From the NCBI GenBank assembly GCA_001464895.1, contig LNEE01000062.1, forward strand, positions 376,333 through 440,332: a stretch of DNA of 64,000 bases, in the 5' to 3' direction. The first letter of the stretch is position 1, and the number at the start of each line of letters is the position of its first letter. The notes under the pieces were generated by a model, which worked only from the letters and a program-made list of their open reading frames with translations, made no database searches and was not told the origin of the DNA. This stretch comes from Betaproteobacteria bacterium Ga0077532 (GTDB taxonomy: Bacteria > Pseudomonadota > Gammaproteobacteria > Burkholderiales > Ga0077523). The translations under genes were made by a program, and so were the position numbers. Positions 1 through 64,000 of the stretch are shown in pieces.

Positions 1-45
1 TGGTCGTCGAAGCGGGGGCTCGAGGTCATTGCGATTCCGTGCCGT

Positions 46-807
46 TCAGAGCTGCACGCCCTTGGTGAGCGCGCCGTCCACGACGAGGTTGGTGCCGGTG
101 ATGAAGCTGGCGGCCGGGCTCGAGAGGAAGACTGCGGCGTTCGCCATCTCCTGCGGCGTGCCCATGCGACCGGTGGGATTCATGCCGAGGGCGGTCCGGT
201 ACAGCTCAGGATTGCCGTCCTTGATCTTGTTCCACACGCCACCCTCGAAGTACGTGTTGCCCGGCGAGACCGTGTTGGCGCGAATGCCCTTCCCGGCCAG
301 GTTGAACGCGAGGCCCTGCGTGTAGTGGATGAGCGCGGCCTTGAACGCGCCGTACGGGCCCGCGGCGAAGTCGATCTCGCGGCCCGAGACGCTGGAGATC
401 GTCACGATGGATGCGGCCTTGCTCTTCTCGAGGAAGGGCATCGCGGCATCGACCATGCGCACGGACCCCATCAGGTCCACCTCGAAGCCGCTCTTCCAGC
501 CGGCTTCGTCGTTGGAGATGGCGAGAGCGCTCACGTTCGCGACGACGATGTCGAGGCCACCGAACTCGGCTGCCACATCGCGAATCCACGCCTGTAGCGC
601 AGGGCCGTCGGCCACGTCCACGGCCCGGCCCGTCGCGCGCACGCCCTTCGCGGCGAGTGCGGCAACAGTCGTCTTCACCTCGTCGGCGTTGCGCGCGCAG
701 ATCGCGACATCGACCCCCTCGGCAGCCAGCGTCTCCGCGATCGCGCGGCCGATGCCCTTCGTCCCGCCGCTCACCACGGCGCGCAAACCCTTGAGTCCCA
801 GATCCAT
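46..807 (-). CDS. SDR-family oxidoreductase
   Basis: A classical short-chain dehydrogenase of 253 residues that should oxidise or reduce an alcohol/ketone with NAD(P). The Rossmann glycine motif GGTKGIG is at residues 14-20, the catalytic Ser is in ISSVSG (about 137-142) and the YxxxK pair is Y152/K156. It ends with the usual VVDGA segment. The start is supported by GAAAGGAAG a few bases upstream on the minus strand. It is the last gene of the minus-strand liv-type operon, 93 bp after livF, so its substrate is probably linked to what that transporter imports, possibly a hydroxyacyl compound. The family is certain; the substrate is not readable. Confidence 0.93.
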   Translation of the reverse strand: MDLGLKGLRAVVSGGTKGIGRAIAETLAAEGVDVAICARNADEVKTTVAALAAKGVRATGRAVDVADGPALQAWIRDVAAEFGGLDIVVANVSALAISNDEAGWKSGFEVDLMGSVRMVDAAMPFLEKSKAASIVTISSVSGREIDFAAGPYGAFKAALIHYTQGLAFNLAGKGIRANTVSPGNTYFEGGVWNKIKDGNPELYRTALGMNPTGRMGTPQEMANAAVFLSSPAASFITGTNLVVDGALTKGVQL

Positions 808-900
808 GTCTACCGCTTCCTTTCGTGCAATTCGTAATGTGCCGTCGCTCGGGCGGCGACTGCGGCAGGTGCTCCGTGTGCGGCCGGTGGGCGGCCCTGT

Positions 901-1749
901 TCAGGCCAGCCAGCGCTTGCGGCGCCGGTAGTGCTTGGCGTCGCGGAAATTCTTGCGACCCGCGGCCGAGAGACCGAGGTAGAACTCCTTCACGTCCTCG
1001 TTGGTACGCAAGCCTTCGGCGGCACCTTCCATCACGACGCGGCCGTTCTCGAGGATGTACCCGTAGTCGGCGTAGCGCAGCGCCACCATCGTGTTCTGCT
1101 CGGCGAGCAGGAAGCTCACGCGTTCCTTCGCGTTGAGGTCGCGCACGATCGCGAAGATCTCTTCCACGACCTGCGGCGCGAGGCCCATCGAAGGCTCGTC
1201 GAGCAGGATGGTGTCGGGGCGGGCCATCAGCGCGCGACCCACGGCCGTCATCTGCTGTTCGCCTCCCGACGTGTAGCCCGACTGGCTCTTGCGCCGCACC
1301 TTCAGGCGCGGGAAGTACGCGTAGACGCGCTCCAGGTCGGCGGCGATCTCGCTGCGCGACGCCTTCCGCGTGAATGCACCGGTGAGCAGGTTCTCCTCGA
1401 TCGTCAGGTGCTGGAAGCAATGCCGGCCTTCCATCACCTGCACGACGCCGCGGCGCACGAGTTCCGACGGATTCAGCCGGTCGATGCGCGTCCCGCGATA
1501 CTCGATGGATCCCTTGGTGACGTCCCCGCGCTCGGACTGCAGCAGGTTCGAGATCGCCTTCAGCGTCGTCGTCTTGCCGGCGCCGTTGGCACCGAGCAGC
1601 GCCACGATGCTGCCTTCGGACACCTCGAGGGACACGCCCTTCAACACGAGGATCACGTGGTTGTAGATGACCTCGATGTTGTTCACCCGCAGCAGCGCGG
1701 CCGTGGCCGTGCCGGCGGATGCGGTAGTCGTGGGGGCGGGCGTGTTCAC
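901..1749 (-). CDS. livF: Branched-chain amino acid-type ABC transporter ATPase (LivF-like)
   Basis: Cytoplasmic ATPase of a HAAT-family importer, 282 residues. Walker A GANGAGKT is at 53-60, the signature is TSGGEQQ (160-166) and Walker B ILLDEP is at 181-186. The LLAEQN segment after it is characteristic of LivF. It is longer than the usual 235 residues because of a 20-residue Ala/Thr-rich N-terminus and a basic tail (KHYRRRKRWLA). It sits 21 bp downstream of the binding-protein gene in the same operon as livG, livH and livM, so it should pair with LivG. The operon also holds an acyl-CoA ligase, so the imported substrate may be an organic or fatty acid rather than an amino acid (inference). 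Confidence 0.95.
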   Translation of the reverse strand: MNTPAPTTTASAGTATAALLRVNNIEVIYNHVILVLKGVSLEVSEGSIVALLGANGAGKTTTLKAISNLLQSERGDVTKGSIEYRGTRIDRLNPSELVRRGVVQVMEGRHCFQHLTIEENLLTGAFTRKASRSEIAADLERVYAYFPRLKVRRKSQSGYTSGGEQQMTAVGRALMARPDTILLDEPSMGLAPQVVEEIFAIVRDLNAKERVSFLLAEQNTMVALRYADYGYILENGRVVMEGAAEGLRTNEDVKEFYLGLSAAGRKNFRDAKHYRRRKRWLA

Positions 1750-1770
1750 CGGGCAGTCACTCCAGCGGGT

Positions 1771-3090
1771 TCAGCTCGCGCAGCCGGGCTTGATGCCCTT
1801 CTCGGCCGCGTACTTCGCTGCGGACTCCTCGATCATCTTCCGGACGAGGGCGCTGTCGCCCTTCATCCAGTCGGAGGCCGACTTCCATTCCGTGCCGGTC
1901 CACTGCTGGAACCGCACCTGCCCGGAACCACCGTGGTCCTGGCAGCTGACCTCGAGCGGCGGCAGCATCGTGTTGAACCCGAGGGCCTTCATGCGGCCGG
2001 CGTCGAGCTTCAGGTTCTCGATGCCCCAGCGGACCTGCTCGCCGCTCACGGGCTTCTTGCCGTACTTCTCCTGGGCCTTTCGCACGGCCTCCACGGTGAT
2101 CATCGCCGCCCCCACGCCCCGGTTCCACAGCACCGTGCCGATGAGCTTGGCGTCGCCGCCCTTGCCCTTCGCGTAGACCTTGTCCTCGATGTCCTTCACC
2201 ACCGGGAAACCCTTGCCCGCGAGGTTGAGGCTCGCCGCGTAGTAGCCCGTGGCCGCCGGGCCCGCCGCGACCGTGTCGATCTCGGAACCTGCCCACCAGT
2301 TGCCGACCATCTTGTCGCGGGGGAAGCCGACCTTCTGGGCCGTCTGCAGCGCGGTGGCACTCATCACGCCCCAGCCCCAGAGGATCACCCAGTTCGGCTG
2401 GTACTGGCGGATCTGCAGCCACTGCGACTGCTGCTCGTTGCCGGGGTGCGGCACGGGGATCATCTTGAGATCGAAGCCGAGCTTCTTCGCCTCGGCCTCC
2501 AGCACCGGGTGCGGTTCCTTGCCGTACGCGGAGTCGTGATACAGCAGGACGATCTTCTTGCCCTTCAGGTTGGCGGCGCCGCCTTCCTTCTCGCCGATGA
2601 ACTTCACGATGCCGGTGGCGGCATCCCAGTAGTTCGAGAGGATCGGGAAGACCCACGGAAAGACCCGCCCGTCGGTGGCATCCGTGCGGCCGTAGCCCAG
2701 CGTGATGAGGGGGATCTTGTCGGTGACGGCCTTGTCGAGGATCGCGTACGTGATGCCCGTCGACATCGGATGGATCGCGGTGGGACCGGTCGCGGACTTC
2801 GTCTTGAGGCGCTCGTAGCACTCGACGCCCTTCGCGTTGTTGTACTCGGTCTCGCACTCCTCCCAGGAGAGCTTCACGCCGTTCACGCCGCCGTCGCGCT
2901 CGTTGATCATCGCAAGGTAGTCGGTGAAGCCGCCGAAGAAGGCCGCACCGTTGGCGCCGTAGGGCCCCACGCGATATCCGGTGATTCCGATGAACTGGGT
3001 GCCGGCCTGCTGGGCCGAGGCGGGCACGGTGGACGCTGCTGCAGCGAGTCCGGCCACGAGGCCGATCAGGGTGCGCTTCCAGGGTTGCAT
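1771..3090 (-). CDS. ABC transporter substrate-binding protein (LivK/type 1 periplasmic)
   Basis: Periplasmic binding protein of 439 residues for the liv-type importer. The chosen ATG gives a clean Sec signal peptide (MQPWKRTLIGLVAGLAAAAS, cleavage near ASA-QQ) and is preceded by a strong AAGGAGGAG; an upstream in-frame ATG at 3144 has no such support. The mature protein has a type-1 periplasmic fold with a long C-terminal region (SDWMKGDSALVRKMIEESA), the larger subtype often found with acyl-CoA ligases rather than the short LivJ/LivK form. It is flanked by livF and livM, completing the transporter. The ligand cannot be deduced from the sequence. Confidence 0.93.
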   Translation of the reverse strand: MQPWKRTLIGLVAGLAAAASTVPASAQQAGTQFIGITGYRVGPYGANGAAFFGGFTDYLAMINERDGGVNGVKLSWEECETEYNNAKGVECYERLKTKSATGPTAIHPMSTGITYAILDKAVTDKIPLITLGYGRTDATDGRVFPWVFPILSNYWDAATGIVKFIGEKEGGAANLKGKKIVLLYHDSAYGKEPHPVLEAEAKKLGFDLKMIPVPHPGNEQQSQWLQIRQYQPNWVILWGWGVMSATALQTAQKVGFPRDKMVGNWWAGSEIDTVAAGPAATGYYAASLNLAGKGFPVVKDIEDKVYAKGKGGDAKLIGTVLWNRGVGAAMITVEAVRKAQEKYGKKPVSGEQVRWGIENLKLDAGRMKALGFNTMLPPLEVSCQDHGGSGQVRFQQWTGTEWKSASDWMKGDSALVRKMIEESAAKYAAEKGIKPGCAS

Positions 3091-3178
3091 GGTTCTCTCC
3101 TCCTTCTGTTCGATTCGATGGCCGGGCGGTGGTCCGCGATTCACAACGTCCCGGCCGCCGTCTTCCGTTGACGCCCCG

Positions 3179-4255
3179 TCAGTGCGGGAACGGCCACAGT
3201 CTGAGCTTCTCCTTTCCGATCTGCCACAGCCGCGCCAGGCCGTGGGGTTCGACGATCAGGAAGAAGATGATGAGCGCGCCGAACACCACCAGCTGTGCCA
3301 TCGAGATGAATCCGGGGGGCAGCGAGATGCCGGTCATCGCCGTGACGTCCGTCAGGATCACCTCCAGCAGGATGGGCAGCAGCGTGATGAAGGCCGCGCC
3401 GAGGAACGAGCCGAGGATGCTCCCGACGCCGCCGATGATGACCATGAACAGGATGCGGAACGACAGGTCGAGGTTGAAGCCATCGGGTTCGACGCTGCCG
3501 AGGTAGGCGAATGCGTACAGCGCACCGGCCACGCCGCAGTAGAAGGAGCTGACCGCGAACGCGATCAGCTTGGTCTGCATGATGCGGATGCCGATCACCG
3601 AGGCCGCGACGTCCATGTCGCGCACCGCCATCCACGCGCGACCGACCCGGCTGCGCACCATGTTCTTCGCGGCGAGTGCCATCACCGCCACGATCACCAG
3701 CACCAGCAGGTATTTCCGCACCGGCGTGTCGAAGGCGAAACCGGCGATGACCATGGGCTGCGCCGTGATGACCCCCGAGGAGCTGTAGTTCGAGAACCAG
3801 CTCACCTTGACCAGCAGCCACGGGATGAAGAACTGTGCGGCCAGCGTCGCCACGGCCAGGTAGAAGCCCTTGATGCGCAGACTCGGCAGGCCGAAGAGCA
3901 CGCCCACCGCGGCGGCGGAGAGACCGCCCAGCACGAACGAGACGAGGATCGGGATCCCAGGCACGCGGAGCTGGAAGTTGTATGCGGCCACCGCACCCAC
4001 GGCCATGAAGGCCGCGGTACCCAGCGACAACTGGCCCGCGTAGCCGGTGAGGATGTTGAGTCCGAGCGTGGCGAGCGAGAACACCAGGAACGGCATCAGG
4101 ATGGCCGTGAACCAGTAATCCGTCGCGACGAGCGGCACGCCGACGAGCGCGAACGCCAGCAGCGCGAGCACCGCCACCCGGTCCTGCAGGATCGGGAAGA
4201 GCTGCTGGTCGGCGGCGTAGCTCGTCTTGAACTGGCCGGATTCGCGATAGAGCAT
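3179..4255 (-). CDS. livM: Branched-chain amino acid-type ABC permease (LivM-like)
   Basis: Inner-membrane permease of 358 residues with about ten hydrophobic segments. It carries the LivM hallmark GGVGSILGSFLGAAF near residues 275-290, in the loop that contacts the ATPases. The N-terminal extension before the first helix (QFKTSYAADQQLFPILQDR) is normal for LivM. It lies between livH and the binding-protein gene. No Shine-Dalgarno sequence precedes its ATG: the 45-bp spacer from livH is filled by a heptamer repeat, so translation may depend on coupling or be weak. Confidence 0.94.
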   Translation of the reverse strand: MLYRESGQFKTSYAADQQLFPILQDRVAVLALLAFALVGVPLVATDYWFTAILMPFLVFSLATLGLNILTGYAGQLSLGTAAFMAVGAVAAYNFQLRVPGIPILVSFVLGGLSAAAVGVLFGLPSLRIKGFYLAVATLAAQFFIPWLLVKVSWFSNYSSSGVITAQPMVIAGFAFDTPVRKYLLVLVIVAVMALAAKNMVRSRVGRAWMAVRDMDVAASVIGIRIMQTKLIAFAVSSFYCGVAGALYAFAYLGSVEPDGFNLDLSFRILFMVIIGGVGSILGSFLGAAFITLLPILLEVILTDVTAMTGISLPPGFISMAQLVVFGALIIFFLIVEPHGLARLWQIGKEKLRLWPFPH

Positions 4256-4263
4256 CGTTGACT

Positions 4264-4298
4264 CTGGTGGCTGGTGGCTAGGTGCTGGTGGCTGGGAA
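4264..4298. repeat. Short heptamer tandem repeat in livH-livM spacer
   Basis: CTGGTGG occurs at 4264-4270, 4271-4277 and 4285-4291, with a variant CTAGGTG at 4278-4284 and a partial copy at 4292. It fills most of the 45-bp gap between the livH stop and the livM start and replaces the expected ribosome binding site. Confidence 0.8.
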
Positions 4299-4300
4299 GG

Positions 4301-5236
4301 TCACACGCGGTCGATGTGCCGCTCGCCGAACAGGCCCTCGGGCCGGACGAGCAGGAAGACGAGCGCCAGCATGTAGGCGAACCAGCCCTCGATGCCCGCC
4401 AGGTTGATCGAGATGTCGTAGTGCTTCAGCAGGAACTCGCTCATGAGGGCCGGCAGATAGACCTCCGCCAGCTTCTCGGACGCGCCGACGATGAGCCCGC
4501 CCACGATGGCCCCGAGCACCGATTCGAATCCGCCGAGGATCAGCACCGGCAGGGCCTTCAGCGCGACGAACGTCAGCGCGAACTGCACGCCGTTGCGCGC
4601 GCCCCACAGCAGGCCGGCAACGAGCGCGACGAAGCCGGCCACCGACCATACGATCGCCCAGATCTGCTTGAGCGGGATCCCGACGGCCAGCGCGGCCTGA
4701 TGGTCGTCCGCCACCGCGCGGAGCGCGCGACCGATGCGCGTCTTGTTGAAGAACACCGCCAGCACCGCCACCAGCACGCCGGCAACGAAGGCTGCGGCGA
4801 GGTCGAACTTGCTCACCAGCAGGTTGAAGTTCGTCATGATCGATTCGATGGGCTCGTCCTGCAGACCCAGATCGAGTCGGCGCACGTCTGTGCCCCAGAC
4901 GATCTGGGCGACGCCCTCCAGGAAGAACGCGAGGCCGATGGTCGCCATGAAGAGCGTGATCTGCGGCTGGTTCACCAGCGGCCGCAGCACCACGCGCTCG
5001 ATGCCGATGCCGAGCAGCACCATCACGCCGAGGGTGAGCGGGAACGCGCCCCACAGCGGCAGCCCGAACTTCTCCTGCAGGCCGACGAACGTGAGCGCGG
5101 CGAGGAACACCATCGCACCCTGCGCGAAGTTGAACACGCCGGACGCCTTGTAGATGAGCACGAAGCCCAGCGCCACGAGGGAGTACATCACCCCCGCGAG
5201 CAACCCGCCGATCAGCACTTCGAAGAAGAAGTTCAT
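4301..5236 (-). CDS. livH: Branched-chain amino acid-type ABC permease (LivH-like)
   Basis: Inner-membrane permease of 311 residues. The start MNFFFEVLIGGLLAG is the normal LivH N-terminus; the open frame continues upstream but that part is antisense-like and overlaps livG. Eight or so hydrophobic segments are visible, and the GGFESVLGAIVGGLIVG stretch corresponds to the ATPase-coupling loop. It starts 2 bp after the livG stop, indicating translational coupling. It forms the permease heterodimer with LivM. Confidence 0.95.
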   Translation of the reverse strand: MNFFFEVLIGGLLAGVMYSLVALGFVLIYKASGVFNFAQGAMVFLAALTFVGLQEKFGLPLWGAFPLTLGVMVLLGIGIERVVLRPLVNQPQITLFMATIGLAFFLEGVAQIVWGTDVRRLDLGLQDEPIESIMTNFNLLVSKFDLAAAFVAGVLVAVLAVFFNKTRIGRALRAVADDHQAALAVGIPLKQIWAIVWSVAGFVALVAGLLWGARNGVQFALTFVALKALPVLILGGFESVLGAIVGGLIVGASEKLAEVYLPALMSEFLLKHYDISINLAGIEGWFAYMLALVFLLVRPEGLFGERHIDRV

Positions 5237-5238
5237 GG

Positions 5239-6057
5239 TCAGTGCGCCACCCCGAGGTAGGCGTCGATGACCGCCTGGTTGCCGCGCACCTCGTCGGGCG
5301 TGCCGTCGCCGATCTTCTTGCCGTAGTCGAGCACCACGACGCGGTCCGAGATGTCCATCACCACACCCATGTCGTGCTCGATGAGGACGATGGTCGTGCC
5401 GAACTCGTCGTTCACATCGAGGATGAAGCGGCACATGTCCTGTTTCTCCTCCATGTTCATGCCCGCCATGGGTTCGTCGAGCAGCAGCAGGCGCGGTTCC
5501 GCGGCCAGTGCCCGGCCCAGTTCCACGCGCTTCTGCACGCCGTAGGGCAGGCGCCCCACCGGGGTCTTGCGCACGGATTCGATCTGCAGGAAGTCGATGA
5601 TGTGCTCCACCTTCTCGCGGTGTTCGAGTTCCTCGCGGCGGTTGGGCCCCACGTAGAGCGCCTGCAGCAGCAGGTTCGACGACATCTTCAGGTTGCGGCC
5701 GGTCATGATGTTGTCCAGCACGCTCATCCCCTTGAAGAGGGCGATGTTCTGGAACGTGCGCGCGATGCCCATCGACGCCGCCTTGTGCGGGTCCATGCGG
5801 CGGAAGCTCTGACCGTCGAGCCGGATCACGCCCTCCTGGGGCCGGTAGACGCCGTTGATGCAGTTCAGCATCGAACTCTTGCCCGCGCCGTTGGGGCCGA
5901 TGATCGCGCGGATCTCGCGGGCCCGGACGTCGAAGCTGATGTCGGTGAGTGCCTTCACGCCGCCGAACGCGAGCGAGATGTTCTCCACCGACAGCACGGT
6001 CTCGCCGATGCGGCGTGCGGGGTTGTGCGGGTGCACTTCGTTCGTGCCCATGCTCAT
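5239..6057 (-). CDS. livG: Branched-chain amino acid-type ABC transporter ATPase (LivG-like)
   Basis: The second ATPase of the importer, 272 residues from the chosen start. Walker A GPNGAGKSS, signature LPYGVQKR and Walker B LLLLDEPMAGMN are all present; the relaxed signature is typical of LivG. The start MSMGTNEV at 6057 is preferred because GGAGGGA lies about 7 nt upstream; ATGs at 6078 and 6051 are alternatives. It is 70 bp downstream of the acyl-CoA ligase gene and almost abuts livH. Confidence 0.95.
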   Translation of the reverse strand: MSMGTNEVHPHNPARRIGETVLSVENISLAFGGVKALTDISFDVRAREIRAIIGPNGAGKSSMLNCINGVYRPQEGVIRLDGQSFRRMDPHKAASMGIARTFQNIALFKGMSVLDNIMTGRNLKMSSNLLLQALYVGPNRREELEHREKVEHIIDFLQIESVRKTPVGRLPYGVQKRVELGRALAAEPRLLLLDEPMAGMNMEEKQDMCRFILDVNDEFGTTIVLIEHDMGVVMDISDRVVVLDYGKKIGDGTPDEVRGNQAVIDAYLGVAH

Positions 6058-6127
6058 GGGAAGTCCCTCCGCGCGCACGGAATGTCTCCTGCGCTCCGGA
6101 ATTCGCCCTTGGGGCGGCCCGGCAGGC

Positions 6128-8101
6128 TCATGCCGCCTTCGCTCCCACCGGCGTGAACGTCTTCGCGTCCGCGATGCGGAGATCGGCCCGGATGGTTCCG
6201 GTGCGGCCGTCCTCGAACTTCACCTGTGCTTCGATCTCGCAATGGTCGGCGGCTTCGTACAGGGCTTCCACGAGCCGGGCGTACTTCTCCGCGATGAAGC
6301 CCCGGCGGACCTTGCGGGTGCGCGTGAGTTCGCCGTCGTCCGCGTCGAGTTCCTTGTGCAGGACCAGGAAGCGGTGGACCTGCGAGCCGGACAGTTTCGC
6401 CTCGGCGGAGAGATCGCGGTTCACCGTCTCGATGCACTCGGCCACCAGGGCGTAGACCTCGGGCCTCTGCGCGAGATCGGTGTAGCCGGAGTACGCGATG
6501 CCGCGCCGCTCGGCCCAGTTGCCCACGGAACCGAGATCGATGTTCACGAACACGCAGCAGCGTTCACGGCCGTCACCGAACGCGACGACCTCCTTGATGT
6601 GCGGGAAGAACTTCAGCTTGTTCTCGATGTACTGCGGCGCGAACATCGATCCGTCGAGCAGGCGGCCGACATCCTTCGCGCGGTCGATGATCCGCAGATG
6701 GCCGTCCTCGCCCAGGAAGCCCGCGTCGCCCGTCTTGAACCAGCCGTCCTCCGTGATGGATTCGGCGGTGGCGTCGGGGCGCTGGTAGTACTCCTTCAGC
6801 ATGCCCGGCGTCTTCACCTGCACCTCGCCGGTGTCGGCCACGCGGATCTGCACGCCCGGCAGCGGCTTGCCCACGGTGTCGAGCTTCACCTCGCCGTCGG
6901 GTTGCTTGCAGACGTAGACCGCGGTCTCGGTCTGTCCGTAGAGCTGCTTCAGGTTGACGCCGATGGACCGGTAGAAGTCGAAGAGATCCGGCCCGATCGC
7001 GGCACCGCCGGTGTAGGCCACGCGGATGCGCGACATGCCGAGCACGTTCCGCAGCGGACCGTAGATCACGAGATCGCCCAGCGCGTAGCTCAGGCGATCC
7101 GCGAGGCTGACCTCGCCCTTGCGGCCGTCCATGATCCGCGCGCCGCAGCGGCGGGCTACCGCCAGGAAGTGGTGGAAGAGGCGCTGCTTGATCGGGGCGG
7201 CGTCCTCCATGCGGATCATCACCTGCGTCAGCAGGTTCTCGAACACCCGCGGCGGCGCGAAGTAGTACGTCGGGCCGATCTCGCGGAGGTCCGTCATCAC
7301 CGTCTCGCTCGACTCGGGGCAGTTCACGCAGAACCCCGCCACGAGCGCCTGCGCGTACGAGAAGAGATGATCCCCCACCCACGCCATGGGCAGGTACGAG
7401 AGGATCTCGTCGTTCTCGTTGAACCCGTCGAACCCGACGTCGCCTCGGGCCACGGCCACCAGCGCCGCGTGCGTCTGGCACACGCCCTTCGGATGGCCGG
7501 TGGTGCCCGACGTGTAGAGCATCACGGCGGTGTCGTCTGGGTGACCCTTGTCGACTTCCGCTTCGTAGAAACCGGGGTGCGCATCGAGGTGCGCGCGGCC
7601 GCGGGCCACGAGGTCGTCGAACGAGACGAGCAGCTTCTCGGGATAGTTGCGCATGCCGCGCGGGTCGTCGTAGACGATGGCCCGGAGCCGCGGGTAGGTG
7701 GGCAGGATCTCCAGCAGCTTGTCGACCTGCTCCTGGTCTTCCACCACCGCGATCTCGATGCCCGCGTTGTCGAGCACGAACTGCATCTCGGAGGCGACCG
7801 CATCCTGGTACAGGGGCACCGGGATGCCGCCGAGCGCCTGGGTCGCGGTCATCGTCCAGTAGAGGCGGGGCCGGTTGTCGCCGATGACGGCCACCGTGCT
7901 GCCGCGTCCGACACCCAGGGTGGCGAGCCCGCCCGCGATCGCGCGGACCTCGTCGTGCACCTGCGCCCAGGTCCACGACAGCCAGATGCCGAGGTCCTTC
8001 TCCCGGATGGCCGTGCGCCCGCCGCGCGTGCGCGCATGCGCGGCGAGCAGCCGAGGGAACGTCGTGTCGTCGCGGGCCGAGCCCGCGCCATCCTGGGCCA
8101 A
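6128..8101 (-). CDS. AMP-dependent acyl-CoA synthetase (long-chain type)
   Basis: Adenylate-forming ligase that activates a carboxylic acid to its CoA thioester. It has 657 residues when started at TTG 8101, which is preceded by AGGAGGAG eight bases upstream; no ATG fits. The ATP-binding loop YTSGTTGHPKG, the YGQTE motif and the KTGDAG...IIDRAKD segment identify a FadD15-like long-chain class enzyme. It is the first gene of the minus-strand liv operon, so import and CoA activation are genetically linked. The divergent Crp/Fnr gene starts 110 bp away and may regulate it. Chain length or aromatic preference cannot be judged. Confidence 0.92.
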   Translation of the reverse strand: MAQDGAGSARDDTTFPRLLAAHARTRGGRTAIREKDLGIWLSWTWAQVHDEVRAIAGGLATLGVGRGSTVAVIGDNRPRLYWTMTATQALGGIPVPLYQDAVASEMQFVLDNAGIEIAVVEDQEQVDKLLEILPTYPRLRAIVYDDPRGMRNYPEKLLVSFDDLVARGRAHLDAHPGFYEAEVDKGHPDDTAVMLYTSGTTGHPKGVCQTHAALVAVARGDVGFDGFNENDEILSYLPMAWVGDHLFSYAQALVAGFCVNCPESSETVMTDLREIGPTYYFAPPRVFENLLTQVMIRMEDAAPIKQRLFHHFLAVARRCGARIMDGRKGEVSLADRLSYALGDLVIYGPLRNVLGMSRIRVAYTGGAAIGPDLFDFYRSIGVNLKQLYGQTETAVYVCKQPDGEVKLDTVGKPLPGVQIRVADTGEVQVKTPGMLKEYYQRPDATAESITEDGWFKTGDAGFLGEDGHLRIIDRAKDVGRLLDGSMFAPQYIENKLKFFPHIKEVVAFGDGRERCCVFVNIDLGSVGNWAERRGIAYSGYTDLAQRPEVYALVAECIETVNRDLSAEAKLSGSQVHRFLVLHKELDADDGELTRTRKVRRGFIAEKYARLVEALYEAADHCEIEAQVKFEDGRTGTIRADLRIADAKTFTPVGAKAA

Positions 8102-8178
8102 GAGATGCTCCTCCTGTTCTTGTGGTCGTCGTCCCGGAGGACGAGCCGCGGAGGGTAACAGAGGGATTCCCCGGCCGG

Positions 8179-8196
8179 TTGTCAACGGAGCGACAA
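8179..8196. promoter_or_regulatory. Candidate operator: TTGTC-N8-GACAA inverted repeat
   Basis: A perfect 5-bp inverted repeat with an 8-bp spacer lies in the 110-bp divergent intergenic region between the acyl-CoA ligase and the Crp/Fnr-type regulator. Its position suggests an autoregulatory site for that regulator, but the spacing is wider than the classic CRP (N6) or FNR (N4) sites. This is inference only. Confidence 0.4.
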
Positions 8197-8210
8197 TTGG
8201 CGCCTCGAAA

Positions 8211-8897
8211 ATGCACCCGCCGATGAATCTCTCCGACAGCCTCCGCCTCCACGCCCGCTGGAGCGTCGATCTCGACGCGGCCCAGCACGCGCGCGTCGTC
8301 GCGGATCTCGCGGTGCAGCATGTGGCCGCCGGCGAGCAGCTCTGCCGGAAGGGCGAGGACGTCGACGCCTGGATCGGCGTGATGGCGGGGCTCGTGAAGC
8401 TGTCGAGTTCCCTGCCCGACGGACGGACGATGACGTTCACTGGCGTGCCCCCCGGTGGCTGGTTCGGCGAGGGTTCGCTGCTGAAGCGTGAGCCGAGGAA
8501 ATACGAGGCGGTCGCCCTGCGCGATTCGACCGTGGCCCGGTTGCCGCGCCCGACGTTCGAATGGCTGCTCGGCACGAGCATCCCGTTCAACCGGTTCCTG
8601 CTGCTGCAGCTGAACGAAAGGCTGTCCCAGTTCATCGGTCTGGTCGAGTACGAACGCCTGCTCGACCCCGACGCGAAGCTCGCCCGCGCGATCGCGGACC
8701 TCTTCAACCCGATCCTGTATCCCGGAAATGGCCCACGGCTGGAGATCTCCCAGGCCGAACTGGCGCTGCTGGGCGGGGTGTCCCGTCAGCGGGCGAACCA
8801 GTCGCTGCGCCGGCTCGAGGAGGCCGGACTGCTGACCGTGGAGTACGCGGCGATCCGGGTGCTCGATCTCGACGGGCTGCGGAGATTCGGCGGGTAG
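8211..8897 (+). CDS. Crp/Fnr-family transcriptional regulator
   Basis: Cytoplasmic regulator of about 228 residues: N-terminal cyclic-nucleotide-binding-type beta barrel (GEQLCRKGEDVDAW...GVPPGGWFGEGSLLKREPRKYEA) and a C-terminal winged helix (ISQAELALLGGVSRQRANQS, then LRRLEEAGLL). The GEGSLL segment resembles the phosphate-binding cassette, but the Arg-Ser/Thr pair of true CRP is not obvious and there are no FNR-type cysteines, so the signal is unknown. ATG 8211 and ATG 8223 are both possible starts. It is divergent from the liv/acyl-CoA ligase operon, which makes that operon its most likely target (inference). Confidence 0.88.
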   Translation: MHPPMNLSDSLRLHARWSVDLDAAQHARVVADLAVQHVAAGEQLCRKGEDVDAWIGVMAGLVKLSSSLPDGRTMTFTGVPPGGWFGEGSLLKREPRKYEAVALRDSTVARLPRPTFEWLLGTSIPFNRFLLLQLNERLSQFIGLVEYERLLDPDAKLARAIADLFNPILYPGNGPRLEISQAELALLGGVSRQRANQSLRRLEEAGLLTVEYAAIRVLDLDGLRRFGG

Positions 8898-8910
8898 GCG
8901 CCTGTCGGGC

Positions 8911-10632
8911 TCAGCCCGCGAGAAACGGCGCGATGCGCTCCCGCAGGTCTTCCAGCCGGAACGGTTTCGCCAGGTGGTCGTCCATGCCGGCCGCCAGCGA
9001 GCGGTCGCGGTCGTCGCGGAAGGCATTGGCGGTGACGGCAACGATCGGGATGCGGGGCCAGCCGCGCGTCGCCTCCTCCTCGCGGATGCGCCGCGTGGCC
9101 TCGAACCCGTCCATCTCGGGCATGTGGCAATCCATCAGGACGATCGCCGGGACGTCCGCCAGATAGCTCGTCACCGCCTGGGCGCCGTCGGTGACGACGG
9201 TGACGTCGAGACCCAGGCGTTGCAGCATGCCTTTGGCCACGAGCACGTTCACCGGATTGTCGTCCGCGAGAAGGACGCGACCCGTGAGGGCTGTCGGTGC
9301 GGGTGCGTCGGCAGCCTCGGACACGGCGACCGGGGCGTCGCAGGGCTGCCATGGGATTTCGAAGGTGAATGTGGATCCCTCGCCCGGTGTGCTGTCGCAG
9401 CGCAGGTCTCCGCCCATCGCAAGCGCCAGCTCCCGCGAGATCGTGAGTCCGAGGCCCGTGCCCGCGAAGCGTCGCGAGAACGAGCTGTCAGCCTGCTGGA
9501 ACGGGTCGAAGATGCGCGCGACGTCCTCGGGCGAGATGCCGATACCCGTGTCGCGGACGGCGAACTGCAGCCGGTCTCCGGTCACCTTGGCGGTCACGTC
9601 GACACCGCCGCGCTCCGTGAACTTCACGGCGTTGCCGATCAGGTTGATGAGCACCTGCCGGACGCGCGCGGGATCCCCCGCGACCCATCGCTGGTCGGGG
9701 AGTCCGTTCGCCAGATGCAGACCGAGCGATTTCGATGCGGCCGTCGCCATGTTGAGTTCGATCGCCTCCCGCAGGACCCCGGTCACGTCGAACGGCACGT
9801 GCTGGATCTCGAGGCGTCCGGCCTCGAGGCGCGAGAAATCGAGTACGTCGTTGATGAGGCCCAGCAGGTGCTCCCCCGTGCGCTCGACGAGGTCGAGCTG
9901 CGGGCGTGGATCAGTGCCGGCCGGTGCCCCGCGCATCAATCTCAGCGTGCCGAGGATGCCGTGCAACGGCGTGCGCATCTCGTGGCTCATCGTCGCGAGG
10001 AACTGGCTCTTCACGGCGCTCTGCCGCTCGGCCAGTGCCAGGGCATCGGCGCGCTGTTCGGCGACCTGGTCCATGGTGAACCGCAGCTGCAGCATCTCGG
10101 TCGTGGCGGCGGCGGCGCGCCTGGCATCGAAGAGCACCACCCCGAGATACATCACCAGGCCGATGCCGGCGAACTGGCTCACGGTGGTTCCTCCGCCGAA
10201 CTGCGAGACGGCGGCAGGCAGGAGCAGGCACAGCGCGAATGTCGCATTTGCCCGAAGGTCGCAGGCGAGGGCGATGGCCCCCACAGCGGCGGCGGCGATG
10301 ATGCAGGCCGTCATCACGGCGGTCAGGTCGACCCGGTCGAACGGCGCGAACCAGAAGGCCAGCAGGCTCCAGATCACGGCGTCGATCGCGAGCAGCACGG
10401 CGTACCGGTTGGTCCAGTACCGCGCATCGAAATCAAGGCCTCGGTGGTTGTAGGCGGCGTGCAGGACGGCGCGCAGGCCGATGCTGAGCAGTTTCATCAC
10501 CACCCACGTGACGAGCAACCGGTGGTCGGCATCGTTCCAGAGGAACCAGGCGATCAGGAAGGCGAACGGAGCGCCCATCACCGTGGGCGCGAGGTTGCGG
10601 TCGTAGAGCATCCGCACCCGCGCGTCGTTCAC
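8911..10632 (-). CDS. Hybrid histidine kinase with C-terminal receiver
   Basis: Membrane sensor kinase. About six hydrophobic segments (residues 15-165) are followed by a HisKA domain with the phospho-acceptor His in SHEMRTPLHG (about H217), an HATPase_c domain (N box NLIGNAVKFT, G boxes DTGIGI and GTGLGL) and a receiver domain with the DCHMPEMDG phosphorylation site. There is no PAS or HPt domain. The start is uncertain: GTG 10632 (573 aa) or ATG 10611 (566 aa); the longer open frame upstream runs into the preceding chemoreceptor gene and is not real. It lies 107 bp downstream of that gene and may be cotranscribed. No cognate output regulator is adjacent, so phosphotransfer probably goes to an unlinked partner. 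Confidence 0.88.
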   Translation of the reverse strand: MNDARVRMLYDRNLAPTVMGAPFAFLIAWFLWNDADHRLLVTWVVMKLLSIGLRAVLHAAYNHRGLDFDARYWTNRYAVLLAIDAVIWSLLAFWFAPFDRVDLTAVMTACIIAAAAVGAIALACDLRANATFALCLLLPAAVSQFGGGTTVSQFAGIGLVMYLGVVLFDARRAAAATTEMLQLRFTMDQVAEQRADALALAERQSAVKSQFLATMSHEMRTPLHGILGTLRLMRGAPAGTDPRPQLDLVERTGEHLLGLINDVLDFSRLEAGRLEIQHVPFDVTGVLREAIELNMATAASKSLGLHLANGLPDQRWVAGDPARVRQVLINLIGNAVKFTERGGVDVTAKVTGDRLQFAVRDTGIGISPEDVARIFDPFQQADSSFSRRFAGTGLGLTISRELALAMGGDLRCDSTPGEGSTFTFEIPWQPCDAPVAVSEAADAPAPTALTGRVLLADDNPVNVLVAKGMLQRLGLDVTVVTDGAQAVTSYLADVPAIVLMDCHMPEMDGFEATRRIREEEATRGWPRIPIVAVTANAFRDDRDRSLAAGMDDHLAKPFRLEDLRERIAPFLAG

Positions 10633-10739
10633 GAGGGTGTCGAGATCCGCAGCGGTGATGCCACGTGCCGGCTCAGTGGTGTTCCCACGACCCTCCCTGA
10701 CCCCGCCGGGGAGGCTGCGGGTGTCGCGGGCGTGGGGTG

Positions 10740-12620
10740 TCAAAGCTGGAAACGACCGATGGTCTGTTGCAGATGGGCGGCACGATCGTTGATCGCACGG
10801 AGGGCGGCGTCGGCTTCCTGCACGGACTGCGCGCCGGACTGGATCAGCGCGTTGACGTACCCGGCCTGCTCCGCGACCTGGCTCGTCGCGCCGGCCTGCG
10901 CGGCCATCGTCGACGACACCGCGTTCATGTGCCCCGACACCGCGCTCATCTCCTCGCGGATGGACAGGATCTCCCGCATCGCCGTATCCGACAGCCGGAC
11001 GCCGTCGGCCACGATGTGCTGGGCCTGGTCGATGCCGCTGACCGCGCCGGCCATCTCCTTGCGGATCCACTCGATGCGGCCGCCGATGTCGATGGTGGCG
11101 GACGAGGTGCGCTCGGCGAGCTTGCGCACTTCGTCCGCCACGACGGCGAAGCCGCGGCCCTGTTCGCCCGCCCGTGCGGCCTCGATGGCGGCGTTCAGCG
11201 CGAGGAGGTTGGTCTGGTCGGCGATGTCCTTGATCACGCCCACGATGCCGGCGATCTCGTTCGAGCGTCCGTCCAGCCCCGACATCACGCCTGCGAGGGC
11301 CGACACGGTCTGGGCGATGCGCGACACTTCCTCCGAGACGCGTTGCACGGCGTCCGTGCTGCGCTCCGACGCGGCGTCTGCGTCGCGTACGCGGGCATCT
11401 GCCGCCTGGATGGCCTGCGTCGCGTCGCCGACCTCGGCGCTGACCTGCCGGATCGTCGCCTCGGTGGCCGACAGCTGTTCGGATTGCTGGCCCGATTCCG
11501 CGGCGATGCGCGACGTGGTGTTCGAGAGCTGGTCGACGGCCTTGACCACGTGCCCGGTCTCGTCGCGGAACCCCGTGAACATTTCGCGGAGGCGGTCCAG
11601 GAATCCGTTGAAGGCGCGTGCCGTCTCGCCCACTTCGTCTTCTGCCACGATCGGCAGCCGGCGGGTGAGATCGGCCTCGCCGCTGGCAATGCCCAGCATG
11701 GCGGCGCGCAGCGCGCGCAGGCCGACCAGCAGCCGACTCGCGCCGAAGGCCACGAGCCCGATGGTGATCACCGTCACGCCGACGGCCGTGGCGATGAGCG
11801 AGAGGAGCAGGGTGCGCAGGGCGCCGAGGAACGCTTCGCGATCCACGGCGAAGCCCAGGTACCAGTCGGTACCCTTCACCGGACGCACGTACAGCCAGCG
11901 CTGCTTGCCGTCCACGGTTGCCTGCGTCAGTCCGTCGGTATTGCCGAGCCCTTCCAGGCGAGCGGCCGTGAGGTCGGGGATCTCGTCGGAGATCGGTTTC
12001 AGCACCCGCGCGGCGTTGCGGTGGGCGATCACGCTGCCGTCCTTGGCGACCAGGAAGGCATGGCTGTCGCCGGCGAGCTTCACCGCAAGCACCGTCTCCA
12101 CGATGTAGTCGAGCGGGATGTTCGCGGCGAGCATCGAGGTGGCCGTGCCGTTCGATAAGACCGGGCCGGCGATGGTCGTCACGAGCTTCTGGTCCCGGGT
12201 GCTCATGTAAGGGGGGCTGAACGTCGTGGCTCGGTTCTCCTCGGCCGCTTTCCACCACGGGCGTGCCGTCGGATCGAATCCGGGGGGCGGCGCGCTCCCG
12301 TCGAAGAACACGATCCGCTTGTCGGCGGCGAAGGCGACGGAGCCCGTGCTGAAACCGCCCGCCTCCTTCAGCCGCAGCGCGAGCCGCTGGGGATTCTCGA
12401 TGGCGATCTCGCCGATCATCGACTCGACGATGCGCTTGCGGCTGCCCATGAACTCGGCGATGAAGGCCGCCTGTCCCTCGGCGCGGGCGAGGATCTCACG
12501 GTCCACCGCCGCGAGGCTTTCGCTGCGCATCTGCAGGTAGGCGAGTGTCGTGAGCAGGGCCGATGCGACGGCCACCAGCAGGGTGACGAGGACGATCAGC
12601 TTGGTCGAGAGTGATTTCAT
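10740..12620 (-). CDS. Methyl-accepting chemotaxis protein, double-Cache type
   Basis: Chemoreceptor of 626 residues. TM1 spans about residues 7-29, and a long periplasmic dCache-like sensor carries the [19 protein letters not shown]...[11 protein letters not shown] signature typical of organic/amino-acid-binding sensors. TM2, a HAMP linker and the cytoplasmic signalling hairpin ([20 protein letters not shown]) follow. The start [11 protein letters not shown] is chosen because it begins the first membrane helix; no strong ribosome site is visible. No C-terminal CheR-binding pentapeptide is seen. The ligand is unknown. Confidence 0.92.
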
Positions 12621-12842
12621 TCGGGCGCCGGCAGAAGGGTGATCGGGTCCGCCACGGGACACGGGCGGAGTCGGCGGGCGGCACCGGTACGCGAGCGTGG
12701 CGAAGGACGTCCCTCTTACGGTCTGGGGGGCAGGCGACTTGAATGCGGATCTTCGCGAAGCCCCGGAAACGACGCGGGGCACCAGAAGGTGCCCCGACAG
12801 GGTGTGGCAGCGGATGCCTGCGGCGCCCGAGAGCGCGCGGGA

Positions 12843-13694
12843 TCAGGTGTAGCTGTGGAAGCCTCGGCCCGACTTGCGACCCAGATAGCCAGCTTCGACC
12901 ATCTCGACCAGCAGGGGCGCCGCGCGGTACTTCGGATCCTTGAAGCCCTCGAACAGCACCTGCATCACCGCGAGCTGCACGTCCAGGCCGATGAGGTCGC
13001 AGAGTGCCAGCGGTCCGATGGGGTGGTTGCAGCCGAGGCGCATCGCGTCATCGATCTCCTGCGCGGTGGCGAGCCCTTCCGAGAACGCGAAGATGGCCTC
13101 GTTGATCATCGGGCAGAGCATGCGATTCACGACGAATCCGGGCGAGTTGCGCACCTGGACCGGCGCCTTGCCGACGGCCTTCGAGAGGGCCTCGATGGCG
13201 GTGTAGGTCTGGTCGGACGTCTGCAGGCCGCGGATCACCTCGACCAGTTGCATCACGGGCACAGGGTTGAAGAAGTGCATCCCGATCACCTGGGACGAAC
13301 GCTTCGTGGCGGCGGCGAGCTTCGTGATGGAGATGGACGACGTGTTGGAGGCGATGATCGCCTCGGGCTTCGCCAGGCCGTCGAGGCGGCCGAAGAGGTC
13401 CAGCTTGAGCGCGAGGTTCTCGGTGGCGGCCTCGATGATGAGATCGACGCCGGTGAGGGCGGTGATGTCCGGTGTGGCCGTGATGCGCGCGAGTGCCGCG
13501 GCCTTGGCTTCGGCCGTCATCTTGTCCTTCTTCACCAGGCGCTCGAGGCTGCCATCGACGTTCTTCATGCCCCGGTCGAGCGGGGCCTGGGCGATGTCGT
13601 TGAGGATGACGGAGTAGCCGGCGACGGCGAAGGCCTGGGCGATGCCGTTGCCCATGGTGCCGGCGCCGACGACGCCGATGGTCTGGATCTGCAT
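12843..13694 (-). CDS. 3-hydroxybutyryl-CoA (3-hydroxyacyl-CoA) dehydrogenase
   Basis: NAD-dependent 3-hydroxyacyl-CoA dehydrogenase, 283 residues, the stand-alone Hbd/PaaH size. It has the Rossmann motif GAGTMGNGIA at 8-17, the catalytic segment IGMHFFNPVPVMQLVEVI with the His, and the C-terminal LCDLIGLDV...YLGRKSGRGFHSY. It works in beta-oxidation, butyrate/PHB turnover or phenylacetate degradation. It is monocistronic by position: baiN lies upstream with a terminator-like hairpin between, and the chemoreceptor gene is 222 bp downstream. A TAGAAT -10-like box lies 38 bp upstream. Confidence 0.95.
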   Translation of the reverse strand: MQIQTIGVVGAGTMGNGIAQAFAVAGYSVILNDIAQAPLDRGMKNVDGSLERLVKKDKMTAEAKAAALARITATPDITALTGVDLIIEAATENLALKLDLFGRLDGLAKPEAIIASNTSSISITKLAAATKRSSQVIGMHFFNPVPVMQLVEVIRGLQTSDQTYTAIEALSKAVGKAPVQVRNSPGFVVNRMLCPMINEAIFAFSEGLATAQEIDDAMRLGCNHPIGPLALCDLIGLDVQLAVMQVLFEGFKDPKYRAAPLLVEMVEAGYLGRKSGRGFHSYT

Positions 13695-13722
13695 GGAGAG
13701 CTCTGGGTCGGGTGGAAAGGGA

Positions 13723-13756
13723 GGACCCGGGATTCTAATCGAGGGCTCCCGGGTCC
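13723..13756 (-). terminator. Hairpin between baiN-like gene and hbd, with -10 box in loop
   Basis: A perfect 10-bp stem (GGACCCGGGA / TCCCGGGTCC) with a 14-nt loop follows the baiN-like stop on the minus strand, and CTTTCC comes soon after it. The loop contains TAGAAT (13732-13737 on the complement), a good -10 box for the hbd gene starting at 13694. The same sequence may therefore end one transcript and start the next. Confidence 0.5.
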
Positions 13757-13773
13757 GGCGCGGTGTCGGGTGT

Positions 13774-14946
13774 TCAGACCGACCGGCCCGCCGCCACGCC
13801 CGAACTCCAGGCCCACTGGAAGTTGAAGCCGCCCAGCCAGCCGGTCACATCGACGACCTCCCCGATGAAGTACAGGCCGGGCACCGCGGCCGATTCCATC
13901 GTCTTCGAGGACATCCCGCGGGTGTCGACGCCGCCCACCGTGACCTCGGCCTTCTGATAGCCCGTGGTCCCGGACGGCTTCACCTGCCAGTCGTGCAGGG
14001 CGTCGGCGACGGCGCGCACCGTCCGCTCGGGCAGTTCTGCCATGAAACGCGTGGCGCCCATCGCCTCGCACCACTGTTGCGCGAAGCGCTTCGGCAGGAC
14101 ATCCGAAAGCACGGACGCGGGGGTCGACCGGGACTGACGCGCCGCCGCCAGCAGGGCGTGGGCATCGTGGTCGGGCAGCAGGTCGACATGGATCGGCGTG
14201 CCTGGCTGCCAGTACGACGACGCCTGCAGGATGGCCGGCCCGGACAGGCCACGGTGGGTGAGCAGCAATGCCTCGCGGAAACGTGGGCCGTCGGCGCTGA
14301 CCACCGCTTCGAGAGAAATGCCGGAGAGATCACCGTACCGGGCCAGCTCCGCAGCGTCGAAGGCCAGCGGGACCAGGCCCGGCCGGGGCGGCACGACGGT
14401 GAGTCCGAACTGTTCCGCGAGCCGGTATCCGAACGGGCTCGCACCGATCTTCGGGACCGACAGCCCGCCCGTGGCCACGACCACTGAGGTGCCCGTGAAG
14501 ACGCCTGCGGCGGTATCGACGACGAACCCGTCGCCGTCCCGCGTCACCGCACGGATCTCGCAGCCGGTGCGCCACGCGACGTGGCCGTCTTCGCACTCCG
14601 CCCGCAGCATGTCGATGATCTGCACGGCGCTCCCGTCGCAGAACAGCTGGCCGAGCGTCTTCTCGTGGAACGCGATCCCGTGGCGCTTGACGAGTCCGAT
14701 GAAGTCGGCCGCCGTGTAGCGCGCCAGGGCCGATCGGCAGAAGTGAGGATTGCGGGAGACGAAGTTCTCGGGCCGGCAGTGGAGGTTGGTGAAATTGCAG
14801 CGCCCGCCCCCCGAGATGCGGATCTTCTCGCCGATGCGCACGGCGTGGTCGACGAGCAGCACGCGGCGGCCGCGCTGGCCAGCCGTGGCGGCGCACATCA
14901 TTCCAGCGGCGCCAGCGCCGATCACGATGGTGTCGAAATCCTTCAT
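13774..14946 (-). CDS. BaiN/HI0933-family NAD(P)/FAD-dependent oxidoreductase
   Basis: Flavoprotein of 390 residues. The FAD-binding motif GAGAAGMMCA is near the N-terminus, GGGRCNFTN (about 46-54) is the family signature, and the C-terminus GWLGGFNFQWAWSSG closes the FAD site. The family is widespread and mostly uncharacterised; one member (BaiN) reduces bile-acid dienes, but that substrate is not implied here. It is divergent from the cupin-GNAT gene with a 163-bp gap and is followed by a hairpin. Confidence 0.9.
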   Translation of the reverse strand: MKDFDTIVIGAGAAGMMCAATAGQRGRRVLLVDHAVRIGEKIRISGGGRCNFTNLHCRPENFVSRNPHFCRSALARYTAADFIGLVKRHGIAFHEKTLGQLFCDGSAVQIIDMLRAECEDGHVAWRTGCEIRAVTRDGDGFVVDTAAGVFTGTSVVVATGGLSVPKIGASPFGYRLAEQFGLTVVPPRPGLVPLAFDAAELARYGDLSGISLEAVVSADGPRFREALLLTHRGLSGPAILQASSYWQPGTPIHVDLLPDHDAHALLAAARQSRSTPASVLSDVLPKRFAQQWCEAMGATRFMAELPERTVRAVADALHDWQVKPSGTTGYQKAEVTVGGVDTRGMSSKTMESAAVPGLYFIGEVVDVTGWLGGFNFQWAWSSGVAAGRSV

Positions 14947-15109
14947 GGGGGTCGGAGCCTACGCGAAACCGCGTGCCATGCCATATGGGTGCGAAAGGCG
15001 GACCGAAGCGCGATGCGCCCAACACGGCGACCGGCATCCGCGCGACAATCGCGCAAATCATTCGCCGGGTACGGACCCGGCGCATCTGGCACTGGGGGGC
15101 CAAGGACAC

Positions 15110-16057
15110 ATGTATCTGAGTGCGGAGGACATCGCGCGGCTGGAAGGCACGAGGAAAGTGCACTTTCTCCACCCGGACGCGATCCGGATCGACAAATCGC
15201 TGGGCGATGCCACTGGCCTCACCCGGATCGGCGTACACCTCATCACGGTGGCGCCCGGCGACGCCTCGACCGAGTTCCATGCGCATCGGTACGAGGAGGA
15301 GTGCGTCTATGTCCTCTCGGGTTTCGGTTCCGCCACCATCGGCGAGCGCACGGTGCGCATCGGCCCCGGCGATTTCATCGGGTTTCCGGCCAACGGCGTG
15401 GGCCACGAACTGCTGAACTCGGGTGACGAGCCGCTGGTGTGTCTCGTGATGGGGCAGCGCCTCCCGGTCGACATCGTGGACTATCCGCGCCGCGGACTGC
15501 GCCTGTACCGGCACGACGGTGAATGGGATCTCGCGGAGGTGGCCAAGCTCGAGCATCCGGAGCTCGGCAACCATGCGAATCCCTCCGTGGCGGCGGCGAC
15601 ACGTCCGCGGCCGCAACTCATCCGGATCGGACAGGACGGCGCGCCGGAGGCCTACACCAACACGCTCTCCGACGCGGCGCGCGGCGCCTGCATGGCCTCC
15701 GCGGCGCTCTATCGATCGGCCGGGTTCGTGCCACCCTGGATCTGCTATCTGTGCCTGATCGACGGGCAGTGCGTGGGGACCTGTGCCTTCAAGTCAGCAC
15801 CGCGCGACGATCAGGTCGAGATCGCGTACTTCACTTTTCCGGAGTTCGAGGGGCGGGGATACGCGACGGCCATGGCGTTCACCCTGATCGAGATGGCGCG
15901 CGCGGAGATGCCCGGCATCGTCGTCGTCGCCCTGACGCTCCCGGAGGAGAACGCTTCGACCAAGGTGTTGCGCAAGCTGGGTTTCCGTCTGGTCGGACGG
16001 GTGCGGCATCCCGAGGACGGCGAAGTGTGGGAGTGGGAGTTGCCGCCGCCGGTGTAG
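15110..16057 (+). CDS. Cupin-GNAT fusion protein
   Basis: A 315-residue two-domain protein. Residues about 40-125 are a cupin with the metal-binding pattern EFHAHRYEEECVYVLSG...GDFIGFPANGVGHELLNSG. Residues about 160-310 are a GNAT acetyltransferase with the acetyl-CoA pyrophosphate-binding segment FEGRGYATAMA and the closing ENASTKVLRKLGFRLVG, like the RimJ/RimL group. The ATG at 15110 has CAAGGA just upstream and begins the cupin. A cupin fused directly to a GNAT suggests acetylation of a small sugar- or amino-acid-like ligand sensed or modified by the cupin, but neither substrate is known. A stop is followed directly by the next gene's leader. Confidence 0.85.
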   Translation: MYLSAEDIARLEGTRKVHFLHPDAIRIDKSLGDATGLTRIGVHLITVAPGDASTEFHAHRYEEECVYVLSGFGSATIGERTVRIGPGDFIGFPANGVGHELLNSGDEPLVCLVMGQRLPVDIVDYPRRGLRLYRHDGEWDLAEVAKLEHPELGNHANPSVAAATRPRPQLIRIGQDGAPEAYTNTLSDAARGACMASAALYRSAGFVPPWICYLCLIDGQCVGTCAFKSAPRDDQVEIAYFTFPEFEGRGYATAMAFTLIEMARAEMPGIVVVALTLPEENASTKVLRKLGFRLVGRVRHPEDGEVWEWELPPPV

Positions 16058-16137
16058 TAAAGGCGCCCGGGTCGCCGAACCCCGTTCCGACGGGGTGGCC
16101 GTTTCAAGGTGTGTATCCCTCACCCAAGGAGCATGCC

Positions 16138-16962
16138 ATGCAGATGCGCCTTCAGGCCCGCGCGATTTTCGCGGCTTTCGCTGTGCCCACCGTCTTCGCC
16201 CTGGGGGCCGTGGCCACCCACGCCCACGCGGTGGGCAGCCTTGCGGACGTCGCCATCGTCGATCGCACCACCGGTCAGACCCTGCCCACGTATCACGCCG
16301 ACGGGCAGTGGTACGTCGCGGGCCAGCCCGGAGCCCGCTACGAGATCCGCTTGCGCAATGCTGCGGGAGAGGCGCTCCTCGCGGTGACGTCCGTCGACGG
16401 CGTCAACGTGGTCACGGGCGAGACGGCATCGCCGACCCAATCCGGGTACGTCCTCGCACCCGGCTCGACAGCACCGATACGGGGATGGCGCAAGGACCTC
16501 TCCCGGGTCGCCGCCTTCACGTTCACCTCCCTCGACAACGCCTACGCCACGCGCACCGGGCGCCCGGACAACGTCGGCGTGATCGGGGTGGCGGTGTTCC
16601 GGCGCAAACCCGAGGCGCCGCCCATCAGCCAGGAGATGCGCGAGGCGCCGTTCGAGAACAGCAGCGATGCCATGCGCAGCCGGCGGGCGGAAGCCGACGC
16701 GCCCGCAGGCGCCGCCCAGGATCGTGCCGCGGCACCGGTGCAGAAGAGTCTCGGAACCGGCCACGGCCGCATCGAGACGTCGACGGTCCGGTACACGAAC
16801 TTCGAGCGCGCCACCGACACGCCGGACGAGATCATCGCGATCCGCTACGACAGCCGCGCGAATCTTGTCGCCCTGGGCGTGATTCCCCAGCCGCCGTTGC
16901 CGTCCCGCAATCCCCAGCCGTTCCCGGCCCGGTTCGTCCCGGATCCGCCGGCGCGGTGGTGA
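16138..16962 (+). CDS. Secreted protein of unknown function
   Basis: 274 residues beginning with a Sec signal peptide (cleavage near AHA-VG, about residue 31). The start has AAGGAG six bases upstream. The mature part has a beta-rich segment (DRTTGQTLPTYHADGQWYVA...GARYEIRLRN) followed by VAAFTFTSLDNAYATRTGRPD and GVIGVAVFRRK. The pattern resembles proteins that present a beta-sandwich on the cell surface, but I do not recognise a named family. A low-complexity Ala/Arg region precedes a conserved-looking tail (TVRYTNFERATDTPDEIIAI) ending in a Pro-rich stretch. It is convergent with the RHH-like gene. Confidence 0.8.
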   Translation: MQMRLQARAIFAAFAVPTVFALGAVATHAHAVGSLADVAIVDRTTGQTLPTYHADGQWYVAGQPGARYEIRLRNAAGEALLAVTSVDGVNVVTGETASPTQSGYVLAPGSTAPIRGWRKDLSRVAAFTFTSLDNAYATRTGRPDNVGVIGVAVFRRKPEAPPISQEMREAPFENSSDAMRSRRAEADAPAGAAQDRAAAPVQKSLGTGHGRIETSTVRYTNFERATDTPDEIIAIRYDSRANLVALGVIPQPPLPSRNPQPFPARFVPDPPARW

Positions 16963-16975
16963 TCGGCTGTCGACC

Positions 16976-17473
16976 TCAGCCGGGTTCGTCGAAGGGTGGT
17001 TCCGGCAGTTCGATCGGGACCGGCATGCGGCCGAGGAACTGGTCGAGGATCACCCGGCGCGCGTAGGCAGACATCTTCAGGCCGTGCTTCTCGGCCAGGC
17101 GGGTGAGGTCGTCGCGCATCCTGGCGGGGACGTACGCACGGACGTCGGCGATGTTCTTGCCGAGGTCGGGTCGGTAGGTAGGGGAGCGCGATGCCGCGTG
17201 CCGAGGGCGGGGCACGGCCCATCCGGCCTCGTCGCCATAGTGGGCGTGCAGGTCGCACCAGCCGTACAGGTGCGCGAACAGGAGCTGGGTGACCAGGCCC
17301 GCCTTGGAGACACCGAGCCGCGTGGCCCACGCCTCGAGCAGCGCTTCGACACTTTCGGGCAACCACACCTTGAGGGGCACAGGTTCCCCCGAGAGGAACT
17401 CGAAGTCGCGTCCCGTGCCCGCCTGGGCGATGGGATACCGGAGCGGTGCATCGTCGTCGTCCTGCTGGGGCAT
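16976..17473 (-). CDS. Protein with two ribbon-helix-helix-like motifs
   Basis: A 165-residue cytoplasmic protein. Two stretches each look like a ribbon-helix-helix unit: residues about 33-70 (PLKVWLPESVEALLEAWATR followed by LGVSKAGLVTQLLF) and 110-149 (VRAYVPARMRDDLTRLAEKH followed by GLKMSAYARRVILDQF). RHH proteins are normally 45-80-residue dimers, so a tandem copy could act as a single-chain dimer or a DNA-looping protein. The ATG at 17473 is only 56 bp from the divergent secreted HIRAN gene, so autoregulation and control of that gene are plausible. No toxin gene is adjacent. The function is inferred from pattern only. Confidence 0.65.
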   Translation of the reverse strand: MPQQDDDDAPLRYPIAQAGTGRDFEFLSGEPVPLKVWLPESVEALLEAWATRLGVSKAGLVTQLLFAHLYGWCDLHAHYGDEAGWAVPRPRHAASRSPTYRPDLGKNIADVRAYVPARMRDDLTRLAEKHGLKMSAYARRVILDQFLGRMPVPIELPEPPFDEPG

Positions 17474-17529
17474 ACTCGGCCGGCATCCATGCGTTCTCGA
17501 CGGAGCGAAGCTTACCCGTGCCCCCTTCG

Positions 17530-17916
17530 ATGCGAAATCCGTTCGCCGCGGTGGTCCTCGCCGCTGCGCTGGCCGGACCTGCACTGGCGCAGAAGGCGCC
17601 CTCGGTGGTTGCCCGCGTGCTGATCCAGACCACGCTCACTGCGGGTCTCGCACACCACGAGGCCAAGGCGGTCTGGGCCGACCTCGCTCCGGGTGACGTG
17701 CTCGTGCTGGTGCGCGAACCGACGAATCCGGACGATCCCGACGCAGTGCGCGTGGAGTGGCGGGGGCGGTTGCTCGGCTATCTGCCGCGGACGGACAACG
17801 CCGACGTGGCGCGCATGCTCGATCGGGGTCAGTCGCTGGCCGCCAGCATCCGAAGCGTGGCCCGCTACCGCAACCACCGCCGCAAGCTAGAGATCGACAT
17901 CCACGCGGCCTTGTGA
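17530..17916 (+). CDS. Secreted HIRAN-domain protein
   Basis: 128 residues: a signal peptide (MRNPFAAVVLAAALAGPALA, cleaved before QKAP) followed by a complete HIRAN domain (WADLAPGDVLVLVREPTNPD, then DPDAVRVEWRGRLLGYLPR). HIRAN domains are best known in HLTF/Rad5 helicases, where they bind 3' DNA ends; small secreted bacterial versions exist with no assigned role. A GTG at 17518 is an alternative start that would lengthen the leader by four residues. It is divergent from the RHH-like gene and followed 111 bp later by a chemoreceptor. Confidence 0.82.
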   Translation: MRNPFAAVVLAAALAGPALAQKAPSVVARVLIQTTLTAGLAHHEAKAVWADLAPGDVLVLVREPTNPDDPDAVRVEWRGRLLGYLPRTDNADVARMLDRGQSLAASIRSVARYRNHRRKLEIDIHAAL

Positions 17917-18027
17917 CGGGGCTCCCTAAAGTACCCCACCCGATCTCCGTAACAGCCTCACGCGTCCCGAATCACGGGAGGTCGAATTGCGCCGGCGCCC
18001 GTCCGGCAACGTCACGTGAGGCTTCGC

Positions 18028-19668
18028 ATGTCATTTCTGAATCAACTCAGCATCCGGATGAAGCTCTGGGCCCTGATGGGCATCGGTGCGGTCGGCGTTC
18101 TGTTCGCGCTGGGTGTGACCCTCGAGGAAGAGTGGGACATCCTCGTGGAAGACCGCAAGGCGAAGACCCGGAACGTCGTCGAGGTCGGCTATTCCCTGGT
18201 GGCCCACTACGGCAAGCTGGCCGACGACGGCAAGATGTCGCCCGATGCCGCGAAGTCGGCTGCGAAGGAAGCGCTGCGGGCCATGCGCTACGAGGGCAAG
18301 GAGTACTACTGGATCCACGACCTGCAGCAGGTGGTGGTGATGCACGCGGCGAAGCCCGAGATGGAAGGTCAGGACCGCTCTGACATCGCGGATCCCAAGG
18401 GGAAGAAGGTCTACGGCTCGATGAACGAATTGGTGCGACGGGACAAGCAGGGTTTCGTCGACTACTACTGGCCCAAGGCCGGTTCCGCCGAGCCGGTGCA
18501 CAAGATCTCCTACGTGATGCTGTACGAGCCCTGGGGCTGGGTCGTCGGCTCCGGCATCTACACCGACGACGTCGACGCCATCTTCCTCGGATCGCTCAAG
18601 CACGTCGGCATCTGGATGGCCGGCCTGTGCGCCGTCTTTGGTGCCCTGCTCTGGTGGCTCACGCGCAGCATCGCCCGCCCGGTCGACGCACTGCGCGCGT
18701 TCGGCAACACCATGCAGGAGATCGGCCGCGACGGCGATCTGTCCCGCCGCATGCCGGTCCAAGGCGACGACGAGATCGCCTCGGTCATGAAGGCATTCAA
18801 CAACCTGATGGACAACTTCCAGTCGGGCCTCAGGGGAGTGTTCTCGTATCTGTCGACCGTCTCGACGGCGAGCGAGCGCACTGTGGATCGCGCCACCAGC
18901 ATCCGCGACGGCTCCACCAGCCAGCGTCAGTCGGTGACCGAAGCCGCCGTGGCTGCCGAGCAGATGACCCGCAACATCGAGAAGATCGCCGAGGACACCC
19001 GAGCCGCAGAACAGCTGGCCGGTGACGCCGGCAGCATGGCCTCCGCCGGCGAACAGACCGTGCGTTCCGTGACCGAGGGCATGCACCGCATCGCCGACAA
19101 CGTGGCGCAGTCGGCCTCGATCATCCAGACCCTCGGCAGCCGTTCCCAGGAGATCACGGGCATCGTCCAGGTGATCAAGGACATCGCGGACCAGACCAAC
19201 CTGCTGGCGCTCAATGCCGCCATCGAGGCGGCGCGCGCCGGTGAGCAGGGCCGCGGCTTCGCGGTCGTGGCCGACGAAGTGCGCAAGCTCGCCGAGCGTT
19301 CCGCCGGCGCGACCACCGAGATCAGCAAGGTCATCGGTTCCATCCAGAGCGATACGACCCGCGCCGTGGACGCCATGCAGAACGGCAGCGTGATCGCCCG
19401 CGAAGGTGTCGAGCAGGTGGCGCGTGCAGGCGAGTCCATGGTGGCCATCCTGCACAGCACCGAGCGTATCGGCAGCCTCACCCGCGACATCGCCGAGTCG
19501 GTGCGGACCCAGACCGATGCCGTCCGCGACATTGCCGCCCGGGCCGAGGAGATCGCCCGTCAGGCCGAAAGCAACAGCGCGTCCAGCGTCGATGCCCATG
19601 CGGAGGCGCTCTCCCTCGCTGACGCGTCGCGCAGCCTGAACGCCGCGGTTGCCCACTTCCGGGCCTGA
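18028..19668 (+). CDS. Methyl-accepting chemotaxis protein, single-Cache type
   Basis: Chemoreceptor of 546 residues. TM1 is at about 12-32. The periplasmic sCache_2-type domain carries the tell-tale [20 protein letters not shown] and [16 protein letters not shown] segments. TM2, HAMP and a signalling hairpin with [20 protein letters not shown] follow. GTG 18016 is an alternative start. sCache_2 sensors often bind short carboxylates or C2-C3 acids (family knowledge), but the ligand is not readable here. Its hairpin tip is nearly identical to that of the chemoreceptor at 10740-12620. Confidence 0.93.
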
Positions 19669-19832
19669 CCACCGACCTGGTACATCGAAGTCCCGCCGCC
19701 CGGGGCGGGGCCAGTCCGGGGTGATCCGCCGGTTGGGGTCGCCACCCAGGGCGCCGTGAGGCATGCTCCCGCCTTTGCTCCGATCGCCGCCGCCCCGATG
19801 GTGATCGGGCATCCCGATGCGGAGATCCTTGC

Positions 19833-21044
19833 ATGCCACAGAGACGCAGGCGCGAAACCGGCGCATCGACACTGGACCGCTTCTTCTGCTCGTGCCCGCG
19901 CGGTCTCGAAGCTGCACTGGCCGCCGAACTCGGCGAACTCGCAATCGGCGGTGTGGAGGAGGTGCCCGGTGGCGTGTCCTTCACCGGCAGCTGGGCCGAC
20001 TGCTACCGGGTGAACCTGATGAGCCGCATCGCGAGCCGCGTGCTCTGGCGGGTCGGCTCCGCGCGCTATCGCGACGAACACGACATCTATCGCGCCGCGA
20101 TCGATCTCCCGTGGAACACCTGGTTCGACGTGGAGCAGACCCTGCGGGTCGATGTCTCTGCCATCCGCAGCCCGGTGCGCAGCCTCGAGTTCGTCACGCT
20201 TCGGGTGAAGGATGCGGTATGCGACCGCTTCCGCGCCGAGACGGGGTCGCGCCCGAGTGTCGACACCACGGATCCCGACGCCCGTGTGCAGGCCTTCCTC
20301 ACCGACCGCGATGTCACGTTCTACCTCGACACCTCCGGCGAGGCCCTCTTCAAGCGCGGGGCCCGGCGCGAAGTCACCAATGCACCGCTGCGGGAGAACC
20401 TCGCGGCGGGGATCCTCCGCCTGACGGGTTGGCGGCCCGACGAGCCGCTCGTGGATCCGATGTGCGGTGGCGGAACCTTCCTCTCGGAAGCGGCGCAGAT
20501 GGCCCTCGGGCTCGCTCCCGGCGCCGGACGGCGCTTCGGTTTCGAGCGGCTCGCGGTGTTCGATGCGGATCTCTGGAAGCGCACGCGTGGCGCCGCGATG
20601 ACTGTCCCCGAGGGCCGTCCGAAGCCGATGCTGTACGGCTCGGACATCGACCCCGCGGCGATCGAGGCGACGCGGGCGAACCTCGAGGCCGCCGGCGTGC
20701 TCGACTTCGTGGAACTGCGTCGCGTCGACGCGCTGGAACTCGAGCCACCCGGAACGCCTGGCGTGATGATCGCCAACCCGCCCTACGGCGAGCGCATGGG
20801 CGACACCGAACGCCTGCGTGCCTTCTATCCGCTGCTTGGGGATCGCCTGAAGAAGGCCTGGCCCGGCTGGCGCGCCTACCTCTTCTCGGCCGACATGGAA
20901 CTCGCGAAACGGATCGGGCTGAAGGCCTCCCGCCGCACGCCGCTCTTCAACGGGCCGCTCGAATGCCGGTTGTTCGAATACAAGGTGGTGGCGGGGACGA
21001 ACCGGGGAACGGCGTTTGCGGAGCAGGCGAGCCCGAGTGCCTAG
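19833..21044 (+). CDS. THUMP-domain 23S rRNA methyltransferase (RlmL-like)
   Basis: 403 residues: an N-terminal ferredoxin-like/THUMP module (about 15-165) that binds RNA, then a class I SAM-dependent methyltransferase with the motif DPMCGGGTFLSEAA and the N6/N2 base-methylase tetrapeptide NPPY in IANPPYGERMGD (about 308-317). It matches the monofunctional RlmL half (G2445 N2-methylation in E. coli) without the RlmK half of the 702-residue fused enzyme. Its stop codon overlaps that of the convergent pilU gene: a single CTAG at 21041-21044 supplies TAG on both strands. Confidence 0.9.
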   Translation: MPQRRRRETGASTLDRFFCSCPRGLEAALAAELGELAIGGVEEVPGGVSFTGSWADCYRVNLMSRIASRVLWRVGSARYRDEHDIYRAAIDLPWNTWFDVEQTLRVDVSAIRSPVRSLEFVTLRVKDAVCDRFRAETGSRPSVDTTDPDARVQAFLTDRDVTFYLDTSGEALFKRGARREVTNAPLRENLAAGILRLTGWRPDEPLVDPMCGGGTFLSEAAQMALGLAPGAGRRFGFERLAVFDADLWKRTRGAAMTVPEGRPKPMLYGSDIDPAAIEATRANLEAAGVLDFVELRRVDALELEPPGTPGVMIANPPYGERMGDTERLRAFYPLLGDRLKKAWPGWRAYLFSADMELAKRIGLKASRRTPLFNGPLECRLFEYKVVAGTNRGTAFAEQASPSA

Positions 21045-22177
21045 ACGATGTTGAGGTGATCCAGCCCCGACATCATGTCGCGGTCCTTGGCGTCCTTGCC
21101 CTGCAGCTTGATCGCGAGGCGCAGTTCGTTCATCGAGTCGGCGTTCCGCAGGGCGTCCTCGTACGTGATGTGGCCGCCTTCGTAGAGGTCGAACAGGGCC
21201 TGGTCGAAGGTCTGCATGCCGAGTTCGCGCGACTTCGCCATGATCGACTTGATCTCGTGCACGTCGCCCTTGAAGATCAGGTCGGAGATGAGCGGTGAAT
21301 TCAGCAGGATCTCGATCGCGGCCGAGCGGCCCTTCGAGTCGCGCTTGGGGATGAGCCGCTGGGAGATCATGCCCTTCAGGTTGAGCGAGAGGTCCATCAG
21401 CAGCTGGGCGCGGCGTTCTTCCGGGAAGAAGTTGATGATCCGGTCCAGCGCCTGGTTGGCGCTGTTCGCGTGCAGCGTGCACATGCAGAGGTGGCCGGTT
21501 TCGGCGAAGGCGATGGCGTGCTCCATCGTCTCGCGCTCCCGGATCTCGCCGATCAGGATCACGTCGGGCGCCTGCCGGAGGGTGTTCTTGAGCGCCGCCT
21601 CCCAGGACTCCGTGTCGACGCCCACCTCGCGTTGCGAGACGACGCAGTTGCGGTGCTCGTGCACGTACTCGATCGGGTCCTCGATCGTGATGATGTGACC
21701 CTGGCTGTTCTCGTTCCGGTAACCGATCATCGCCGCGAGGGTCGTCGACTTGCCCGAACCCGTCGCGCCGACCACGATGACCAGACCGCGCTTGGTCATC
21801 ACGATGTCCTTCAGGGTCTCCGGCAGACCGAGATCCTCCAGCTTCGGGATCTGGGTGTTGATCGTCCGCAGCACCAGCCCGACCCGACCCTGCTGCACGA
21901 AGGCGTTCACGCGGAAGCGCCCGATGCCCGGGGGATTGATGGCGAAATTGCATTCCTTGTTGCGCTCGAACTCCGCCGCCTGGCGGTCGTTCATGATGGC
22001 GCGGGCGAGTTCCGCCGTGTGGACGGCCGTGAGGCTCTGGCTGGACACCGGCGTCATCTTCCCGTCGAGCTTGAAGGCGGGCGGGAAGCTGGCCGTCAGG
22101 AAGAGGTCCGATGCCTTCTTGCCGACCATCGCGCGCAGCAGGTCGTGAATGAACTTGATGGCCTGATCGCGATCCAT
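21041..22177 (-). CDS. pilU: Type IV pilus retraction ATPase (PilU-like)
   Basis: Hexameric cytoplasmic ATPase of 378 residues assisting type IV pilus retraction. Walker A is GATGSGKSTT, the Asp box (IITIEDPIEYVHEH) and the Walker B region (DVILIGEIRERETMEHAIAF) are clear, and the C-terminus is longer than PilT, as in PilU. It follows pilT with a 67-bp gap containing an 11-bp stem whose one arm reaches into its ribosome binding site (GGAGGAG), which may lower PilU relative to PilT. Confidence 0.95.
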   Translation of the reverse strand: MDRDQAIKFIHDLLRAMVGKKASDLFLTASFPPAFKLDGKMTPVSSQSLTAVHTAELARAIMNDRQAAEFERNKECNFAINPPGIGRFRVNAFVQQGRVGLVLRTINTQIPKLEDLGLPETLKDIVMTKRGLVIVVGATGSGKSTTLAAMIGYRNENSQGHIITIEDPIEYVHEHRNCVVSQREVGVDTESWEAALKNTLRQAPDVILIGEIRERETMEHAIAFAETGHLCMCTLHANSANQALDRIINFFPEERRAQLLMDLSLNLKGMISQRLIPKRDSKGRSAAIEILLNSPLISDLIFKGDVHEIKSIMAKSRELGMQTFDQALFDLYEGGHITYEDALRNADSMNELRLAIKLQGKDAKDRDMMSGLDHLNIV

Positions 22178-22188
22178 TTTTCCACTCC

Positions 22189-22244
22189 TCCGGCCAGGGC
22201 GGCGCGCACGCGCGTCACCCGGGCATAGCGTTCCCCTGGCCGGA
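22189..22244 (-). promoter_or_regulatory. pilT-pilU intercistronic stem-loop touching the pilU RBS
   Basis: The arms TCCGGCCAGGG (22189-22199) and CCCTGGCCGGA (22234-22244) are perfect 11-bp complements. The pilU-proximal arm overlaps the first bases of the pilU GGAGGAG. There is no T-run, so it looks more like an mRNA-stability or translation-control element than a terminator (inference). Confidence 0.6.
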
Positions 22245-23288
22245 TCAGCCGGGGAACAGATCCTTGTTGGCGGCCTTCGAGCGCGCTTCCGCGGCCGACA
22301 CGACGCCCCGTTGAACGAGCGTCTGGAGATTCTGGTCCAGCGTCTGCATGCCGTATTGCTGGCCGGTCTGGATCGCCGAATACATCTGCGCCACCTTCGC
22401 CTCCCGGATCAGGTTCCGGATGGCCGGGGTGCCGATCATGATCTCGTGGGCGGCCACACGGCTAGAACCGTCCTTCGTCTTCAGCAGGGTCTGGGAGATC
22501 ACGGCCCGCAGGGACTCCGACAGCATCGCCCGCACCATCTCCTTTTCCGCTGCCGGGAACACGTCGATGATCCGGTCGATCGTCTTGGCGGCGGAACTCG
22601 TGTGCAGGGTACCGAACACCAGGTGCCCGGTCTCGGCCGCAGTCATCGCGAGGCGGATCGTTTCGAGGTCGCGCATCTCACCGACCAGGATCACGTCCGG
22701 GTCTTCGCGCAGCGCCGATCGCAGGGCATTCGAGAACGAAAGCGTGTGCGGGCCGACCTCCCGCTGGTTGATCAGGCACTTCTTCGATTCGTGCACGAAC
22801 TCGATGGGGTCCTCCACCGTCAGGATGTGCCCGTGATCGTTCTCGTTGATGTCGTTCACCATGGCCGCCAGCGTCGTCGACTTGCCGGATCCGGTGGGCC
22901 CCGTCACCAGGACCACGCCACGCGGGTACTTGGCGATCTCCTTGAAGATCGAGGGGGCCTTCAGCTCTTCGAGCGTGAGCACCTTGGAAGGGATGGTCCG
23001 CATCACGGCGGCAGCGCCGCGCTGCTGGACGAAGGCGTTCACGCGGAAGCGGGCGAGGTTGGGGATGGCGAACGAGAAATCGCACTCGAGGGTTTCCTCG
23101 TAGTGCTTCCGCTGCCCGTCGTTCATGATGTCGTACACCATGGCGTGCACGTCCTTGTGCTCCATGGGGGGCAGGTTGATCCGCCGCACGTCACCGTGCA
23201 CGCGGATCATCGGCGGGAGGCCCGACGACAGGTGCAGGTCGGAGGCCTTGTTCTTCACGACGAAGGCGAGCAGTTCGGAGATGTCCAT
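22245..23288 (-). CDS. pilT: Type IV pilus twitching motility ATPase PilT
   Basis: Pilus retraction motor, 347 residues, normal PilT length. Walker A GPTGSGKSTT, Asp box ILTVEDPIEFVHES, Walker B DVILVGEMRDLETIRLAMTA and the AIRNLIREAK segment (conserved AIRNLIRE motif needed for retraction) are present. It acts at the inner-membrane pilus base with PilC; the pilus structural genes are not in this window. It is divergent from yggS, a very common arrangement in proteobacteria. Confidence 0.97.
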   Translation of the reverse strand: MDISELLAFVVKNKASDLHLSSGLPPMIRVHGDVRRINLPPMEHKDVHAMVYDIMNDGQRKHYEETLECDFSFAIPNLARFRVNAFVQQRGAAAVMRTIPSKVLTLEELKAPSIFKEIAKYPRGVVLVTGPTGSGKSTTLAAMVNDINENDHGHILTVEDPIEFVHESKKCLINQREVGPHTLSFSNALRSALREDPDVILVGEMRDLETIRLAMTAAETGHLVFGTLHTSSAAKTIDRIIDVFPAAEKEMVRAMLSESLRAVISQTLLKTKDGSSRVAAHEIMIGTPAIRNLIREAKVAQMYSAIQTGQQYGMQTLDQNLQTLVQRGVVSAAEARSKAANKDLFPG

Positions 23289-23289
23289 C

Positions 23290-23295
23290 TATAAT
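23290..23295 (+). promoter_or_regulatory. -10 box (TATAAT) upstream of yggS
   Basis: An exact TATAAT lies just outside the pilT start and faces yggS. No convincing -35 is visible at 16-18 bp. The implied leader to the GTG start would be about 150 nt. Confidence 0.4.
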
Positions 23296-23447
23296 CCTCG
23301 CGGTCGGGACGGGGCGTGAGGGGCATCCGAAAGCCATTAGCGTGCCGGCCACTCCCGGGGCTGCGCCACTCCCCAGGGCTGCGGGCCCGCCTGGAACTAC
23401 CGTCGGGAACTATACGGGCCGGTACATCATCCGGTCATCACTGCAGG

Positions 23448-24152
23448 GTGCGAAGAATTATCGAGTCTGCGTCGGAACGGTTGCAAGTCGTGCTGTCCCG
23501 GATCGCGATGGCTGCACGCCTCGCCGGTCGTGATCCCGCCGGCATCCGGTTGATCGCCGTCTCCAAGACGTTCCCCGCCGAGGCCATCCTGGCCCTGCGC
23601 GAAGCGGGTCAGCGGGAGTTCGGGGAGAGCTATCTCCAGGAGACGGTCCCGAAGCAGGCGGCCCTCGTCAGTGCCGATCTCGTCTGGCATTTCATCGGGC
23701 CGCTCCAGAGCAACAAGACGCGCGTCGTGGCCGAGGCCTTCCAGTGGGTGCATTCGGTCGATCGCGCCAAGATCGCCGAGCGCCTGGCCATGCAGCGCCC
23801 CGATCATCTCCCGCCGCTCGACGTCTGCCTCCAGGTCAACGTGAGCGGCGAGGCCTCCAAGAGCGGCGTGGCCCCGTCGGAACTTCCCGCCCTCGCGGGC
23901 CTGGTCGCCAGCCTTCCGCGCCTGCGGCTCCGTGGCCTGATGGCCATCCCCGAACCCACCCCCGATGCAGCCCTGCAAAGGGCCCGTTTCCGTCACCTGC
24001 GGGAATTACGTGACGCGCTGGTGCCTGCCGTCGGCCCTCTGGACACCTTGTCGATGGGCATGTCCGACGATCTCGAGAGCGCCATCCTGGAAGGCGCGAC
24101 GATGGTCCGGGTGGGGCGCGCGCTCTTCGGTCAAAGGTCTCCCGCCCCCTGA
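23448..24152 (+). CDS. YggS/PLPBP-family PLP homeostasis protein
   Basis: 234 residues from GTG 23448, the usual YggS length; the open frame extends upstream, but those residues do not resemble the family. The PLP-lysine motif is AVSKTFPAEAI, and the C-terminal LSMGMSDDLESAI...TMVRVGRALFG binds the cofactor phosphate. YggS is a fold-type III PLP-binding protein with no known enzymatic activity; its loss disturbs PLP and amino-acid balance. It begins the conserved yggS-proC-yggT-yggU neighbourhood, here interrupted by a secreted SRPBCC gene. Confidence 0.93.
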   Translation: MRRIIESASERLQVVLSRIAMAARLAGRDPAGIRLIAVSKTFPAEAILALREAGQREFGESYLQETVPKQAALVSADLVWHFIGPLQSNKTRVVAEAFQWVHSVDRAKIAERLAMQRPDHLPPLDVCLQVNVSGEASKSGVAPSELPALAGLVASLPRLRLRGLMAIPEPTPDAALQRARFRHLRELRDALVPAVGPLDTLSMGMSDDLESAILEGATMVRVGRALFGQRSPAP

Positions 24153-24195
24153 CGCGCTACCCCTTCGGAGGGGGCGCAGGAGACGTCCGCCTCGT

Positions 24196-24201
24196 TATAC
24201 T
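24196..24201 (+). promoter_or_regulatory. -10 box (TATACT) upstream of SRPBCC gene
   Basis: TATACT sits about 50 bp upstream of the ATG at 24251, in a short gap after yggS, a plausible start of a separate transcript. The -35 is not evident. Confidence 0.4.
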
Positions 24202-24250
24202 CGGCGTTCACCGCGGCACCCGCTGCGGAAAGTCGACAAAGGGAGAGGAA

Positions 24251-24775
24251 ATGATCAAGGCACTGCAGGCGTCCATCCTGACGCTGGGTTTGTTGAGCAC
24301 GGCCGCCATGGCTGAATCGGCCTGGAACACACTCAACACGTACGAATCCATCCGCGTGTCCGCCCCTGCCGCCAAGGCCTTCGCTGCCGTGGCCCGCTGG
24401 GACGCCCTCGAGTCGTGGTGCCCGGCATTCTCCAAGACAGAGATCGTGAGTGGCGGCAATGCCGTGGGTTCGGTCCGCGCGATCACTCTCAAGGATGGCC
24501 CCACCTTCACCGAAGAGCTGTTGGCGCTCGACCCCGCCGGCCGCACCTACAAGTACAAGATCATCGAGTCACCGTTGCCGATCGTGGACTACGTCTCCAC
24601 CGTCCGCGTCTACGACATGGGTGGCTACAGCGAGATCGTCTGGCTGGCGAGCTACAAGCGGCGCGCGAAGGACGATCCGACGGCCGAGACCGATGATCCG
24701 GCCATGATGAATCTCGTCGGTGGCCTCTACAAGGCGTGCCTCGGCAACGCGAAGAAGGTTGCCGAAGGTCTGTAG
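24251..24775 (+). CDS. Secreted SRPBCC-family protein
   Basis: 174 residues with a Sec signal peptide (MIKALQASILTLGLLSTAAM, cleavage about AMA-ES) and an SRPBCC (polyketide cyclase/dehydrase-like) fold: PAAKAFAAVARWDALESWCP at the start of the helix-grip, then the beta strands RTYKYKIIESPLPIVDYVST and SEIVWLASYKRRA, and a long C-terminal helix. These bind hydrophobic ligands; periplasmic versions are rarer. GGAGAGGAA precedes the ATG. A clear terminator follows, so it is likely its own unit within the yggS-proC block. Confidence 0.85.
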   Translation: MIKALQASILTLGLLSTAAMAESAWNTLNTYESIRVSAPAAKAFAAVARWDALESWCPAFSKTEIVSGGNAVGSVRAITLKDGPTFTEELLALDPAGRTYKYKIIESPLPIVDYVSTVRVYDMGGYSEIVWLASYKRRAKDDPTAETDDPAMMNLVGGLYKACLGNAKKVAEGL

Positions 24776-24808
24776 TCGCCGGGCGGCTCCGGCAAGGAAG
24801 TCCCGCGG

Positions 24809-24842
24809 ACGGGGGGCCATGCCTGCCTCCCGTTCGTTTTTT
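24809..24842 (+). terminator. Rho-independent terminator after SRPBCC gene
   Basis: An 8-bp stem ACGGGGGG / CCTCCCGT (one G-U pair in RNA) with a 9-nt loop is followed after three bases by a run of six T. It is the best intrinsic terminator in the window. Confidence 0.75.
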
Positions 24843-24913
24843 CCAGGGGGCGCGGGCGCGGTGCTGCCGTGTCGCTCCCACCACGGCAAGACGCAGGCAA
24901 CGACGGAACACGC

Positions 24914-25726
24914 ATGAAGATCGCGTTCATCGGCGGCGGCAACATGGCCAACGCCATCATCGGAGGTCTCCTGCAGCAGGGGGCCAATCCCGCCGATCTC
25001 CGGGTCGCGGAGATCGACCCCGACGCGCGCGAGCGCATCGCCACCACGCTGGGCGTCGTGGCAGTCGCCAGTGGCGCGGAGGCAGCCGAGGGCGCGGAAT
25101 GCCTCATCCTGGCAGTGAAGCCTCAGCAGATGCGCCCGGCCGTCGCGGCGGTCTCTGCCGCATGCGGCGACGCCATCGTCGTGAGCATCGCGGCCGGGAT
25201 CCGGACCGCCGATCTGTCCCGATGGCTCGGCGGACACGATCGCATCGTCCGGGTCATGCCGAACACGCCCGCCCTCATCCGTTCCGGGATCTCCGCAGCG
25301 TTCGCGCTGCCAGGGGTGACCGCCAGCGACCGCGAGGCTGTCCATGGTCTGCTGGCGGCTGTCGGCCAGGTGCTCTGGGTCGACGAGGAGGGCAAGCTCG
25401 ACGCCGTCACCGCGCTCTCCGGCAGCGGACCGGCCTACGCCTTCTACCTGATCGAGGCGATGCAGGAGGCCGCGCGGAAGCTCGGGTTCGATGCGGCCGC
25501 TGCCCGTACGCTGAGCGTCCACACGGTGCTGGGCGCCGCGAAGCTTGCCGAGGCGAGCCCGGAAACGGCCGCGGTGCTGCGCGAGCGTGTGACCTCCAAG
25601 GGCGGCACCACGCAGCGGGCTCTCGAAGTGCTGGAGTCCCGTGGCGCGAAGGCCGCGTTCGTCGAGGCCATCGAGGCCGCGGCAGTGCGCTCCCGCGAAC
25701 TCGGCGACGCCTTCGGGAAGGACTGA
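24914..25726 (+). CDS. proC: Pyrroline-5-carboxylate reductase
   Basis: Last step of proline synthesis, NAD(P)H-dependent, 270 residues. The Rossmann motif is GGGNMANAI near the N-terminus, VRVMPNTPALI is in the middle and the catalytic SGSGPAYAFYLIEAM is at about 173-187. The C-terminal signature VTSKGGTTQRALEVLE is intact. The ATG at 24914 is the family start; the upstream extension of the frame lies in the terminator region. It is followed 6 bp later by yggT. Confidence 0.97.
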   Translation: MKIAFIGGGNMANAIIGGLLQQGANPADLRVAEIDPDARERIATTLGVVAVASGAEAAEGAECLILAVKPQQMRPAVAAVSAACGDAIVVSIAAGIRTADLSRWLGGHDRIVRVMPNTPALIRSGISAAFALPGVTASDREAVHGLLAAVGQVLWVDEEGKLDAVTALSGSGPAYAFYLIEAMQEAARKLGFDAAAARTLSVHTVLGAAKLAEASPETAAVLRERVTSKGGTTQRALEVLESRGAKAAFVEAIEAAAVRSRELGDAFGKD

Positions 25727-25732
25727 TCCCCC

Positions 25733-26299
25733 ATGCTCCTTCAGGCACTCGTCTTCCTGCTCGACACGTTTCTCGGACTCTTCGTCGCCGCACTCCTGGT
25801 GCGGTTCTATCTTCAGATCGCGCGCGCGCCGGCCCGCAACCAGATCTCGCAGTTCATCGCCGCGCTGACCGACTGGATCGTCCGCCCCGCGCGGCGCGTG
25901 ATTCCCGGGTGGGCGGGGCTCGACCTGTCGACGCTGGTGCTCGCCTGGCTGACGCAGTTCCTCCTGCTGATCATCACCCACATCCTGACGTCGATGGCCG
26001 GCCTGCCGATCATCGCGCTCGCCGTGATGGCAGTCATCGCGGTCGTGCGGACCAGCCTCTACATCCTGATGGGTGCACTCATCGTGCAGGCGGTGCTGTC
26101 GTGGGTCGGTCAACACAGCCCCATCGCCCCGGTGGTGAACGCGCTGACACGCCCGTTCCTGCGGCCCATTCAGAAGCGTGTGCCGCCCGTGGGCAATGTG
26201 GATCTCTCGCCGCTGCTCCTGCTGGTGGCGCTGCAGCTGGTGGTGCAGATGCTGCTGCCGTGGTTTGGAGGCGCCCTGCTGAGCCTCTTCGGCGGCTGA
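25733..26299 (+). CDS. YggT-family integral membrane protein
   Basis: 188 residues with two YGGT repeats: an N-terminal [20 protein letters not shown] and a second [20 protein letters not shown], each followed by a conserved amphipathic turn ([20 protein letters not shown] / [20 protein letters not shown]). The protein is of unknown function and linked by context to YggS, cell division or osmotic response in other bacteria. It lies between proC and yggU in the standard order. Confidence 0.92.
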
Positions 26300-26300
26300 G

Positions 26301-26633
26301 GTGGTCGAACAGCCGGTGTCGAACGGTCACCCGGCGTGGGTGCGTTACGATCCGGCCATCGACGTGCTCATCCTCGAGCTGCACATTCAACCCGGCGCAT
26401 CGAAGACATCTGTCGAGGGCCTCCACGGCGAGCGCCTGAAACTGCGCCTCGCCGCCCCACCCGTGGACGGCGAGGCCAATCGGGCGCTGGTGCGGTTCCT
26501 GGCAGAGCGCCTCTCGGTGCCCCAGCGGGATGTCGAGATCCTTCGCGGGGCGGGCGGGCGGCGCAAGACGGTGCAGGTGCGGGGTGCCGGCCCTGGCGCG
26601 GCGGCGCGTCTCGCGAGCGGAGAATCGGCGTGA
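26301..26633 (+). CDS. DUF167/YggU-family protein
   Basis: A 110-residue protein starting with GTG one base after the yggT stop. DUF167 features are [33 protein letters not shown] and LVRFLAERL...[11 protein letters not shown]. The function is unknown; its conserved place is after yggT. Its stop overlaps the start of the dynamin-like GTPase (GTGA), so the two are translationally coupled here, which is not the usual neighbour. Confidence 0.9.
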
Positions 26634-28597
26634 CCCAGCTCGAAACCCTGGTGACTCGATACAGCGAATGGCGCGAGCAGCTGCGCGCCGGCATCGAGGC
26701 GTACCACGGTTGGCTCGACAGTCACGGGCACGTGGACATCCAGCGATCGCTGCGCCTCTACGACCTCGCCGAGACGCTTCGGAACGATCGCATGGTGCTC
26801 GCCTTCCTCGCCGAGTTCTCGCGCGGGAAGTCCGAGTTGATCAACGCCATGTTCTTCTCCGACTACAAGCAGCGGCTGCTGCCCTCGACCGTCGGGCGCA
26901 CGACCATGTGCCCCACCGAGATCTTCTTCGATCCGGGCGAGGAGCCCTACATCCGGCTCCTGCCGATCGAGACCCGCGCGCGCAACGAGACCATCCTCGC
27001 GTGCAAGCATCGGCCCCACGACTGGGTGAAGGTACGCCTCGACCTCGCCAACCGGGAGGAGATCGCCAAGGCCTTCGGGATGCTCGCCCAGACCAAGACC
27101 GTGGAGGTCGAGGTGGCGCGCGGTCTCGGCCTGCTCGCGGAGGGCGACCTCTACACGACCACCGTGCTCGAGAAGAAACTCCAGCGCGTGGAGATCCCGG
27201 CCTGGCGGCACGCGCTCATCAACTTTCCGCACCCGCTGCTGAAGAGCGGCCTCGTGATCCTCGACACGCCCGGCCTCAACGCGCTCGGCAGCGAGCCCGA
27301 ACTGACGGTGAGCATGATCCCCAACGCCCACGCAGTCCTCTTCCTGCTGGCCACCGACACGGGCGTCACGAAGAGCGATCTGTCCGTCTGGCAGAAGTAC
27401 GTGAAAGGGCGCGTCGCGCGCTCCGTCGTCGTGCTGAACAAGATCGACCTCTTGTGGGACGACCTCAAGACCGAGGCCGAATCCGCCGCCGAGCTTGCCC
27501 GTCAGGTGAACGACACTGCGCGCATCCTCGACCTGCCGCGGGAGCACGTCATCGCGCTCTCGGCGCAGAAGGCGCTCGTTGCGCGCGTGCGCGACGACGA
27601 GGCGATGCTGGAGCGCAGCCGGATCCGCGAGCTGGAGGCGCTGCTCGCCGAGGAGATCATCCCCGCGAAGCAGGAGATCCTGCGCTCCGCCGTGCAGCGC
27701 GAGATCGGTGTGCTCGTGGACGGTTCCCTCCAGACGGCCCGCAGCGAGCTCGAGACAGCCGTGACCGAGCTGAAGGACCTGACCCAGCTCGCCGGCAAGA
27801 ACCGCGAACTCGCCCGCGTGATGCTCACACGCCTCGAGCGCGAGAAGACGACCTACCAGCATTCGGTCGACGCCTTCAAGGAGCACTACGGGTCGGTGCT
27901 TCGCAAGGGCCATCAGCTCATCGCGACGCTGGCCGACGACGAACTGGATCACGTCTTCTCCGAGAACCACAAGACGATAGAGGGGAGCTGGACCACCGCC
28001 GGCCTCATGCGCAGCATGCGGGCGCTCTTCGACCAGTTCGGCGGCTACTCCAACAGCATGCTCGACTTCGCGAACAGCACCACCGACTTCGTCGACGACG
28101 TCTACAAGACCTTCCACGAGCAGTACGCCTTTCCGAAGCTGCAACCGCCGCAGCTCAATCTCCAGAAGCACGTGGTGCGCATGGGGCAGCTCAAGCAATC
28201 CACGGAGGCGTTCTGTTCCGATCCGGTGAACGTTGCGTTCCCGAAATTCGTCGTGGTGCGCAACTTCTACGAACAGCTCGTCACCGAGGCACGGACGGTG
28301 TTCCGCCTCGTGCGAAAGGACTTCGAGATCTGGCTCGGCAATTCGCTCGTTCCGTTGTCCGACCACCTCCGCAGTCACCAGCGGCTGCTCGAGCGGCGCA
28401 TCGAGAACGTCCGCAAGGTGAGTGGCGACATCAACGTGACCAACGAGCGCTGCAAGGTGCTCGAGACGCAGCGCGTGGTGCTCCAGAAACAGGTGGATGA
28501 ACTCGCCCAGATCCGCGCCCTGCTGGACGGCCGCGCCGGCGCCGGCGATCCACCGGATGGCGCCGACGCGCGCGGTCATGCGCCGGAGCCGGCATAA
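26630..28597 (+). CDS. Dynamin-like large GTPase
   Basis: A 655-residue protein starting GTG inside the yggU stop. The GTPase domain has G1 AEFSRGKS (61-68), a G2 Thr in [13 protein letters not shown]3 DTPG (from D212) and G4 NKID (from N270). A long helical region follows (about 330-650) with coiled-coil-like stretches at both ends, and a stalk-like middle containing an amphipathic segment ([20 protein letters not shown]). It resembles bacterial dynamin-like/LeoA-type proteins that remodel membranes. There is only one GTPase here, unlike tandem LeoB/C pairs. The role is unknown; candidates are membrane stress or envelope maintenance. Confidence 0.85.
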
Positions 28598-28714
28598 CCT
28601 TAGTTCGAAACGATCGTTCCCGGAGGCAAGGCAGCGGCGTACTTTCCCGACCCTGCCCGACAACCATCGCCTCGCGGTGAGCCCACTTTCTTCGATCCCA
28701 GACGACCCACGCGC

Positions 28715-29149
28715 ATGATGCTTGCCCCCTTCGACCCGTCAGCCGCCCTTGGCGGCGGCATTCTCATCGGCCTCTCCGCCGTGCTTCTTCTCTCCCTGAA
28801 CGGTCGCATCGCAGGCATCAGCAATCTGCTCGGCGGGCTCGTCGGCGCGCCTGCTGCGGATGTGCCCTGGCGCCTGCTGTTCCTGGCCGGTCTCGTCGCC
28901 GGTGTCGCCGTGTTCCAGGGCGCGACAGGCCTCGTGCCGGAGGCCCGGGCGGCGTTTCCGCCGTGGCTGCTCGCCGCGGGTGGCCTGCTGGTGGGTTTCG
29001 GCACATCGCTCGGCAACGGATGCACGAGCGGCCACGGCGTGTGCGGATTGGGTCGGCTGTCGCTGCGATCGCTGGTCGCGGTGCTCGTGTTCCTCGGCAC
29101 TGGCGTCGTCACCGCGATGATCGTCCGCCACGGCTTCGGGGTGGCGTGA
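28715..29149 (+). CDS. YeeE/YedE-family transporter half-protein
   Basis: 144 residues with four hydrophobic segments and the family signature GNGCTSGHGVCGLGRLS near residues 100-116, whose Cys lies in the substrate path. YeeE/YedE (TsuA) proteins import thiosulfate or related sulfur compounds; here the protein is split in two, as in many proteobacteria. Its stop overlaps the start of the second half (TGATG). Confidence 0.9.
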   Translation: MMLAPFDPSAALGGGILIGLSAVLLLSLNGRIAGISNLLGGLVGAPAADVPWRLLFLAGLVAGVAVFQGATGLVPEARAAFPPWLLAAGGLLVGFGTSLGNGCTSGHGVCGLGRLSLRSLVAVLVFLGTGVVTAMIVRHGFGVA

Positions 29150-29613
29150 TGGCGCGGCTCCTCGTCAGCGTCGCCGCCGGCTTCCTGTTCGGACTCGGTC
29201 TGGTGCTCTCCGGCATGACCCAGCCCGCCCGGGTGCTCGGCTTTCTCGATCCGCTTGGCGCGTGGGACCCGACGCTGCTCTTCGTGCTCGGTGGCGCAGT
29301 GGGCGTGACCCTCGTGGCGTTCCGGTTCGTGCTGCGCAGGCCGGCGCCCCTGCTCGCTGCACGGTACCAACTTCCCGAGTCGACGCGCATCGACCGTCCG
29401 CTCGTCGCGGGCGCCGTGCTCTTCGGCATCGGCTGGGGCGTCACCGGCTACTGCCCGGGTCCGGGGATCGCGCTGATCGCATCGCCGACGTGGGAGACCT
29501 GGGTCTTCCTGCCAGCCATGCTGGTCGGCATCCTCGCGCACCGTGGCTTCGTTACGCGGCGGCGGGGCGCCATCCGGCAGGAAACCCCGATGTCCTCCAG
29601 CGCCCCGATCTGA
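29149..29613 (+). CDS. YeeE/YedE-family transporter second half
   Basis: 154 residues, DUF6691-like half of a split YeeE/YedE transporter. It contains LSGMTQPARVLGFLDPLGAWD and the GVTGYCPGPGIAL signature with a conserved Cys. Four hydrophobic segments complete the membrane bundle. It overlaps the preceding half by one base and should form the heteromeric carrier with it. No sulfurtransferase or ArsR-type repressor is next to it, so the sulfur substrate is inferred from the family only. Confidence 0.9.
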   Translation: MARLLVSVAAGFLFGLGLVLSGMTQPARVLGFLDPLGAWDPTLLFVLGGAVGVTLVAFRFVLRRPAPLLAARYQLPESTRIDRPLVAGAVLFGIGWGVTGYCPGPGIALIASPTWETWVFLPAMLVGILAHRGFVTRRRGAIRQETPMSSSAPI

Positions 29614-29680
29614 CCGAAACGCGCCCGCAGGGCGCGGGGGCGTCGCTACACTGGCGTCCCAGTCTCGTCACCTGTATCCC

Positions 29681-30148
29681 ATGATCGATACCATCCGCGA
29701 TTTCTTCGACCGGCACTTCGGCGCCGACCCCGCCCACAGCACGAACGATCCGCACAACCTCGCACTGGCGACGGCGGCGCTGCTGGTGGAGGTGGTGCGG
29801 CTCGACGGTGGGCTCGAAGCCGCCGAGCGGGAGGCCGTCCAGCAGGCCGTGAACACCAAGTTCGGACTCACGCCGCTGGAGGCGGACGAGCTCGTGGCAC
29901 TCGCCGAAGCCGAGGCCCGGGAGGCCACGGACTACCACCGCTTCACGTCGTTGCTGAATCAGCACTTCTCGCCCGCCCAGCGCGTCCGCGTGATCGAGCA
30001 CATGTGGGAGGTCGCATACGCGGACAACACGCTCTCCTCGTGGGAGCAGCACCTGATCCGCAAGGTCGCCGACCTGCTCTATGTGCCGCACGCGGAGTAC
30101 GTTGCCTCGAAGCTGCGTGCGAGGGACGCCGCGTCGGGTCGGAAATAG
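29681..30148 (+). CDS. TerB-family protein
   Basis: A 155-residue soluble, acidic, all-helical protein of the tellurite-resistance TerB type: LALATAALLVEVVRLDGGLE, AEREAVQQAVNTKFGLTP and VRVIEHMWEVAYADNTLSSW with the acidic metal-binding positions (D in VRLDG and YADN). There are no other ter genes nearby, so it is the stand-alone class. The start MIDTIRDFF follows 68 bp after the second YeeE half. A bidirectional terminator separates it from convergent icmF. Confidence 0.88.
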   Translation: MIDTIRDFFDRHFGADPAHSTNDPHNLALATAALLVEVVRLDGGLEAAEREAVQQAVNTKFGLTPLEADELVALAEAEAREATDYHRFTSLLNQHFSPAQRVRVIEHMWEVAYADNTLSSWEQHLIRKVADLLYVPHAEYVASKLRARDAASGRK

Positions 30149-30149
30149 C

Positions 30150-30179
30150 AACGGGCGGGCGCTCGGCGCACCGCCCGTT
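30150..30179. terminator. Bidirectional hairpin between terB and icmF
   Basis: AACGGGCGG / CCGCCCGTT forms a perfect 9-bp stem with a 12-nt loop in the 67-bp gap between two convergent genes. No long T-run is present on either strand. Confidence 0.65.
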
Positions 30180-30215
30180 CTGCCTGCATCTGCGTGGCGC
30201 GGCCGCCGGTGGCGT

Positions 30216-33200
30216 TCACATGCTGCGGCGGTACTGGCCTCCGACCTCGAACAGCGCGCTGGTGATCTGCCCGAGCGAGCAGCAGCGCACCGCTTCCATC
30301 AGCACGGCGAACACGTTCTCGTTGCGGATCACCGCCTGACGAAGGCGATCGAGCATCATGCCGCTCTCGGCCGCGTGCTGCTCGTGGAACATCCGTAGGC
30401 GTTCGAGCTGGGACTGCTTCTCGTCTTCCGTGGAGCGCGCCAGTTCCACTGAGCCCGAGCCCTTGTCGCCGGCCGGGTTGCGGAACGTGTTCACGCCGAT
30501 GATGGGGTACTCGCCGGTGTGCTTCAGGTGCTCGTAGTGCAGCGACTCCTCCTGGATCTTGCCGCGCTGGTAGCCCAGTTCCATCGCGCCCAGAACGCCG
30601 CCGCGCTCGCTGATCGCCTCGAACTCGCTCAGCACGGCTTCCTCCACCAGTTCCGTCAGTTCGTCGACGATGAAGCTGCCCTGGTTCGGGTTCTCGTTCT
30701 TCGCGAGCCCCCATTCACGGTTGATGATCATCTGGATCGCCATCGCGCGACGTACCGACTCCTCGGTGGGCGTCGTGATCGCCTCGTCGTACGCGTTGGT
30801 GTGCAGGCTGTTCGCGTTGTCGTACGTCGCGATGAGCGCCTGCAGCGTCGTGCGGATGTCGTTGAAGTCGATCTCCTGAGCGTGCAGGCTGCGGCCGCTC
30901 GTCTGGCAGTGGTACTTGAGCTTCTGGCTGCGCTCGTTCGCGCCGTACTTCTCGCGCATGGCGACGGCCCAGATGCGCCGGGCGACGCGGCCGAGCACTG
31001 TGTACTCCGGATCCATGCCGTTGCTGAAGAAGAAGCTGAGGTTCGGGGCGAAATCATCGATGTGCATGCCGCGCGCGAGATACGCCTCGACGAACGTGAA
31101 GCCGTTCGAGAGCGTGAACGCGAGCTGGCTGATCGGGTTCGCGCCGGCCTCGGCGATGTGGTAGCCCGAGATCGACACCGAGTAGAAGTTGCGCACGTCG
31201 TGGTGGACGAAGAACTCCTGGATGTCGCCCATCACCTTCAGGCTGAACTCGGTCGAGAAGATGCAGGTGTTCTGGCCCTGGTCCTCCTTCAGGATGTCCG
31301 CCTGCACGGTGCCGCGCACATTCGCGAGCACCCAGGCGCGGATCTTCGCCATCTCGTCGTCGGTCGGGTCACGGCCGTTGTCCGCGCGGAACTTGTCGAG
31401 GTTCTGGTCGATCGCGGTGTTCATGAACATCGCGAGGATCGAGGGCGCGGGCCCGTTGATCGTCATCGACACCGACGTGTTCGGTGCGGTCAGGTCGAAG
31501 CCCGAGTACAGCACCTTCATGTCGTCGAGCGTCGCGATGGACACCCCCGAATTGCCGACCTTGCCGTAGATGTCGGGCCGGACCGCAGGGTCGTTGCCGT
31601 AGAGCGTGACGGAGTCGAAGGCCGTCGAAAGGCGCTTGGCCGGCGTGCCTTCCGAGAGCAGCTTGAAGCGGCGGTTCGTCCGGAACGGATCGCCTTCGCC
31701 CGCGAACATCCGGGTGGGGTCCTCGTTTTCGCGCTTGAACGCGAAGACGCCCGCCGTGTAGGGGAAGGAGCCGGGCACGTTCTCCAGGAGCAGCCACTGC
31801 AGCAGTTCGCCGTGGTCCTCGTAGCGCGGCAGTGCCACCTTACGGATCTTGCTGCCCGACAGCGACGTGTGCGTGAGCGCCGTGCGGATCTCCTTGTCGC
31901 GGATCTTCACGACGTACTCGTCGCCGGCGTAGGCCTTCTGCATGTCGGGCCACTGCGCGAGCAGCTTGCGCGAATGGCCGTCGAGACGCGCTTCGCGCTC
32001 GCCCGCCAGACGTTCGAGATTGGTGTTTTCCTCGCCGCACTCTGCCGAGAGCATCCTCCGCGCTTCCAGCACCTGCTGCCGTTCACGGGCGATGCGGGCC
32101 TGGTCGCGCGAGCGTCGCTTGTAGCCGCGCACGGTGTCGGTGATCTCGGCGAGGTAGCGCGTGCGCTGCGGCGGCACGATCGGGGTCTGGTTCGTCGAGT
32201 GGCGAACCGTCACGATCGGCAGCCGCGATTCCCCGGCAGGCAGGCCCGCCGCGCGCAGGTGCACGAGCATCGCCTGGTAGAGCGCGGTGACGCCGTCGTC
32301 GTTGAATCGCGCGGCCATCGTGCCGAAGACCGGCATCTCCTCGGGCCGCTTCATGAAGTCGCCGCGATTGCGCTGCACCTGCTTCGCGACGTCACGGAGC
32401 GCGTCGGCGGCACCCTTGCGGTCGAACTTGTTGATGGCAACGAAGTTGGCGAAGTCGAGCATGTCGATCTTCTCCAACTGGCTCGCGGCGCCGTACTCCG
32501 GGGTCATCACGTACAGGCTCAGATCGACCAGCGGCACGATGGCCGCATCGCCCTGGCCGATGCCGGAGGTCTCGACGACGATGAGGTCGAAGCCGGCCAC
32601 CTTGCAGGCGGCGATCACGTCCGGCAGCGCGCGGCTGACCTCGGAGCCCGCCTCACGCGTGGCGAGCGAACGCATGTAGACCTTGGGGCCGTCCTGCCAC
32701 GGGTTGATCGCGTTCATGCGGATGCGGTCGCCGAGCAGTGCGCCGCCGCTCTTGCGGCGCGACGGGTCGATCGAGATCACGGCGATCGACAAGGCATCGC
32801 CCTGATCGAGGCGAAGGCGGCGGATCAACTCGTCGGTCAGCGAGCTCTTGCCCGCGCCACCGGTGCCGGTGATCCCGACCGTCGGGACGCGCGTCGTCGC
32901 GGCTGCCGCGCGGAGCGACTCGCGCAGCTCGGGCGTTGCCGTCTCGTTCTCGAGCGCAGTGACGAGCTTTGCAAGGGAGCGCCAGCGTTGGCCGGGATCG
33001 GAGTCACGCAGGGCGTCGAGTTCGCGCGGGGCGTGGGGCGTGAGGTCGACGTCACACTCGGCGAGCATCGCGCCGATCATCCCCTGCAGGCCAAGACGCT
33101 GGCCGTCCTCCGGCGAGAAGATCCGGGCGATGCCGTACCGGTGCAGTCGTTCGATCTCGTGCGGGACGATCACGCCACCGCCGCCGCCGTAGACCCGGAT

Positions 33201-33500
33201 GCCTTCCCCGCCGCGGGCCCGCAGCAGGTCGACCATGTACTCGAAGAACTCCACGTGGCCGCCCTGGTACGAACTGACGGCGATTCCCTGGACATCCTCC
33301 TGCAGCGCAGCGGTGACGATTTCCTCCACCGACCGGTTGTGTCCGAGGTGGATCACCTCCGCGCCCATCCCCTGCAGGATCCTGCGCATGATGTTGATGG
33401 AGGCGTCGTGGCCATCGAACAGGCTGGCGGCAGTGACGAACCGCACCTTGTGGGTGGGACGGTACTCGGCCAGCTTGCGGGGCTCGGAGAGGTCGGTCAT
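30216..33500 (-). CDS. icmF: Fused isobutyryl-CoA mutase (IcmF, methylmalonyl-CoA mutase family)
   Basis: A 1094-residue adenosylcobalamin enzyme with three parts: a B12-binding domain at the N-terminus (DGHDAS at 29-34 with base-off ligand H31, then [12 protein letters not shown]), a MeaB-like G-protein chaperone (P-loop GTGGAGKS at 212-219, NKFDRKGA further on), and a C-terminal TIM-barrel mutase ([23 protein letters not shown]-like [13 protein letters not shown]). This order is diagnostic of IcmF, which interconverts isobutyryl- and n-butyryl-CoA, sometimes pivalyl- or isovaleryl-CoA. The start at 33500 begins the B12 domain; the longer upstream frame overlaps the promoter. It is divergent from a B12-receptor-like gene. 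Confidence 0.95.
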
Positions 33501-33567
33501 GGAGGGCTCCGTGGGTGGGATCGCCGGGGATCGCCCGGGCGGACGACGATTATTGCACCCGTCCCGA

Positions 33568-33583
33568 TTGACGTAAACGTCAA
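33568..33583. promoter_or_regulatory. Candidate MerR/LiuR-type operator between icmF and B12-receptor-like gene
   Basis: TTGACGT-AA-ACGTCAA is a perfect 16-bp palindrome 68 bp upstream of icmF. On the icmF strand its TTGACG serves as a -35, and CAATAAT lies about 20 bp on, the long spacing typical of MerR-family promoters. The sequence resembles LiuR operators of branched-chain-acyl-CoA genes, which would suit IcmF. The assignment rests on resemblance only. Confidence 0.55.
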
Positions 33584-33678
33584 CCGGGAGCCCCTGACGC
33601 CAGGCCGGTGGGGGTGCTTCCGCACCGGCGAAATCGGGGGTAGTGTTCATCATCATCCAGTGCCGACCCCGCCCTGCC

Positions 33679-34512
33679 ATGTCCGACGTTCCGCATGCCC
33701 AGCCCGAACTGACCGACGCGCTCGGCAAGGTGCACGAGCCTGCCACTGGTGTGGTGCGCATCGTGTGCCTCGTTCCCAGCATCACCGAACTGCTCTTCAC
33801 GCTCGGACTCGACGACAAGGTCGTGGGGCGGACCGGGTTCTGCATCCACCCGCGCGGGCCCTTGCGCCGGGTGCCCAAGGTCGGCGGCACCAAGACGGTC
33901 GACGTCGCCAAGGTCAGAAAGCTCGGGCCCACGCATCTCATCGTGAACGTCGACGAGAATCCGCGGCCGGTGGTCGAGGAACTGGCGGCCTTCGTCCCCC
34001 ATGTGATCGTCACCCATCCGATCGAACCCGAAGACAACCTGGGCCTTTACCGGCTGCTGGGCGGAATCTTCGACCGTGAAGCCAGGGCCGATGAGCTGTG
34101 CCAGGCGTTCACGGACGAACTCGCCGTGACCCGGGCAGCGGCCGCGGCGCTCCCCCGGGAGCAGGTGCTCTATCTCATCTGGAAGTCGCCCTGGATGACC
34201 GTCGCGCGCGACACCTACATCTCGCGGATGCTGAGCCTGGTGGGCTGGGACACCGTCCCGGAGCACGCCCATTCCCGGTACCCCTCGGTCGAACTCACCC
34301 CGCAGCGGATGGAAGGCGTGCGTCACGTGCTCCTCTCGACCGAGCCCTACAGCTTCCGCGAGCGGCACATCGCTGAACTCCGGTCGGAGTTGCCCCTGCA
34401 GAGCCATCCGGTGGTGTCGCTGATCGACGGCGGGATGACCTCCTGGTACGGCAGCCGGGCCATCGAGGGGATGCGCTATCTGCGGGAGTTCCGGTCCGCG
34501 GTGTCGGATTGA
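33679..34512 (+). CDS. Helical-backbone metal receptor (BtuF-like) without signal peptide
   Basis: 277 residues of the BtuF/FepB clan: [20 protein letters not shown] and [20 protein letters not shown] in the N-lobe, a long bridging helix, and a C-lobe with [20 protein letters not shown]. BtuF is periplasmic, but this protein begins [20 protein letters not shown] with no signal sequence from either candidate ATG (33643 or 33679), so it should stay in the cytoplasm. It shares a divergent promoter region with the B12 enzyme IcmF and has no BtuC/D genes beside it. A cytosolic cobalamin-binding or delivery role is inference. Confidence 0.85.
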
Positions 34513-34578
34513 TCGCTCGGTGCCGTCGCCCTGTAACGGTGGCGCGCTTGCTCTCCCCCGGCTTTAGTTGCACATTCA

Positions 34579-34599
34579 AACCTCACGCACGGTGAGGTT
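34579..34599 (+). other. Hairpin upstream of PEP-CTERM gene
   Basis: AACCTCAC / GTGAGGTT forms a perfect 8-bp stem with a 5-nt loop, midway in the 134-bp gap. It could be a weak terminator of the receptor-like gene or a 5' leader element for the PEP-CTERM gene. Confidence 0.45.
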
Positions 34600-34646
34600 C
34601 GGCGCAGGCCGGGCAGAAAATCACCGGCGCCAAATTGGAGACCACA

Positions 34647-35480
34647 ATGAGATCAAAGCTCGCCCTCGTCGGCGCGATCCTCTGCGCCCTCGGCGCGACG
34701 GGGGCGCAGTCCGCAATCACCTCCGCCCTCACCCCCTACGTCCAGAAGGTCGAGACCCGCATTTCGAGCCCGTCAGGGTTCACGTGGGACGTCAGCTACG
34801 AAGCCATCTTCGATGGTTCCAGCCTCGTGAAGCACGTGGAGATCGACTTCCTGTTCCGGGATGTCCTGGGTTTCACCCCCGCGCAGAAGACCGCGTGGAA
34901 GAACGATGCCGAGATGGCGATCGAGTCGATCTGGAACGAGAAGTACCGCATCGTCGACACCGTGAACGGCAAGAGCTACGCGCTCTCGGTCGACGTGACC
35001 CAGGAAGGCTATCCGCGTCCGGGGCTGCCCAACGTGTTCGACCAGGCCGTCACGGTCCTGCCGCAGCCTGGCGACTGCGCTTCTCGCCCGAACGCGCTCG
35101 ATTGCCGGGACAACATGCTCAACTGGTTCGTCGACAGCAGCGATACGATCAAGGCGCACGAGTTCGGCCACATGATTGGTCTCTACGACGAATACGTCGG
35201 TGGTGCCCTGGACAAGCTGAACAACGCCACGCTCTCGAACGACGGCCTGATGGGGCTCGGCGCACTCTCGGACACGCCGGTCTTCTACGCCCGTTATTTC
35301 CAGTCGTACGTAAATTTCCTGAACGGGGTCCCCCTCACCGAGTACCAGCGTCTCGCCGGCAACGGTCTGCCGCCGGGCCAGTTCGTGCTGGTCGCGGTGC
35401 CGGAACCGTCCACCTGGGCCATGCTCGTGGTGGGCTCGATGATGCTCGGCTTCGGTGTCCGCCGCGCCCGGCGCGCCTGA
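34647..35480 (+). CDS. PEP-CTERM protein with HExxH motif (putative metalloprotease)
   Basis: 277 residues: a signal peptide (about 1-22), a body with a clear zinc-protease-like motif HEFGHMIGLYDEY at 171-183, and a C-terminal sorting signal VPEPSTWAML + hydrophobic helix + RRARRA. PEP-CTERM proteins are cleaved by exosortase and displayed or released with exopolysaccharide. The HEFGH followed by GLYDEY matches the metzincin-like pattern HExxHxxGLxDE, with D181/E182 in place of the third His. A pair of Cys (144, 153) may form a disulfide. GGAG lies seven bases before the ATG. No exosortase gene is in this window. Confidence 0.85.
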   Translation: MRSKLALVGAILCALGATGAQSAITSALTPYVQKVETRISSPSGFTWDVSYEAIFDGSSLVKHVEIDFLFRDVLGFTPAQKTAWKNDAEMAIESIWNEKYRIVDTVNGKSYALSVDVTQEGYPRPGLPNVFDQAVTVLPQPGDCASRPNALDCRDNMLNWFVDSSDTIKAHEFGHMIGLYDEYVGGALDKLNNATLSNDGLMGLGALSDTPVFYARYFQSYVNFLNGVPLTEYQRLAGNGLPPGQFVLVAVPEPSTWAMLVVGSMMLGFGVRRARRA

Positions 35481-35502
35481 CGCTCCGGCCGGTGCGAAGC
35501 GA

Positions 35503-36006
35503 ATGCGGCGACGGGGCCTGGGCCTCGTCGCCGTTTTCGTTTTCGTGGCGAGCGGCGCTGCGGCGTCCGGGATGAAGACCGTGGAGCCGCCCGTTCCCGC
35601 CTTCGCGAGCATCGAGTACCGGGCGCCGAATCCCCTCGGGCGATCCCGTTTCGTGATGCTCCACGCGGATGGCCGGCTCGTGGTGACGGACATCATCCGA
35701 TCCGGGACCGGCGTTCGAGAGCAGCGCTGGCTCTCGCGGGCCGAGGCCGCGGACGTGATGGCCGTGGCGCAGACGCTCGCCGCGCTCGATGCGCTACCGG
35801 AACGCCCGACCCGCTCGGGTATCCCCGGGGAGACCATCGTCGAATTGCGCCTCACCCCCTTCCGGGGTGCGGTGCGACAGCGGTCGAAATGGCTGGGCGA
35901 TCCGGTGCCGGCCTTCGATGCGCCCGAGGCAAGGCTTTCTGCACTGGCCCGCCGTGCGGTCGCCTCGCCGCCGGACTACGAAGGTCCGCCCACGCAGTCG
36001 CCCTGA
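35503..36006 (+). CDS. Secreted hypothetical protein
   Basis: 167 residues with a signal peptide (RRGLGLVAVFVFVASGAAAS). The rest has beta strands (FVMLHADGRLVVTDIIRS, IVELRLTPFRGAV) around an acidic helix and a C-terminal helix ending in a Pro-rich tail. I do not recognise the family. It begins 22 bp after the PEP-CTERM gene on the same strand and probably shares its transcript. The start is at the basic n-region; the open frame also continues from 35455. Confidence 0.7.
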   Translation: MRRRGLGLVAVFVFVASGAAASGMKTVEPPVPAFASIEYRAPNPLGRSRFVMLHADGRLVVTDIIRSGTGVREQRWLSRAEAADVMAVAQTLAALDALPERPTRSGIPGETIVELRLTPFRGAVRQRSKWLGDPVPAFDAPEARLSALARRAVASPPDYEGPPTQSP

Positions 36007-36018
36007 AGCCCGGACGCT

Positions 36019-36519
36019 TCAGCCCTCGAAGCGGCTTTCCATCGACGCGAGATACGCTGCGACGCCCGGATCCCCCTCGGACGGCGCCCAGGGCGCGCGT
36101 TCCTCCGCTGTGAGCGGCACGTAGGGCCCGCCCTTCGCTTCGAGGAAGACGCTGCCCGGCTCGAACGAAACAAGGCTGTGCCAGGTGCCATGGGGTACGT
36201 TGGCGCCGAGCACCTCCCCGCCGGCCCGCAGCAGCCGGGTCTCGGTGACCGTGCCCGCGTCGTCGAACAGCAGCAGGCCGAATGTCCCCCGCAGGACGAC
36301 GAAGGTCTCGTCCTTGTCCGGGTGCAGATGTCGATGCGGCATCACGTACGACCCCGGTTCCATCGCGTTGATCAGGCGGTGCGTCGTATCGTTGTCCGCG
36401 GCGTGGAAGTTGTGGTTGCGGCGCAGGCGCGTGCTCTGGCGCGCGGCGCGGCTCGTCTGGTCCAGCAGGGCCTCGTCGATCAGGGTGCATTGGCCGGAGG
36501 CGGCAGCATCGGTGCTCAT
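36019..36519 (-). CDS. WbuC-family cupin
   Basis: 166 residues: the cupin core HRHLHPDKDETFVVLRGTF...GGEVLGANVPHGTWHSLVS (metal ligands H, H, E, H) of the WbuC type found near lipopolysaccharide genes. Here it follows dnaE, its ATG overlapping the dnaE stop (ATGA), so the two are cotranscribed. No sugar-nucleotide genes are near; the function is unknown. Confidence 0.88.
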   Translation of the reverse strand: MSTDAAASGQCTLIDEALLDQTSRAARQSTRLRRNHNFHAADNDTTHRLINAMEPGSYVMPHRHLHPDKDETFVVLRGTFGLLLFDDAGTVTETRLLRAGGEVLGANVPHGTWHSLVSFEPGSVFLEAKGGPYVPLTAEERAPWAPSEGDPGVAAYLASMESRFEG

Positions 36520-39500
36520 GCGTACAGGAACTCCACGTTCTCCGGTCGCAGCCATTCGTGCAGCGAGCGGATCAGCTTGTCGTCAGGGGTCACGCGCCAG
36601 TCGTCGCCGAGGGCGAGTTCACAGCGCGCGCGCCCGTTCCGGTATTCCACCGAGACGGCACACGGGCCGCTCCGGTAGGGCGCCAGCAGCTGCTTCAGCC
36701 GGGCCGCACTGGCCTCGCCATTCATCGACAAACGCAGACGCCGGGCGAAGCGCCCCCGCGCGCCGGTGACGTCGTAGATCTTCTCGGCCGTGATCCGCAG
36801 CGAGAGCGTCAGCTCGCCGTCGTCGCCCCCGCGCCGGACCGTGCGCACCTTCGCCTCGATCAGAAGCACGGCGTCGTCCTTCACGAGATCGCGGACCATG
36901 TCGTACAGCTCGCTGTAGACCGTGACCTCCTGGCTGCCCGTGGCGTCCGACAGCATCAGGATGATCATCCTGCCGTTCTGCGTTTTCTGGAACCGGATGG
37001 ACTCCACGACTCCGCCGATGATCACACTGCGGCCACCTTCCTCCGGTGGCGGTGGCGACAGCTTCGCGAGCGGTGTCCGGACCACGGAGCCGAACTCCTT
37101 CGAGTAGGCGGTGAACGGGTGTCCGCTCAGATAGAACCCGAGTGCCGTCTTCTCGTGCTGCAGGCGTTCGTGCTCCGTCCAGGGGATGGCGTTCACCAGG
37201 GCCACGGCCGGCTTCTCGGTGTGCTCCTCCCCGCCGCCGAACAGGCTCGACTGGTTCGCATTGCGGGTCGCCTGTTCGGCCGCGCCGAGCGCGATGCCGA
37301 CCGAGGCGAACAACCGGCCGCGATCGCGTTCGAGGCTGTCGAAAGCGCCGGCTTTCACCAGCGACTCCACGGTCCGGCGGTTCACGATGCGCGGGTCGAT
37401 CCGCATGCAGAAGTCGAAGAGATCGCGGAACGGCCCGCCGGCCGTGCGCGCCGCGATGATGTTCTCGATGGCGCTCTCGCCGGTGCCCTTGATGCCGCCC
37501 AGACCGTAGCGGATGCTGCCGCGGTCCACCGGGACGAACCGGTAATCGCCGGTGTTCACGTCCGGCGGCAGGACCACGAGCCCGTTCGCGCGGGCGTCCT
37601 CGTGGAAGATCTGGACCTTGTCGGTGTCGTCCATCACCGCCGAAAGGTTGGCGGCCATGAATGCGGCGGTGTGGTGTGCCTTCAGGTAAGCCGTGTGATA
37701 CGCGACCAGCGCGTACGCGGCGGCGTGCGACTTGTTGAAGCCGTACCCCGCGAACTTCTCCATGTAGTCGAAGATCTCGTTGGCCTTCGCCTCGCCGATC
37801 TCCTTCGTCGCGGCACCGGTCACGAAGATCTCGCGCTGCTTCGCCATCTCCTCGGGCTTCTTCTTGCCCATCGCGCGCCGGAGCAGGTCCGCGCCACCCA
37901 GGGAGTAGCCGGCGCACACCTGCGCGGCCTGCATCACCTGCTCCTGGTACACCATGATCCCGTACGTGGGTTCCAGCACCCGCTCCAGCAGCGGATGCAG
38001 GTACTCGAATTTCTTGCCGTGCTTGCGCTCGATGAAGTCGGGGATGAGGTCCATCGGGCCCGGCCGGTACAGCGCCACCAGCGCGATGATGTCCTCGAAG
38101 CGGTCGGGCCGCGCCCGCGTGAGCAGTTCGCGCATCCCGCGCGATTCGAACTGGAACACCGCAGTGGTGTTGCCGGTCGCGAAGATGCGGTACGCCCGGC
38201 CGTCGTCGAGCGGCAGCGTCTCGAGATTCAGCGTCGAGGACGGATCGAGGCGCCGGATGAAGCGCAGCGTCCAGTCGAGGACGGTGAGCGTGGTGAGGCC
38301 CAGGAAGTCGAACTTCACGAGGCCGACGGCTTCCACGTCGTCCTTGTCGAACTGCGACACCGCGCTGTCGGAACCCTGCGCGCAATACAGCGGACAGAAG
38401 TCGGTCAGCTTGCCCGGGGCGATCAGCACACCGCCTGCGTGCATGCCCACGTTGCGGGTCATGCCCTCGATCTTCTCGGCGAGGGCGAGCAGTTCGCGGG
38501 TCTCCTCCTCGGCGGCCTCGCGCTCCCGCAGCCGCGGCTCCATCTCGCGGGCCATCGCGAGGGTGATGAGCTTGCCCGGCTGGAAGGGGATCAGCTTCGC
38601 CAGCTCGTCGGTCCGGTTGTAATTCCATTCCATGACCCGGCCGACGTCGCGCACCACCGCCTTCGCCGCCATCGTGCCGAACGTGGCGATCTGCGAGACC
38701 GACTCCGCGCCGTACTTGCGACGCACGTAGTCGATCACGCGGTCGCGGCCGTCCTGGCAGAAGTCGACGTCGAAGTCGGGCATCGACACCCGCTCGGGAT
38801 TCAGGAACCGCTCGAACAGCAGGTCGTAGCGCAGCGGGTCGAGGTCGGTGATTCCCAGCGCGTAGGCCACCAGGGAGCCGGCGCCGGATCCCCGGCCCGG
38901 CCCGACGGGCACACCGTTCGACTTCGCCCAGCCGATGAAGTCCGCGACGATCAGGAAGTAGCCCGGGAAACCCATCTGGACGATGGTCCGGATCTCGAAC
39001 TCGATGCGCTCCACGTACCGCGGGCGCTGGGCCTCGCGCTCCGCGTCGTCGGTGAAGAGCACCTTCAGCCTTTCCTCCAGCCCGGCCAGGGAAAGGGTGC
39101 GGAGGTGCTCCTCCAGCGTCACCCCCTCGGGCGTGGGGAAGGGCGGCAGCTTGCTCTTGCCCAGTTCCAGCACGAGGTTGCAGCGCTTCGCGATCTCGAC
39201 GGTGTTGGCGATCGCCGCCGGCACGTCGTCGAACAACGCCACCATCTCGTCCTGCGTCAGGAAGCGCTGCTCGGTCGTGAAGCGACGCGGCCGGCGCTGG
39301 TCGGCGAGGACCTGACCCTCGGCGATGCACACGCGGGCCTCGTGTGCGGTGAACTGATCGGCGTCGAGGAACTGGATCGGGTGGGTCGCCACCGGCGGCA
39401 GACGCAGCCGGGACGCGATGGCGAGGAGGCCCTGTTCGCAGGCGGCGGCATCGGCATGCCCGGCGCGTTGCAGCTCGATGTAGAAGCGGTCGGGGAACAG

Positions 39501-39983
39501 CGCCTGCCAGTCCCGCGCCAGGGCCTCCGCCCGTTCGAGATTGCTGTTCACGATCGCCTGGCCGATGTCACCGGCGCTGCCGCCGGACAGGGCGATCAGG
39601 CCACCGGTGCCGTCCTCCCCGAACCAAGCCCGGTCGAGTTCGGCCCGGCCCCGGTGCTGATTCTCCCGATAGGCGCGCGTGAGCCACCGACACAACCGGA
39701 GATAGCCCTCGCGATCCTGAACCAGGAGCAGCAGGCGGAAGGGCTTGTCGCGGTCGTCGGCATTCGAGACCCAGCAGTCGCAACCCATCAGCGGCTTCAA
39801 CCCTGCGCCGCGGGCGGCCTGATAGAAGCGGATGGCGCCGAACAGGTTGGAGAGGTCGGTCAGCGCGATGGCGGGCATGCCATCGGCGCGGGCGCGCGCG
39901 ACCACCTCGTCGATGCGCACGGTGCCGTCGACGATGGAGAACTCGCTGTGGAGCCTGAGATGGACGAAGCGGGGGTCTTTCAT
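36516..39983 (-). CDS. dnaE: DNA polymerase III subunit alpha
   Basis: Replicative polymerase, 1155 residues, DnaE1 size. An N-terminal PHP domain (HLRLHSEFSIVDG), the polymerase core with catalytic aspartates in PDFDVDFCQDGRDRV, the finger segment GRGSGAGSLVAYAL, a helix-hairpin region, and an OB-fold near the C-terminus (KTQNGRMIILMLSDATGSQE). It is the main enzyme of chromosome replication. On the minus strand a TAGAAT sits at 40005-40010, close to the start. Confidence 0.98.
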   Translation of the reverse strand: MKDPRFVHLRLHSEFSIVDGTVRIDEVVARARADGMPAIALTDLSNLFGAIRFYQAARGAGLKPLMGCDCWVSNADDRDKPFRLLLLVQDREGYLRLCRWLTRAYRENQHRGRAELDRAWFGEDGTGGLIALSGGSAGDIGQAIVNSNLERAEALARDWQALFPDRFYIELQRAGHADAAACEQGLLAIASRLRLPPVATHPIQFLDADQFTAHEARVCIAEGQVLADQRRPRRFTTEQRFLTQDEMVALFDDVPAAIANTVEIAKRCNLVLELGKSKLPPFPTPEGVTLEEHLRTLSLAGLEERLKVLFTDDAEREAQRPRYVERIEFEIRTIVQMGFPGYFLIVADFIGWAKSNGVPVGPGRGSGAGSLVAYALGITDLDPLRYDLLFERFLNPERVSMPDFDVDFCQDGRDRVIDYVRRKYGAESVSQIATFGTMAAKAVVRDVGRVMEWNYNRTDELAKLIPFQPGKLITLAMAREMEPRLREREAAEEETRELLALAEKIEGMTRNVGMHAGGVLIAPGKLTDFCPLYCAQGSDSAVSQFDKDDVEAVGLVKFDFLGLTTLTVLDWTLRFIRRLDPSSTLNLETLPLDDGRAYRIFATGNTTAVFQFESRGMRELLTRARPDRFEDIIALVALYRPGPMDLIPDFIERKHGKKFEYLHPLLERVLEPTYGIMVYQEQVMQAAQVCAGYSLGGADLLRRAMGKKKPEEMAKQREIFVTGAATKEIGEAKANEIFDYMEKFAGYGFNKSHAAAYALVAYHTAYLKAHHTAAFMAANLSAVMDDTDKVQIFHEDARANGLVVLPPDVNTGDYRFVPVDRGSIRYGLGGIKGTGESAIENIIAARTAGGPFRDLFDFCMRIDPRIVNRRTVESLVKAGAFDSLERDRGRLFASVGIALGAAEQATRNANQSSLFGGGEEHTEKPAVALVNAIPWTEHERLQHEKTALGFYLSGHPFTAYSKEFGSVVRTPLAKLSPPPPEEGGRSVIIGGVVESIRFQKTQNGRMIILMLSDATGSQEVTVYSELYDMVRDLVKDDAVLLIEAKVRTVRRGGDDGELTLSLRITAEKIYDVTGARGRFARRLRLSMNGEASAARLKQLLAPYRSGPCAVSVEYRNGRARCELALGDDWRVTPDDKLIRSLHEWLRPENVEFLYA

Positions 39984-40098
39984 GGCACGCCGGGCGGAGG
40001 GCGGATTCTACCTCTCCGGGGTCCCGCCCCGGTGCCTGCGGAATCCGCCGCCGGCGTTCCGGTCTATGCTTCGTGTGCCGATCACCGAGAGAGCCCGC

Positions 40099-40617
40099 AT
40101 GAATCGAACCCTCCGCTGCCGTCTCAGCATCGCTGCTGGCCTTGCGTTCGGCCTCGCAGGTGGTTTCTTCGGAGCTGCCTCCGCCCAGACGCTCTACAAG
40201 AACACGATGCCCGACGGTCGGATCATCTACACCGACGCGCCGCTTCCGGGTGCCGTCCAGTCGAAGATGCTGGAGGCGCCTGCCCCACTCACACCCGCTC
40301 AGCGGGAGGCCGCCCAGAAGCGCGCGGAGGAGGACAGCCGCAAGCGGGAGGCCATGCAGGGCCGCATCGACGAGCGCCGGAAGATCTTCGACGCCGCGGA
40401 CGAGCGCGTGATGAAGGCGCGGCGCGCGGTGGATCAGGCGCAGATTGCCCTGGAGCAGGGGCGTGCTCCGCAGGGCGGCGAGATGAGCGGAAACGCCGGC
40501 GGCGGGGTCCGCCCCAACGAGGAATACTTCCGACGCATCTCCGACCTCGAGCGCGCGGTCACCGCGGCCAAGAAGGAACTCGACGACGCCCTGCGGGCCC
40601 GCAACGACGCCCGTTGA
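40099..40617 (+). CDS. DUF4124-domain secreted protein
   Basis: 172 residues: a signal peptide (to about GAASAQ), then the DUF4124 motif TLYKNTMPDGRIIYTDAPLP, then a long charged coiled-coil-prone helix (REAAQKRAEEDSRKREAMQG). DUF4124 proteins are common in Beta/Gammaproteobacteria and of unknown function, possibly binding peptidoglycan or envelope partners. It is divergent from dnaE; a TATGCT box at 40065-40070 is the likely -10. Confidence 0.88.
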   Translation: MNRTLRCRLSIAAGLAFGLAGGFFGAASAQTLYKNTMPDGRIIYTDAPLPGAVQSKMLEAPAPLTPAQREAAQKRAEEDSRKREAMQGRIDERRKIFDAADERVMKARRAVDQAQIALEQGRAPQGGEMSGNAGGGVRPNEEYFRRISDLERAVTAAKKELDDALRARNDAR

Positions 40618-41045
40618 TGGTGCATTGGGCGTCGCCAGATGACGCCGTCCTGAGTCCGTAGCGCATTCTGATACCTGAAGCCCGCCATCGCGGCACCACG
40701 CCTCGCGGCAGCGAGGCGAGCGACGGCTGCGAAGAGACTCGGCTCCGCCCTCGCGATTTCCGCGAGGAAGCCCAACCCAAGCGGAGCTTCCATGACGATA
40801 CGTACCCATGCCTGGCAGGCGCACTTCTTCCCCTCGAAGCCGCACCGCAGTCCCACGGAGTCCCGTCTCGCGGACTTGAGGCTTCGCCCAGTTTCCGACC
40901 GCCGCCCCCGACCGACCGCCGCGCTCCGCGCCAGCGTCGACACCGCCCAGGCCATCCGCCGTGCCTGGCATCTCGGATTCCCCAGACTCCTCCCGCAGCG
41001 CGCGATGCGCCGCAGGCCCGGTGCTCCCCTCGAGGAGCGCGCGCC
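40618..41045. other. 428-bp gene-free region with two strong palindromes
   Basis: No convincing gene is seen; small open frames are GC-driven. CGCCTCGC/GCGAGGCG (40699-40718, 4-nt loop) and CCTCGCG/CGCGAGG (40749-40767, 5-nt loop) lie 30 bp apart and look like a REP-type pair or a compound terminator after the DUF4124 gene. A GAGGAG ribosome site for the next gene is at its right end. Confidence 0.6.
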
Positions 41046-41801
41046 ATGATCTCCCCCGATCTCACCCCGCTGACAGCTGCCATGGCCAGCGATCGCCACA
41101 CCCGGATGCGTCGCCGCGTCCTCGGACTAGTTCATGCGGCAGGCGGTGGCCTTCTCTTCGGGGTCGCCAGCCACCTGGACGGTGGTGCCTGGATGGCCTG
41201 GCCCGCCGTCTCCCTCTTCGTCGTCGCTGCTGCCTACGGTCCGTTCGGCGCTGCGGTGTTCGGACGCCGTGGCGTCTCTGGCGGTCCGCGTCGAGTGCTC
41301 GCGATCGCTGCGCTCTGGCCCTACCTCCTGACCGCCAGAGTCGCGTCGTGGCTGCGCACCCGCGCCGAACCGATGCCGTGTCCGGTGACCGATGGTGTGC
41401 ACGTCGGGCCGTATCCGGGCCCCGATCGGTTGCGCGCCATGGGGATCGTCGGCCTCGTCGACATGAGTGCCGAATCCTGGGGTCTCCGGGCGACGCATCC
41501 CGTGATCGCCGTGCCCTGCCTCGAAGGCATCACCCCCGATGTCGCCCGACTGGTCGATGCCGTCCGGGCCATCGAGCAGGCACGCAGCACCGGGCCGGTC
41601 CTCGTCGCCAGTGCGGCAGGCCGGGCCCGGGGTGCAGCCGGCGTCGCGGCCTGGCTCTACGCGACGGGACGCGCCCGATCGATCTACGACGCGCTGCAGT
41701 GGGTCCGCCGTGCCGACCCCAGGGTGCAGCTCGATGCGGTCGAACTGCTCTCCAGCCTGCATCGCGTCCGCGAGCGCTACCTGGCGGCGCCGCACGCCTG
41801 A
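41046..41801 (+). CDS. Membrane protein with degenerate dual-specificity-phosphatase domain
   Basis: 251 residues: two or three hydrophobic segments (about 28-45, 50-72 and 84-100) followed by a cytosolic domain that aligns to DSP/PTP folds (VTDGVHVGPYPGPDRLRAMG, then IVGLVDMSAE). Where active enzymes have HCxxGxxR, it has VLVASAAGRARG (185-196): the catalytic Cys is Ser189 and the preceding His is Ala188, while Arg195 stays. The general-acid Asp is also replaced (PCLEG). It is therefore probably a pseudophosphatase that binds phosphate without hydrolysis. GAGGAG precedes the start. Confidence 0.75.
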   Translation: MISPDLTPLTAAMASDRHTRMRRRVLGLVHAAGGGLLFGVASHLDGGAWMAWPAVSLFVVAAAYGPFGAAVFGRRGVSGGPRRVLAIAALWPYLLTARVASWLRTRAEPMPCPVTDGVHVGPYPGPDRLRAMGIVGLVDMSAESWGLRATHPVIAVPCLEGITPDVARLVDAVRAIEQARSTGPVLVASAAGRARGAAGVAAWLYATGRARSIYDALQWVRRADPRVQLDAVELLSSLHRVRERYLAAPHA

Positions 41802-41821
41802 CGGGCGGGTCGCGCGTCGCG

Positions 41822-41842
41822 CCGATCGTTCCTCCCGATCGG
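41822..41842 (+). terminator. Hairpin after pseudophosphatase gene
   Basis: CCGATCG / CGATCGG, 7-bp stem with a 7-nt loop, 21 bp after the stop; no T-run. Confidence 0.4.
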
Positions 41843-41864
41843 TCGCGGCGGCGGCCGCCCCTCC

Positions 41865-41870
41865 TATAAT
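41865..41870 (+). promoter_or_regulatory. -10 box (TATAAT) upstream of EamA transporter
   Basis: An exact TATAAT about 107 bp before the proposed start; the -35 region is pure GC and unclear. It would drive the transporter-hydrolase pair. Confidence 0.45.
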
Positions 41871-41971
41871 CCGGCGGTGACGAACACCCGACCCTGTCCT
41901 CCGGCGATGCGCCCGCCCCATCGCCTCTCCTCTCCCCCGATGCACACCGGTCCCGCGGCCGGTCCGGCGTC

Positions 41972-42883
41972 TTGAACAGCGGGACAGAGCGCCGCCGTGC
42001 GGTTGCGGTGATGGTCGTCCTCACGCTCATCTGGGGCTATGCCTGGGTCGTCGCGAAGGTCGGGCTCGCCTATTCAGGGCCCTTCGACTTCGCCGCGCTG
42101 CGGGTGTTGGTGGGTGTTCTGACCCTCGGAATCTGGCTCGTGGCCACCGGGCGTCTCGCCCGGCCGGTGCTTCTCGCGGACGCCGCGCTCATCGGTCTCG
42201 TACAGACTGCCGCCTTCCTGATCCTCAACACGTGGGCCCTGGTCGACAGCGGCCCCGGCAAGACATCGATCCTCGTCTTCACCATGCCCTTCTGGGTGCT
42301 GCTCTTCGCGCGCCCGGGGCTCGGCGAGCGACTGGAGGGGATCCAGTGGTGGGCGGTGGGTCTCGCGTTCGCCGGGCTGCTGCTCGTGCTCGAACCCTGG
42401 CGCCTCCAGATCACGCTGCTCTCCAAACTGCTCGCGGTGCTGGCGAGCATCTGCTGGGCGGCGGGCGTGATCCTCGCGAAGCGCCTGCAACGCCGTGAGC
42501 AGGTGGACGTCCTCAGCTTCACGTTCTGGCAGATGTTGATCGGGCTGGTCCCGATGGTGCTGGTGGCCTGGTCCGTACCCGCACGGCCCGTCGAGTGGAC
42601 GTTGCCGTTCGTCCTGGCATTGCTCTTCAGTGGCGTCGTCGCGACAGGGTTCGGCTGGCTGATGTGGCTCTATGTCCTGCATCGCCTGCCTGCGGGCACC
42701 ACCAGCCTCGCGTCGCTCGCGATTCCCGTGGTTGCCGCGCTCGCCGCCGCGATCCAGCTGGGCGAACGACTCCGCCCGGCCGAACTCGGTGGCATGCTCG
42801 TCATCAGCGTCGCCCTCGCGCTCGTGTCCTGGGATGCCGGGCGCCGCAAACGCATCCCTGACGCCGCCATGGGCCAGGAATGA
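41972..42883 (+). CDS. EamA/DMT-superfamily transporter
   Basis: 303 residues with ten hydrophobic segments in two EamA repeats (WGYAWVVAKVGLAYSGPFDF in the first, ICWAAGVILAKRLQRRE opening the second). The family exports metabolites or amino acids. The TTG at 41972 is the longest start; ATG 42011 would begin within the first helix region. It overlaps the hydrolase gene by four bases (ATGA). The substrate is unknown. Confidence 0.88.
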   Translation: MNSGTERRRAVAVMVVLTLIWGYAWVVAKVGLAYSGPFDFAALRVLVGVLTLGIWLVATGRLARPVLLADAALIGLVQTAAFLILNTWALVDSGPGKTSILVFTMPFWVLLFARPGLGERLEGIQWWAVGLAFAGLLLVLEPWRLQITLLSKLLAVLASICWAAGVILAKRLQRREQVDVLSFTFWQMLIGLVPMVLVAWSVPARPVEWTLPFVLALLFSGVVATGFGWLMWLYVLHRLPAGTTSLASLAIPVVAALAAAIQLGERLRPAELGGMLVISVALALVSWDAGRRKRIPDAAMGQE

Positions 42884-43812
42884 CCTCCACCTCCCCGACA
42901 GTGACCATGCGCCCCTCCCGATCCGAGTTTCCCGTCCTGCGCGGCCTGCGCCATCACGTCCGAACGTGGGGCGAGCCCACCGACCCGGTCCTCGTCCTCC
43001 TGCACGGCTGGATGGACGTCTCGGCCTCCTTCCAGTTCGTCGTCGACGCACTGGCATCGCGCTGGTTCGTCGTCGCGCTCGACTGGCGCGGCTTCGGCCA
43101 GAGCGACTGGGCCCGGGACGGCTACTGGTTCCCCGACTACCTTGCGGACCTCGACGCGCTGCTCGACCTCTACGCGCCCGATGGTCCGGCGCCGATCGTC
43201 GGACACAGCATGGGCGGCAACATCGCCGGCCTGTACGCCGGCATCCGCCCGAAGCGCGTCTCGGCGCTCGTGCTGGCCGAGGGGTTCGGCCTGAAGGCCA
43301 GCACTCCCGGCCAGGCGCCCGCGCGCTACGGCCGCTGGCTGGACGAGGTACGTGCCGAGTCGGGCTTCCGGTCCTACGCGGATCTCGAGGCGGTCGCCAC
43401 GCACCTGCGCCGCAACAGTCCGCGCCTCACCCTCGAACGCGCCCGGCATCTCGCCCCGCACTGGTCGATTCAACAGGACGACGGCACGCGGGTCCCGGCT
43501 GCCGATCCGCGGCACAAGCAGGTGAACCCCGTGCTCTACCGGATCGAGGAGGCCATCGCGTGCTGGCAGGCCATCACGGCCCCGACGCTCTGGGTGTGGG
43601 GCGGCGATCGCGACTGGATGAAGCGCTTTGCCGGGGATGATCCCGACGACTGGGCGCGCCGCCGCGCCGCCTTCGCGCACCTCACCGAATGCCGCATCGA
43701 GGACGCCGGACACATGATGCATCTGGAGCAGCCCGAGGCCTTCGCGGCGGCCGTCGAGCCTTTCCTGCTTTCGGGCCTGCGGGCGCGCGCCGACGCAGAG
43801 CCTGCGGCCTGA
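42880..43812 (+). CDS. Alpha/beta hydrolase
   Basis: 310 residues, alpha/beta-hydrolase fold: oxyanion segment LLHGWMDVSASF, nucleophile elbow GHSMGG (Ser), acid Asp in WGGDRDWMKRF and catalytic His in DAGHMMHLEQPEAF. It is likely a soluble esterase or C-C/epoxide-type hydrolase; the substrate is not identifiable. It is translationally coupled to the EamA transporter. Confidence 0.92.
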   Translation: MTSTSPTVTMRPSRSEFPVLRGLRHHVRTWGEPTDPVLVLLHGWMDVSASFQFVVDALASRWFVVALDWRGFGQSDWARDGYWFPDYLADLDALLDLYAPDGPAPIVGHSMGGNIAGLYAGIRPKRVSALVLAEGFGLKASTPGQAPARYGRWLDEVRAESGFRSYADLEAVATHLRRNSPRLTLERARHLAPHWSIQQDDGTRVPAADPRHKQVNPVLYRIEEAIACWQAITAPTLWVWGGDRDWMKRFAGDDPDDWARRRAAFAHLTECRIEDAGHMMHLEQPEAFAAAVEPFLLSGLRARADAEPAA

Positions 43813-43823
43813 CCGACCGCAGT

Positions 43824-43829
43824 TACAAT
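43824..43829 (+). promoter_or_regulatory. -10 box (TACAAT) upstream of small secreted protein
   Basis: TACAAT about 57 bp before the ATG at 43886 in the short gap after the hydrolase. The -35 is not evident. Confidence 0.35.
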
Positions 43830-43885
43830 CCGCCGCCCGCGCCGGCAACGGCCCTGTACACGACACTACATCCACAGGTATCCCG

Positions 43886-44302
43886 ATGAAGCTCTTGCAC
43901 ACGATCACGTGCGCCGTATTCGCGCTCTGCGCCGCGACCCTCGCGGCGACGCCTGTCGCCTTCGCCCAGACCGCCAAGCCCGCCGCCCGCGCCGGCCTCG
44001 ACCTCCAGGAGGCGCGATCCCTCGTCCTCGAACTCCCCGAAGTGAAGGCCTGGCAGGACGCCCGCCGCGAGGAGAACAAGACCCGCACCGACGGCAAGTC
44101 GTCCGGCGGCGTCCTGACCGGACTGCGGAACCTGAAGGGCGGGAAGCACTGGGCCGTGACGTTCTACAAGGATCCGCAGACGGCGCCCAAGAAGTGGGCC
44201 GTCTTCCTCGTCCGCGCAAAGGACGGCCGGATCTTCGCCGAGAAGGAGGATGGGAGCGTCCAGACCCTCGACGAGTGGCGCAAGGCGCAGCCCGAGAGTT
44301 GA
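43886..44302 (+). CDS. Small secreted protein of unknown function
   Basis: 138 residues with a Sec signal peptide (cleavage about AFA-QT). The mature protein has helix EARSLVLELPEVKAWQDARR and a strand-rich end KHWAVTFYKDPQTAPKKWAV, FLVRAKDGRIFAEKEDGSVQ. I recognise no family. It lies ahead of the RND operon, 142 bp away with a TATCAT box (44347-44352) between, so it is probably separate. Confidence 0.75.
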   Translation: MKLLHTITCAVFALCAATLAATPVAFAQTAKPAARAGLDLQEARSLVLELPEVKAWQDARREENKTRTDGKSSGGVLTGLRNLKGGKHWAVTFYKDPQTAPKKWAVFLVRAKDGRIFAEKEDGSVQTLDEWRKAQPES

Positions 44303-44444
44303 CCGGTATCCGCCGCGCGGGGCTGTCGTCGCAGACTGCGCGCCGCTATCATCCCGCGACTGTCCTGTCTGACCGGCTGCGCATCGCAGACTTGGTCATC
44401 GGCGGCAGGTCGGAGACTCAAACGAAAGTGAAGGAGTTGGTTCC

Positions 44445-47400
44445 ATGATGGAACTCGTGCGGCTGGCGTTGCGCCGGCCGTACACGGTCGCGGTGCTCTC
44501 GCTGCTCGTGCTGCTGCTCGGCGCGATTGCCGCAACGCGGATGATCGTCGACTTCTTCCCCAAGATCGACATTCCGGTCGTCTTCGTCGGCTGGCAGTAC
44601 AGCGGCCTCTCCGCCGAAGAGATGGAACGCCGCGTCGTGATCATCTCCGAGCGCGCGTACTCCACCACCGTCGCCGGCATCGAGCGCATCGAATCCAACT
44701 GCATTCCGGGCGTCGGTCTCGTGAAGGTCTTCTTCCACCCGGGCATGGACATCGGCGCAGCCATCGCGCAGATCAACGCCATCAACGGCACCATCCTCCG
44801 GATCCTGCCGCCCGGCATCTCACCGCCGGTCATCATCCAGTACAGCCCGGCCACCGTGCCGATCGTGAACATGACCTTCGCCAGCAAGACGCTGCCGGAA
44901 GGTCGAATGTTCGACCACGCGTTCAACTTCGTGCGCGTGAAGCTCTTCACGGTCCCCGGCCTGCAGGTGCCCGCGCCCTTCGGCGGCCGGCTGCGCCAGA
45001 TCTCCGTGGACCTCGACCCGACGCGCATGACCGCGAAGGGCGTCTCGCCGAACGACGTCGTCCAGGCCGTCACCAACTACAACATCCTGATCCCGTCGGG
45101 CACGGCGCGCATCGGCACGACCGACTACAACATCCTGATGAACTCCAGCCCGGCGACGGTGGAGGAGTTCAACCGCATCCCGCTGAAGGTCGCGGGCCGC
45201 ATCCCGACGATGGTCGGCGACGTGGCGAAGGTGGAGGACGGCTTCGCGGTCCAGAGCAATATCGTCCATGTGGACGGCCGGCGGGCCACGTACCTCACCA
45301 TCCTCAAGCACGCCGATGCGTCCAGCCTGAAGGTGGTCGACGGCGTGAAGGCGCTGCTGGAGGAGGTGCGCGCCGGTGCCCGGGCCGCCGGCCTCGCGGA
45401 CATGGACGTCACGCTCGACTTCGACCAATCCCAGTTCGTCCGCGCGGCCATCCGCAACGTGACGACCGAGGCCGTGCTCGCTTCGCTGCTCGTGTCGCTG
45501 ATGATCCTGCTGTTCCTCGGAAGCTGGCGGAACACCATCGTCGTCATCACGTCGATTCCGTGCGCGATGTTCGCCGGCATCATCTGCCTGTACCTCACCG
45601 GCCAGACCATCAACCTGATGACGCTCGGCGGCCTCGCGCTCGCCACGGGCATCCTGGTGGACGACGCCACCGTCGCGGTGGAGAACATCCATCGCCACCG
45701 CGCCATGGGCGAGCCGCTCACCGTGGCCATCATCGAGGGCTCGCGCGAGGTCGCGGTGCCCCGGACCATGGCGACGCTCGCCATCTGCATCGTGTTCTTC
45801 CCGGTGTCGTTCCTCTACGGCGCGTCGAAGTTCCTGTTCGTCCCGCTCGCGCTCGCGGTGGTTTTCTCGCTGCTCGCCTCGTACATCCTGTCGTTCACGC
45901 TGGTGCCGATGCTCTCCCGCCAGCTCCTCGTGAACGAGCGCGCCGACCACGGCCACGGCGGAACCGGGTTCGGCGCCCGCTTCAACGCCGCGCGCGATCG
46001 CATGCTCGAGGGGCTCACCAGCTTCTACGCGGGCATCCTCACGATGGTGATGCACCACCGCGTCACGATGATCGTCATCGTGATGGCGTTCACGGCGGTC
46101 AGCCTGGGTTTGGGCAAGGTCGTGGGCACCGACTTCTTCCCGTCGCCGGACGTCGGGATCATGAAGCTCCACTACCGCGCGCCCATCGGCACGCGCATCG
46201 AAGAGACCGAGAAGCTCGTCCTCGCCGTGCAGGACGACATCCGCCGCATCGTTCCCGAGGCCGAGGTCGACCGCATCAACGCGATGATCGGCGTGCCCAT
46301 CTTCTTCAACCTCGCGATGGTGCCCACCGACAACATCAGCGGGATGGACGCCGAGATCCTGATCCTGCTGAAGAAGCCGCACGCGCCGGTGCAGCACTAC
46401 ATGCGCGAGATCCGCCGTCAGCTGCCGCAGAAGTACCCCGGGTCCGACTTCTACTTCCAGAACGCGGACATCGTCACGCAGGTGCTCAACTTCGGCCTGC
46501 CCGCGCCCATCGACATCCAGGTGCAGGACGCCAACTTCGATCGCGCCCAGGGCTACGCGTCCCGCGTGAAGCGCGCCATCGAGGAGACGCCCGGCGCCAC
46601 CGACGTGCGTCAGATGCAGGTGCTGAACTACCCGGCGCTCAAGGTCGATGTCGACCGCCTGCGCGCGGCACGCCTCGGCCTCACGCAGCGCGACGTCGCC
46701 ACCAGCGCGCTCGTCTCGCTGTCGTCCAGCGCGATCATCAGCCCCTCGTACTTCCTCAACCCGAACGGCGTGAACTACACCGTCTCGATCCAGACGCCGC
46801 CGGAACGCCTCGCGAGCGTCGAGTCGATCATGGCCACGCCCATCACCCCGGTCCTCACGCCCCTCGCGACGCTGGCCCGCGAGCGCCGGCTCGGTGACGT
46901 CCCCGGCGCCCCGGTCGTGGCCCTCGGCAACATCGCGACGATCAAGCCCGAGACCAGCTACCAGTCGGTCTCGCACTACACCGTGCAGCGCGTGATCGAC
47001 ATCGCAGCGAACGTCGACGGCCGCGACCTCGGCAGCACCGTGCGCGACATCCAGAAGAAGATCGACGAGATCACCGGCGAGGAGGATTTCCCCAAGACCG
47101 CCAAGATCGTCGTCCGCGGTCAGTACGAGGTGATGATGTCCTCGTTCGAGAGTCTCGGGCTCGGCCTCGTTCTCGCGATCGTGCTGGTGTATGCGCTGCT
47201 CGTCGTGCTGTTCCAGTCGTGGACCGACCCCTTCATCATCATGATGGCCGTGCCCGGTGCGCTCATCGGCATCCTGTGGATGCTCGTGCTGACCGGCACC
47301 TCGCTCAACGTGATGTCGCTGATGGGCGCCATCATGGCCGTCGGTATCGGCGTGTCGAACTCCATCCTCGTGGTGAGCTTCGCGAACGACTATCGCGTAG

Positions 47401-47699
47401 CCAACCCCGGCGTCTCCGTCGTCGCTGCCGCCATCGAAGCCGGCCGCACCCGCCTGCGCCCCGTGCTGATGACGGCGCTCGCGATGATCATCGGCATGAT
47501 CCCCATGGCCATGGGTCTGGGCGAGGGCGGTGAGCAGAACGCGCCGCTCGGCACTGCCGTCATCGGGGGCCTGATCCTCGCCACCGTCTCCACCCTGTTC
47601 GTCGTGCCGGTCGTGTACTCGCTGCTCCGCCGGCGCATGCCGACCCTGCACACGCTCGACGAGCGCTTCGCCCGGGAAGCCGGCGGCGACGCGGTCTAG
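44445..47699 (+). CDS. RND-family efflux permease
   Basis: A 1084-residue inner-membrane pump with 12 predicted helices in two halves, each with a large periplasmic loop. The TM4 proton-relay motif GILVDDATVAVENI carries paired aspartates, and the second half ends GGLILATVSTLFVVPVVYSL. It resembles the HAE/AcrB-like branch of multidrug or lipid-type pumps with atypically conserved hydrophobic porter domains. The order is permease then adaptor, without an outer-membrane factor. AAGGAG is eight bases upstream. Confidence 0.95.
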   Translation: MMELVRLALRRPYTVAVLSLLVLLLGAIAATRMIVDFFPKIDIPVVFVGWQYSGLSAEEMERRVVIISERAYSTTVAGIERIESNCIPGVGLVKVFFHPGMDIGAAIAQINAINGTILRILPPGISPPVIIQYSPATVPIVNMTFASKTLPEGRMFDHAFNFVRVKLFTVPGLQVPAPFGGRLRQISVDLDPTRMTAKGVSPNDVVQAVTNYNILIPSGTARIGTTDYNILMNSSPATVEEFNRIPLKVAGRIPTMVGDVAKVEDGFAVQSNIVHVDGRRATYLTILKHADASSLKVVDGVKALLEEVRAGARAAGLADMDVTLDFDQSQFVRAAIRNVTTEAVLASLLVSLMILLFLGSWRNTIVVITSIPCAMFAGIICLYLTGQTINLMTLGGLALATGILVDDATVAVENIHRHRAMGEPLTVAIIEGSREVAVPRTMATLAICIVFFPVSFLYGASKFLFVPLALAVVFSLLASYILSFTLVPMLSRQLLVNERADHGHGGTGFGARFNAARDRMLEGLTSFYAGILTMVMHHRVTMIVIVMAFTAVSLGLGKVVGTDFFPSPDVGIMKLHYRAPIGTRIEETEKLVLAVQDDIRRIVPEAEVDRINAMIGVPIFFNLAMVPTDNISGMDAEILILLKKPHAPVQHYMREIRRQLPQKYPGSDFYFQNADIVTQVLNFGLPAPIDIQVQDANFDRAQGYASRVKRAIEETPGATDVRQMQVLNYPALKVDVDRLRAARLGLTQRDVATSALVSLSSSAIISPSYFLNPNGVNYTVSIQTPPERLASVESIMATPITPVLTPLATLARERRLGDVPGAPVVALGNIATIKPETSYQSVSHYTVQRVIDIAANVDGRDLGSTVRDIQKKIDEITGEEDFPKTAKIVVRGQYEVMMSSFESLGLGLVLAIVLVYALLVVLFQSWTDPFIIMMAVPGALIGILWMLVLTGTSLNVMSLMGAIMAVGIGVSNSILVVSFANDYRVANPGVSVVAAAIEAGRTRLRPVLMTALAMIIGMIPMAMGLGEGGEQNAPLGTAVIGGLILATVSTLFVVPVVYSLLRRRMPTLHTLDERFAREAGGDAV

Positions 47700-47712
47700 G
47701 AAGGATCCCACC

Positions 47713-48870
47713 ATGCAGAACGAAAAGCGTTCCTTCGCCGTCTTCCTCGTGATCGGGGTCATCCTGATCGCCGCCGCCGGTGGTGCTGCGTGGCATTTCT
47801 GGAAAGGCCGCGAAGCCCGCGACGCCGCGCAGTCGAACGAGAAGGCCGCCCAGCTCGACGCCGGTCCTTCCGTCGTCGTCGCGAAGGCGGTGCAGGGCCC
47901 CGACGTGCGCCGCCTGAACCTCGTGGGCGAGGCCGCGCCGATCCAGTCGACCACGCTCTACAGCAAGGTGGGCGGCTACCTGGCGCGCATCACCGTCGAC
48001 GTCGGCGACAGCGTGAAAGCCGGCCAGCTCATCGCCGAGATCAACGCACCGGAGATCGACGCGCAGGTGGCCACCATCGCCGCGGGTCTGGAGAACAAGC
48101 GCCGCCTCGCGCAGCGTGCGCGCGAACTGACCAAGCAGGGTTTCTTCTCCCAGCAGGCACTCGACAACGCCGAGAACGAAGTGCGCGTCGCGCAGGCGCA
48201 GATTGGCGAACTGCGCACGCTGGGGGCTTACCGCCTCGTGAAGGCGCCGTTCAATGGCGTCGTCACCAACCGCTTCGCGGACCCCGGCGCACTTGTGCAG
48301 AACGCCTCCGCCAACCAGGCGGCTGCGCAACCTCTCGTGAGCATCGCCGACGTCTCGCGTCTCAAGGTCACGGTGTTCGCCGACCAGGTCGACGCGCCTC
48401 AGGTGAAGGCCGGTCTCGAGGTCGAGGTGTCCGACGCCGCGGCGCCCGATCGCAAGGTGACAGGCCGCGTGACCCGCGTCTCCGGCGAACTCGATTCCCG
48501 CACGCGCACGCGCCGCGCCGAGATCGAGTTCGACAACGCCGCCGATGTCTTCCTGCCCGGCAGCTTCCTCAACGTGGCGATCCTCATCCCCGCCACCAGC
48601 TACGTCGAAGTGCCCGCAGGCGCGCTGGTCACGCGCGAGAAGAAGACGTTCGTCGCCGTCGTCGACGCCGACCACCGCATCCACTACACGCCCATCTCAG
48701 TCGCGGGCACCGACGGCAAGACCGTGCGCATCGAGAGCGGCCTGGACATCGGCACGCCGGTCGCACTGAGTCCGCCGACGAGCCTGGCAGACGGGGGGCG
48801 CATCACGCCACAAAGCCCGCCGGGGGCGCCGAAGGCCCCTGCTGCAGCCGAAGCGCCGAAGAAGCCGTAG
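47713..48870 (+). CDS. RND periplasmic adaptor (membrane fusion protein)
   Basis: 385 residues: an N-terminal membrane anchor (VFLVIGVILIAAAGGAAWHF), biotinyl-lipoyl domain (YLARITVDVGDSVKAGQLIA), a helical hairpin (RRLAQRARELTKQGFFSQQA) and beta-barrel/MPD segments, ending in an Ala/Pro/Lys tail. It couples the RND permease 13 bp upstream to an outer-membrane channel encoded elsewhere. A weak CCTCGC/GCGAGG hairpin (48888-48906) follows the stop. Confidence 0.94.
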   Translation: MQNEKRSFAVFLVIGVILIAAAGGAAWHFWKGREARDAAQSNEKAAQLDAGPSVVVAKAVQGPDVRRLNLVGEAAPIQSTTLYSKVGGYLARITVDVGDSVKAGQLIAEINAPEIDAQVATIAAGLENKRRLAQRARELTKQGFFSQQALDNAENEVRVAQAQIGELRTLGAYRLVKAPFNGVVTNRFADPGALVQNASANQAAAQPLVSIADVSRLKVTVFADQVDAPQVKAGLEVEVSDAAAPDRKVTGRVTRVSGELDSRTRTRRAEIEFDNAADVFLPGSFLNVAILIPATSYVEVPAGALVTREKKTFVAVVDADHRIHYTPISVAGTDGKTVRIESGLDIGTPVALSPPTSLADGGRITPQSPPGAPKAPAAAEAPKKP

Positions 48871-48910
48871 GGGCTGACCTGCGCGGGCCTCGCGATGATG
48901 GCGAGGGTTG

Positions 48911-49465
48911 CGCGGCGATCGCTTGGGCGCAGCGGCGCATCCAGGAACGCGGGCGTCGAGCTGTAGCTCGACCCACGGGGATCTCCGGACATCGAGCGTT
49001 TCCACTTCCAAACGGTTTCGTGGGTCGAGCAATAGCTCGACGCGGCGATGGCTTGGGCGCAGCGGCGAATCCAGGGACGCGGGCGTCGAGCTGTAGCTCG
49101 ACCTACGGGGATCGCCGCGCATCGAGCGTCACCACGACCAAACGCCTTCGTGGGTCGAGCAATAGCTCGACGCGGCGATGGCTTGAGCGCAGCGGCGCAT
49201 CCAGGAACGCGGGCGTCGAGCTGTAGCTCGACCTACGGGGATCGCCGCGCATCGAGCGTCACCACGACCAAACGCCTTCGTGGGTCGAGCATAGCTCGAC
49301 GCGGCGATGGCTTGAGCGCAGCGGCGAATCCAGGAACGCGGGCGTCGAGCTGTAGCTCGACCCACGGGGATCTCCGGACATCGAGCGTTTCCACTTCCAA
49401 ACGGCTTCGTGGGTCGAGCAATCGCTCGACGCGGCGAGGGCCTGGGCGCAGCGGCGAATCCAGGG
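48911..49465. repeat. REP/BIME-type tandem array, four ~130-bp units plus a partial unit
   Basis: Units begin at 48911, 49041, 49171 and 49300 (130, 130, 129 and 130 bp); a fifth starts at 49430 and decays. Each unit holds two palindromes in opposite orientation: GTCGAGCT-GT-AGCTCGAC (48955-48972 in unit 1) and GTCGAGC-AATA-GCTCGAC (49024-49041). Each palindrome carries GTGG or GTAG at its foot, the hallmark of RAYT-recognised REP sequences. Spacer segments come in two types, arranged A-B-B-A across the units. In one copy (unit 3) a base is missing from the second loop. Confidence 0.9.
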
Positions 49466-49680
49466 ACACCGCGATGGCCTGGGCGCTGGGCCGCCTCCAC
49501 GCCGGAACGAACCTGCATGCCGCACTGCACGATTCCTCGATCCGTTCGCCGCCCATCCCGCCGCCTTTCGCCCGCGCGACGCAGACCGCCCTCCGTACGA
49601 CACCATCACAGGGGTCGATCCCTTGCCGTGCGCATGACACCATCGCAGTTCGCCCACACCACGAACTCGGGATCCACGCC
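49466..49680 (+). other. Gene-free stretch upstream of TRAP operon
   Basis: Between the repeat array and the dctP-like gene there is a degenerate echo of the array (GATGGCCTGGGCG near 49482) and then GC-rich DNA. I see no clear -10/-35 or ribosome site apart from a modest GGGATCC before the ATG. Confidence 0.5.
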
Positions 49681-50658
49681 ATGAATCGCAGACATTTCCT
49701 GGGCGCTGCCGCTGCGCTCACTCTCGCGAGGCCCGCCATGGCCGAGGGTGTCGCGCTCCGCGGCGCCTCGCATCTGGGCGAGGAGCACGTCTATTCGCGC
49801 GCGATGAAGCACTTCATGGAGCTGGTCGTGAAGTACGCCGGCCAGCCCGTTTCCACCGTGGTGCAGCGCAACGGCGAGCTGGGGTCGGACAAGGATTTCT
49901 TCATCTACATGAACCAGGGCATCTCGGTGGACAGCGGGATCATCTCGCCCGCGCACATGGCCACCTTCGCCCGCTCGGCACCGCTCATGGATCTGCCGTT
50001 CCTCTTCCGCGACGTCGCGCACTGGGAACGCGCGCTGGAGGCCGATGCCTTGAAGCCCATCGCCGACGAGATCGCGAAGAAGGCGGATGTCATGGTGCTC
50101 GGTTACGCCGGCGGCGGCGTGCGGCACATCGTCTCGAACCGGCCTGTGCACAACCTCGCCGAGCTGAAGGGGTTGAAGCTTCGCGTGCAGGCGGCACCGA
50201 TCCACTCGCGCATCTTCCAGGCGATGGGGGTGGCCCCGGCGGTCATCGCGTATCCCGAGGTCTACAACGCCATCCAGAGCGGTGTCATCAACGGGCTGGA
50301 GAACGAGCCCGCAGGCATCGAGCAGATGAAGTTCTACGAGGTCGCGAAGTACATCGCGCTCACCGCGCACACGGTCACCGTGCGGCCGCTTTGCTTCTCC
50401 GGGAAGGCGTTCCGCAAGCTGCCGCCCAAGGTCCAGGAGGCCGTGGTGCGCGCCGGTCGCGAGGCCTCGGTCTTCGCGCGGAAGACCGAGGTGCAGGAAG
50501 ATCGTGCGCGACTCGAGCAGATGGCGAAGTCCGGCCGCGTCGAGCTGGTGAAGTTCACCGATATCGCCCGTGCCGAGCAGCTCGTGAAGCCCATCACCCA
50601 GGCCTACGTGAAGCAGGTCGGGGCCGAGGCGATCTACGCCCGCATCGTTTCGCTGTAG
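49681..50658 (+). CDS. TRAP transporter substrate-binding protein (DctP-type)
   Basis: 325 residues with a twin-Arg-like leader (MNRRHFLGAAAALTLARPAM; RRHFLG suggests a possible Tat signal). DctP features include HLGEEHVYSRAMKHFMELV, LAELKGLKLRVQAAPIHSRI with the carboxylate-binding Arg, and YNAIQSGVINGLENEP. The following DctQ, DctM and uronate-dehydrogenase-like genes suggest sugar acids as ligands. A frame through the REP array upstream is not part of the gene. Confidence 0.95.
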   Translation: MNRRHFLGAAAALTLARPAMAEGVALRGASHLGEEHVYSRAMKHFMELVVKYAGQPVSTVVQRNGELGSDKDFFIYMNQGISVDSGIISPAHMATFARSAPLMDLPFLFRDVAHWERALEADALKPIADEIAKKADVMVLGYAGGGVRHIVSNRPVHNLAELKGLKLRVQAAPIHSRIFQAMGVAPAVIAYPEVYNAIQSGVINGLENEPAGIEQMKFYEVAKYIALTAHTVTVRPLCFSGKAFRKLPPKVQEAVVRAGREASVFARKTEVQEDRARLEQMAKSGRVELVKFTDIARAEQLVKPITQAYVKQVGAEAIYARIVSL

Positions 50659-50662
50659 ATCC

Positions 50663-51145
50663 ATGAAGCGTGTCCTCGTCTGGATGGACCGGGTCGTCGC
50701 TGCCCTCGGCGCGCTGCTCCTGCTCGCGCTGCTCGTGCCCGTGTCGATCCAGGTGTTCGCGCGTCTGGTACCGGACATCGAGACACCGTTGTGGACCGAG
50801 GAAGCCGCGCGATTCCTCCTGGTGTGGCTCGTCATGGTCGGTTCGCTCCACGCGCTGCGGCGGGGCAACCATTTCACCGTCGATGTGCTGCCGACGCTCG
50901 GCCCTTCCGCGGCGCGCGTCGTCCGGATCCTCGGGCACTCGATCGTTCTCGCGTTCGGTGCCTTCTTCGTCTGGTACGGCATCGACTTCGTGCGCTTCGG
51001 CTGGGACCAGACCTCCGAGGTCGCCGACTGGCCGCTGTGGATCCTCTTCCTCGCGTGGCCCGTGGCCGGTGCGTTCTGGATGCTCTTCTCGATCCTGTCG
51101 GCGCTGCGGCCCGTGGGCAGCGGGGACGATCGGAGTCGGCCGTGA
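50663..51145 (+). CDS. TRAP transporter small permease (DctQ-type)
   Basis: 160 residues with four hydrophobic helices and the DctQ signature LWTEEAARFLLVWLVMVGSL. It is 4 bp after dctP and overlaps dctM (GTGA). It forms the membrane complex with DctM. Confidence 0.93.
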   Translation: MKRVLVWMDRVVAALGALLLLALLVPVSIQVFARLVPDIETPLWTEEAARFLLVWLVMVGSLHALRRGNHFTVDVLPTLGPSAARVVRILGHSIVLAFGAFFVWYGIDFVRFGWDQTSEVADWPLWILFLAWPVAGAFWMLFSILSALRPVGSGDDRSRP

Positions 51146-52446
51146 GTCAGGGCTTCGCGATCACCATTCTCTTCTCGGCATTCTTCACGTTGATGGTGCT
51201 GCGGGTGCCGATCGCGTTCGCGCTCGGCGTCGCATGCGTGCCGCTGGTGATGTTCGATCCGCGCTTGAGCCCGATGGTCGTGTTCAACGAGTCGTTCAAG
51301 TCCTTCAACTCGTTCATCCTGCTCGCCGTGCCGTTCTTCCTGCTGTCCGCGCAGCTCATGAACGTGGGCGGCATCACGCAGCGCCTCCTGCGGCTCTCGC
51401 GCTCGCTCGTGGGTCACCGGCCGGGCGGTCTCGCGCAGGTGAACGTCCTGCTGTCGGTCTTCTTCGCGGGCATCTCCGGGTCCGCCACGGCCGATGCCGC
51501 CAGCCAGGGCAAGCTCTTCATCCACGCGCAAGTGAAGGAGGGCTACAGCCCGGGCTTCTCGGTCGCCGTGACCGCCGTGAGTTCGCTGCTCTCCGCGGTG
51601 ATCCCCCCATCGATCATGATGGTCGTGTGGGCGGGCGTGATGCCCGTGTCGGTGGGCGGCCTCTTCGTCGCCGGCGTGATGCCCGGGCTGGTGCTCGCCG
51701 GCGCGATGATGCTCGTGGTTCACCACACCTCGGTGCGACGCGGCTATCCGACCCACGAGAAGTCGACGTGGCCGGACCGACTCGCGGCGACCGTGTCCGC
51801 GATTCCCGCGATGATGACGCCCGTCATCATCATCGGCGGCAAGGTGTTCGGTTGGTTCACCGCCACCGAGGCCTCGGTGATCGCGGTGCTCTACGCGCTG
51901 GCGCTCTCGTGCATCGTCTATCGCGAGGTCGGCCTGCGTCAGCTCGCCACCGCGTTCGCCGAGACGGCCGAGATGTCCGGCGCCATCCTGCTCTGCGTCG
52001 GCACGGCGTCGGTGTTCGGCTGGCTGCTCGCGTTCCACCAGGTGCCGCAGTATCTGCTGCAGGCCGCGACCAGCTGGCAGCTCGGACCGCTCGGCGCGGG
52101 CCTGTTCGTGGCGGGTGTGTTCCTCGTCGTCGGCTGCTTCCTCGATGCGATCCCGGCCATCATCATCGTCGGCACGCTGCTCGAACCCATGGCCCGGGCG
52201 TCGGGCCTCGACTCGCTGCACTACGCACTGATCGGCATCGTCTCGCTCGCGTTCGGTCTCGTGACGCCACCCTACGGCCTGTGCCTGCTCATCTGCTGTT
52301 CCATCGCGAAGGTGCGCATCGGCGAGGTGATGCGCGACTTCCTGATGTTCCTGCTGCCCTGTCTCGTCGTGCTGCTGACCATCATCGCGTTCCCGGGGGT
52401 CTACCTCTGGCCGGTGAAGATGTTCGGTCCGGCGCTGCTCGACTGA
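51142..52446 (+). CDS. TRAP transporter large permease (DctM-type)
   Basis: 434 residues starting GTG inside the dctQ stop. About twelve hydrophobic segments; DctM motifs GISGSATADAASQGKLF, SAVIPPSIMMVVWAG and GLVTPPYGLCLLI are intact. It is the ion-coupled sugar-acid channel with DctQ and DctP. Confidence 0.95.
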   Translation: MSQGFAITILFSAFFTLMVLRVPIAFALGVACVPLVMFDPRLSPMVVFNESFKSFNSFILLAVPFFLLSAQLMNVGGITQRLLRLSRSLVGHRPGGLAQVNVLLSVFFAGISGSATADAASQGKLFIHAQVKEGYSPGFSVAVTAVSSLLSAVIPPSIMMVVWAGVMPVSVGGLFVAGVMPGLVLAGAMMLVVHHTSVRRGYPTHEKSTWPDRLAATVSAIPAMMTPVIIIGGKVFGWFTATEASVIAVLYALALSCIVYREVGLRQLATAFAETAEMSGAILLCVGTASVFGWLLAFHQVPQYLLQAATSWQLGPLGAGLFVAGVFLVVGCFLDAIPAIIIVGTLLEPMARASGLDSLHYALIGIVSLAFGLVTPPYGLCLLICCSIAKVRIGEVMRDFLMFLLPCLVVLLTIIAFPGVYLWPVKMFGPALLD

Positions 52447-52489
52447 CGCCTGCAGCCGCCGCCTCCTACCACCCATGAAGGGAACTGCC

Positions 52490-53278
52490 ATGAAGACCGT
52501 GATGATCACCGGTGCCGCCGGCCTCGTCGGTGGCGCACTCCGCGAGCGCCTGCGCGCGCACTATCGCCTGGTTCTGCTCGACCGCGTCGCCATCGCGCCA
52601 CTCGCCGAGGGCGAGACGGCCGTGCAGTGCGACATCCGGGACGCCGCGGCGCTGCGAGCGGCGATGCAGGGCGTCGACGCCGTCGTGCATCTCGCGGGCG
52701 AACCCACCGAGGCCGCGTGGGATGCCATCCGCGAAGCGAACATCGAGGGCTGCTACCAGACGGTGGAGGCAGCACGCCTGGCTGGTGTGCGCCGCTTCGT
52801 GTTCGCATCGTCGAACCATGCCATCGGCTATCACCCGCGCACCGAAACGCTGGACCCGGACTGCACCACGCGGCCCGACACGCGCTACGGACTCTCGAAA
52901 GTCTTCGGCGAGGCGCTGCTCAGCCTCTACGCGGACAAGTTCGGCCTCACCTCGGTGTCCCTGCGCATCGGTACGGTCCTGAACCCCGACGCGCCGCGCG
53001 AACTGCGACATCTCTCGACGTGGCTGAGCCATCGCGATCTCGCGCAGCTCGTGCGCTGCTCGATCGAGGCCGACATCCACTACGAGATCGCGTGGGGCGT
53101 CTCGGCGAACACGCGCAAGTGGTGGCGCGACCAGAGCGCCGAGCGGTTGGGCTATCACCCGCAGGACAACGCCGAGACCTTCGCGGCGCAGTTCGGCGAG
53201 ATCGATGCCGCCGCCGACAACCCCGTCGCCCTCGCGCATCAGGGCGGTGTCTTCTGCTCGTGGGAGCGGGATCGATGA
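52490..53278 (+). CDS. Uronate dehydrogenase-like NAD-dependent oxidoreductase
   Basis: 262 residues, extended SDR: TGAAGLVGGAL at the N-terminus, then VFASSNHAIGYHPRTETLDP, YxxxK in RYGLSKVFGEALL and LRHLSTWLSHRDLAQLVRCS. These segments are characteristic of bacterial uronate dehydrogenase (Udh), which oxidises galacturonate/glucuronate to the aldaro-lactone. Coupling to the TRAP importer supports that. AAGGGAA precedes ATG 52490; ATG 52475 is an alternative. It overlaps the next gene (ATGA). Confidence 0.88.
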   Translation: MKTVMITGAAGLVGGALRERLRAHYRLVLLDRVAIAPLAEGETAVQCDIRDAAALRAAMQGVDAVVHLAGEPTEAAWDAIREANIEGCYQTVEAARLAGVRRFVFASSNHAIGYHPRTETLDPDCTTRPDTRYGLSKVFGEALLSLYADKFGLTSVSLRIGTVLNPDAPRELRHLSTWLSHRDLAQLVRCSIEADIHYEIAWGVSANTRKWWRDQSAERLGYHPQDNAETFAAQFGEIDAAADNPVALAHQGGVFCSWERDR

Positions 53279-53937
53279 CCGCCACACTGCATCTCGCTTT
53301 CGCGAGCGGCGAGGCCGAGGCCGGTGCGGTGATCCGGTCGGAGACCGACACGATCGCCGAGCTGATCGTCGCGATCGGCGGTGATCTCGAGGTGGAAGGG
53401 GCCGGGCACGTGACGCGCCTCGCCGGCCCCGGCGCCACGTTCGTGCACGGCGCGGGGACCACGGTGCGGATGCCCGTTGCGGGTCACTGCATGGTGTGGC
53501 GCCTGTCGTCGCAGCCGATCGAAGGTGAAGAACTCACGCTGTCGGTGACGACCGGTTGTCCGCTGGACCGCGTCCAGGTGCTGCGCCTCGACCTCATCGA
53601 GTTCCCGCCCACCGCGGTGGCGTACTGGCACACGCACCAGGGCCCGGGCATCCGCTGCCTCACGCAGGGTTCGACGTCCGTGACCTTCGCGAGCGCCGGC
53701 CACGACCATGGTCCGTTCGAACCCTGGTACGAACCCGGTTCCGACCCGGTGCAGGTGGCGAACCTCGGCGACGACACCGCGATCGTCGCGCGGCTGCTGG
53801 CCCTTCCCGTTTCGCTCGCGGGCGGCAAGCCGTCGATCCGCTACGCGCGCGAGGAAGACGCCGGGAAGCCTCGGCTGCAGCGCTACCGCACGCTGCTCGA
53901 AGCGGTGATCGATCCGGCGGAGGTGTTCGGGGCGTGA
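53275..53937 (+). CDS. Cupin-fold protein of the TRAP/Udh operon
   Basis: 220 residues. A C-terminal cupin contains YWHTHQGPGIRCLTQGS and AGHDHGPFEPWYEPGSDPVQ, with several His/Glu candidates for metal binding; the N-terminal half is a second, degenerate beta-barrel (GPGATFVHGAGTTVRMPVAG). It is the last gene of the TRAP-udh operon, overlapping udh. A role in lactone or sugar-acid processing is inference. Confidence 0.8.
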   Translation: MTATLHLAFASGEAEAGAVIRSETDTIAELIVAIGGDLEVEGAGHVTRLAGPGATFVHGAGTTVRMPVAGHCMVWRLSSQPIEGEELTLSVTTGCPLDRVQVLRLDLIEFPPTAVAYWHTHQGPGIRCLTQGSTSVTFASAGHDHGPFEPWYEPGSDPVQVANLGDDTAIVARLLALPVSLAGGKPSIRYAREEDAGKPRLQRYRTLLEAVIDPAEVFGA

Positions 53938-53950
53938 GGCTCCGCCCGTC

Positions 53951-54838
53951 TCACCCCGCCTTCCCCTCCCGATAGCACTTCAGCAGCGCCGCGTCGTCCT
54001 CCGCGCCGAGGCCCATCGCGCTCGTCCGTGCGAACACGCCGAGCGCCGCGTCCGCCAGCGGTGTGGCGTAGTCCGCGGCATCGGCGGCCTGCGTCACGAT
54101 CCCGAGGTCCTTCTTCAGGATGTCGACCATCGCGCGCACGCCGAAGTCACCGGCCAGGGCGCGCGGCAGGCGGTCGCCCAGCATCCACGAATCGCCGGAG
54201 CTGGCGCGCATCACCTCCAGCAGGCGGACCGCATCGAGGCCGAGCTTCTCGCCGAGCGCGATCGCCTCGGACGCCGCCGCGAGATTCACGCCGGCCAGCA
54301 GGTTGTTCAGCATCTTCGTGCGCGCGCCGTCGCCCGTGCGCCGGCCCACATGGAAGAGTCGCGAGGCGAGTTGCCGCAGTACGGGTTCCGCCCGCGCGAA
54401 GATCGCATCCGGGCCCGCGGCCATCATCGACATCGAGCCGTCGCGGGCACGCGCGGGGCCGCCCGATACCGGGCCGTCGATGTGATGCAGCGATGCCGGT
54501 GCGAGGCGCGGGGCGATGGTCTCCGCGAAGTCCGGCGCGATGGTGCTGCTCACCACGACGATGCCGCCGGGGGCCATGCCTTGCGCGAGGCCGTCGTCGC
54601 CGAACAGCACCGTGTCGACCTGAGACGCATCGACGACGAGGACCACGACGAGGTCGGCCGCGCGACCCACGTCCGCCGGCGTTGCGCAAACCTTCGCGCC
54701 AGCGGCAGCCGCCTCGGCTTCGGCCTCCGAACGGACGTCGCGCACGGCCACGGGAAAGCGCAGATCGAGGGCGCGCATCGCCACGGCCATGCCCATCGCG
54801 CCGATGCCGATCACGCCGATGCGGGGAGGACTACCCAT
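53951..54838 (-). CDS. Beta-hydroxyacid dehydrogenase (3-hydroxyisobutyrate/tartronate-semialdehyde type)
   Basis: 295 residues with GIGAMGMAVA near the N-terminus, DGPVSGGPARARDGSMSMMA (substrate loop), NLLAGVNLAAASEAIALGEK with the catalytic Lys region and MVDILKKDLGIV at the C-terminus. It reduces or oxidises short beta-hydroxyacids with NAD(P). It converges with the TRAP-udh operon; a tartronate-semialdehyde reductase would fit sugar-acid breakdown, but 3-hydroxyisobutyrate dehydrogenase is equally possible. Confidence 0.9.
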   Translation of the reverse strand: MGSPPRIGVIGIGAMGMAVAMRALDLRFPVAVRDVRSEAEAEAAAAGAKVCATPADVGRAADLVVVLVVDASQVDTVLFGDDGLAQGMAPGGIVVVSSTIAPDFAETIAPRLAPASLHHIDGPVSGGPARARDGSMSMMAAGPDAIFARAEPVLRQLASRLFHVGRRTGDGARTKMLNNLLAGVNLAAASEAIALGEKLGLDAVRLLEVMRASSGDSWMLGDRLPRALAGDFGVRAMVDILKKDLGIVTQAADAADYATPLADAALGVFARTSAMGLGAEDDAALLKCYREGKAG

Positions 54839-54922
54839 GCGGAACCTTCCGGGAGAACGAAGAGGTGCCGGAGGTTAGCACCGCGCATCGCGATGCACGC
54901 GTGACCCGACGGAAGTGGCGCC

Positions 54923-55120
54923 TCAGGCGGAGACGGTGGACCGCTGCAGGATGCGGTGCCAGATCGCCTGTGTGTCGGTCTCGTCGACGCGCGCCTGCTG
55001 GCCGCTCGGCACCTTGAAGTCCGGATGCCGCATCGTCGGCCGCTGCGTGGGCGGGATGTCGGCGCACGCCGTGGCCACTCCTGCGAGGGCGACGGTGAGG
55101 ATCATCTGCTGTTCGACCAT
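54923..55120 (-). CDS. Small putative lipoprotein
   Basis: 65 residues (60 if started at the second ATG, 55105). The N-terminus MILTVALAGVATAC is a short hydrophobic leader ending in a lipobox-like ATAC, followed by ADIPPTQRPTMRHPDFKVPS and a helical tail. It is isolated between two minus-strand genes, 85 bp from the dehydrogenase start. GGGGAAC precedes the ATG. No homology is recognised. Confidence 0.55.
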   Translation of the reverse strand: MVEQQMILTVALAGVATACADIPPTQRPTMRHPDFKVPSGQQARVDETDTQAIWHRILQRSTVSA

Positions 55121-55257
55121 GGGGGTTCCCCTGGATGTCTGTCGAGGCGGTCGCCATAACGGATGCTGCGGATCGCGCGTGGCTTCCGTCGGTGACCGAA
55201 GCCCATCAGAACATCCGTTCGTGACAGGAATTCGAGGGTGGCGGCGCGGCGCCGGTG

Positions 55258-56331
55258 TCAGGCCGCGACGCTGCAGCGGATCACCGTGTCGACGAACGCG
55301 AGCTTCTCGACCACCGGATGGGGCAGTACGAAGGGGTAGCTGTCGCCGTGCCCGAGACTGCGATTCATGCTGTTCACGAACTGCGCGAGCGGCAGCCAAT
55401 GCGTTTCGAGGCGGGTCGCGAAATCACCGCCCGTCTCGGCGAAGACGGTGCGGTTTGCCGGGGCGGTGCCACCTGCATCGATGCCCAAGGCAGCTCCCCA
55501 GTGCGCCGCCGTTTCCATCGCATCGACGATGTGCAGGTAGTGCGCCCAGGTCTCGGCCCAGTCCTCCCACGGATGGCAGGAGGCGTACGCCGACACATGG
55601 CGCTGAGCCCAGTCCGCCGGCGCGCCTCGCCGATAGTGCACCGAGAGCGCGTCGTCGTAGGGGATCCGCTCGTCGCCGAAGAGGGCGCGGAACGGCTCCA
55701 GCCAGCGCGTCGGGCCCACCAGGCGCGGCCAGAAGAAATGCCCGGCCTCGTGCCGGAAGTGGCCGAGCAGCGTGCGATACGGCTCGCCCATGTGCGTGCG
55801 CTGGTGCTCGCGCGTGACGTCGTCGGCTTCCGAGATGTTCATGGTCACGAGGCCGGACGCGTGACCGGTGATGACCCGGCCCAACGTCGCGCCGCCGGCC
55901 ACGAAGTGGAACGCGAGGCCGCTCTCCGGGTCTTCGCGGCGCGACGGCACCGTCAGCCCCAGGGAACGCAGCGACACGAGCAGCCTCCGCTTCGCGACTT
56001 CCAGCCGGTACCAGTAGGTGCGGTTGCGCGGGTCTGCGAGCGCGGGGATGACTTCGGTGTACCGGCACGATTCGCACAGCGATTCACCGTCGGTGGCTGG
56101 CACCATCCAGTTGCAGACGGCCTCCCGCAGGTAGTTCGTGCACGGGTGCCACGCCGTGTCGGCAGCGCCCTGCGTGTCGCCCAGTCGATGCCAGTGGCCG
56201 ATGGCATCCACCGAGAAGGCGACGAGCCGCTGTTCGGCAGGCACGAAGCCGAGCGGGCTCCCGCACGCGCCGCAACGCACGTTCTCGAAGAAGACGACGC
56301 TGCCGCAGCAGGTACAGCGGTGCGTGATCAT
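55258..56331 (-). CDS. Putative zinc-binding metallopeptidase (DUF2248 type)
   Basis: 357 residues: an N-terminal zinc-ribbon CTCCGSVVFFENVRCGACG, a second Cys pair in CESCRY, and a peptidase-like core with HEAGH in LLGHFRHEAGHFFWPRL, followed by a downstream acidic segment WEDWAETWAHYLHI. This is the COG4307/PF10005 family of predicted zinc peptidases. The start at 56331 begins the zinc ribbon; the longer upstream frame is not conserved. It is divergent from the DUF2237 gene. Confidence 0.9.
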   Translation of the reverse strand: MITHRCTCCGSVVFFENVRCGACGSPLGFVPAEQRLVAFSVDAIGHWHRLGDTQGAADTAWHPCTNYLREAVCNWMVPATDGESLCESCRYTEVIPALADPRNRTYWYRLEVAKRRLLVSLRSLGLTVPSRREDPESGLAFHFVAGGATLGRVITGHASGLVTMNISEADDVTREHQRTHMGEPYRTLLGHFRHEAGHFFWPRLVGPTRWLEPFRALFGDERIPYDDALSVHYRRGAPADWAQRHVSAYASCHPWEDWAETWAHYLHIVDAMETAAHWGAALGIDAGGTAPANRTVFAETGGDFATRLETHWLPLAQFVNSMNRSLGHGDSYPFVLPHPVVEKLAFVDTVIRCSVAA

Positions 56332-56429
56332 GGGCAGGGCGAGGATTGCATGGTCGCCACCATGACGCGGTCGGCGCCGGATCACAAGCGCTGCGAAGTC
56401 TCCGCGACGAGCCGCAGGAGACCGCGCGC

Positions 56430-56435
56430 TATGAT
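56430..56435 (+). promoter_or_regulatory. -10 box (TATGAT) upstream of DUF2237 gene
   Basis: TATGAT about 39 bp before the ATG at 56474, in the 142-bp divergent gap. Confidence 0.4.
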
Positions 56436-56473
56436 CGACGCATCGCTTCCACCCCATCGATGGTGCCCCACCC

Positions 56474-56866
56474 ATGTCCAGCCCCCCGCCCGCCGCCGTC
56501 GCCAACGTCCTCGGGACGCCGCTGCAGGACTGCAGCCACGACCCGCTCACCGGCTACTTCCGCGACGGCTGCTGCCGTGCCAGCGCGAAGGATCTCGGCA
56601 CCCACGTCGTCTGCGCCCGCGTCACCGCCGAATTCCTGGAGTTCAGCCGCGCGCAGGGCAACGATCTCGTCACCCCGCATCCCGAATGGCAGTTCCCCGG
56701 CCTGAAGCCCGGCGACCAGTGGTGTCTCTGCGTCCTGCGATGGAAGGAAGCGGCGGAGGCCGGCGTCGCGCCGCCCGTGGTGCTCGAGGCCACGCACATC
56801 CGCGCCCTCGAGTTCGTCAGCCTCGCCGATCTGAAGTACCACGCGTTCCGGGTGCGGGAGGCGTAG
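56474..56866 (+). CDS. DUF2237-family protein
   Basis: 130 residues matching DUF2237: NVLGTPLQDCSHDPLTGYFR, DGCC, GTHVVCARVTAEFLEFSRAQ, GNDLVTPHPEWQFPGLKPGD and WCLCVLRW. Conserved Cys residues suggest metal binding, but the function is unknown. It is very widespread and usually a single gene. Confidence 0.92.
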   Translation: MSSPPPAAVANVLGTPLQDCSHDPLTGYFRDGCCRASAKDLGTHVVCARVTAEFLEFSRAQGNDLVTPHPEWQFPGLKPGDQWCLCVLRWKEAAEAGVAPPVVLEATHIRALEFVSLADLKYHAFRVREA

Positions 56867-56936
56867 CCGCCGCGCGGGACATCTCTGCGGTCGGCCCTCT
56901 CGTCATGCGATCGTTCGACAGGACATCGTGCCTGCA

Positions 56937-57797
56937 ATGAAGGCGCTGATGATCGCGATCGTGCTGCTCGGGGCTGGCGTCGCCCTGCTTGCGGTGGCAG
57001 GCCGGTCACGCTGGGACGTCGGCACCCGCGAACTCATGGCCCGGTTGGAGGCAGCCCGTGAGGCGCCCTACGCCGGCGGTGCCGATCCGCACCCGGCGGA
57101 TCCCGTGCCCCTGCCGGTACAGCGCTTCTTCATGGCCGTCCTGCCCGAGCGGGCACGGATCGTCACCGCCGCGACTGTCACCCACTCCGGCACGTTCAAC
57201 CTGAGCGAGACCGGCGAGCAATGGCGTTCCTTCACGTCCACACAGCGCGTCACGACGCGCCGGCCTGGATTCGTGTGGGACGGACGCGTGGCGATGCTGC
57301 CCGGATTCCCGTGGCTGTCCGTGCATGTGCACGACGCGTACGTGGCAGGCGAGGGCCGCCTGCATCCAGCGCTGCTCGGGCTCGTCACGTTGGCCGACCT
57401 GCGCGGTGACGGCGACATCGCCCGCGGCGAACTCCTGCGCTATCTCGCCGAGTCCGCGTGGTATCCAACGGCGCTGCTGCCGGGACACGGCGTCGAATGG
57501 ACGGCGATGGACGATCGGTCGGCTCGCGCGACGCTGGTGGATGGCGCGATCTCCGTGTCGATGCTGTTCCGGTTCGGCGCGGACGGCCTGATCGAGTCCG
57601 TCCGCGCCGAGAACCGCGGGCGGACGGTGGGCGGGAAGCTGGTGCCGACGCCGTGGGAGGGGCGATGGTTCGACTATCGCCTGCACGAAGGCGTGCTGGT
57701 GCCGTTCTCGGGCGAGGTGGCGTGGCTGCTGCCCGAAGGGCGGCAGCCATACTGGCGCGGCACCATCGAGTCACTCGCGTACGAGTACGCGCCGTAG
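56937..57797 (+). CDS. DUF6544-family protein
   Basis: 286 residues with an N-terminal membrane anchor (ALMIAIVLLGAGVALLAVAG) and then family-typical segments: VQRFFMAVLPERARI, RRPGFVWDGRVAMLPGFPWL, LSVHVHDAYVAGEGRLH, GDIARGELLRYLAESAWYPT and YWRGTIESLAYEYAP. The family is of unknown function. The start is ATG 56937; GTG 56928 is an alternative. It is convergent with the disrupted cupin. Confidence 0.85.
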   Translation: MKALMIAIVLLGAGVALLAVAGRSRWDVGTRELMARLEAAREAPYAGGADPHPADPVPLPVQRFFMAVLPERARIVTAATVTHSGTFNLSETGEQWRSFTSTQRVTTRRPGFVWDGRVAMLPGFPWLSVHVHDAYVAGEGRLHPALLGLVTLADLRGDGDIARGELLRYLAESAWYPTALLPGHGVEWTAMDDRSARATLVDGAISVSMLFRFGADGLIESVRAENRGRTVGGKLVPTPWEGRWFDYRLHEGVLVPFSGEVAWLLPEGRQPYWRGTIESLAYEYAP

Positions 57798-57821
57798 TCC
57801 TCGCGGCGGAACTCGTTCCGC

Positions 57822-57872
57822 TCAGGCCGGCGGGCCGGCGTCCGCGATGACGAACACCTTCTTCATGGGCAA
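57822..57872 (-). pseudogene. Displaced 3' end of the disrupted cupin gene
   Basis: In this frame the minus strand reads PMKKVFVIADAGPPA and a stop, a natural end for a cupin whose main part lies at 58087-58476. It is cut off by the inserted element. Removing 259 nt (57874-58132) restores one frame reading REPLPMKKVF. Confidence 0.7.
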
Positions 57873-58139
57873 GGGAGCCTCTGCATAGCCTGCGCGGATC
57901 GCGTTGCTGTCGGAATCGATCGGTGGCAAGGCGCGAGGTGCAGTCGATATCGGGAATATCGACAAGCCGAGTAACGCGGCCAGCGATCGATTCCGGCGCA
58001 ACCCTCCGGGACGGGGCCTTCCGGGCCGCTGACATTGTCGGCACAGTCCTTGTGTGCTCCAGCACACGGCGGCCTGGTCCTTCGCGTCATCCGCCCGGAA
58101 GACCTCCGTCGCGACCGCGCAGGCTATGCAGAGGCTCCC
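57873..58139. mobile_element. MITE-like element with 25-bp terminal inverted repeats
   Basis: Positions 57873-57897 and 58115-58139 are perfect 25-bp inverted copies, beginning GGGAGCCTCTGCATAGCC. The 217 bp between them contain no gene but two internal palindromes: GTCGATAT/ATATCGAC (57943-57963) and GTGTGCT/AGCACAC (58052-58067). No target duplication is obvious. The element splits a cupin gene, so it moved or was inserted after that gene was intact. Confidence 0.75.
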
Positions 58140-58476
58140 GTCGGATGTCCCACATCGTGGGCGTGCCCTTGCTCCACGAGCAGATGTCGCCGGGGCCGTA
58201 GACATGCTTCGTGCCGTCGGTGAGATCCTCGATCTCCACCTCGCCCTCCAGCACCACGAACGTCTCGTCACCGTCGTCGGACGAGAAGAAGGTCTTGCCC
58301 AGGACACTGCAGCGCCAAAGCCCCACGCTGTAGGTGTTGCCGGCCGACCCCAGCTCGCGCATCACGACTATCTCGCCGAACTCCACCGTCTCGCCGTCCT
58401 TCTCGTAGCGCAGCGGCACCCAGTCGTCCATCAGGATGTTGCCGGTGAAGAAACGTTGCGCGGCTTCCATGTTCAT
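58087..58476 (-). pseudogene. Cupin-domain protein with C-terminus replaced by insertion
   Basis: 129 residues as it stands. The cupin core is intact (DGDETFVVLEGEVEIEDL, GPGDICSWSKGTPTMWDIRR), but the last 14 or so residues (LHSLRGRDGGLPGG) are encoded by the inserted element instead of the native ending. The start at ATG 58476 has GGGGAGAG upstream. It may still fold and work, since cupin barrels usually tolerate C-terminal changes, so it is marked as disrupted rather than dead. Confidence 0.75.
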
Positions 58477-58664
58477 CGTGTGCTCTCCCCGAAGCGTGTG
58501 CGATGGCCCGCGCGGATTGCGGAGCCGCACCGGCTTCCGCAAGGTCCACACCACGCGGGATCACGACGCGGCGCCGAGCGGGGCGCCATCGAACGTCGCG
58601 GCGGCATGCACGATCGGGGTGCCGCGTGGCCGGCGGCGCCCGCCGCGGGTGCGCGCCGTCAGGA

Positions 58665-59357
58665 CTACGTCGTAACCGGCAGAGCCGGGTACTGCGCCAC
58701 GAGGTGCCCCGTCTTCACGTAGATCAACGCGCCTTCGGTGCCGGTGAACGGGGCGTGGCGGCTGCCCGGCGGATTCCGCAGCCAGGTGCCTGCGGGATAC
58801 TCGCCGGCCTCGTCGCGGAACACGCCTTCGAGCACGAGGATCTCCTCGCCGCCCGGATGCATGTGGAGGTCGAAGATCGTGTCGGGTGCCCAGCGCACCA
58901 GCGCCGTCCCGATGCCCCCGTGCTCGTGCAGCGGCATGACGGACAGGCCGGGCACCAGCCCGCGGCGCCATACGGCCGAGCGCGTATCGATGACGACCGG
59001 CGCGTCGTCGCCCTCGGCGAACTGCCACAGCTTCACGAAGATCGTGCAGCCGTCGCGTGAGAAAGGCGTGTGGGCGGTGCCGATCGGATTGCGGACGTAA
59101 GTGCCGGCGGGATAGTCGCCATGCTCGTCGGAGAAGACGCCTTCCAGGACCAGATACTCCTCGCCACCGCCGTGCACATGGCGCGAGAACGACGTGCCCG
59201 CGGAGTAGCGCACGATGCTCGTGGCGCGTGCGACCTCGTCGCCGATGCGGTCGAGCGGATGGCGCAGCACGCCGGGCATCGGCGAGGGCAGCCAATGGTC
59301 GTCGGCCGGTGCGGCGACGACTTCGCGGCGGTTGAAGTCGGCGCGGATGAGGGGCAT
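58665..59357 (-). CDS. Tandem ChrR-like cupin protein
   Basis: 230 residues with two repeated cupin domains: SFSRHVHGGGEEYLVLEGVF followed by GTYVRNPIGTAHTPF, and DLHMHPGGEEILVLEGVF followed by GTWLRNPPGSRHAPF. These are the ChrR/anti-sigma-like cupins with His/Glu metal sites in both halves. There is no N-terminal anti-sigma helix domain. A duplication event is evident. Confidence 0.88.
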   Translation of the reverse strand: MPLIRADFNRREVVAAPADDHWLPSPMPGVLRHPLDRIGDEVARATSIVRYSAGTSFSRHVHGGGEEYLVLEGVFSDEHGDYPAGTYVRNPIGTAHTPFSRDGCTIFVKLWQFAEGDDAPVVIDTRSAVWRRGLVPGLSVMPLHEHGGIGTALVRWAPDTIFDLHMHPGGEEILVLEGVFRDEAGEYPAGTWLRNPPGSRHAPFTGTEGALIYVKTGHLVAQYPALPVTT

Positions 59358-59418
59358 GACGGGGCTCCTGTGTGGGTGCTGGGAGCGTACGCCATCGGCG
59401 CCCTATCGCGGGAGGAAC

Positions 59419-59461
59419 CCCGCATCCCCGCGACCGTGACCGGCCGCGGGGGTGATGCGGG
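59419..59461 (-). terminator. Compound hairpin after the CHRD gene
   Basis: CCCGCATC...GATGCGGG (8 bp) encloses CCCGCG...CGCGGG (6 bp) with a 12-nt loop, just past the stop of the CHRD gene. The stem is strong; there is no T-run. Confidence 0.55.
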
Positions 59462-59462
59462 A

Positions 59463-60071
59463 TCAGGCGGAGGATCGGACGGTTGCTTTCCGCCGCGCCG
59501 CGAAGCCCACGAGCCCCAGCCCGCCGAGCAGCAGCGCGTAGGTCTCGGGCTCCGGAACCGGGGCCAGGAAGCCGCGGATCTCGCCGCTGCCCACGAACTC
59601 CGTGTGGATGTTCAGGTAGGCCTTGCCTTCCGCGATGCCCGTGATGAGCGCGCTGAATGCCGTCAGCGGATTGTTGCCGTTCGCGGTTAGGAAGCCGCTG
59701 CCGTAGCTGGAGGCCGCGCCCATGTCGAAGGTCTGGTCGTAGGAACCGAACTTCACGCCGACGGGGAACTCGGGGAAGGTCGGGAGCGGCGAGGCGACAC
59801 CGGAGCCACCCGTCCCGGCGGCCGCCGTGCAGCAATGGATGTGCGCGACGGTCACATTGCCCACGAGGTCCGAGAACGTGACCTGCACGCGCATCGTGTT
59901 GAGGTGGTCATCGATGGTGACGAGTGCGGTCCCGGTGCCCGGGGTGTCGACGGGGTTCGGGAACTCGATGTCACCGCGCAGGGTGGTCTCGTAGACGGCG
60001 ATGTGGGCGGCCGCAGGGAAGGCGGCGGACAAGGCGATCGCCATCGCGGCGAGGGGAAGTCGTAGGGACAT
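59463..60071 (-). CDS. CHRD-domain PEP-CTERM protein
   Basis: 202 residues: a signal peptide (to about FPAAA), a CHRD-like domain (TALVTIDDHLNTMRVQVTFS, then VTVAHIHCC and GKAYLNIHTEFVGSGEIRGF) and the PEP-CTERM end VPEPETYALLLGGLGLVGFA + ARRK. It is exported and released by exosortase. AAGGAG is eight bases upstream of the ATG. The second PEP-CTERM protein in the window. Confidence 0.92.
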   Translation of the reverse strand: MSLRLPLAAMAIALSAAFPAAAHIAVYETTLRGDIEFPNPVDTPGTGTALVTIDDHLNTMRVQVTFSDLVGNVTVAHIHCCTAAAGTGGSGVASPLPTFPEFPVGVKFGSYDQTFDMGAASSYGSGFLTANGNNPLTAFSALITGIAEGKAYLNIHTEFVGSGEIRGFLAPVPEPETYALLLGGLGLVGFAARRKATVRSSA

Positions 60072-60257
60072 GGGGTGGCTCCTTGGTATGGGTGTAGGTC
60101 GTTCGGGGAGATGCACCGCCGACCGTGTAGAGGCCGGCTTCTGCATCCGCGCGTCTATACCGGGAGCGATGATGCCGGTTCAAGGGCCGATCGAATTCGT
60201 ATTCCCATGGCATCCGGCGTGGTCCGATCGGACCGCGCTTCCCGGACGCGCCGAACC

Positions 60258-62351
60258 TCACCCCGCCTTCGCGACCTGCACCAGACAGTCGTAGAAGGTT
60301 GCCCCGCGCCCCATGTCTGTGAGCGCCTGCGAAGTCACCTCGTTGGCATTGCGGCCGCCGGGCGAGAGCTTCTTCCACCAGATCGACTGCGCCACGACTA
60401 CGCCCGGCCGCGCGTTCGCGGTGACGCGTGCCTTGATCGTCAATGCGCCGCGATCGTTGAACACCTTCACCATGTCGCCCGCCGCGATGCCGCGCGCGGC
60501 GGCGTCGTCGGGATGGATGTCGAGCTTCGGCTCGCGGTCGAGCGCCAGCGCGAACGGCAGGTTCGCGAACGTGGAGTTGAGGAAATGCCGCGCGGGCGGA
60601 GAGATCATCGCGAGCGGGTAGTTCCCGGCGAGCGCGGGGTTCGACACCGGGTTCTCGATGGGCGGCGTGTACGTGGGCAGCGGATCGAAGCCGAGCGCCT
60701 TCGCCGTCTCGCTGTAGAACTCGCATTTGCCCGACGGCGTGGGGAAGCCACCGTTCGCGAACGGTGCCCAGTTCTCCGGCACGCTCAGGCGCTGCCATCC
60801 CTTCTGCTTCAGGGAGTCCCAGTCGATGCCGGCCATGTTCGGATGCGACTTGCCGAGCGCCTGCCGTGCGACGGTCTCGTCGCTGTCATCGAAGCAGGCT
60901 TCCTCGAAGCCCATGCGCTTCGCGAGCAGCCGGAAGACCTCGGCGTTCGCCTTCGACTCGCCCACCGGCGCGATCGCGGGCGAGTTCGCGAGCACGTAGA
61001 GATGGCCGTAGCTCTTGTGGACGTCGAACTGTTCCAGTTGCGTCGTCGCGGGCAGCACGATGTCGGCGTAGTCGCACGAGTCGGTGAGGAAGACGTCGTG
61101 CACGACGGTGAAGAGATCGTCGCGGGCGAAGCCCTGCGCGACCTTGGCGGAATCCGGCGCGACCGCCACCGGGTTCGAGTTGTAGACGTACACCGCGCGG
61201 ATGGGCGGGTCGGCCTCCAGCAGCGCATCGCCCACCGCGCACATGTTCACCTTGCGCGGGTTGCCGCGGATGAGGTCGGGCCGCTCCAGCGCATCGTGGT
61301 CGAGCCCGTAGAAGCCCGACGTCCCGAGCAGGATGCCGCCGGAGCGGTCGCGCCACGCGCCCACCAGCGCCGGCAGGCAGGTGACCGTCCGCACGGCCAT
61401 CCCGCCGCCGTGGTGCCGCTGCATGCCGTAGTTGATGCGGATCGCCGCGGGCTTCGTCGTCGCGTACTCGCGGGCGAAGGCGGTGATCACTTCGGCGTCG
61501 ACACCGCAGATCGCCGCCGCGCGCTCGGGTGGCCATTCCGCGACGCGGCCTTGCAGCGCCTCGAACCCCAGCGTGTGCTGCGCGACGTAGTCGGCGTCGT
61601 GCAGCTTCTCGCCGATGATCACGTGCATCACGGCGAGCGCGAACGCGGCGTCGGTGCCCGGCATCACGGGGATCCACTGATGGCACTTCTCGGCCGTCTG
61701 GTTGCGCCACGGGTCGATGCAGATGAGCTTCGCGCCGCGCCGCTTGGCCTCCTGGCAGCGCGACCAGAAGTGCAGGTTCGACACCACCGGGTTCGCACCC
61801 CAGATCACGATGAGCTTGGCGTCCTCCACCTGCTCGGGGTCCATGCCGACGGAGCCGCCGAGCGTGAGCGCGATGCCCGCGCTGCCGGCCGACGAGCAGA
61901 TCGTGCGTTCCAGCAGCGACGCGCCGAGGCGATGGAAGAACCGGCGGTCCATCGACGCGTAGCTGATCATGCCCATCGTGCCCGCGTAGCTGTACGGGAG
62001 GATGCCCTGCGGGTCCTCCGCCGCGATCGCCCCGAATTTTGCGGCGATGGTGTCGAGCGCGTCGTCCCAAGAGATGCGCTCCCACGTCCCCTGGCCCGGC
62101 CCCTTCGGCCCCACGCGCCGCAGCGGGGTCAGCACGCGGTCGGGCGAGTAGGTGCGGTCGAGGTACTTCGCCACCTTCGTGCAGAGCGTGTTGTCAGTGA
62201 ACGGCATGTCGCCGCCGTGCACGGCGACCGCGACGCCGTCCTCGACGTCGATCTCCATCGCACAGGTGTCGGGGCAGTCGTGCGGGCAGACGGCCTTCAC
62301 GGTCTTGCGAACGCCGGGTTGGGAGAGCGGGCGGAGATCATCGGTACCCAT
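60258..62351 (-). CDS. Molybdopterin-dependent oxidoreductase
   Basis: 697 residues, DMSO-reductase superfamily, soluble and without a Tat leader. The N-terminal 4Fe-4S motif is CPHDCPDTC followed by a distal Cys (DNTLCTKVAKYLDRTY); the Mo region is near TICSSAGSAG and GANPVVSN, and the C-terminus has the molydopterin-dinucleotide-binding fold (KVFNDRGALTIKARVTANAR). It resembles the COG0243 group near formate-dehydrogenase-like and other single-subunit enzymes. No electron-transfer subunit or chaperone is adjacent, so the redox partner is unknown. ATG 62351. Confidence 0.9.
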   Translation of the reverse strand: MGTDDLRPLSQPGVRKTVKAVCPHDCPDTCAMEIDVEDGVAVAVHGGDMPFTDNTLCTKVAKYLDRTYSPDRVLTPLRRVGPKGPGQGTWERISWDDALDTIAAKFGAIAAEDPQGILPYSYAGTMGMISYASMDRRFFHRLGASLLERTICSSAGSAGIALTLGGSVGMDPEQVEDAKLIVIWGANPVVSNLHFWSRCQEAKRRGAKLICIDPWRNQTAEKCHQWIPVMPGTDAAFALAVMHVIIGEKLHDADYVAQHTLGFEALQGRVAEWPPERAAAICGVDAEVITAFAREYATTKPAAIRINYGMQRHHGGGMAVRTVTCLPALVGAWRDRSGGILLGTSGFYGLDHDALERPDLIRGNPRKVNMCAVGDALLEADPPIRAVYVYNSNPVAVAPDSAKVAQGFARDDLFTVVHDVFLTDSCDYADIVLPATTQLEQFDVHKSYGHLYVLANSPAIAPVGESKANAEVFRLLAKRMGFEEACFDDSDETVARQALGKSHPNMAGIDWDSLKQKGWQRLSVPENWAPFANGGFPTPSGKCEFYSETAKALGFDPLPTYTPPIENPVSNPALAGNYPLAMISPPARHFLNSTFANLPFALALDREPKLDIHPDDAAARGIAAGDMVKVFNDRGALTIKARVTANARPGVVVAQSIWWKKLSPGGRNANEVTSQALTDMGRGATFYDCLVQVAKAG

Positions 62352-62522
62352 GGCGGGCTCCTGGTCGGGCGGCAACGGAAGCCCCGAGTATCGGCGCACG
62401 GGCGGGCACTGTCGACGGCGGCACTGGCGCGGTGCTGCGCGTTCCGTTCCCACCGCGCGGGGCCCGTGGGGCAGGCCGCGCCCTGCGTTCCCCTCCCGCG
62501 TGTTTCGTTCCGGTGACGGGGC

Positions 62523-62528
62523 TATAGT
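62523..62528 (+). promoter_or_regulatory. -10 box (TATAGT) upstream of bicupin gene
   Basis: TATAGT about 27 bp before the start of the gene at 62555, with AGGAG between. The -35 is unclear. Confidence 0.45.
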
Positions 62529-62554
62529 CCGTCCACCCCGATCAGGAGCACGCG

Positions 62555-63493
62555 ATGAACACCACTGCCTTTGCCGACGTCGACACCGCCCGCCCCGAGA
62601 CGCCCCGCCCGGAGACACCTCATACGCGCCGCGCCCGCTACCGCGCCGGCGAGAACGGCTTCGACTTCGCGTTCCCGGAGGTCCCCGTCCACCAGTTCCT
62701 CGCCGAGCGCGATCGCGCGTTCGACCCGTCGGCACCCACCGGCCTGATCGACCTCGACGTGTCGGACGTGCTCGATTGCGACTATCCGGCGACGACCCCC
62801 ACGCTGCTGTGCCGGTACGTCCGCCTGCGCGCAGGCGAACCGCTGGCGACCGAGTTCGTGGCCTCCGGCGAGATCTTCCACGTCATGCAGGGCGAGGGCG
62901 AAAGCCGCAACGGCGCCGACACCGTGCTCTGGCGCGCAGGCGACGTATTCTGCTTCCCCGGCGGCAGCCGCAGCGTGCACCGCGCCGACGGCGGCACGGC
63001 GATCCTCTTCAGCGTGACGAACGAACCGCTGCTCGCGTTCGAGAATCTGCGCGCGCCGCTGCCCGGCCAGTCACGCATCGCGACGACCCACTGGACGGCC
63101 GAGGAGATCGATCGCCGCTTCCAGCCCGTGTGGGCCCGACCGATCACCGAGAAGACGACCGGCGCGTCGGTGCAGTTCACGAGCGCGGAACTCGCCCCGA
63201 GCTACAACACCATCCCCTCGATCAACTGCGCGATCAACACCCTGGTCGCCGGCGCCGACCAACGACCGCACCGGCACAACGGCGCCGCGGTGACGCTAGC
63301 GCTGCAAGGCGAGGGCATCCACTCGATGATCGACGGGCAGCGCGTGGATTGGTCGACGGGCGCGGCGCAGATCACGCCGGCGGCGGCTCTGCACTCACAC
63401 CACAACCGCGGGACGCAGCGGATGCGGTCGTTCGTGATCCAGGACGAGGGGCTGCATTTCTATACCCGGACGGTGGGGTTTAGTTTTGGGTGA
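62555..63493 (+). CDS. Bicupin protein (gentisate dioxygenase-like fold)
   Basis: 312 residues. The two beta-barrels are around EIFHVMQGEGESRN and HRHNGAAVTLALQGEGIHSM; the latter has the His/His/Glu-like metal site and a later His (HSHHNRGTQRM). The fold is like gentisate 1,2-dioxygenase/1-hydroxy-2-naphthoate dioxygenase, but the N-terminal barrel lacks clear metal ligands. It is divergent from the molybdopterin enzyme. The substrate is unknown. Confidence 0.85.
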   Translation: MNTTAFADVDTARPETPRPETPHTRRARYRAGENGFDFAFPEVPVHQFLAERDRAFDPSAPTGLIDLDVSDVLDCDYPATTPTLLCRYVRLRAGEPLATEFVASGEIFHVMQGEGESRNGADTVLWRAGDVFCFPGGSRSVHRADGGTAILFSVTNEPLLAFENLRAPLPGQSRIATTHWTAEEIDRRFQPVWARPITEKTTGASVQFTSAELAPSYNTIPSINCAINTLVAGADQRPHRHNGAAVTLALQGEGIHSMIDGQRVDWSTGAAQITPAAALHSHHNRGTQRMRSFVIQDEGLHFYTRTVGFSFG

Positions 63494-63941
63494 GGAAGAA
63501 GATCTCGCCGCCCAGGCCTTGAACCTTCCCCCGGAGGATCGCGCCGAACTGTTGGAACGTCTGATCGCGACCTTCGAACCGCGGTCCGCGGCCCAGGCCG
63601 CATGGTTGCAGCTCGCGAAGGCGCGCCGCGAAGATGTGAGTTCCGGCAGGGTCAGCATGGTCCCGGGCGATGAGGCACTGGCCAGGGTCCGCGCGCATAG
63701 CGTGAGCTATTGGGTTCCGGGTGGGACGCATTCATCGAGCCGCTGCACAAGCGGGCACCGAAGGATGCAGGCCTGGGCGGGATTGAGTGCATCCGGAGCT
63801 TGCCGTTGGCGCGTCCGCTCACGGTGCACAAGGCGTCCGGGAGGGGAAATCGCGATGTGGCTATCGCGGCGGCCTTCCGATCGGGCGGCTACGCAGTGCA
63901 GCAGGTGGTGGAAGACTGCGGAGTCCACCAATCGACGGTGA
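63486..63941 (+). pseudogene. Antitoxin-like fragment (addiction-module component, TIGR02574 type) fused to foreign frame
   Basis: The first about 70 residues match the small antitoxin-like family: NLPPEDRAELLERLIATFEP and SSGRVSMVPGDEALARVRAH. After AHSVSYW the frame runs into unrelated, GC-driven residues instead of ending or continuing to a RelE-type toxin. It starts at a TTG overlapping the bicupin stop. The likely history is a truncated toxin-antitoxin operon. Confidence 0.65.
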
Positions 63942-63976
63942 GTCGGGCGGAGAAGATGGGGGAAGGAGCCGGGTAG
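63710..63976 (+). pseudogene. C-terminal remnant of a REP-associated tyrosine transposase (RAYT)
   Basis: In another frame: RSLPLARPLTVHKASG and RDVAIAAAFRSGGYAVQQVV, then GVHQSTVSRAEK, match the C-terminal helix-turn-helix segment typical of RAYT/TnpA-REP proteins (RDxAIxxAYRSGxYt...GvHxsTVSR). The catalytic HUH domain is absent. It overlaps the antitoxin-like fragment and was probably joined to it by deletion. It matches in kind the REP array at 48911-49465. Confidence 0.6.
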
Positions 63977-64000
63977 GTCTGACTGGATGCTTGTCTGCAA

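Follow-up and report, generated by a model that had tools for sequence, protein, structure and literature searches.

REPs are short palindromes with a conserved tetranucleotide foot that occur outside genes in high copy, and in BIMEs and REPINs they form inverse pairs, often in tandem. The closest described counterparts of the array treated here are the REPIN clusters of P. fluorescens SBW25 (Bertels and Rainey 2011, PMC3116915), whose unit is an inverted REP doublet and which form ordered, extragenic tandem clusters, flanking sequence included, beside a cognate RAYT. Also close are the GTAG-type REP families (BMC Genomics 2013, PMC3733652), tagged palindromes with 6-9 bp stems that make head-head dimers with conserved spacers and tail-tail dimers with variable ones, the dimers being reiterated in tandem with flanking DNA; the GTGG foot is the majority form in one of them, O. 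terrae GTAG-20. In E. coli (PMC8266576; PDB 4er8), BIMEs have alternating REP orientation and tandem copies, and the homologous RAYT, TnpAREP, has an HxH motif and a Tyr. Between them, PMC3116915 and PMC3733652 already document REPIN clusters that are ordered, head-head spacers that are conserved and tail-tail spacers that vary, dimers in tandem, and the GTGG foot. The array family described below is a new family of this known kind, set apart by its strictly regular, mostly long arrays.

The array and its genomic family

The window, a stretch of 64,000 nucleotides from Betaproteobacteria bacterium Ga0077532, contains one tandem array found by TRF, at 48911-49464 (score 905 for a period of 130, with 4.3 copies and 92% matches; described at a period of 259 it scores 912). 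The array holds eight REP-like palindromes, GTCGAGC-loop-GCTCGAC, with 7-bp stems free of mismatches, 43 nt between neighbors, and the strand alternating about every 65 bp; the sequence-only reading, which had proposed units of ~130 bp with paired inverted palindromes and GTAG or GTGG feet, is thus borne out on both counts, with six GTGG and two GTAG feet. Their order is REP 1 (48955-48976, minus strand, foot GTGG, stem GTCGAGC), REP 2 (49020-49041, plus, GTGG), REP 3 (49085-49106, minus, GTAG), REP 4 (49150-49171, plus, GTGG), REP 5 (49215-49236, minus, GTAG), REP 6 (49280-49300, plus, GTGG, with a 3-nt loop), REP 7 (49344-49365, minus, GTGG), and REP 8 (49409-49430, plus, GTGG). A scan for the foot GT[AG]G followed by a mismatch-free 7-bp stem that closes a 3-4 nt loop returned these eight, none in the remainder of the window, and none in any of 500 dinucleotide shuffles of the array.

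Along the array the order is S2, REP(-), S1, REP(+), and then again, with S2 lying between hairpin ends and S1 between feet. The S1 spacers are of type A at 48977-49019 and 49366-49408 and of type B at 49107-49149 and 49237-49279, whereas the 43-nt S2 occupies 48912-48954, 49042-49084, 49172-49214, and 49301-49343 and is partial from 49431; both array ends fall inside the hairpin-to-hairpin spacer, which is therefore present in five copies, the last one partial. A degenerate S2-like remnant (77% identical) occupies 49465-49499. The REPIN folds into one hairpin (DNA MFE -29.4 kcal/mol, z -4.9; z -4.9 and -5.3 for the two strands), and an Rfam scan gave microRNA models only, all under their gathering scores, as for any hairpin. 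The flanking genes, both on the plus strand, encode an RND membrane-fusion protein (HlyD_D23; 47713-48870) and the TRAP solute-binding protein DctP (49681-50658, start probably 49681). The DctP reading frame, 49048-50658 (536 aa), stays open upstream across most of the array, so automatic annotation may put the DctP start within the repeats.

The scattered copies by which the sequence-only reading proposed to recognize a REP family exist in hundreds: the motif GTGGGTCGRGCN{3,4}GCYCGAC has 521 matches in the genome that the window comes from (G000, a 4.93-Mb assembly of 62 contigs, 89.8% complete) and 779 in a same-genus sibling (G006, MAG Burkholderiales bacterium Bin_40_2), with none for the reversed control in either. 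It is matched in nine of 399 genomes of the order, namely these two, G319 (190 copies), G077 (33), and five with one copy each, and in none of the other ten same-genus genomes. The 190 REPs of G319 are GTGG-footed and, at the places listed, have GTCGGGC stems in the same orientation at other spacings.

The listed G000 clusters and a subset of the G006 clusters, comprising 438 and 214 REPs, were compared; 428 and 212 of these REPs form 63 and 23 clusters of at least two, the 12 single REPs being excluded from cluster counts. In the sampled stretches the foot is GTGG in 425 of 438 REPs in G000 and 210 of 214 in G006. The stem is perfect in 579 of the 640 clustered REPs, and at stem position 5 two paired alleles account for 623 of them (A paired in 378, G paired in 245, other in 17); these alleles stand in a fixed order about S2, with A at the left end and G at the right end in 196 of 277 REPINs and the reverse order in four. 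In 262 of 279 cases 43 nt separate one hairpin from the next, foot-foot gaps are mostly 43-46 nt, and the strand alternates between neighboring REPs in 534 of 554. Both sets of features named above, those of REPs and those of BIMEs or REPINs, are found in this family. At least four REPs are present in 71 of the 86 sampled clusters (maximum 18), whereas in SBW25 doublets dominate (431 doublets; the largest cluster has 12 REPs; PMC3116915); the strict 43-nt hairpin spacer and the GTGG foot also separate the two. The families of PMC3733652 differ in stem and organism group, and its text, though it treats Thauera, contains neither "Betaproteobacteria" nor "Burkholderi". In E. coli (PMC8266576) the GTAG foot tolerates no change and the stem is bulged, in contrast to the GTGG foot and perfect stem here.

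With intergenic positions called by a custom codon-usage gene caller in the G000 and G006 clusters, all 86 are intergenic, though the window is 89.7% coding. Twenty-four lie at contig ends, a practical warning that such arrays break MAG assemblies; of the other 62, 33 stand between codirectional genes, 21 between convergent and eight between divergent ones, convergent pairs being enriched relative to the other gene pairs in the same stretches (14 of 117; Fisher p 7e-4). Homology of the outer flanks largely stops at the foot, and among 97 outer flanks C occupies position -1 in 89%, with CC ahead of most feet of G-type and TTC ahead of most of A-type. Just outside the foot in G000 and G006 arrays, the sequence is mostly TTC before A-type REPs and CCCCC before G-type REPs. 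PMC8266576 reports one system in which a GTAG to GTGG foot change redirects cleavage to CC instead of CT. Natural retargeting through a foot change was considered and dropped: in G077 and three related loci GTGG is preceded by CT in five of nine cases and by CC in none of the nine.

RAYT genes and the history of the locus

The search for an intact RAYT gene, the other check proposed for the REP reading, had a divided outcome. The sibling G006 has an intact RAYT gene flanked by the same REPs, a REPtron arrangement that this family shows in that genome only, and no cognate RAYT was found in the 89.8%-complete G000 assembly; G000 also lacks the gene that neighbors this RAYT in G006, so gene loss and missing sequence look the same there. 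The G006 RAYT (150 aa, on the contig deposited as JALHMS010000033.1) lies between an array of nine and an array of five REPs of the window's family, at distances of 27 bp and about 130 bp. It scores 116.9 bits on NF047646 (cut-off 80), also passes PF01797, and matches TnpArep 4er8 with E 1.6e-7, its H72, H74, and Y125 aligning with the HxH and Y115 of the latter. The REP reading, supported by the hundreds of genomic copies and their intergenic placement, gains a further footing in this gene.

Two other candidates for the cognate RAYT were rejected: C12, a 358-aa frame whose 71.4 bits fall short of the NF047646 cut-off of 80 and which has no window-family REPs adjoining, and a Y1-transposase-like gene at C62:442063 (L055 2063-2389), 1.7 kb past the window end, which is interrupted by a single stop, TGA. 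The sole intact small RAYT in G000, of 161 aa on C56, sits amid a different REP family of type GTAGGAGCGGGCCATGCCCGCGA. This second family with its own RAYT is located at G000:C56 near 58667-59104 (L056, L127), with a related RAYT at G006 C27; motifs resembling it number 21 in the sampled G000 stretches and 18 in those of G006, and none is present in the window.

Among 15 RAYT loci scanned for REPs, out of 80 returned, six RAYTs are 52-57% identical to that of G006, four with GTAG-GTCRGG REPs, one with GTAG-GTGCGGC, and one with none by the scan. The contig JAVHYE010000174.1 (L153), deposited as Pedobacter and possibly misbinned, has a RAYT 56% identical to that of G006 and GTAG-GTCGGGC REPs. 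The Rhodocyclaceae MAG STA_53 (G077) resembles the window's family in its stem (GTCGGGC/GTCGGG), its GTAG or GTGG foot, its inverted doublets, and a RAYT 57-58% identical, but at the places listed most copies there are dispersed doublets, their hairpins about 22 nt apart, rather than tandem arrays.

The array is orthologous in G006, at the same site and with 93.7% identity over 5.8 kb. There (L082, G006:C1, 5823-6852) it is split by about 1.1 kb, and the contig ends in the second part; in the splitting segment one gene encodes a PIN domain (PF01850, 44.2 bits), and an ORF of 128 aa has no Pfam match. The array is absent from the syntenic site of the more distant congener G001, where about 280 bp, with a hairpin of its own followed by T-rich sequence (read by eye), separate the same two genes, whose proteins are 75% and 80% identical to those of the window. 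Flanks of 11 of the 19 array-bearing G006 stretches match a sampled G000 stretch, and a twelfth, L107, is ambiguous; the G000 stretches compared were REP-bearing or Y1-bearing only, which makes the comparison uninformative on sites unique to G006. At the six shared sites complete in both genomes, the paired REP numbers are 10/10, 11/1, 17/9, 6/4, 4/4, and 11/9, so that four of the six differ.

Spacers and possible exchange at the palindromes

S2 is conserved genome-wide (88.6% identity within arrays, 76.6% between), and S1 is 85.7% identical within arrays and 65.7% between, against 45.4% when shuffled. In the window array S2 is near consensus (95%), and S1 is unusual (57%) and closest to the S1 of the G006 orthologue. 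S1 is unrecognizable with S2 kept in five of 73 arrays and the converse holds in four of 73; S2 is therefore not uniquely the core. A paralogous origin of the two spacers from a single 65-bp unit was considered and dropped (consensus alignment score 9 versus 6.6 shuffled, p 0.087).

The sequence-only reading saw the four units as types A-B-B-A and took this order as a hint of duplication of a two-type unit. Nine of their 16 variable columns do follow A-B-B-A, all of them in the S1 tract that runs between feet; the rest read abbb (twice) and aabb, abab, abaa, aaba, and aaab (once each). The order thus holds for the foot-to-foot spacer and not for the remaining unit. As it is limited to one 42-nt tract with which the other columns disagree, it does not show that a two-type unit was duplicated, and a duplicated dimer would in any case read A-B-A-B.

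Across arrays, pooled linkage between unit distances is seen inside spacers (r 0.54 between S1 halves, 0.43 between S2 halves) and is nearly absent across a REP (0.08 and 0.00). With distance-matched 15-mers the difference is weaker (0.21 and 0.34 inside versus 0.09 and 0.01 across a REP; p 0.003, 0.010, 0.052, 0.383). When the two cross-REP 15-mer tests are restricted to G006, one of them gives p 0.025, and a per-array version gives z 2.36 for S1 versus the following S2, so some cross-REP linkage is possible. Because spacers are linked internally but hardly across palindromes, S1 similarity does not decay with unit distance (85.3% at one step, 85.4% at four), and A-B-B-A is confined to S1, we tentatively suggest that the REP palindromes may be exchange points. 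The arrays would then be a pool of swapped ~65-bp REP-to-REP modules, their spacers acting as independently reassorted cassettes, rather than the product of whole 130-bp duplications. We regard this as possible but rather doubtful. Module exchange would perhaps proceed via RAYT cleavage or hairpin-provoked template switching, and chimeric repeat assembly in these MAGs could mimic the signal or contribute to it.

Origin of the array and its meaning

The structure of the array, its genome-wide copies, their intergenic placement, the sibling RAYT between arrays of the same REPs, the change in REP number at shared sites, and the congener site without an array are observed. On this basis the array is, with high confidence, a REPIN cluster, most likely spread by a RAYT in an ancestor and then locally amplified in tandem; mobilization by that RAYT, the tandem amplification, and the absence of a dedicated role for this copy are the parts that we infer. 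On this reading the REPIN is a miniature non-autonomous element in which two inverted REPs, with GTGG feet outward, enclose the conserved 43-nt S2 between their hairpins, such elements being joined head to tail by the 43-46-nt S1 between feet. The spread of the REPIN into positions between genes most likely took place in the ancestor that the window's species shares with G006, by the action of a RAYT, a single-strand Y1/HUH transposase predicted to recognize the foot together with the hairpin. Tandem copies would arise locally and be lengthened, shortened, and homogenized through recombination or replication errors at the repeats. Since S1 is common to most arrays, either the spreading units were larger than a single REPIN or sequence passes between arrays. 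Transposition itself was not observed.

The array could instead be kept as a functional BIME-type element between the efflux and TRAP operons, serving as a transcription end or attenuator, a stabilizer of mRNA 3' ends, or a topology site; E. coli BIME-2 binds DNA gyrase. The position of arrays near gene 3' ends, the excess at convergent pairs, and retention of the array in G006 speak for such a role, but tolerance of insertions also yields REPs after gene ends, the REP number varies at most of the complete shared sites, and in G001 the same gene pair does without the array, having its own hairpin and T-rich sequence. We consider a retained function unlikely. A plain tandem repeat grown by local slippage and unrelated to REPs would account for the period of 130 and the high similarity within the array, yet the 130-bp unit recurs at dozens of other loci, which refutes this origin, unit similarity does not drop with distance, and in G006 there is the RAYT neighborhood; we give slippage very little credence. 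Palindromic repeats at regular intervals, separated by spacers of close to 43 nt, also bring to mind a CRISPR or an integron attC array, but here the spacers are repeated rather than unique and copies lie at dozens of loci. Integron attC sites have RYYYAAC/GTTRRRY core sites, and the array contains none on either strand. Either identification is scarcely credible.

The array adds to the known systems a REPIN family of a Burkholderiales genus, numbering about 500-800 copies, with a RAYT identified in a sibling; most of the copies are GTGG-footed and most stand in long regular arrays. The literature searched gave no report of such arrays in Burkholderiales, a weak negative, subscription journals being outside its scope. 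The family offers a compact natural system for questions of array growth and exchange points, since REP numbers differ between two close species at sites they have in common and ten other congeners are without it. Palindrome-bounded reassortment, if true, would be the one reading that lifts the family beyond the known kind.

Follow-up and report, generated by a model that had tools for sequence, protein, structure and literature searches.

A cupin gene interrupted by a probably IS5-mobilised MITE from a structured, phylum-wide element superfamily

The window, the whole 64-kb stretch of DNA that we analysed, holds a cupin gene on the minus strand whose reading frame starts at 58476 and now stops at 58087, within a non-coding inverted-repeat element. 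As the original prediction had claimed, the displaced 3' end of the gene is still readable and the present protein ends in element-encoded residues. A 289-aa open reading frame (56928-57797) lies between a small open reading frame (56474-56866) and the cupin gene; in the congener G006 (locus L039) the latter two are adjacent. The features at the insertion are as follows.

57822-57869, minus strand: displaced 3' end of the cupin gene (..PMKKVFVIADAGPPA), identified from the reading frame and the intact homologue
57870-57873, no strand: left target flank CAAG, from the sequence and by analogy with siblings flanked CAAG/CAAG and CTTG/CTTG
57874-58138, plus strand (orientation from arm 1): MITE proper, 265 bp, delimited by its inverted arms, sibling insertion limits and multicopy occurrence
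57874-57897, plus strand: left terminal inverted repeat GGAGCCTCTGCATAGCCTGCGCGG, its tip like IS5-family ends in G006 and a decayed one in the genome of the window
57901-58014, plus strand: match to covariance model R1 (128 bits), with no other match in the 64-kb window
About 57903-58002 and about 58003-58010, both inside the R1 match: arm 1 with mismatched internal loops, and the central mini-hairpin
58009-58111, plus strand, limits approximate: arm 2, from the fold and from opposite-strand model matches in relatives
58115-58138, minus strand: right terminal inverted repeat, from the inverted-repeat comparison
58139-58142, no strand: right target flank CGTC, from the sequence, a degenerate or altered copy
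58087-58476, minus strand: interrupted cupin frame in its present form, 129 aa, the last ~17 aa derived from flank and element

An intact cupin gene with the site empty was found in G006, where the protein is 98% identical and reads ..MWDIRKPMKKVFVIADAGPPA. The cupin gene of G011 (65% identity) is also uninterrupted and lacks the segment. The site reads TTCATGGG CAAG-GGAGCC...GGCTCC-CGTC GGATG in the window, the hyphens marking the element, and TTCATCGG CTTG CGGATG in G006. Compared with this intact gene, the window shows a net gain of 268 nt. Deleting 259 nt, as originally proposed, also restores the frame, but 9 nt of the element then stay behind, and the rejoined sequence REPLPMKKVF is not native cupin sequence, as the intact homologue differs. 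The interrupted protein has lost the end of its domain, scoring 33.7 bits against Cupin_3 compared to 40.0 for the intact G006 protein. The cupin frame is open at near-native length (129 versus 128 aa), as would be expected if the segment were a normal part of the gene that homologues had lost or never possessed. However, it is absent from the homologues at both levels of identity, recurs at unrelated sites elsewhere in the genome and was not found as a normal gene part in any of the homologues identified, and we give this reading practically no chance of being correct. The multicopy element and the homologues with an empty site instead bear out the predicted MITE-like insertion, which in itself is an ordinary event.

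The predicted 25-bp perfect arms are present, the sequences at 57873-57897 and 58115-58139 being exact inverse complements. In sibling copies the last base on the outer side of both arms belongs to the target site, which brings the element down to 265 bp; it is non-coding as predicted, but not 267 bp long. With 24-25 bp perfect arms and no conserved open reading frame, the window copy has the form of a MITE. Its internal palindromes can indeed fold, the 267 nt giving z-scores of -11.8 (DNA) and -13.9 (RNA) against dinucleotide shuffles. The flanks of the window copy, CAAG on the left and CGTC on the right, form no clean target duplication, and this counts against the MITE explanation.

A genome search for the end sequence, as suggested with the original prediction, revealed further complete or damaged copies on contigs C51, C34, C35, C33, C62 (at 10 kb) and C39, together with fragments. 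The congener G006 holds ~10 copies and G002 diverged ones. The C34 sibling is flanked by CTTG on both sides, and two paralogous places in G006 are free of the insert, reading GGGGC CTTG GTCAG or similar; comparison of this copy with the empty sites therefore fixes both the limits of the element and a 4-bp duplication. The insertion on C35 is common to G006, and the same site is empty in G003 and G002. Four G006 copies have CTAG on both sides. Within the genus the ends differ among copies, beginning GGGAGCC.., GGGAGAC.., GGGAAGG.. or AAGGAAGG... One sub-lineage in G000 and G006 (L010, L011, L012, L048 and L050) carries arm-1 expansions of 15-30 nt, and some of these are re-paired. In the right flank of copy L009, TAGGGCCTGTTCACGC stands just after position 1278; it is part of the other common end type, so that this copy may adjoin a remnant of another element.

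Ends of the same kind occur on autonomous elements. G006 carries an IS5-family element with a 328-aa transposase, CTAG flanks and the ends GGAACCTCTGCACAGCC; the window copy has GGAGCCTCTGCATAGCC instead, and some of the G006 copies have GGAGCCTCTGCACAGCC. The transposase belongs to the IS5 family (NF033581, 344 bits against a cut-off of 140). A broken copy of this insertion sequence, with 92-95% protein identity and similar ends, lies on C10 of the genome under study. The complete genome G185 contains 22 full copies of the structured element, 96-100% identical and beginning (C)TAGAACCCATTTCATMAATAG, as well as 12 equally scoring transposase copies of an 859-bp IS5-family element, whose transposase matches NF033580 in two frames. 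Four of these 859-bp elements were read end to end and have the ends of the 22 copies with 1-2 differences. A second pairing in the same genome joins the structured copy L169, which begins AGGGCCTGTTCAC, to the second IS5-family element L250, which begins CTAGGGTCTGTTTAC, so that G185 has two element types with ends like two different IS5-family elements. G185 also contains short derivatives, either ~53-bp near-perfect palindromes of the two ends alone or 38-bp one-end remnants (L165 1579-1631, L166 1537-1590, L156 1679-1716, L157 and L163), which were apparently formed from the element by internal deletion.

Matching helper insertion sequences were found in G006 and G185 only, plus the decayed copy in the same genome as the window. 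A search for an IS427-type helper (PF13340) detected no gene in G053, G156, G189, G048 or G140, and the IS427-type genes examined in G018 and G056 are without matching ends. The element family thus shows multiple copies, a target duplication (the C34 sibling) and ends common to autonomous elements (G006, G185 and the decayed one), as expected of a MITE. Since the ends, the targets, the empty sites and the matching insertion sequences all agree, we infer that an IS5-family transposase most likely moved the element. Such a transposase would recognise the tips of the inverted ends, and insertion would occur at CWWG/CTAG-like targets with a 4-bp duplication.

The covariance model R1 was built from an alignment of 14 arm-1 cores, which gave strong support for the structure. 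At E<=1e-4, the model had matches in 55 of the 200 genomes sampled from the order, representing 37 of 108 genera. The corresponding figures are 49 of 369 genomes and 40 of 272 genera at class level, and 47 of 398 genomes at phylum level; the three samples overlap a little. Hosts named by a pattern scan include Halopseudomonas, Nitrosospira, Rhizobacter, Acidovorax and Methylophaga. Matching genomes often hold many copies, and the R1 copy numbers are lower bounds. Copies were observed at contig ends (L117-L119 in G065 and several G220 and G401 matches); the repeats therefore probably break draft assemblies, leading to underestimated copy numbers. The shared architecture consists of a closing stem formed from the ends, arm 1 with its mismatched loops, a small hairpin and arm 2. 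The window element belongs to this superfamily, having the R1 arm with mismatched loops, the mini-hairpin, closing ends and a length of ~270 bp. The fold recurs at a nearly constant length of about 265-275 bp, and complete elements are mostly 261-286 bp. In many relatives R1 also matched the opposite strand of the same copy, ~97 nt away, and arm 2 is therefore an inverted cousin of arm 1 with the small hairpin as the centre of symmetry; arm 2 of the window copy gave no match to R1 at E<=1e-5. The elements of the superfamily are twofold-symmetric over ~270 bp, with the small hairpin in the centre, an arm on either side of it, the second one inverted, and an end outside each arm.

Searches of plasmids with the window and G185 elements gave no match, nor did a core-pattern scan of viral contigs. 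Neither a description of the core nor a name for the family was found in the open-access literature. Integron attC sites were considered and dropped on inspection, as the GTT start and the AAC end of the arms are the opposite of those in attC sites. An IHF site in the elements was rejected as weak (13 of 102 elements versus 5 of 102 shuffled).

The stems of the superfamily covary. In a wider set, whose alignment was fitted to the model and therefore favours the structure, standard pairs filled 95.5% of paired cells, and there were 1088 double changes compared to 292 after shuffling and no more than 243 after sliding the alignment. Among sibling copies within genomes, 210 of 247 left-end differences were mirrored in the right end, alongside 64 one-sided differences, in regions chosen by complementarity, which favours pairing, and over copy pairs that are not independent. 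How such paired changes may arise can be seen among near-identical copies. A two-sided end change is common to three of the 22 G185 copies. In the G185 copy L274, the arm-1 loop has given way to a sequence exactly complementary to the opposite side, producing a perfect 48-bp hairpin, and the G006 copy L047 is a smaller case (14 bp against 9). Template switching at quasi-palindromes has been described for RNA genes (PMC8794818), and its expected pattern leaves a clear trace in L274 and a smaller one in L047. Because paired changes can arise as in L274, covariation alone is no proof of a functional RNA here. The end and arm stems may thus covary at least partly through replication template switching, in which one side of a quasi-palindrome is copied onto the other, and we infer that this would be the general process behind the stem covariation. 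In G185 (L097 and all its siblings), arm 2 forms a perfect hairpin of 17 bp around a 5-nt loop, compared to 3-8 bp in arm 2 of other genomes, and it may stem from an earlier template switch that later spread.

The loops behave differently from the stems. Among 73 distinct cores, most loop positions are conserved in 80-100%, whereas the stem bases vary and are almost wholly different between genera. One could regard the element as a plain IS5-derived MITE with a functionless core, its stems paired by template switching alone and its loops kept by recent spread. The traces in L274 and L047, the IS5-type ends and recent bursts such as that in G185 are all consistent with this. On the other hand, loop positions are conserved although the stems differ between genera, template switching would erase the loops, as it did in L274, and element length is nearly constant, making such an origin rather improbable. 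We favour instead a MITE whose loops are probably under selection, because they persist across the phylum although template switching can erase them. The mismatched loops may be where a factor of the host or of transposition binds, presented as a DNA hairpin or as RNA.

An unlikely but more serious alternative is that the arms act as a structured RNA with a regulatory or processing role that transposition has spread. The covariation would then reflect ordinary selection at the RNA level, and the inverted arm 2 would place the motif on a transcript of either strand. Such an RNA would explain the covariation of the stems and the phylum-wide conservation of the loops. In the motif direction, G-U mispairs exceed A-C mispairs in the two arms (122:19 and 38:11) but not in the closing stem (48:56), although the model, relatedness and a few columns all bias these counts, and DNA hairpins also tolerate G-T wobble. 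An excess restricted to the arms would fit selection on one strand there, and the QMITEs of Coxiella include transcribed copies (PMC5896051). In contrast, no Rfam covariance model matched the window or nine relatives at gathering score, and L274 demonstrates paired changes through copying at the DNA level. Collectively, these results suggest, with a probability of roughly 80%, that the cupin gene was interrupted by a non-autonomous MITE that was mobilised by an IS5-family transposase and belongs to a twofold-symmetric superfamily with partly template-switched stems and probably selected loops.

Several known systems resemble this superfamily in part. REP, BIME and REPIN sequences are dispersed palindromic non-coding repeats, some of which are inverted pairs of a structured unit, and the mobiliser of REP is RAYT. 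They differ from the present elements in size, motif, target and mobiliser, the ends of the present elements being of IS5 type. IS5-family insertion sequences (NF033581, NF033580) share the end tips and the CTAG-like targets in the case of the G006 and G185 elements; however, they carry a transposase, and the copies that were read share the end tips alone and lack the structured arms. MITEPsy1 of Pseudomonas syringae is an IS5-type element related to ISPsy2 whose transposition has been observed (PMC3189936). Its ends GGAAGGTCTG.. resemble GGAAGGTCCG.. of the G002 copy L058, and it too has a 4-nt CTAG/YTAA target duplication and inserts into coding genes, but at 100 nt it is too short for two arms and a core, and its distribution is described mainly within Pseudomonas (PMC3189936). 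QMITE1 and QMITE2 of Coxiella burnetii are likewise multicopy; their ends measure 20-odd bp, their predicted folds are long and palindromic, and they interrupt or overlap genes (PMC5896051). By its published description, QMITE1 is set apart by its ~400 bp and IHF site, and the study found no relatives of it in other genomes; QMITE2 is set apart by 7-9 bp repeats (PMC5896051).

Copying by template switch could let both ends change together and so follow new insertion sequences. A tentative extension of this idea, which we hold at somewhat less than even odds, is a phylum-wide lineage in which the folded core is kept, the ends are re-matched by template-switch copying to the resident IS5-family transposase and the loops are recognised, as hairpin DNA or RNA, by a putative host or transposition factor. 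MITEs are usually thought of as derivatives that arise from one insertion sequence by deletion and do not last long. In this superfamily, one core occurs across the phylum and its ends match different IS5-family elements, which suggests long-lived parasites that can change their helper. The multicopy stems may also serve as a natural record of template-switch correction, with a before-and-after case among near-identical copies, and they make it possible to ask what share of the covariation commonly taken for RNA selection stems from mutation instead. Finally, the conserved loops raise the concrete and testable question of which factor binds them.
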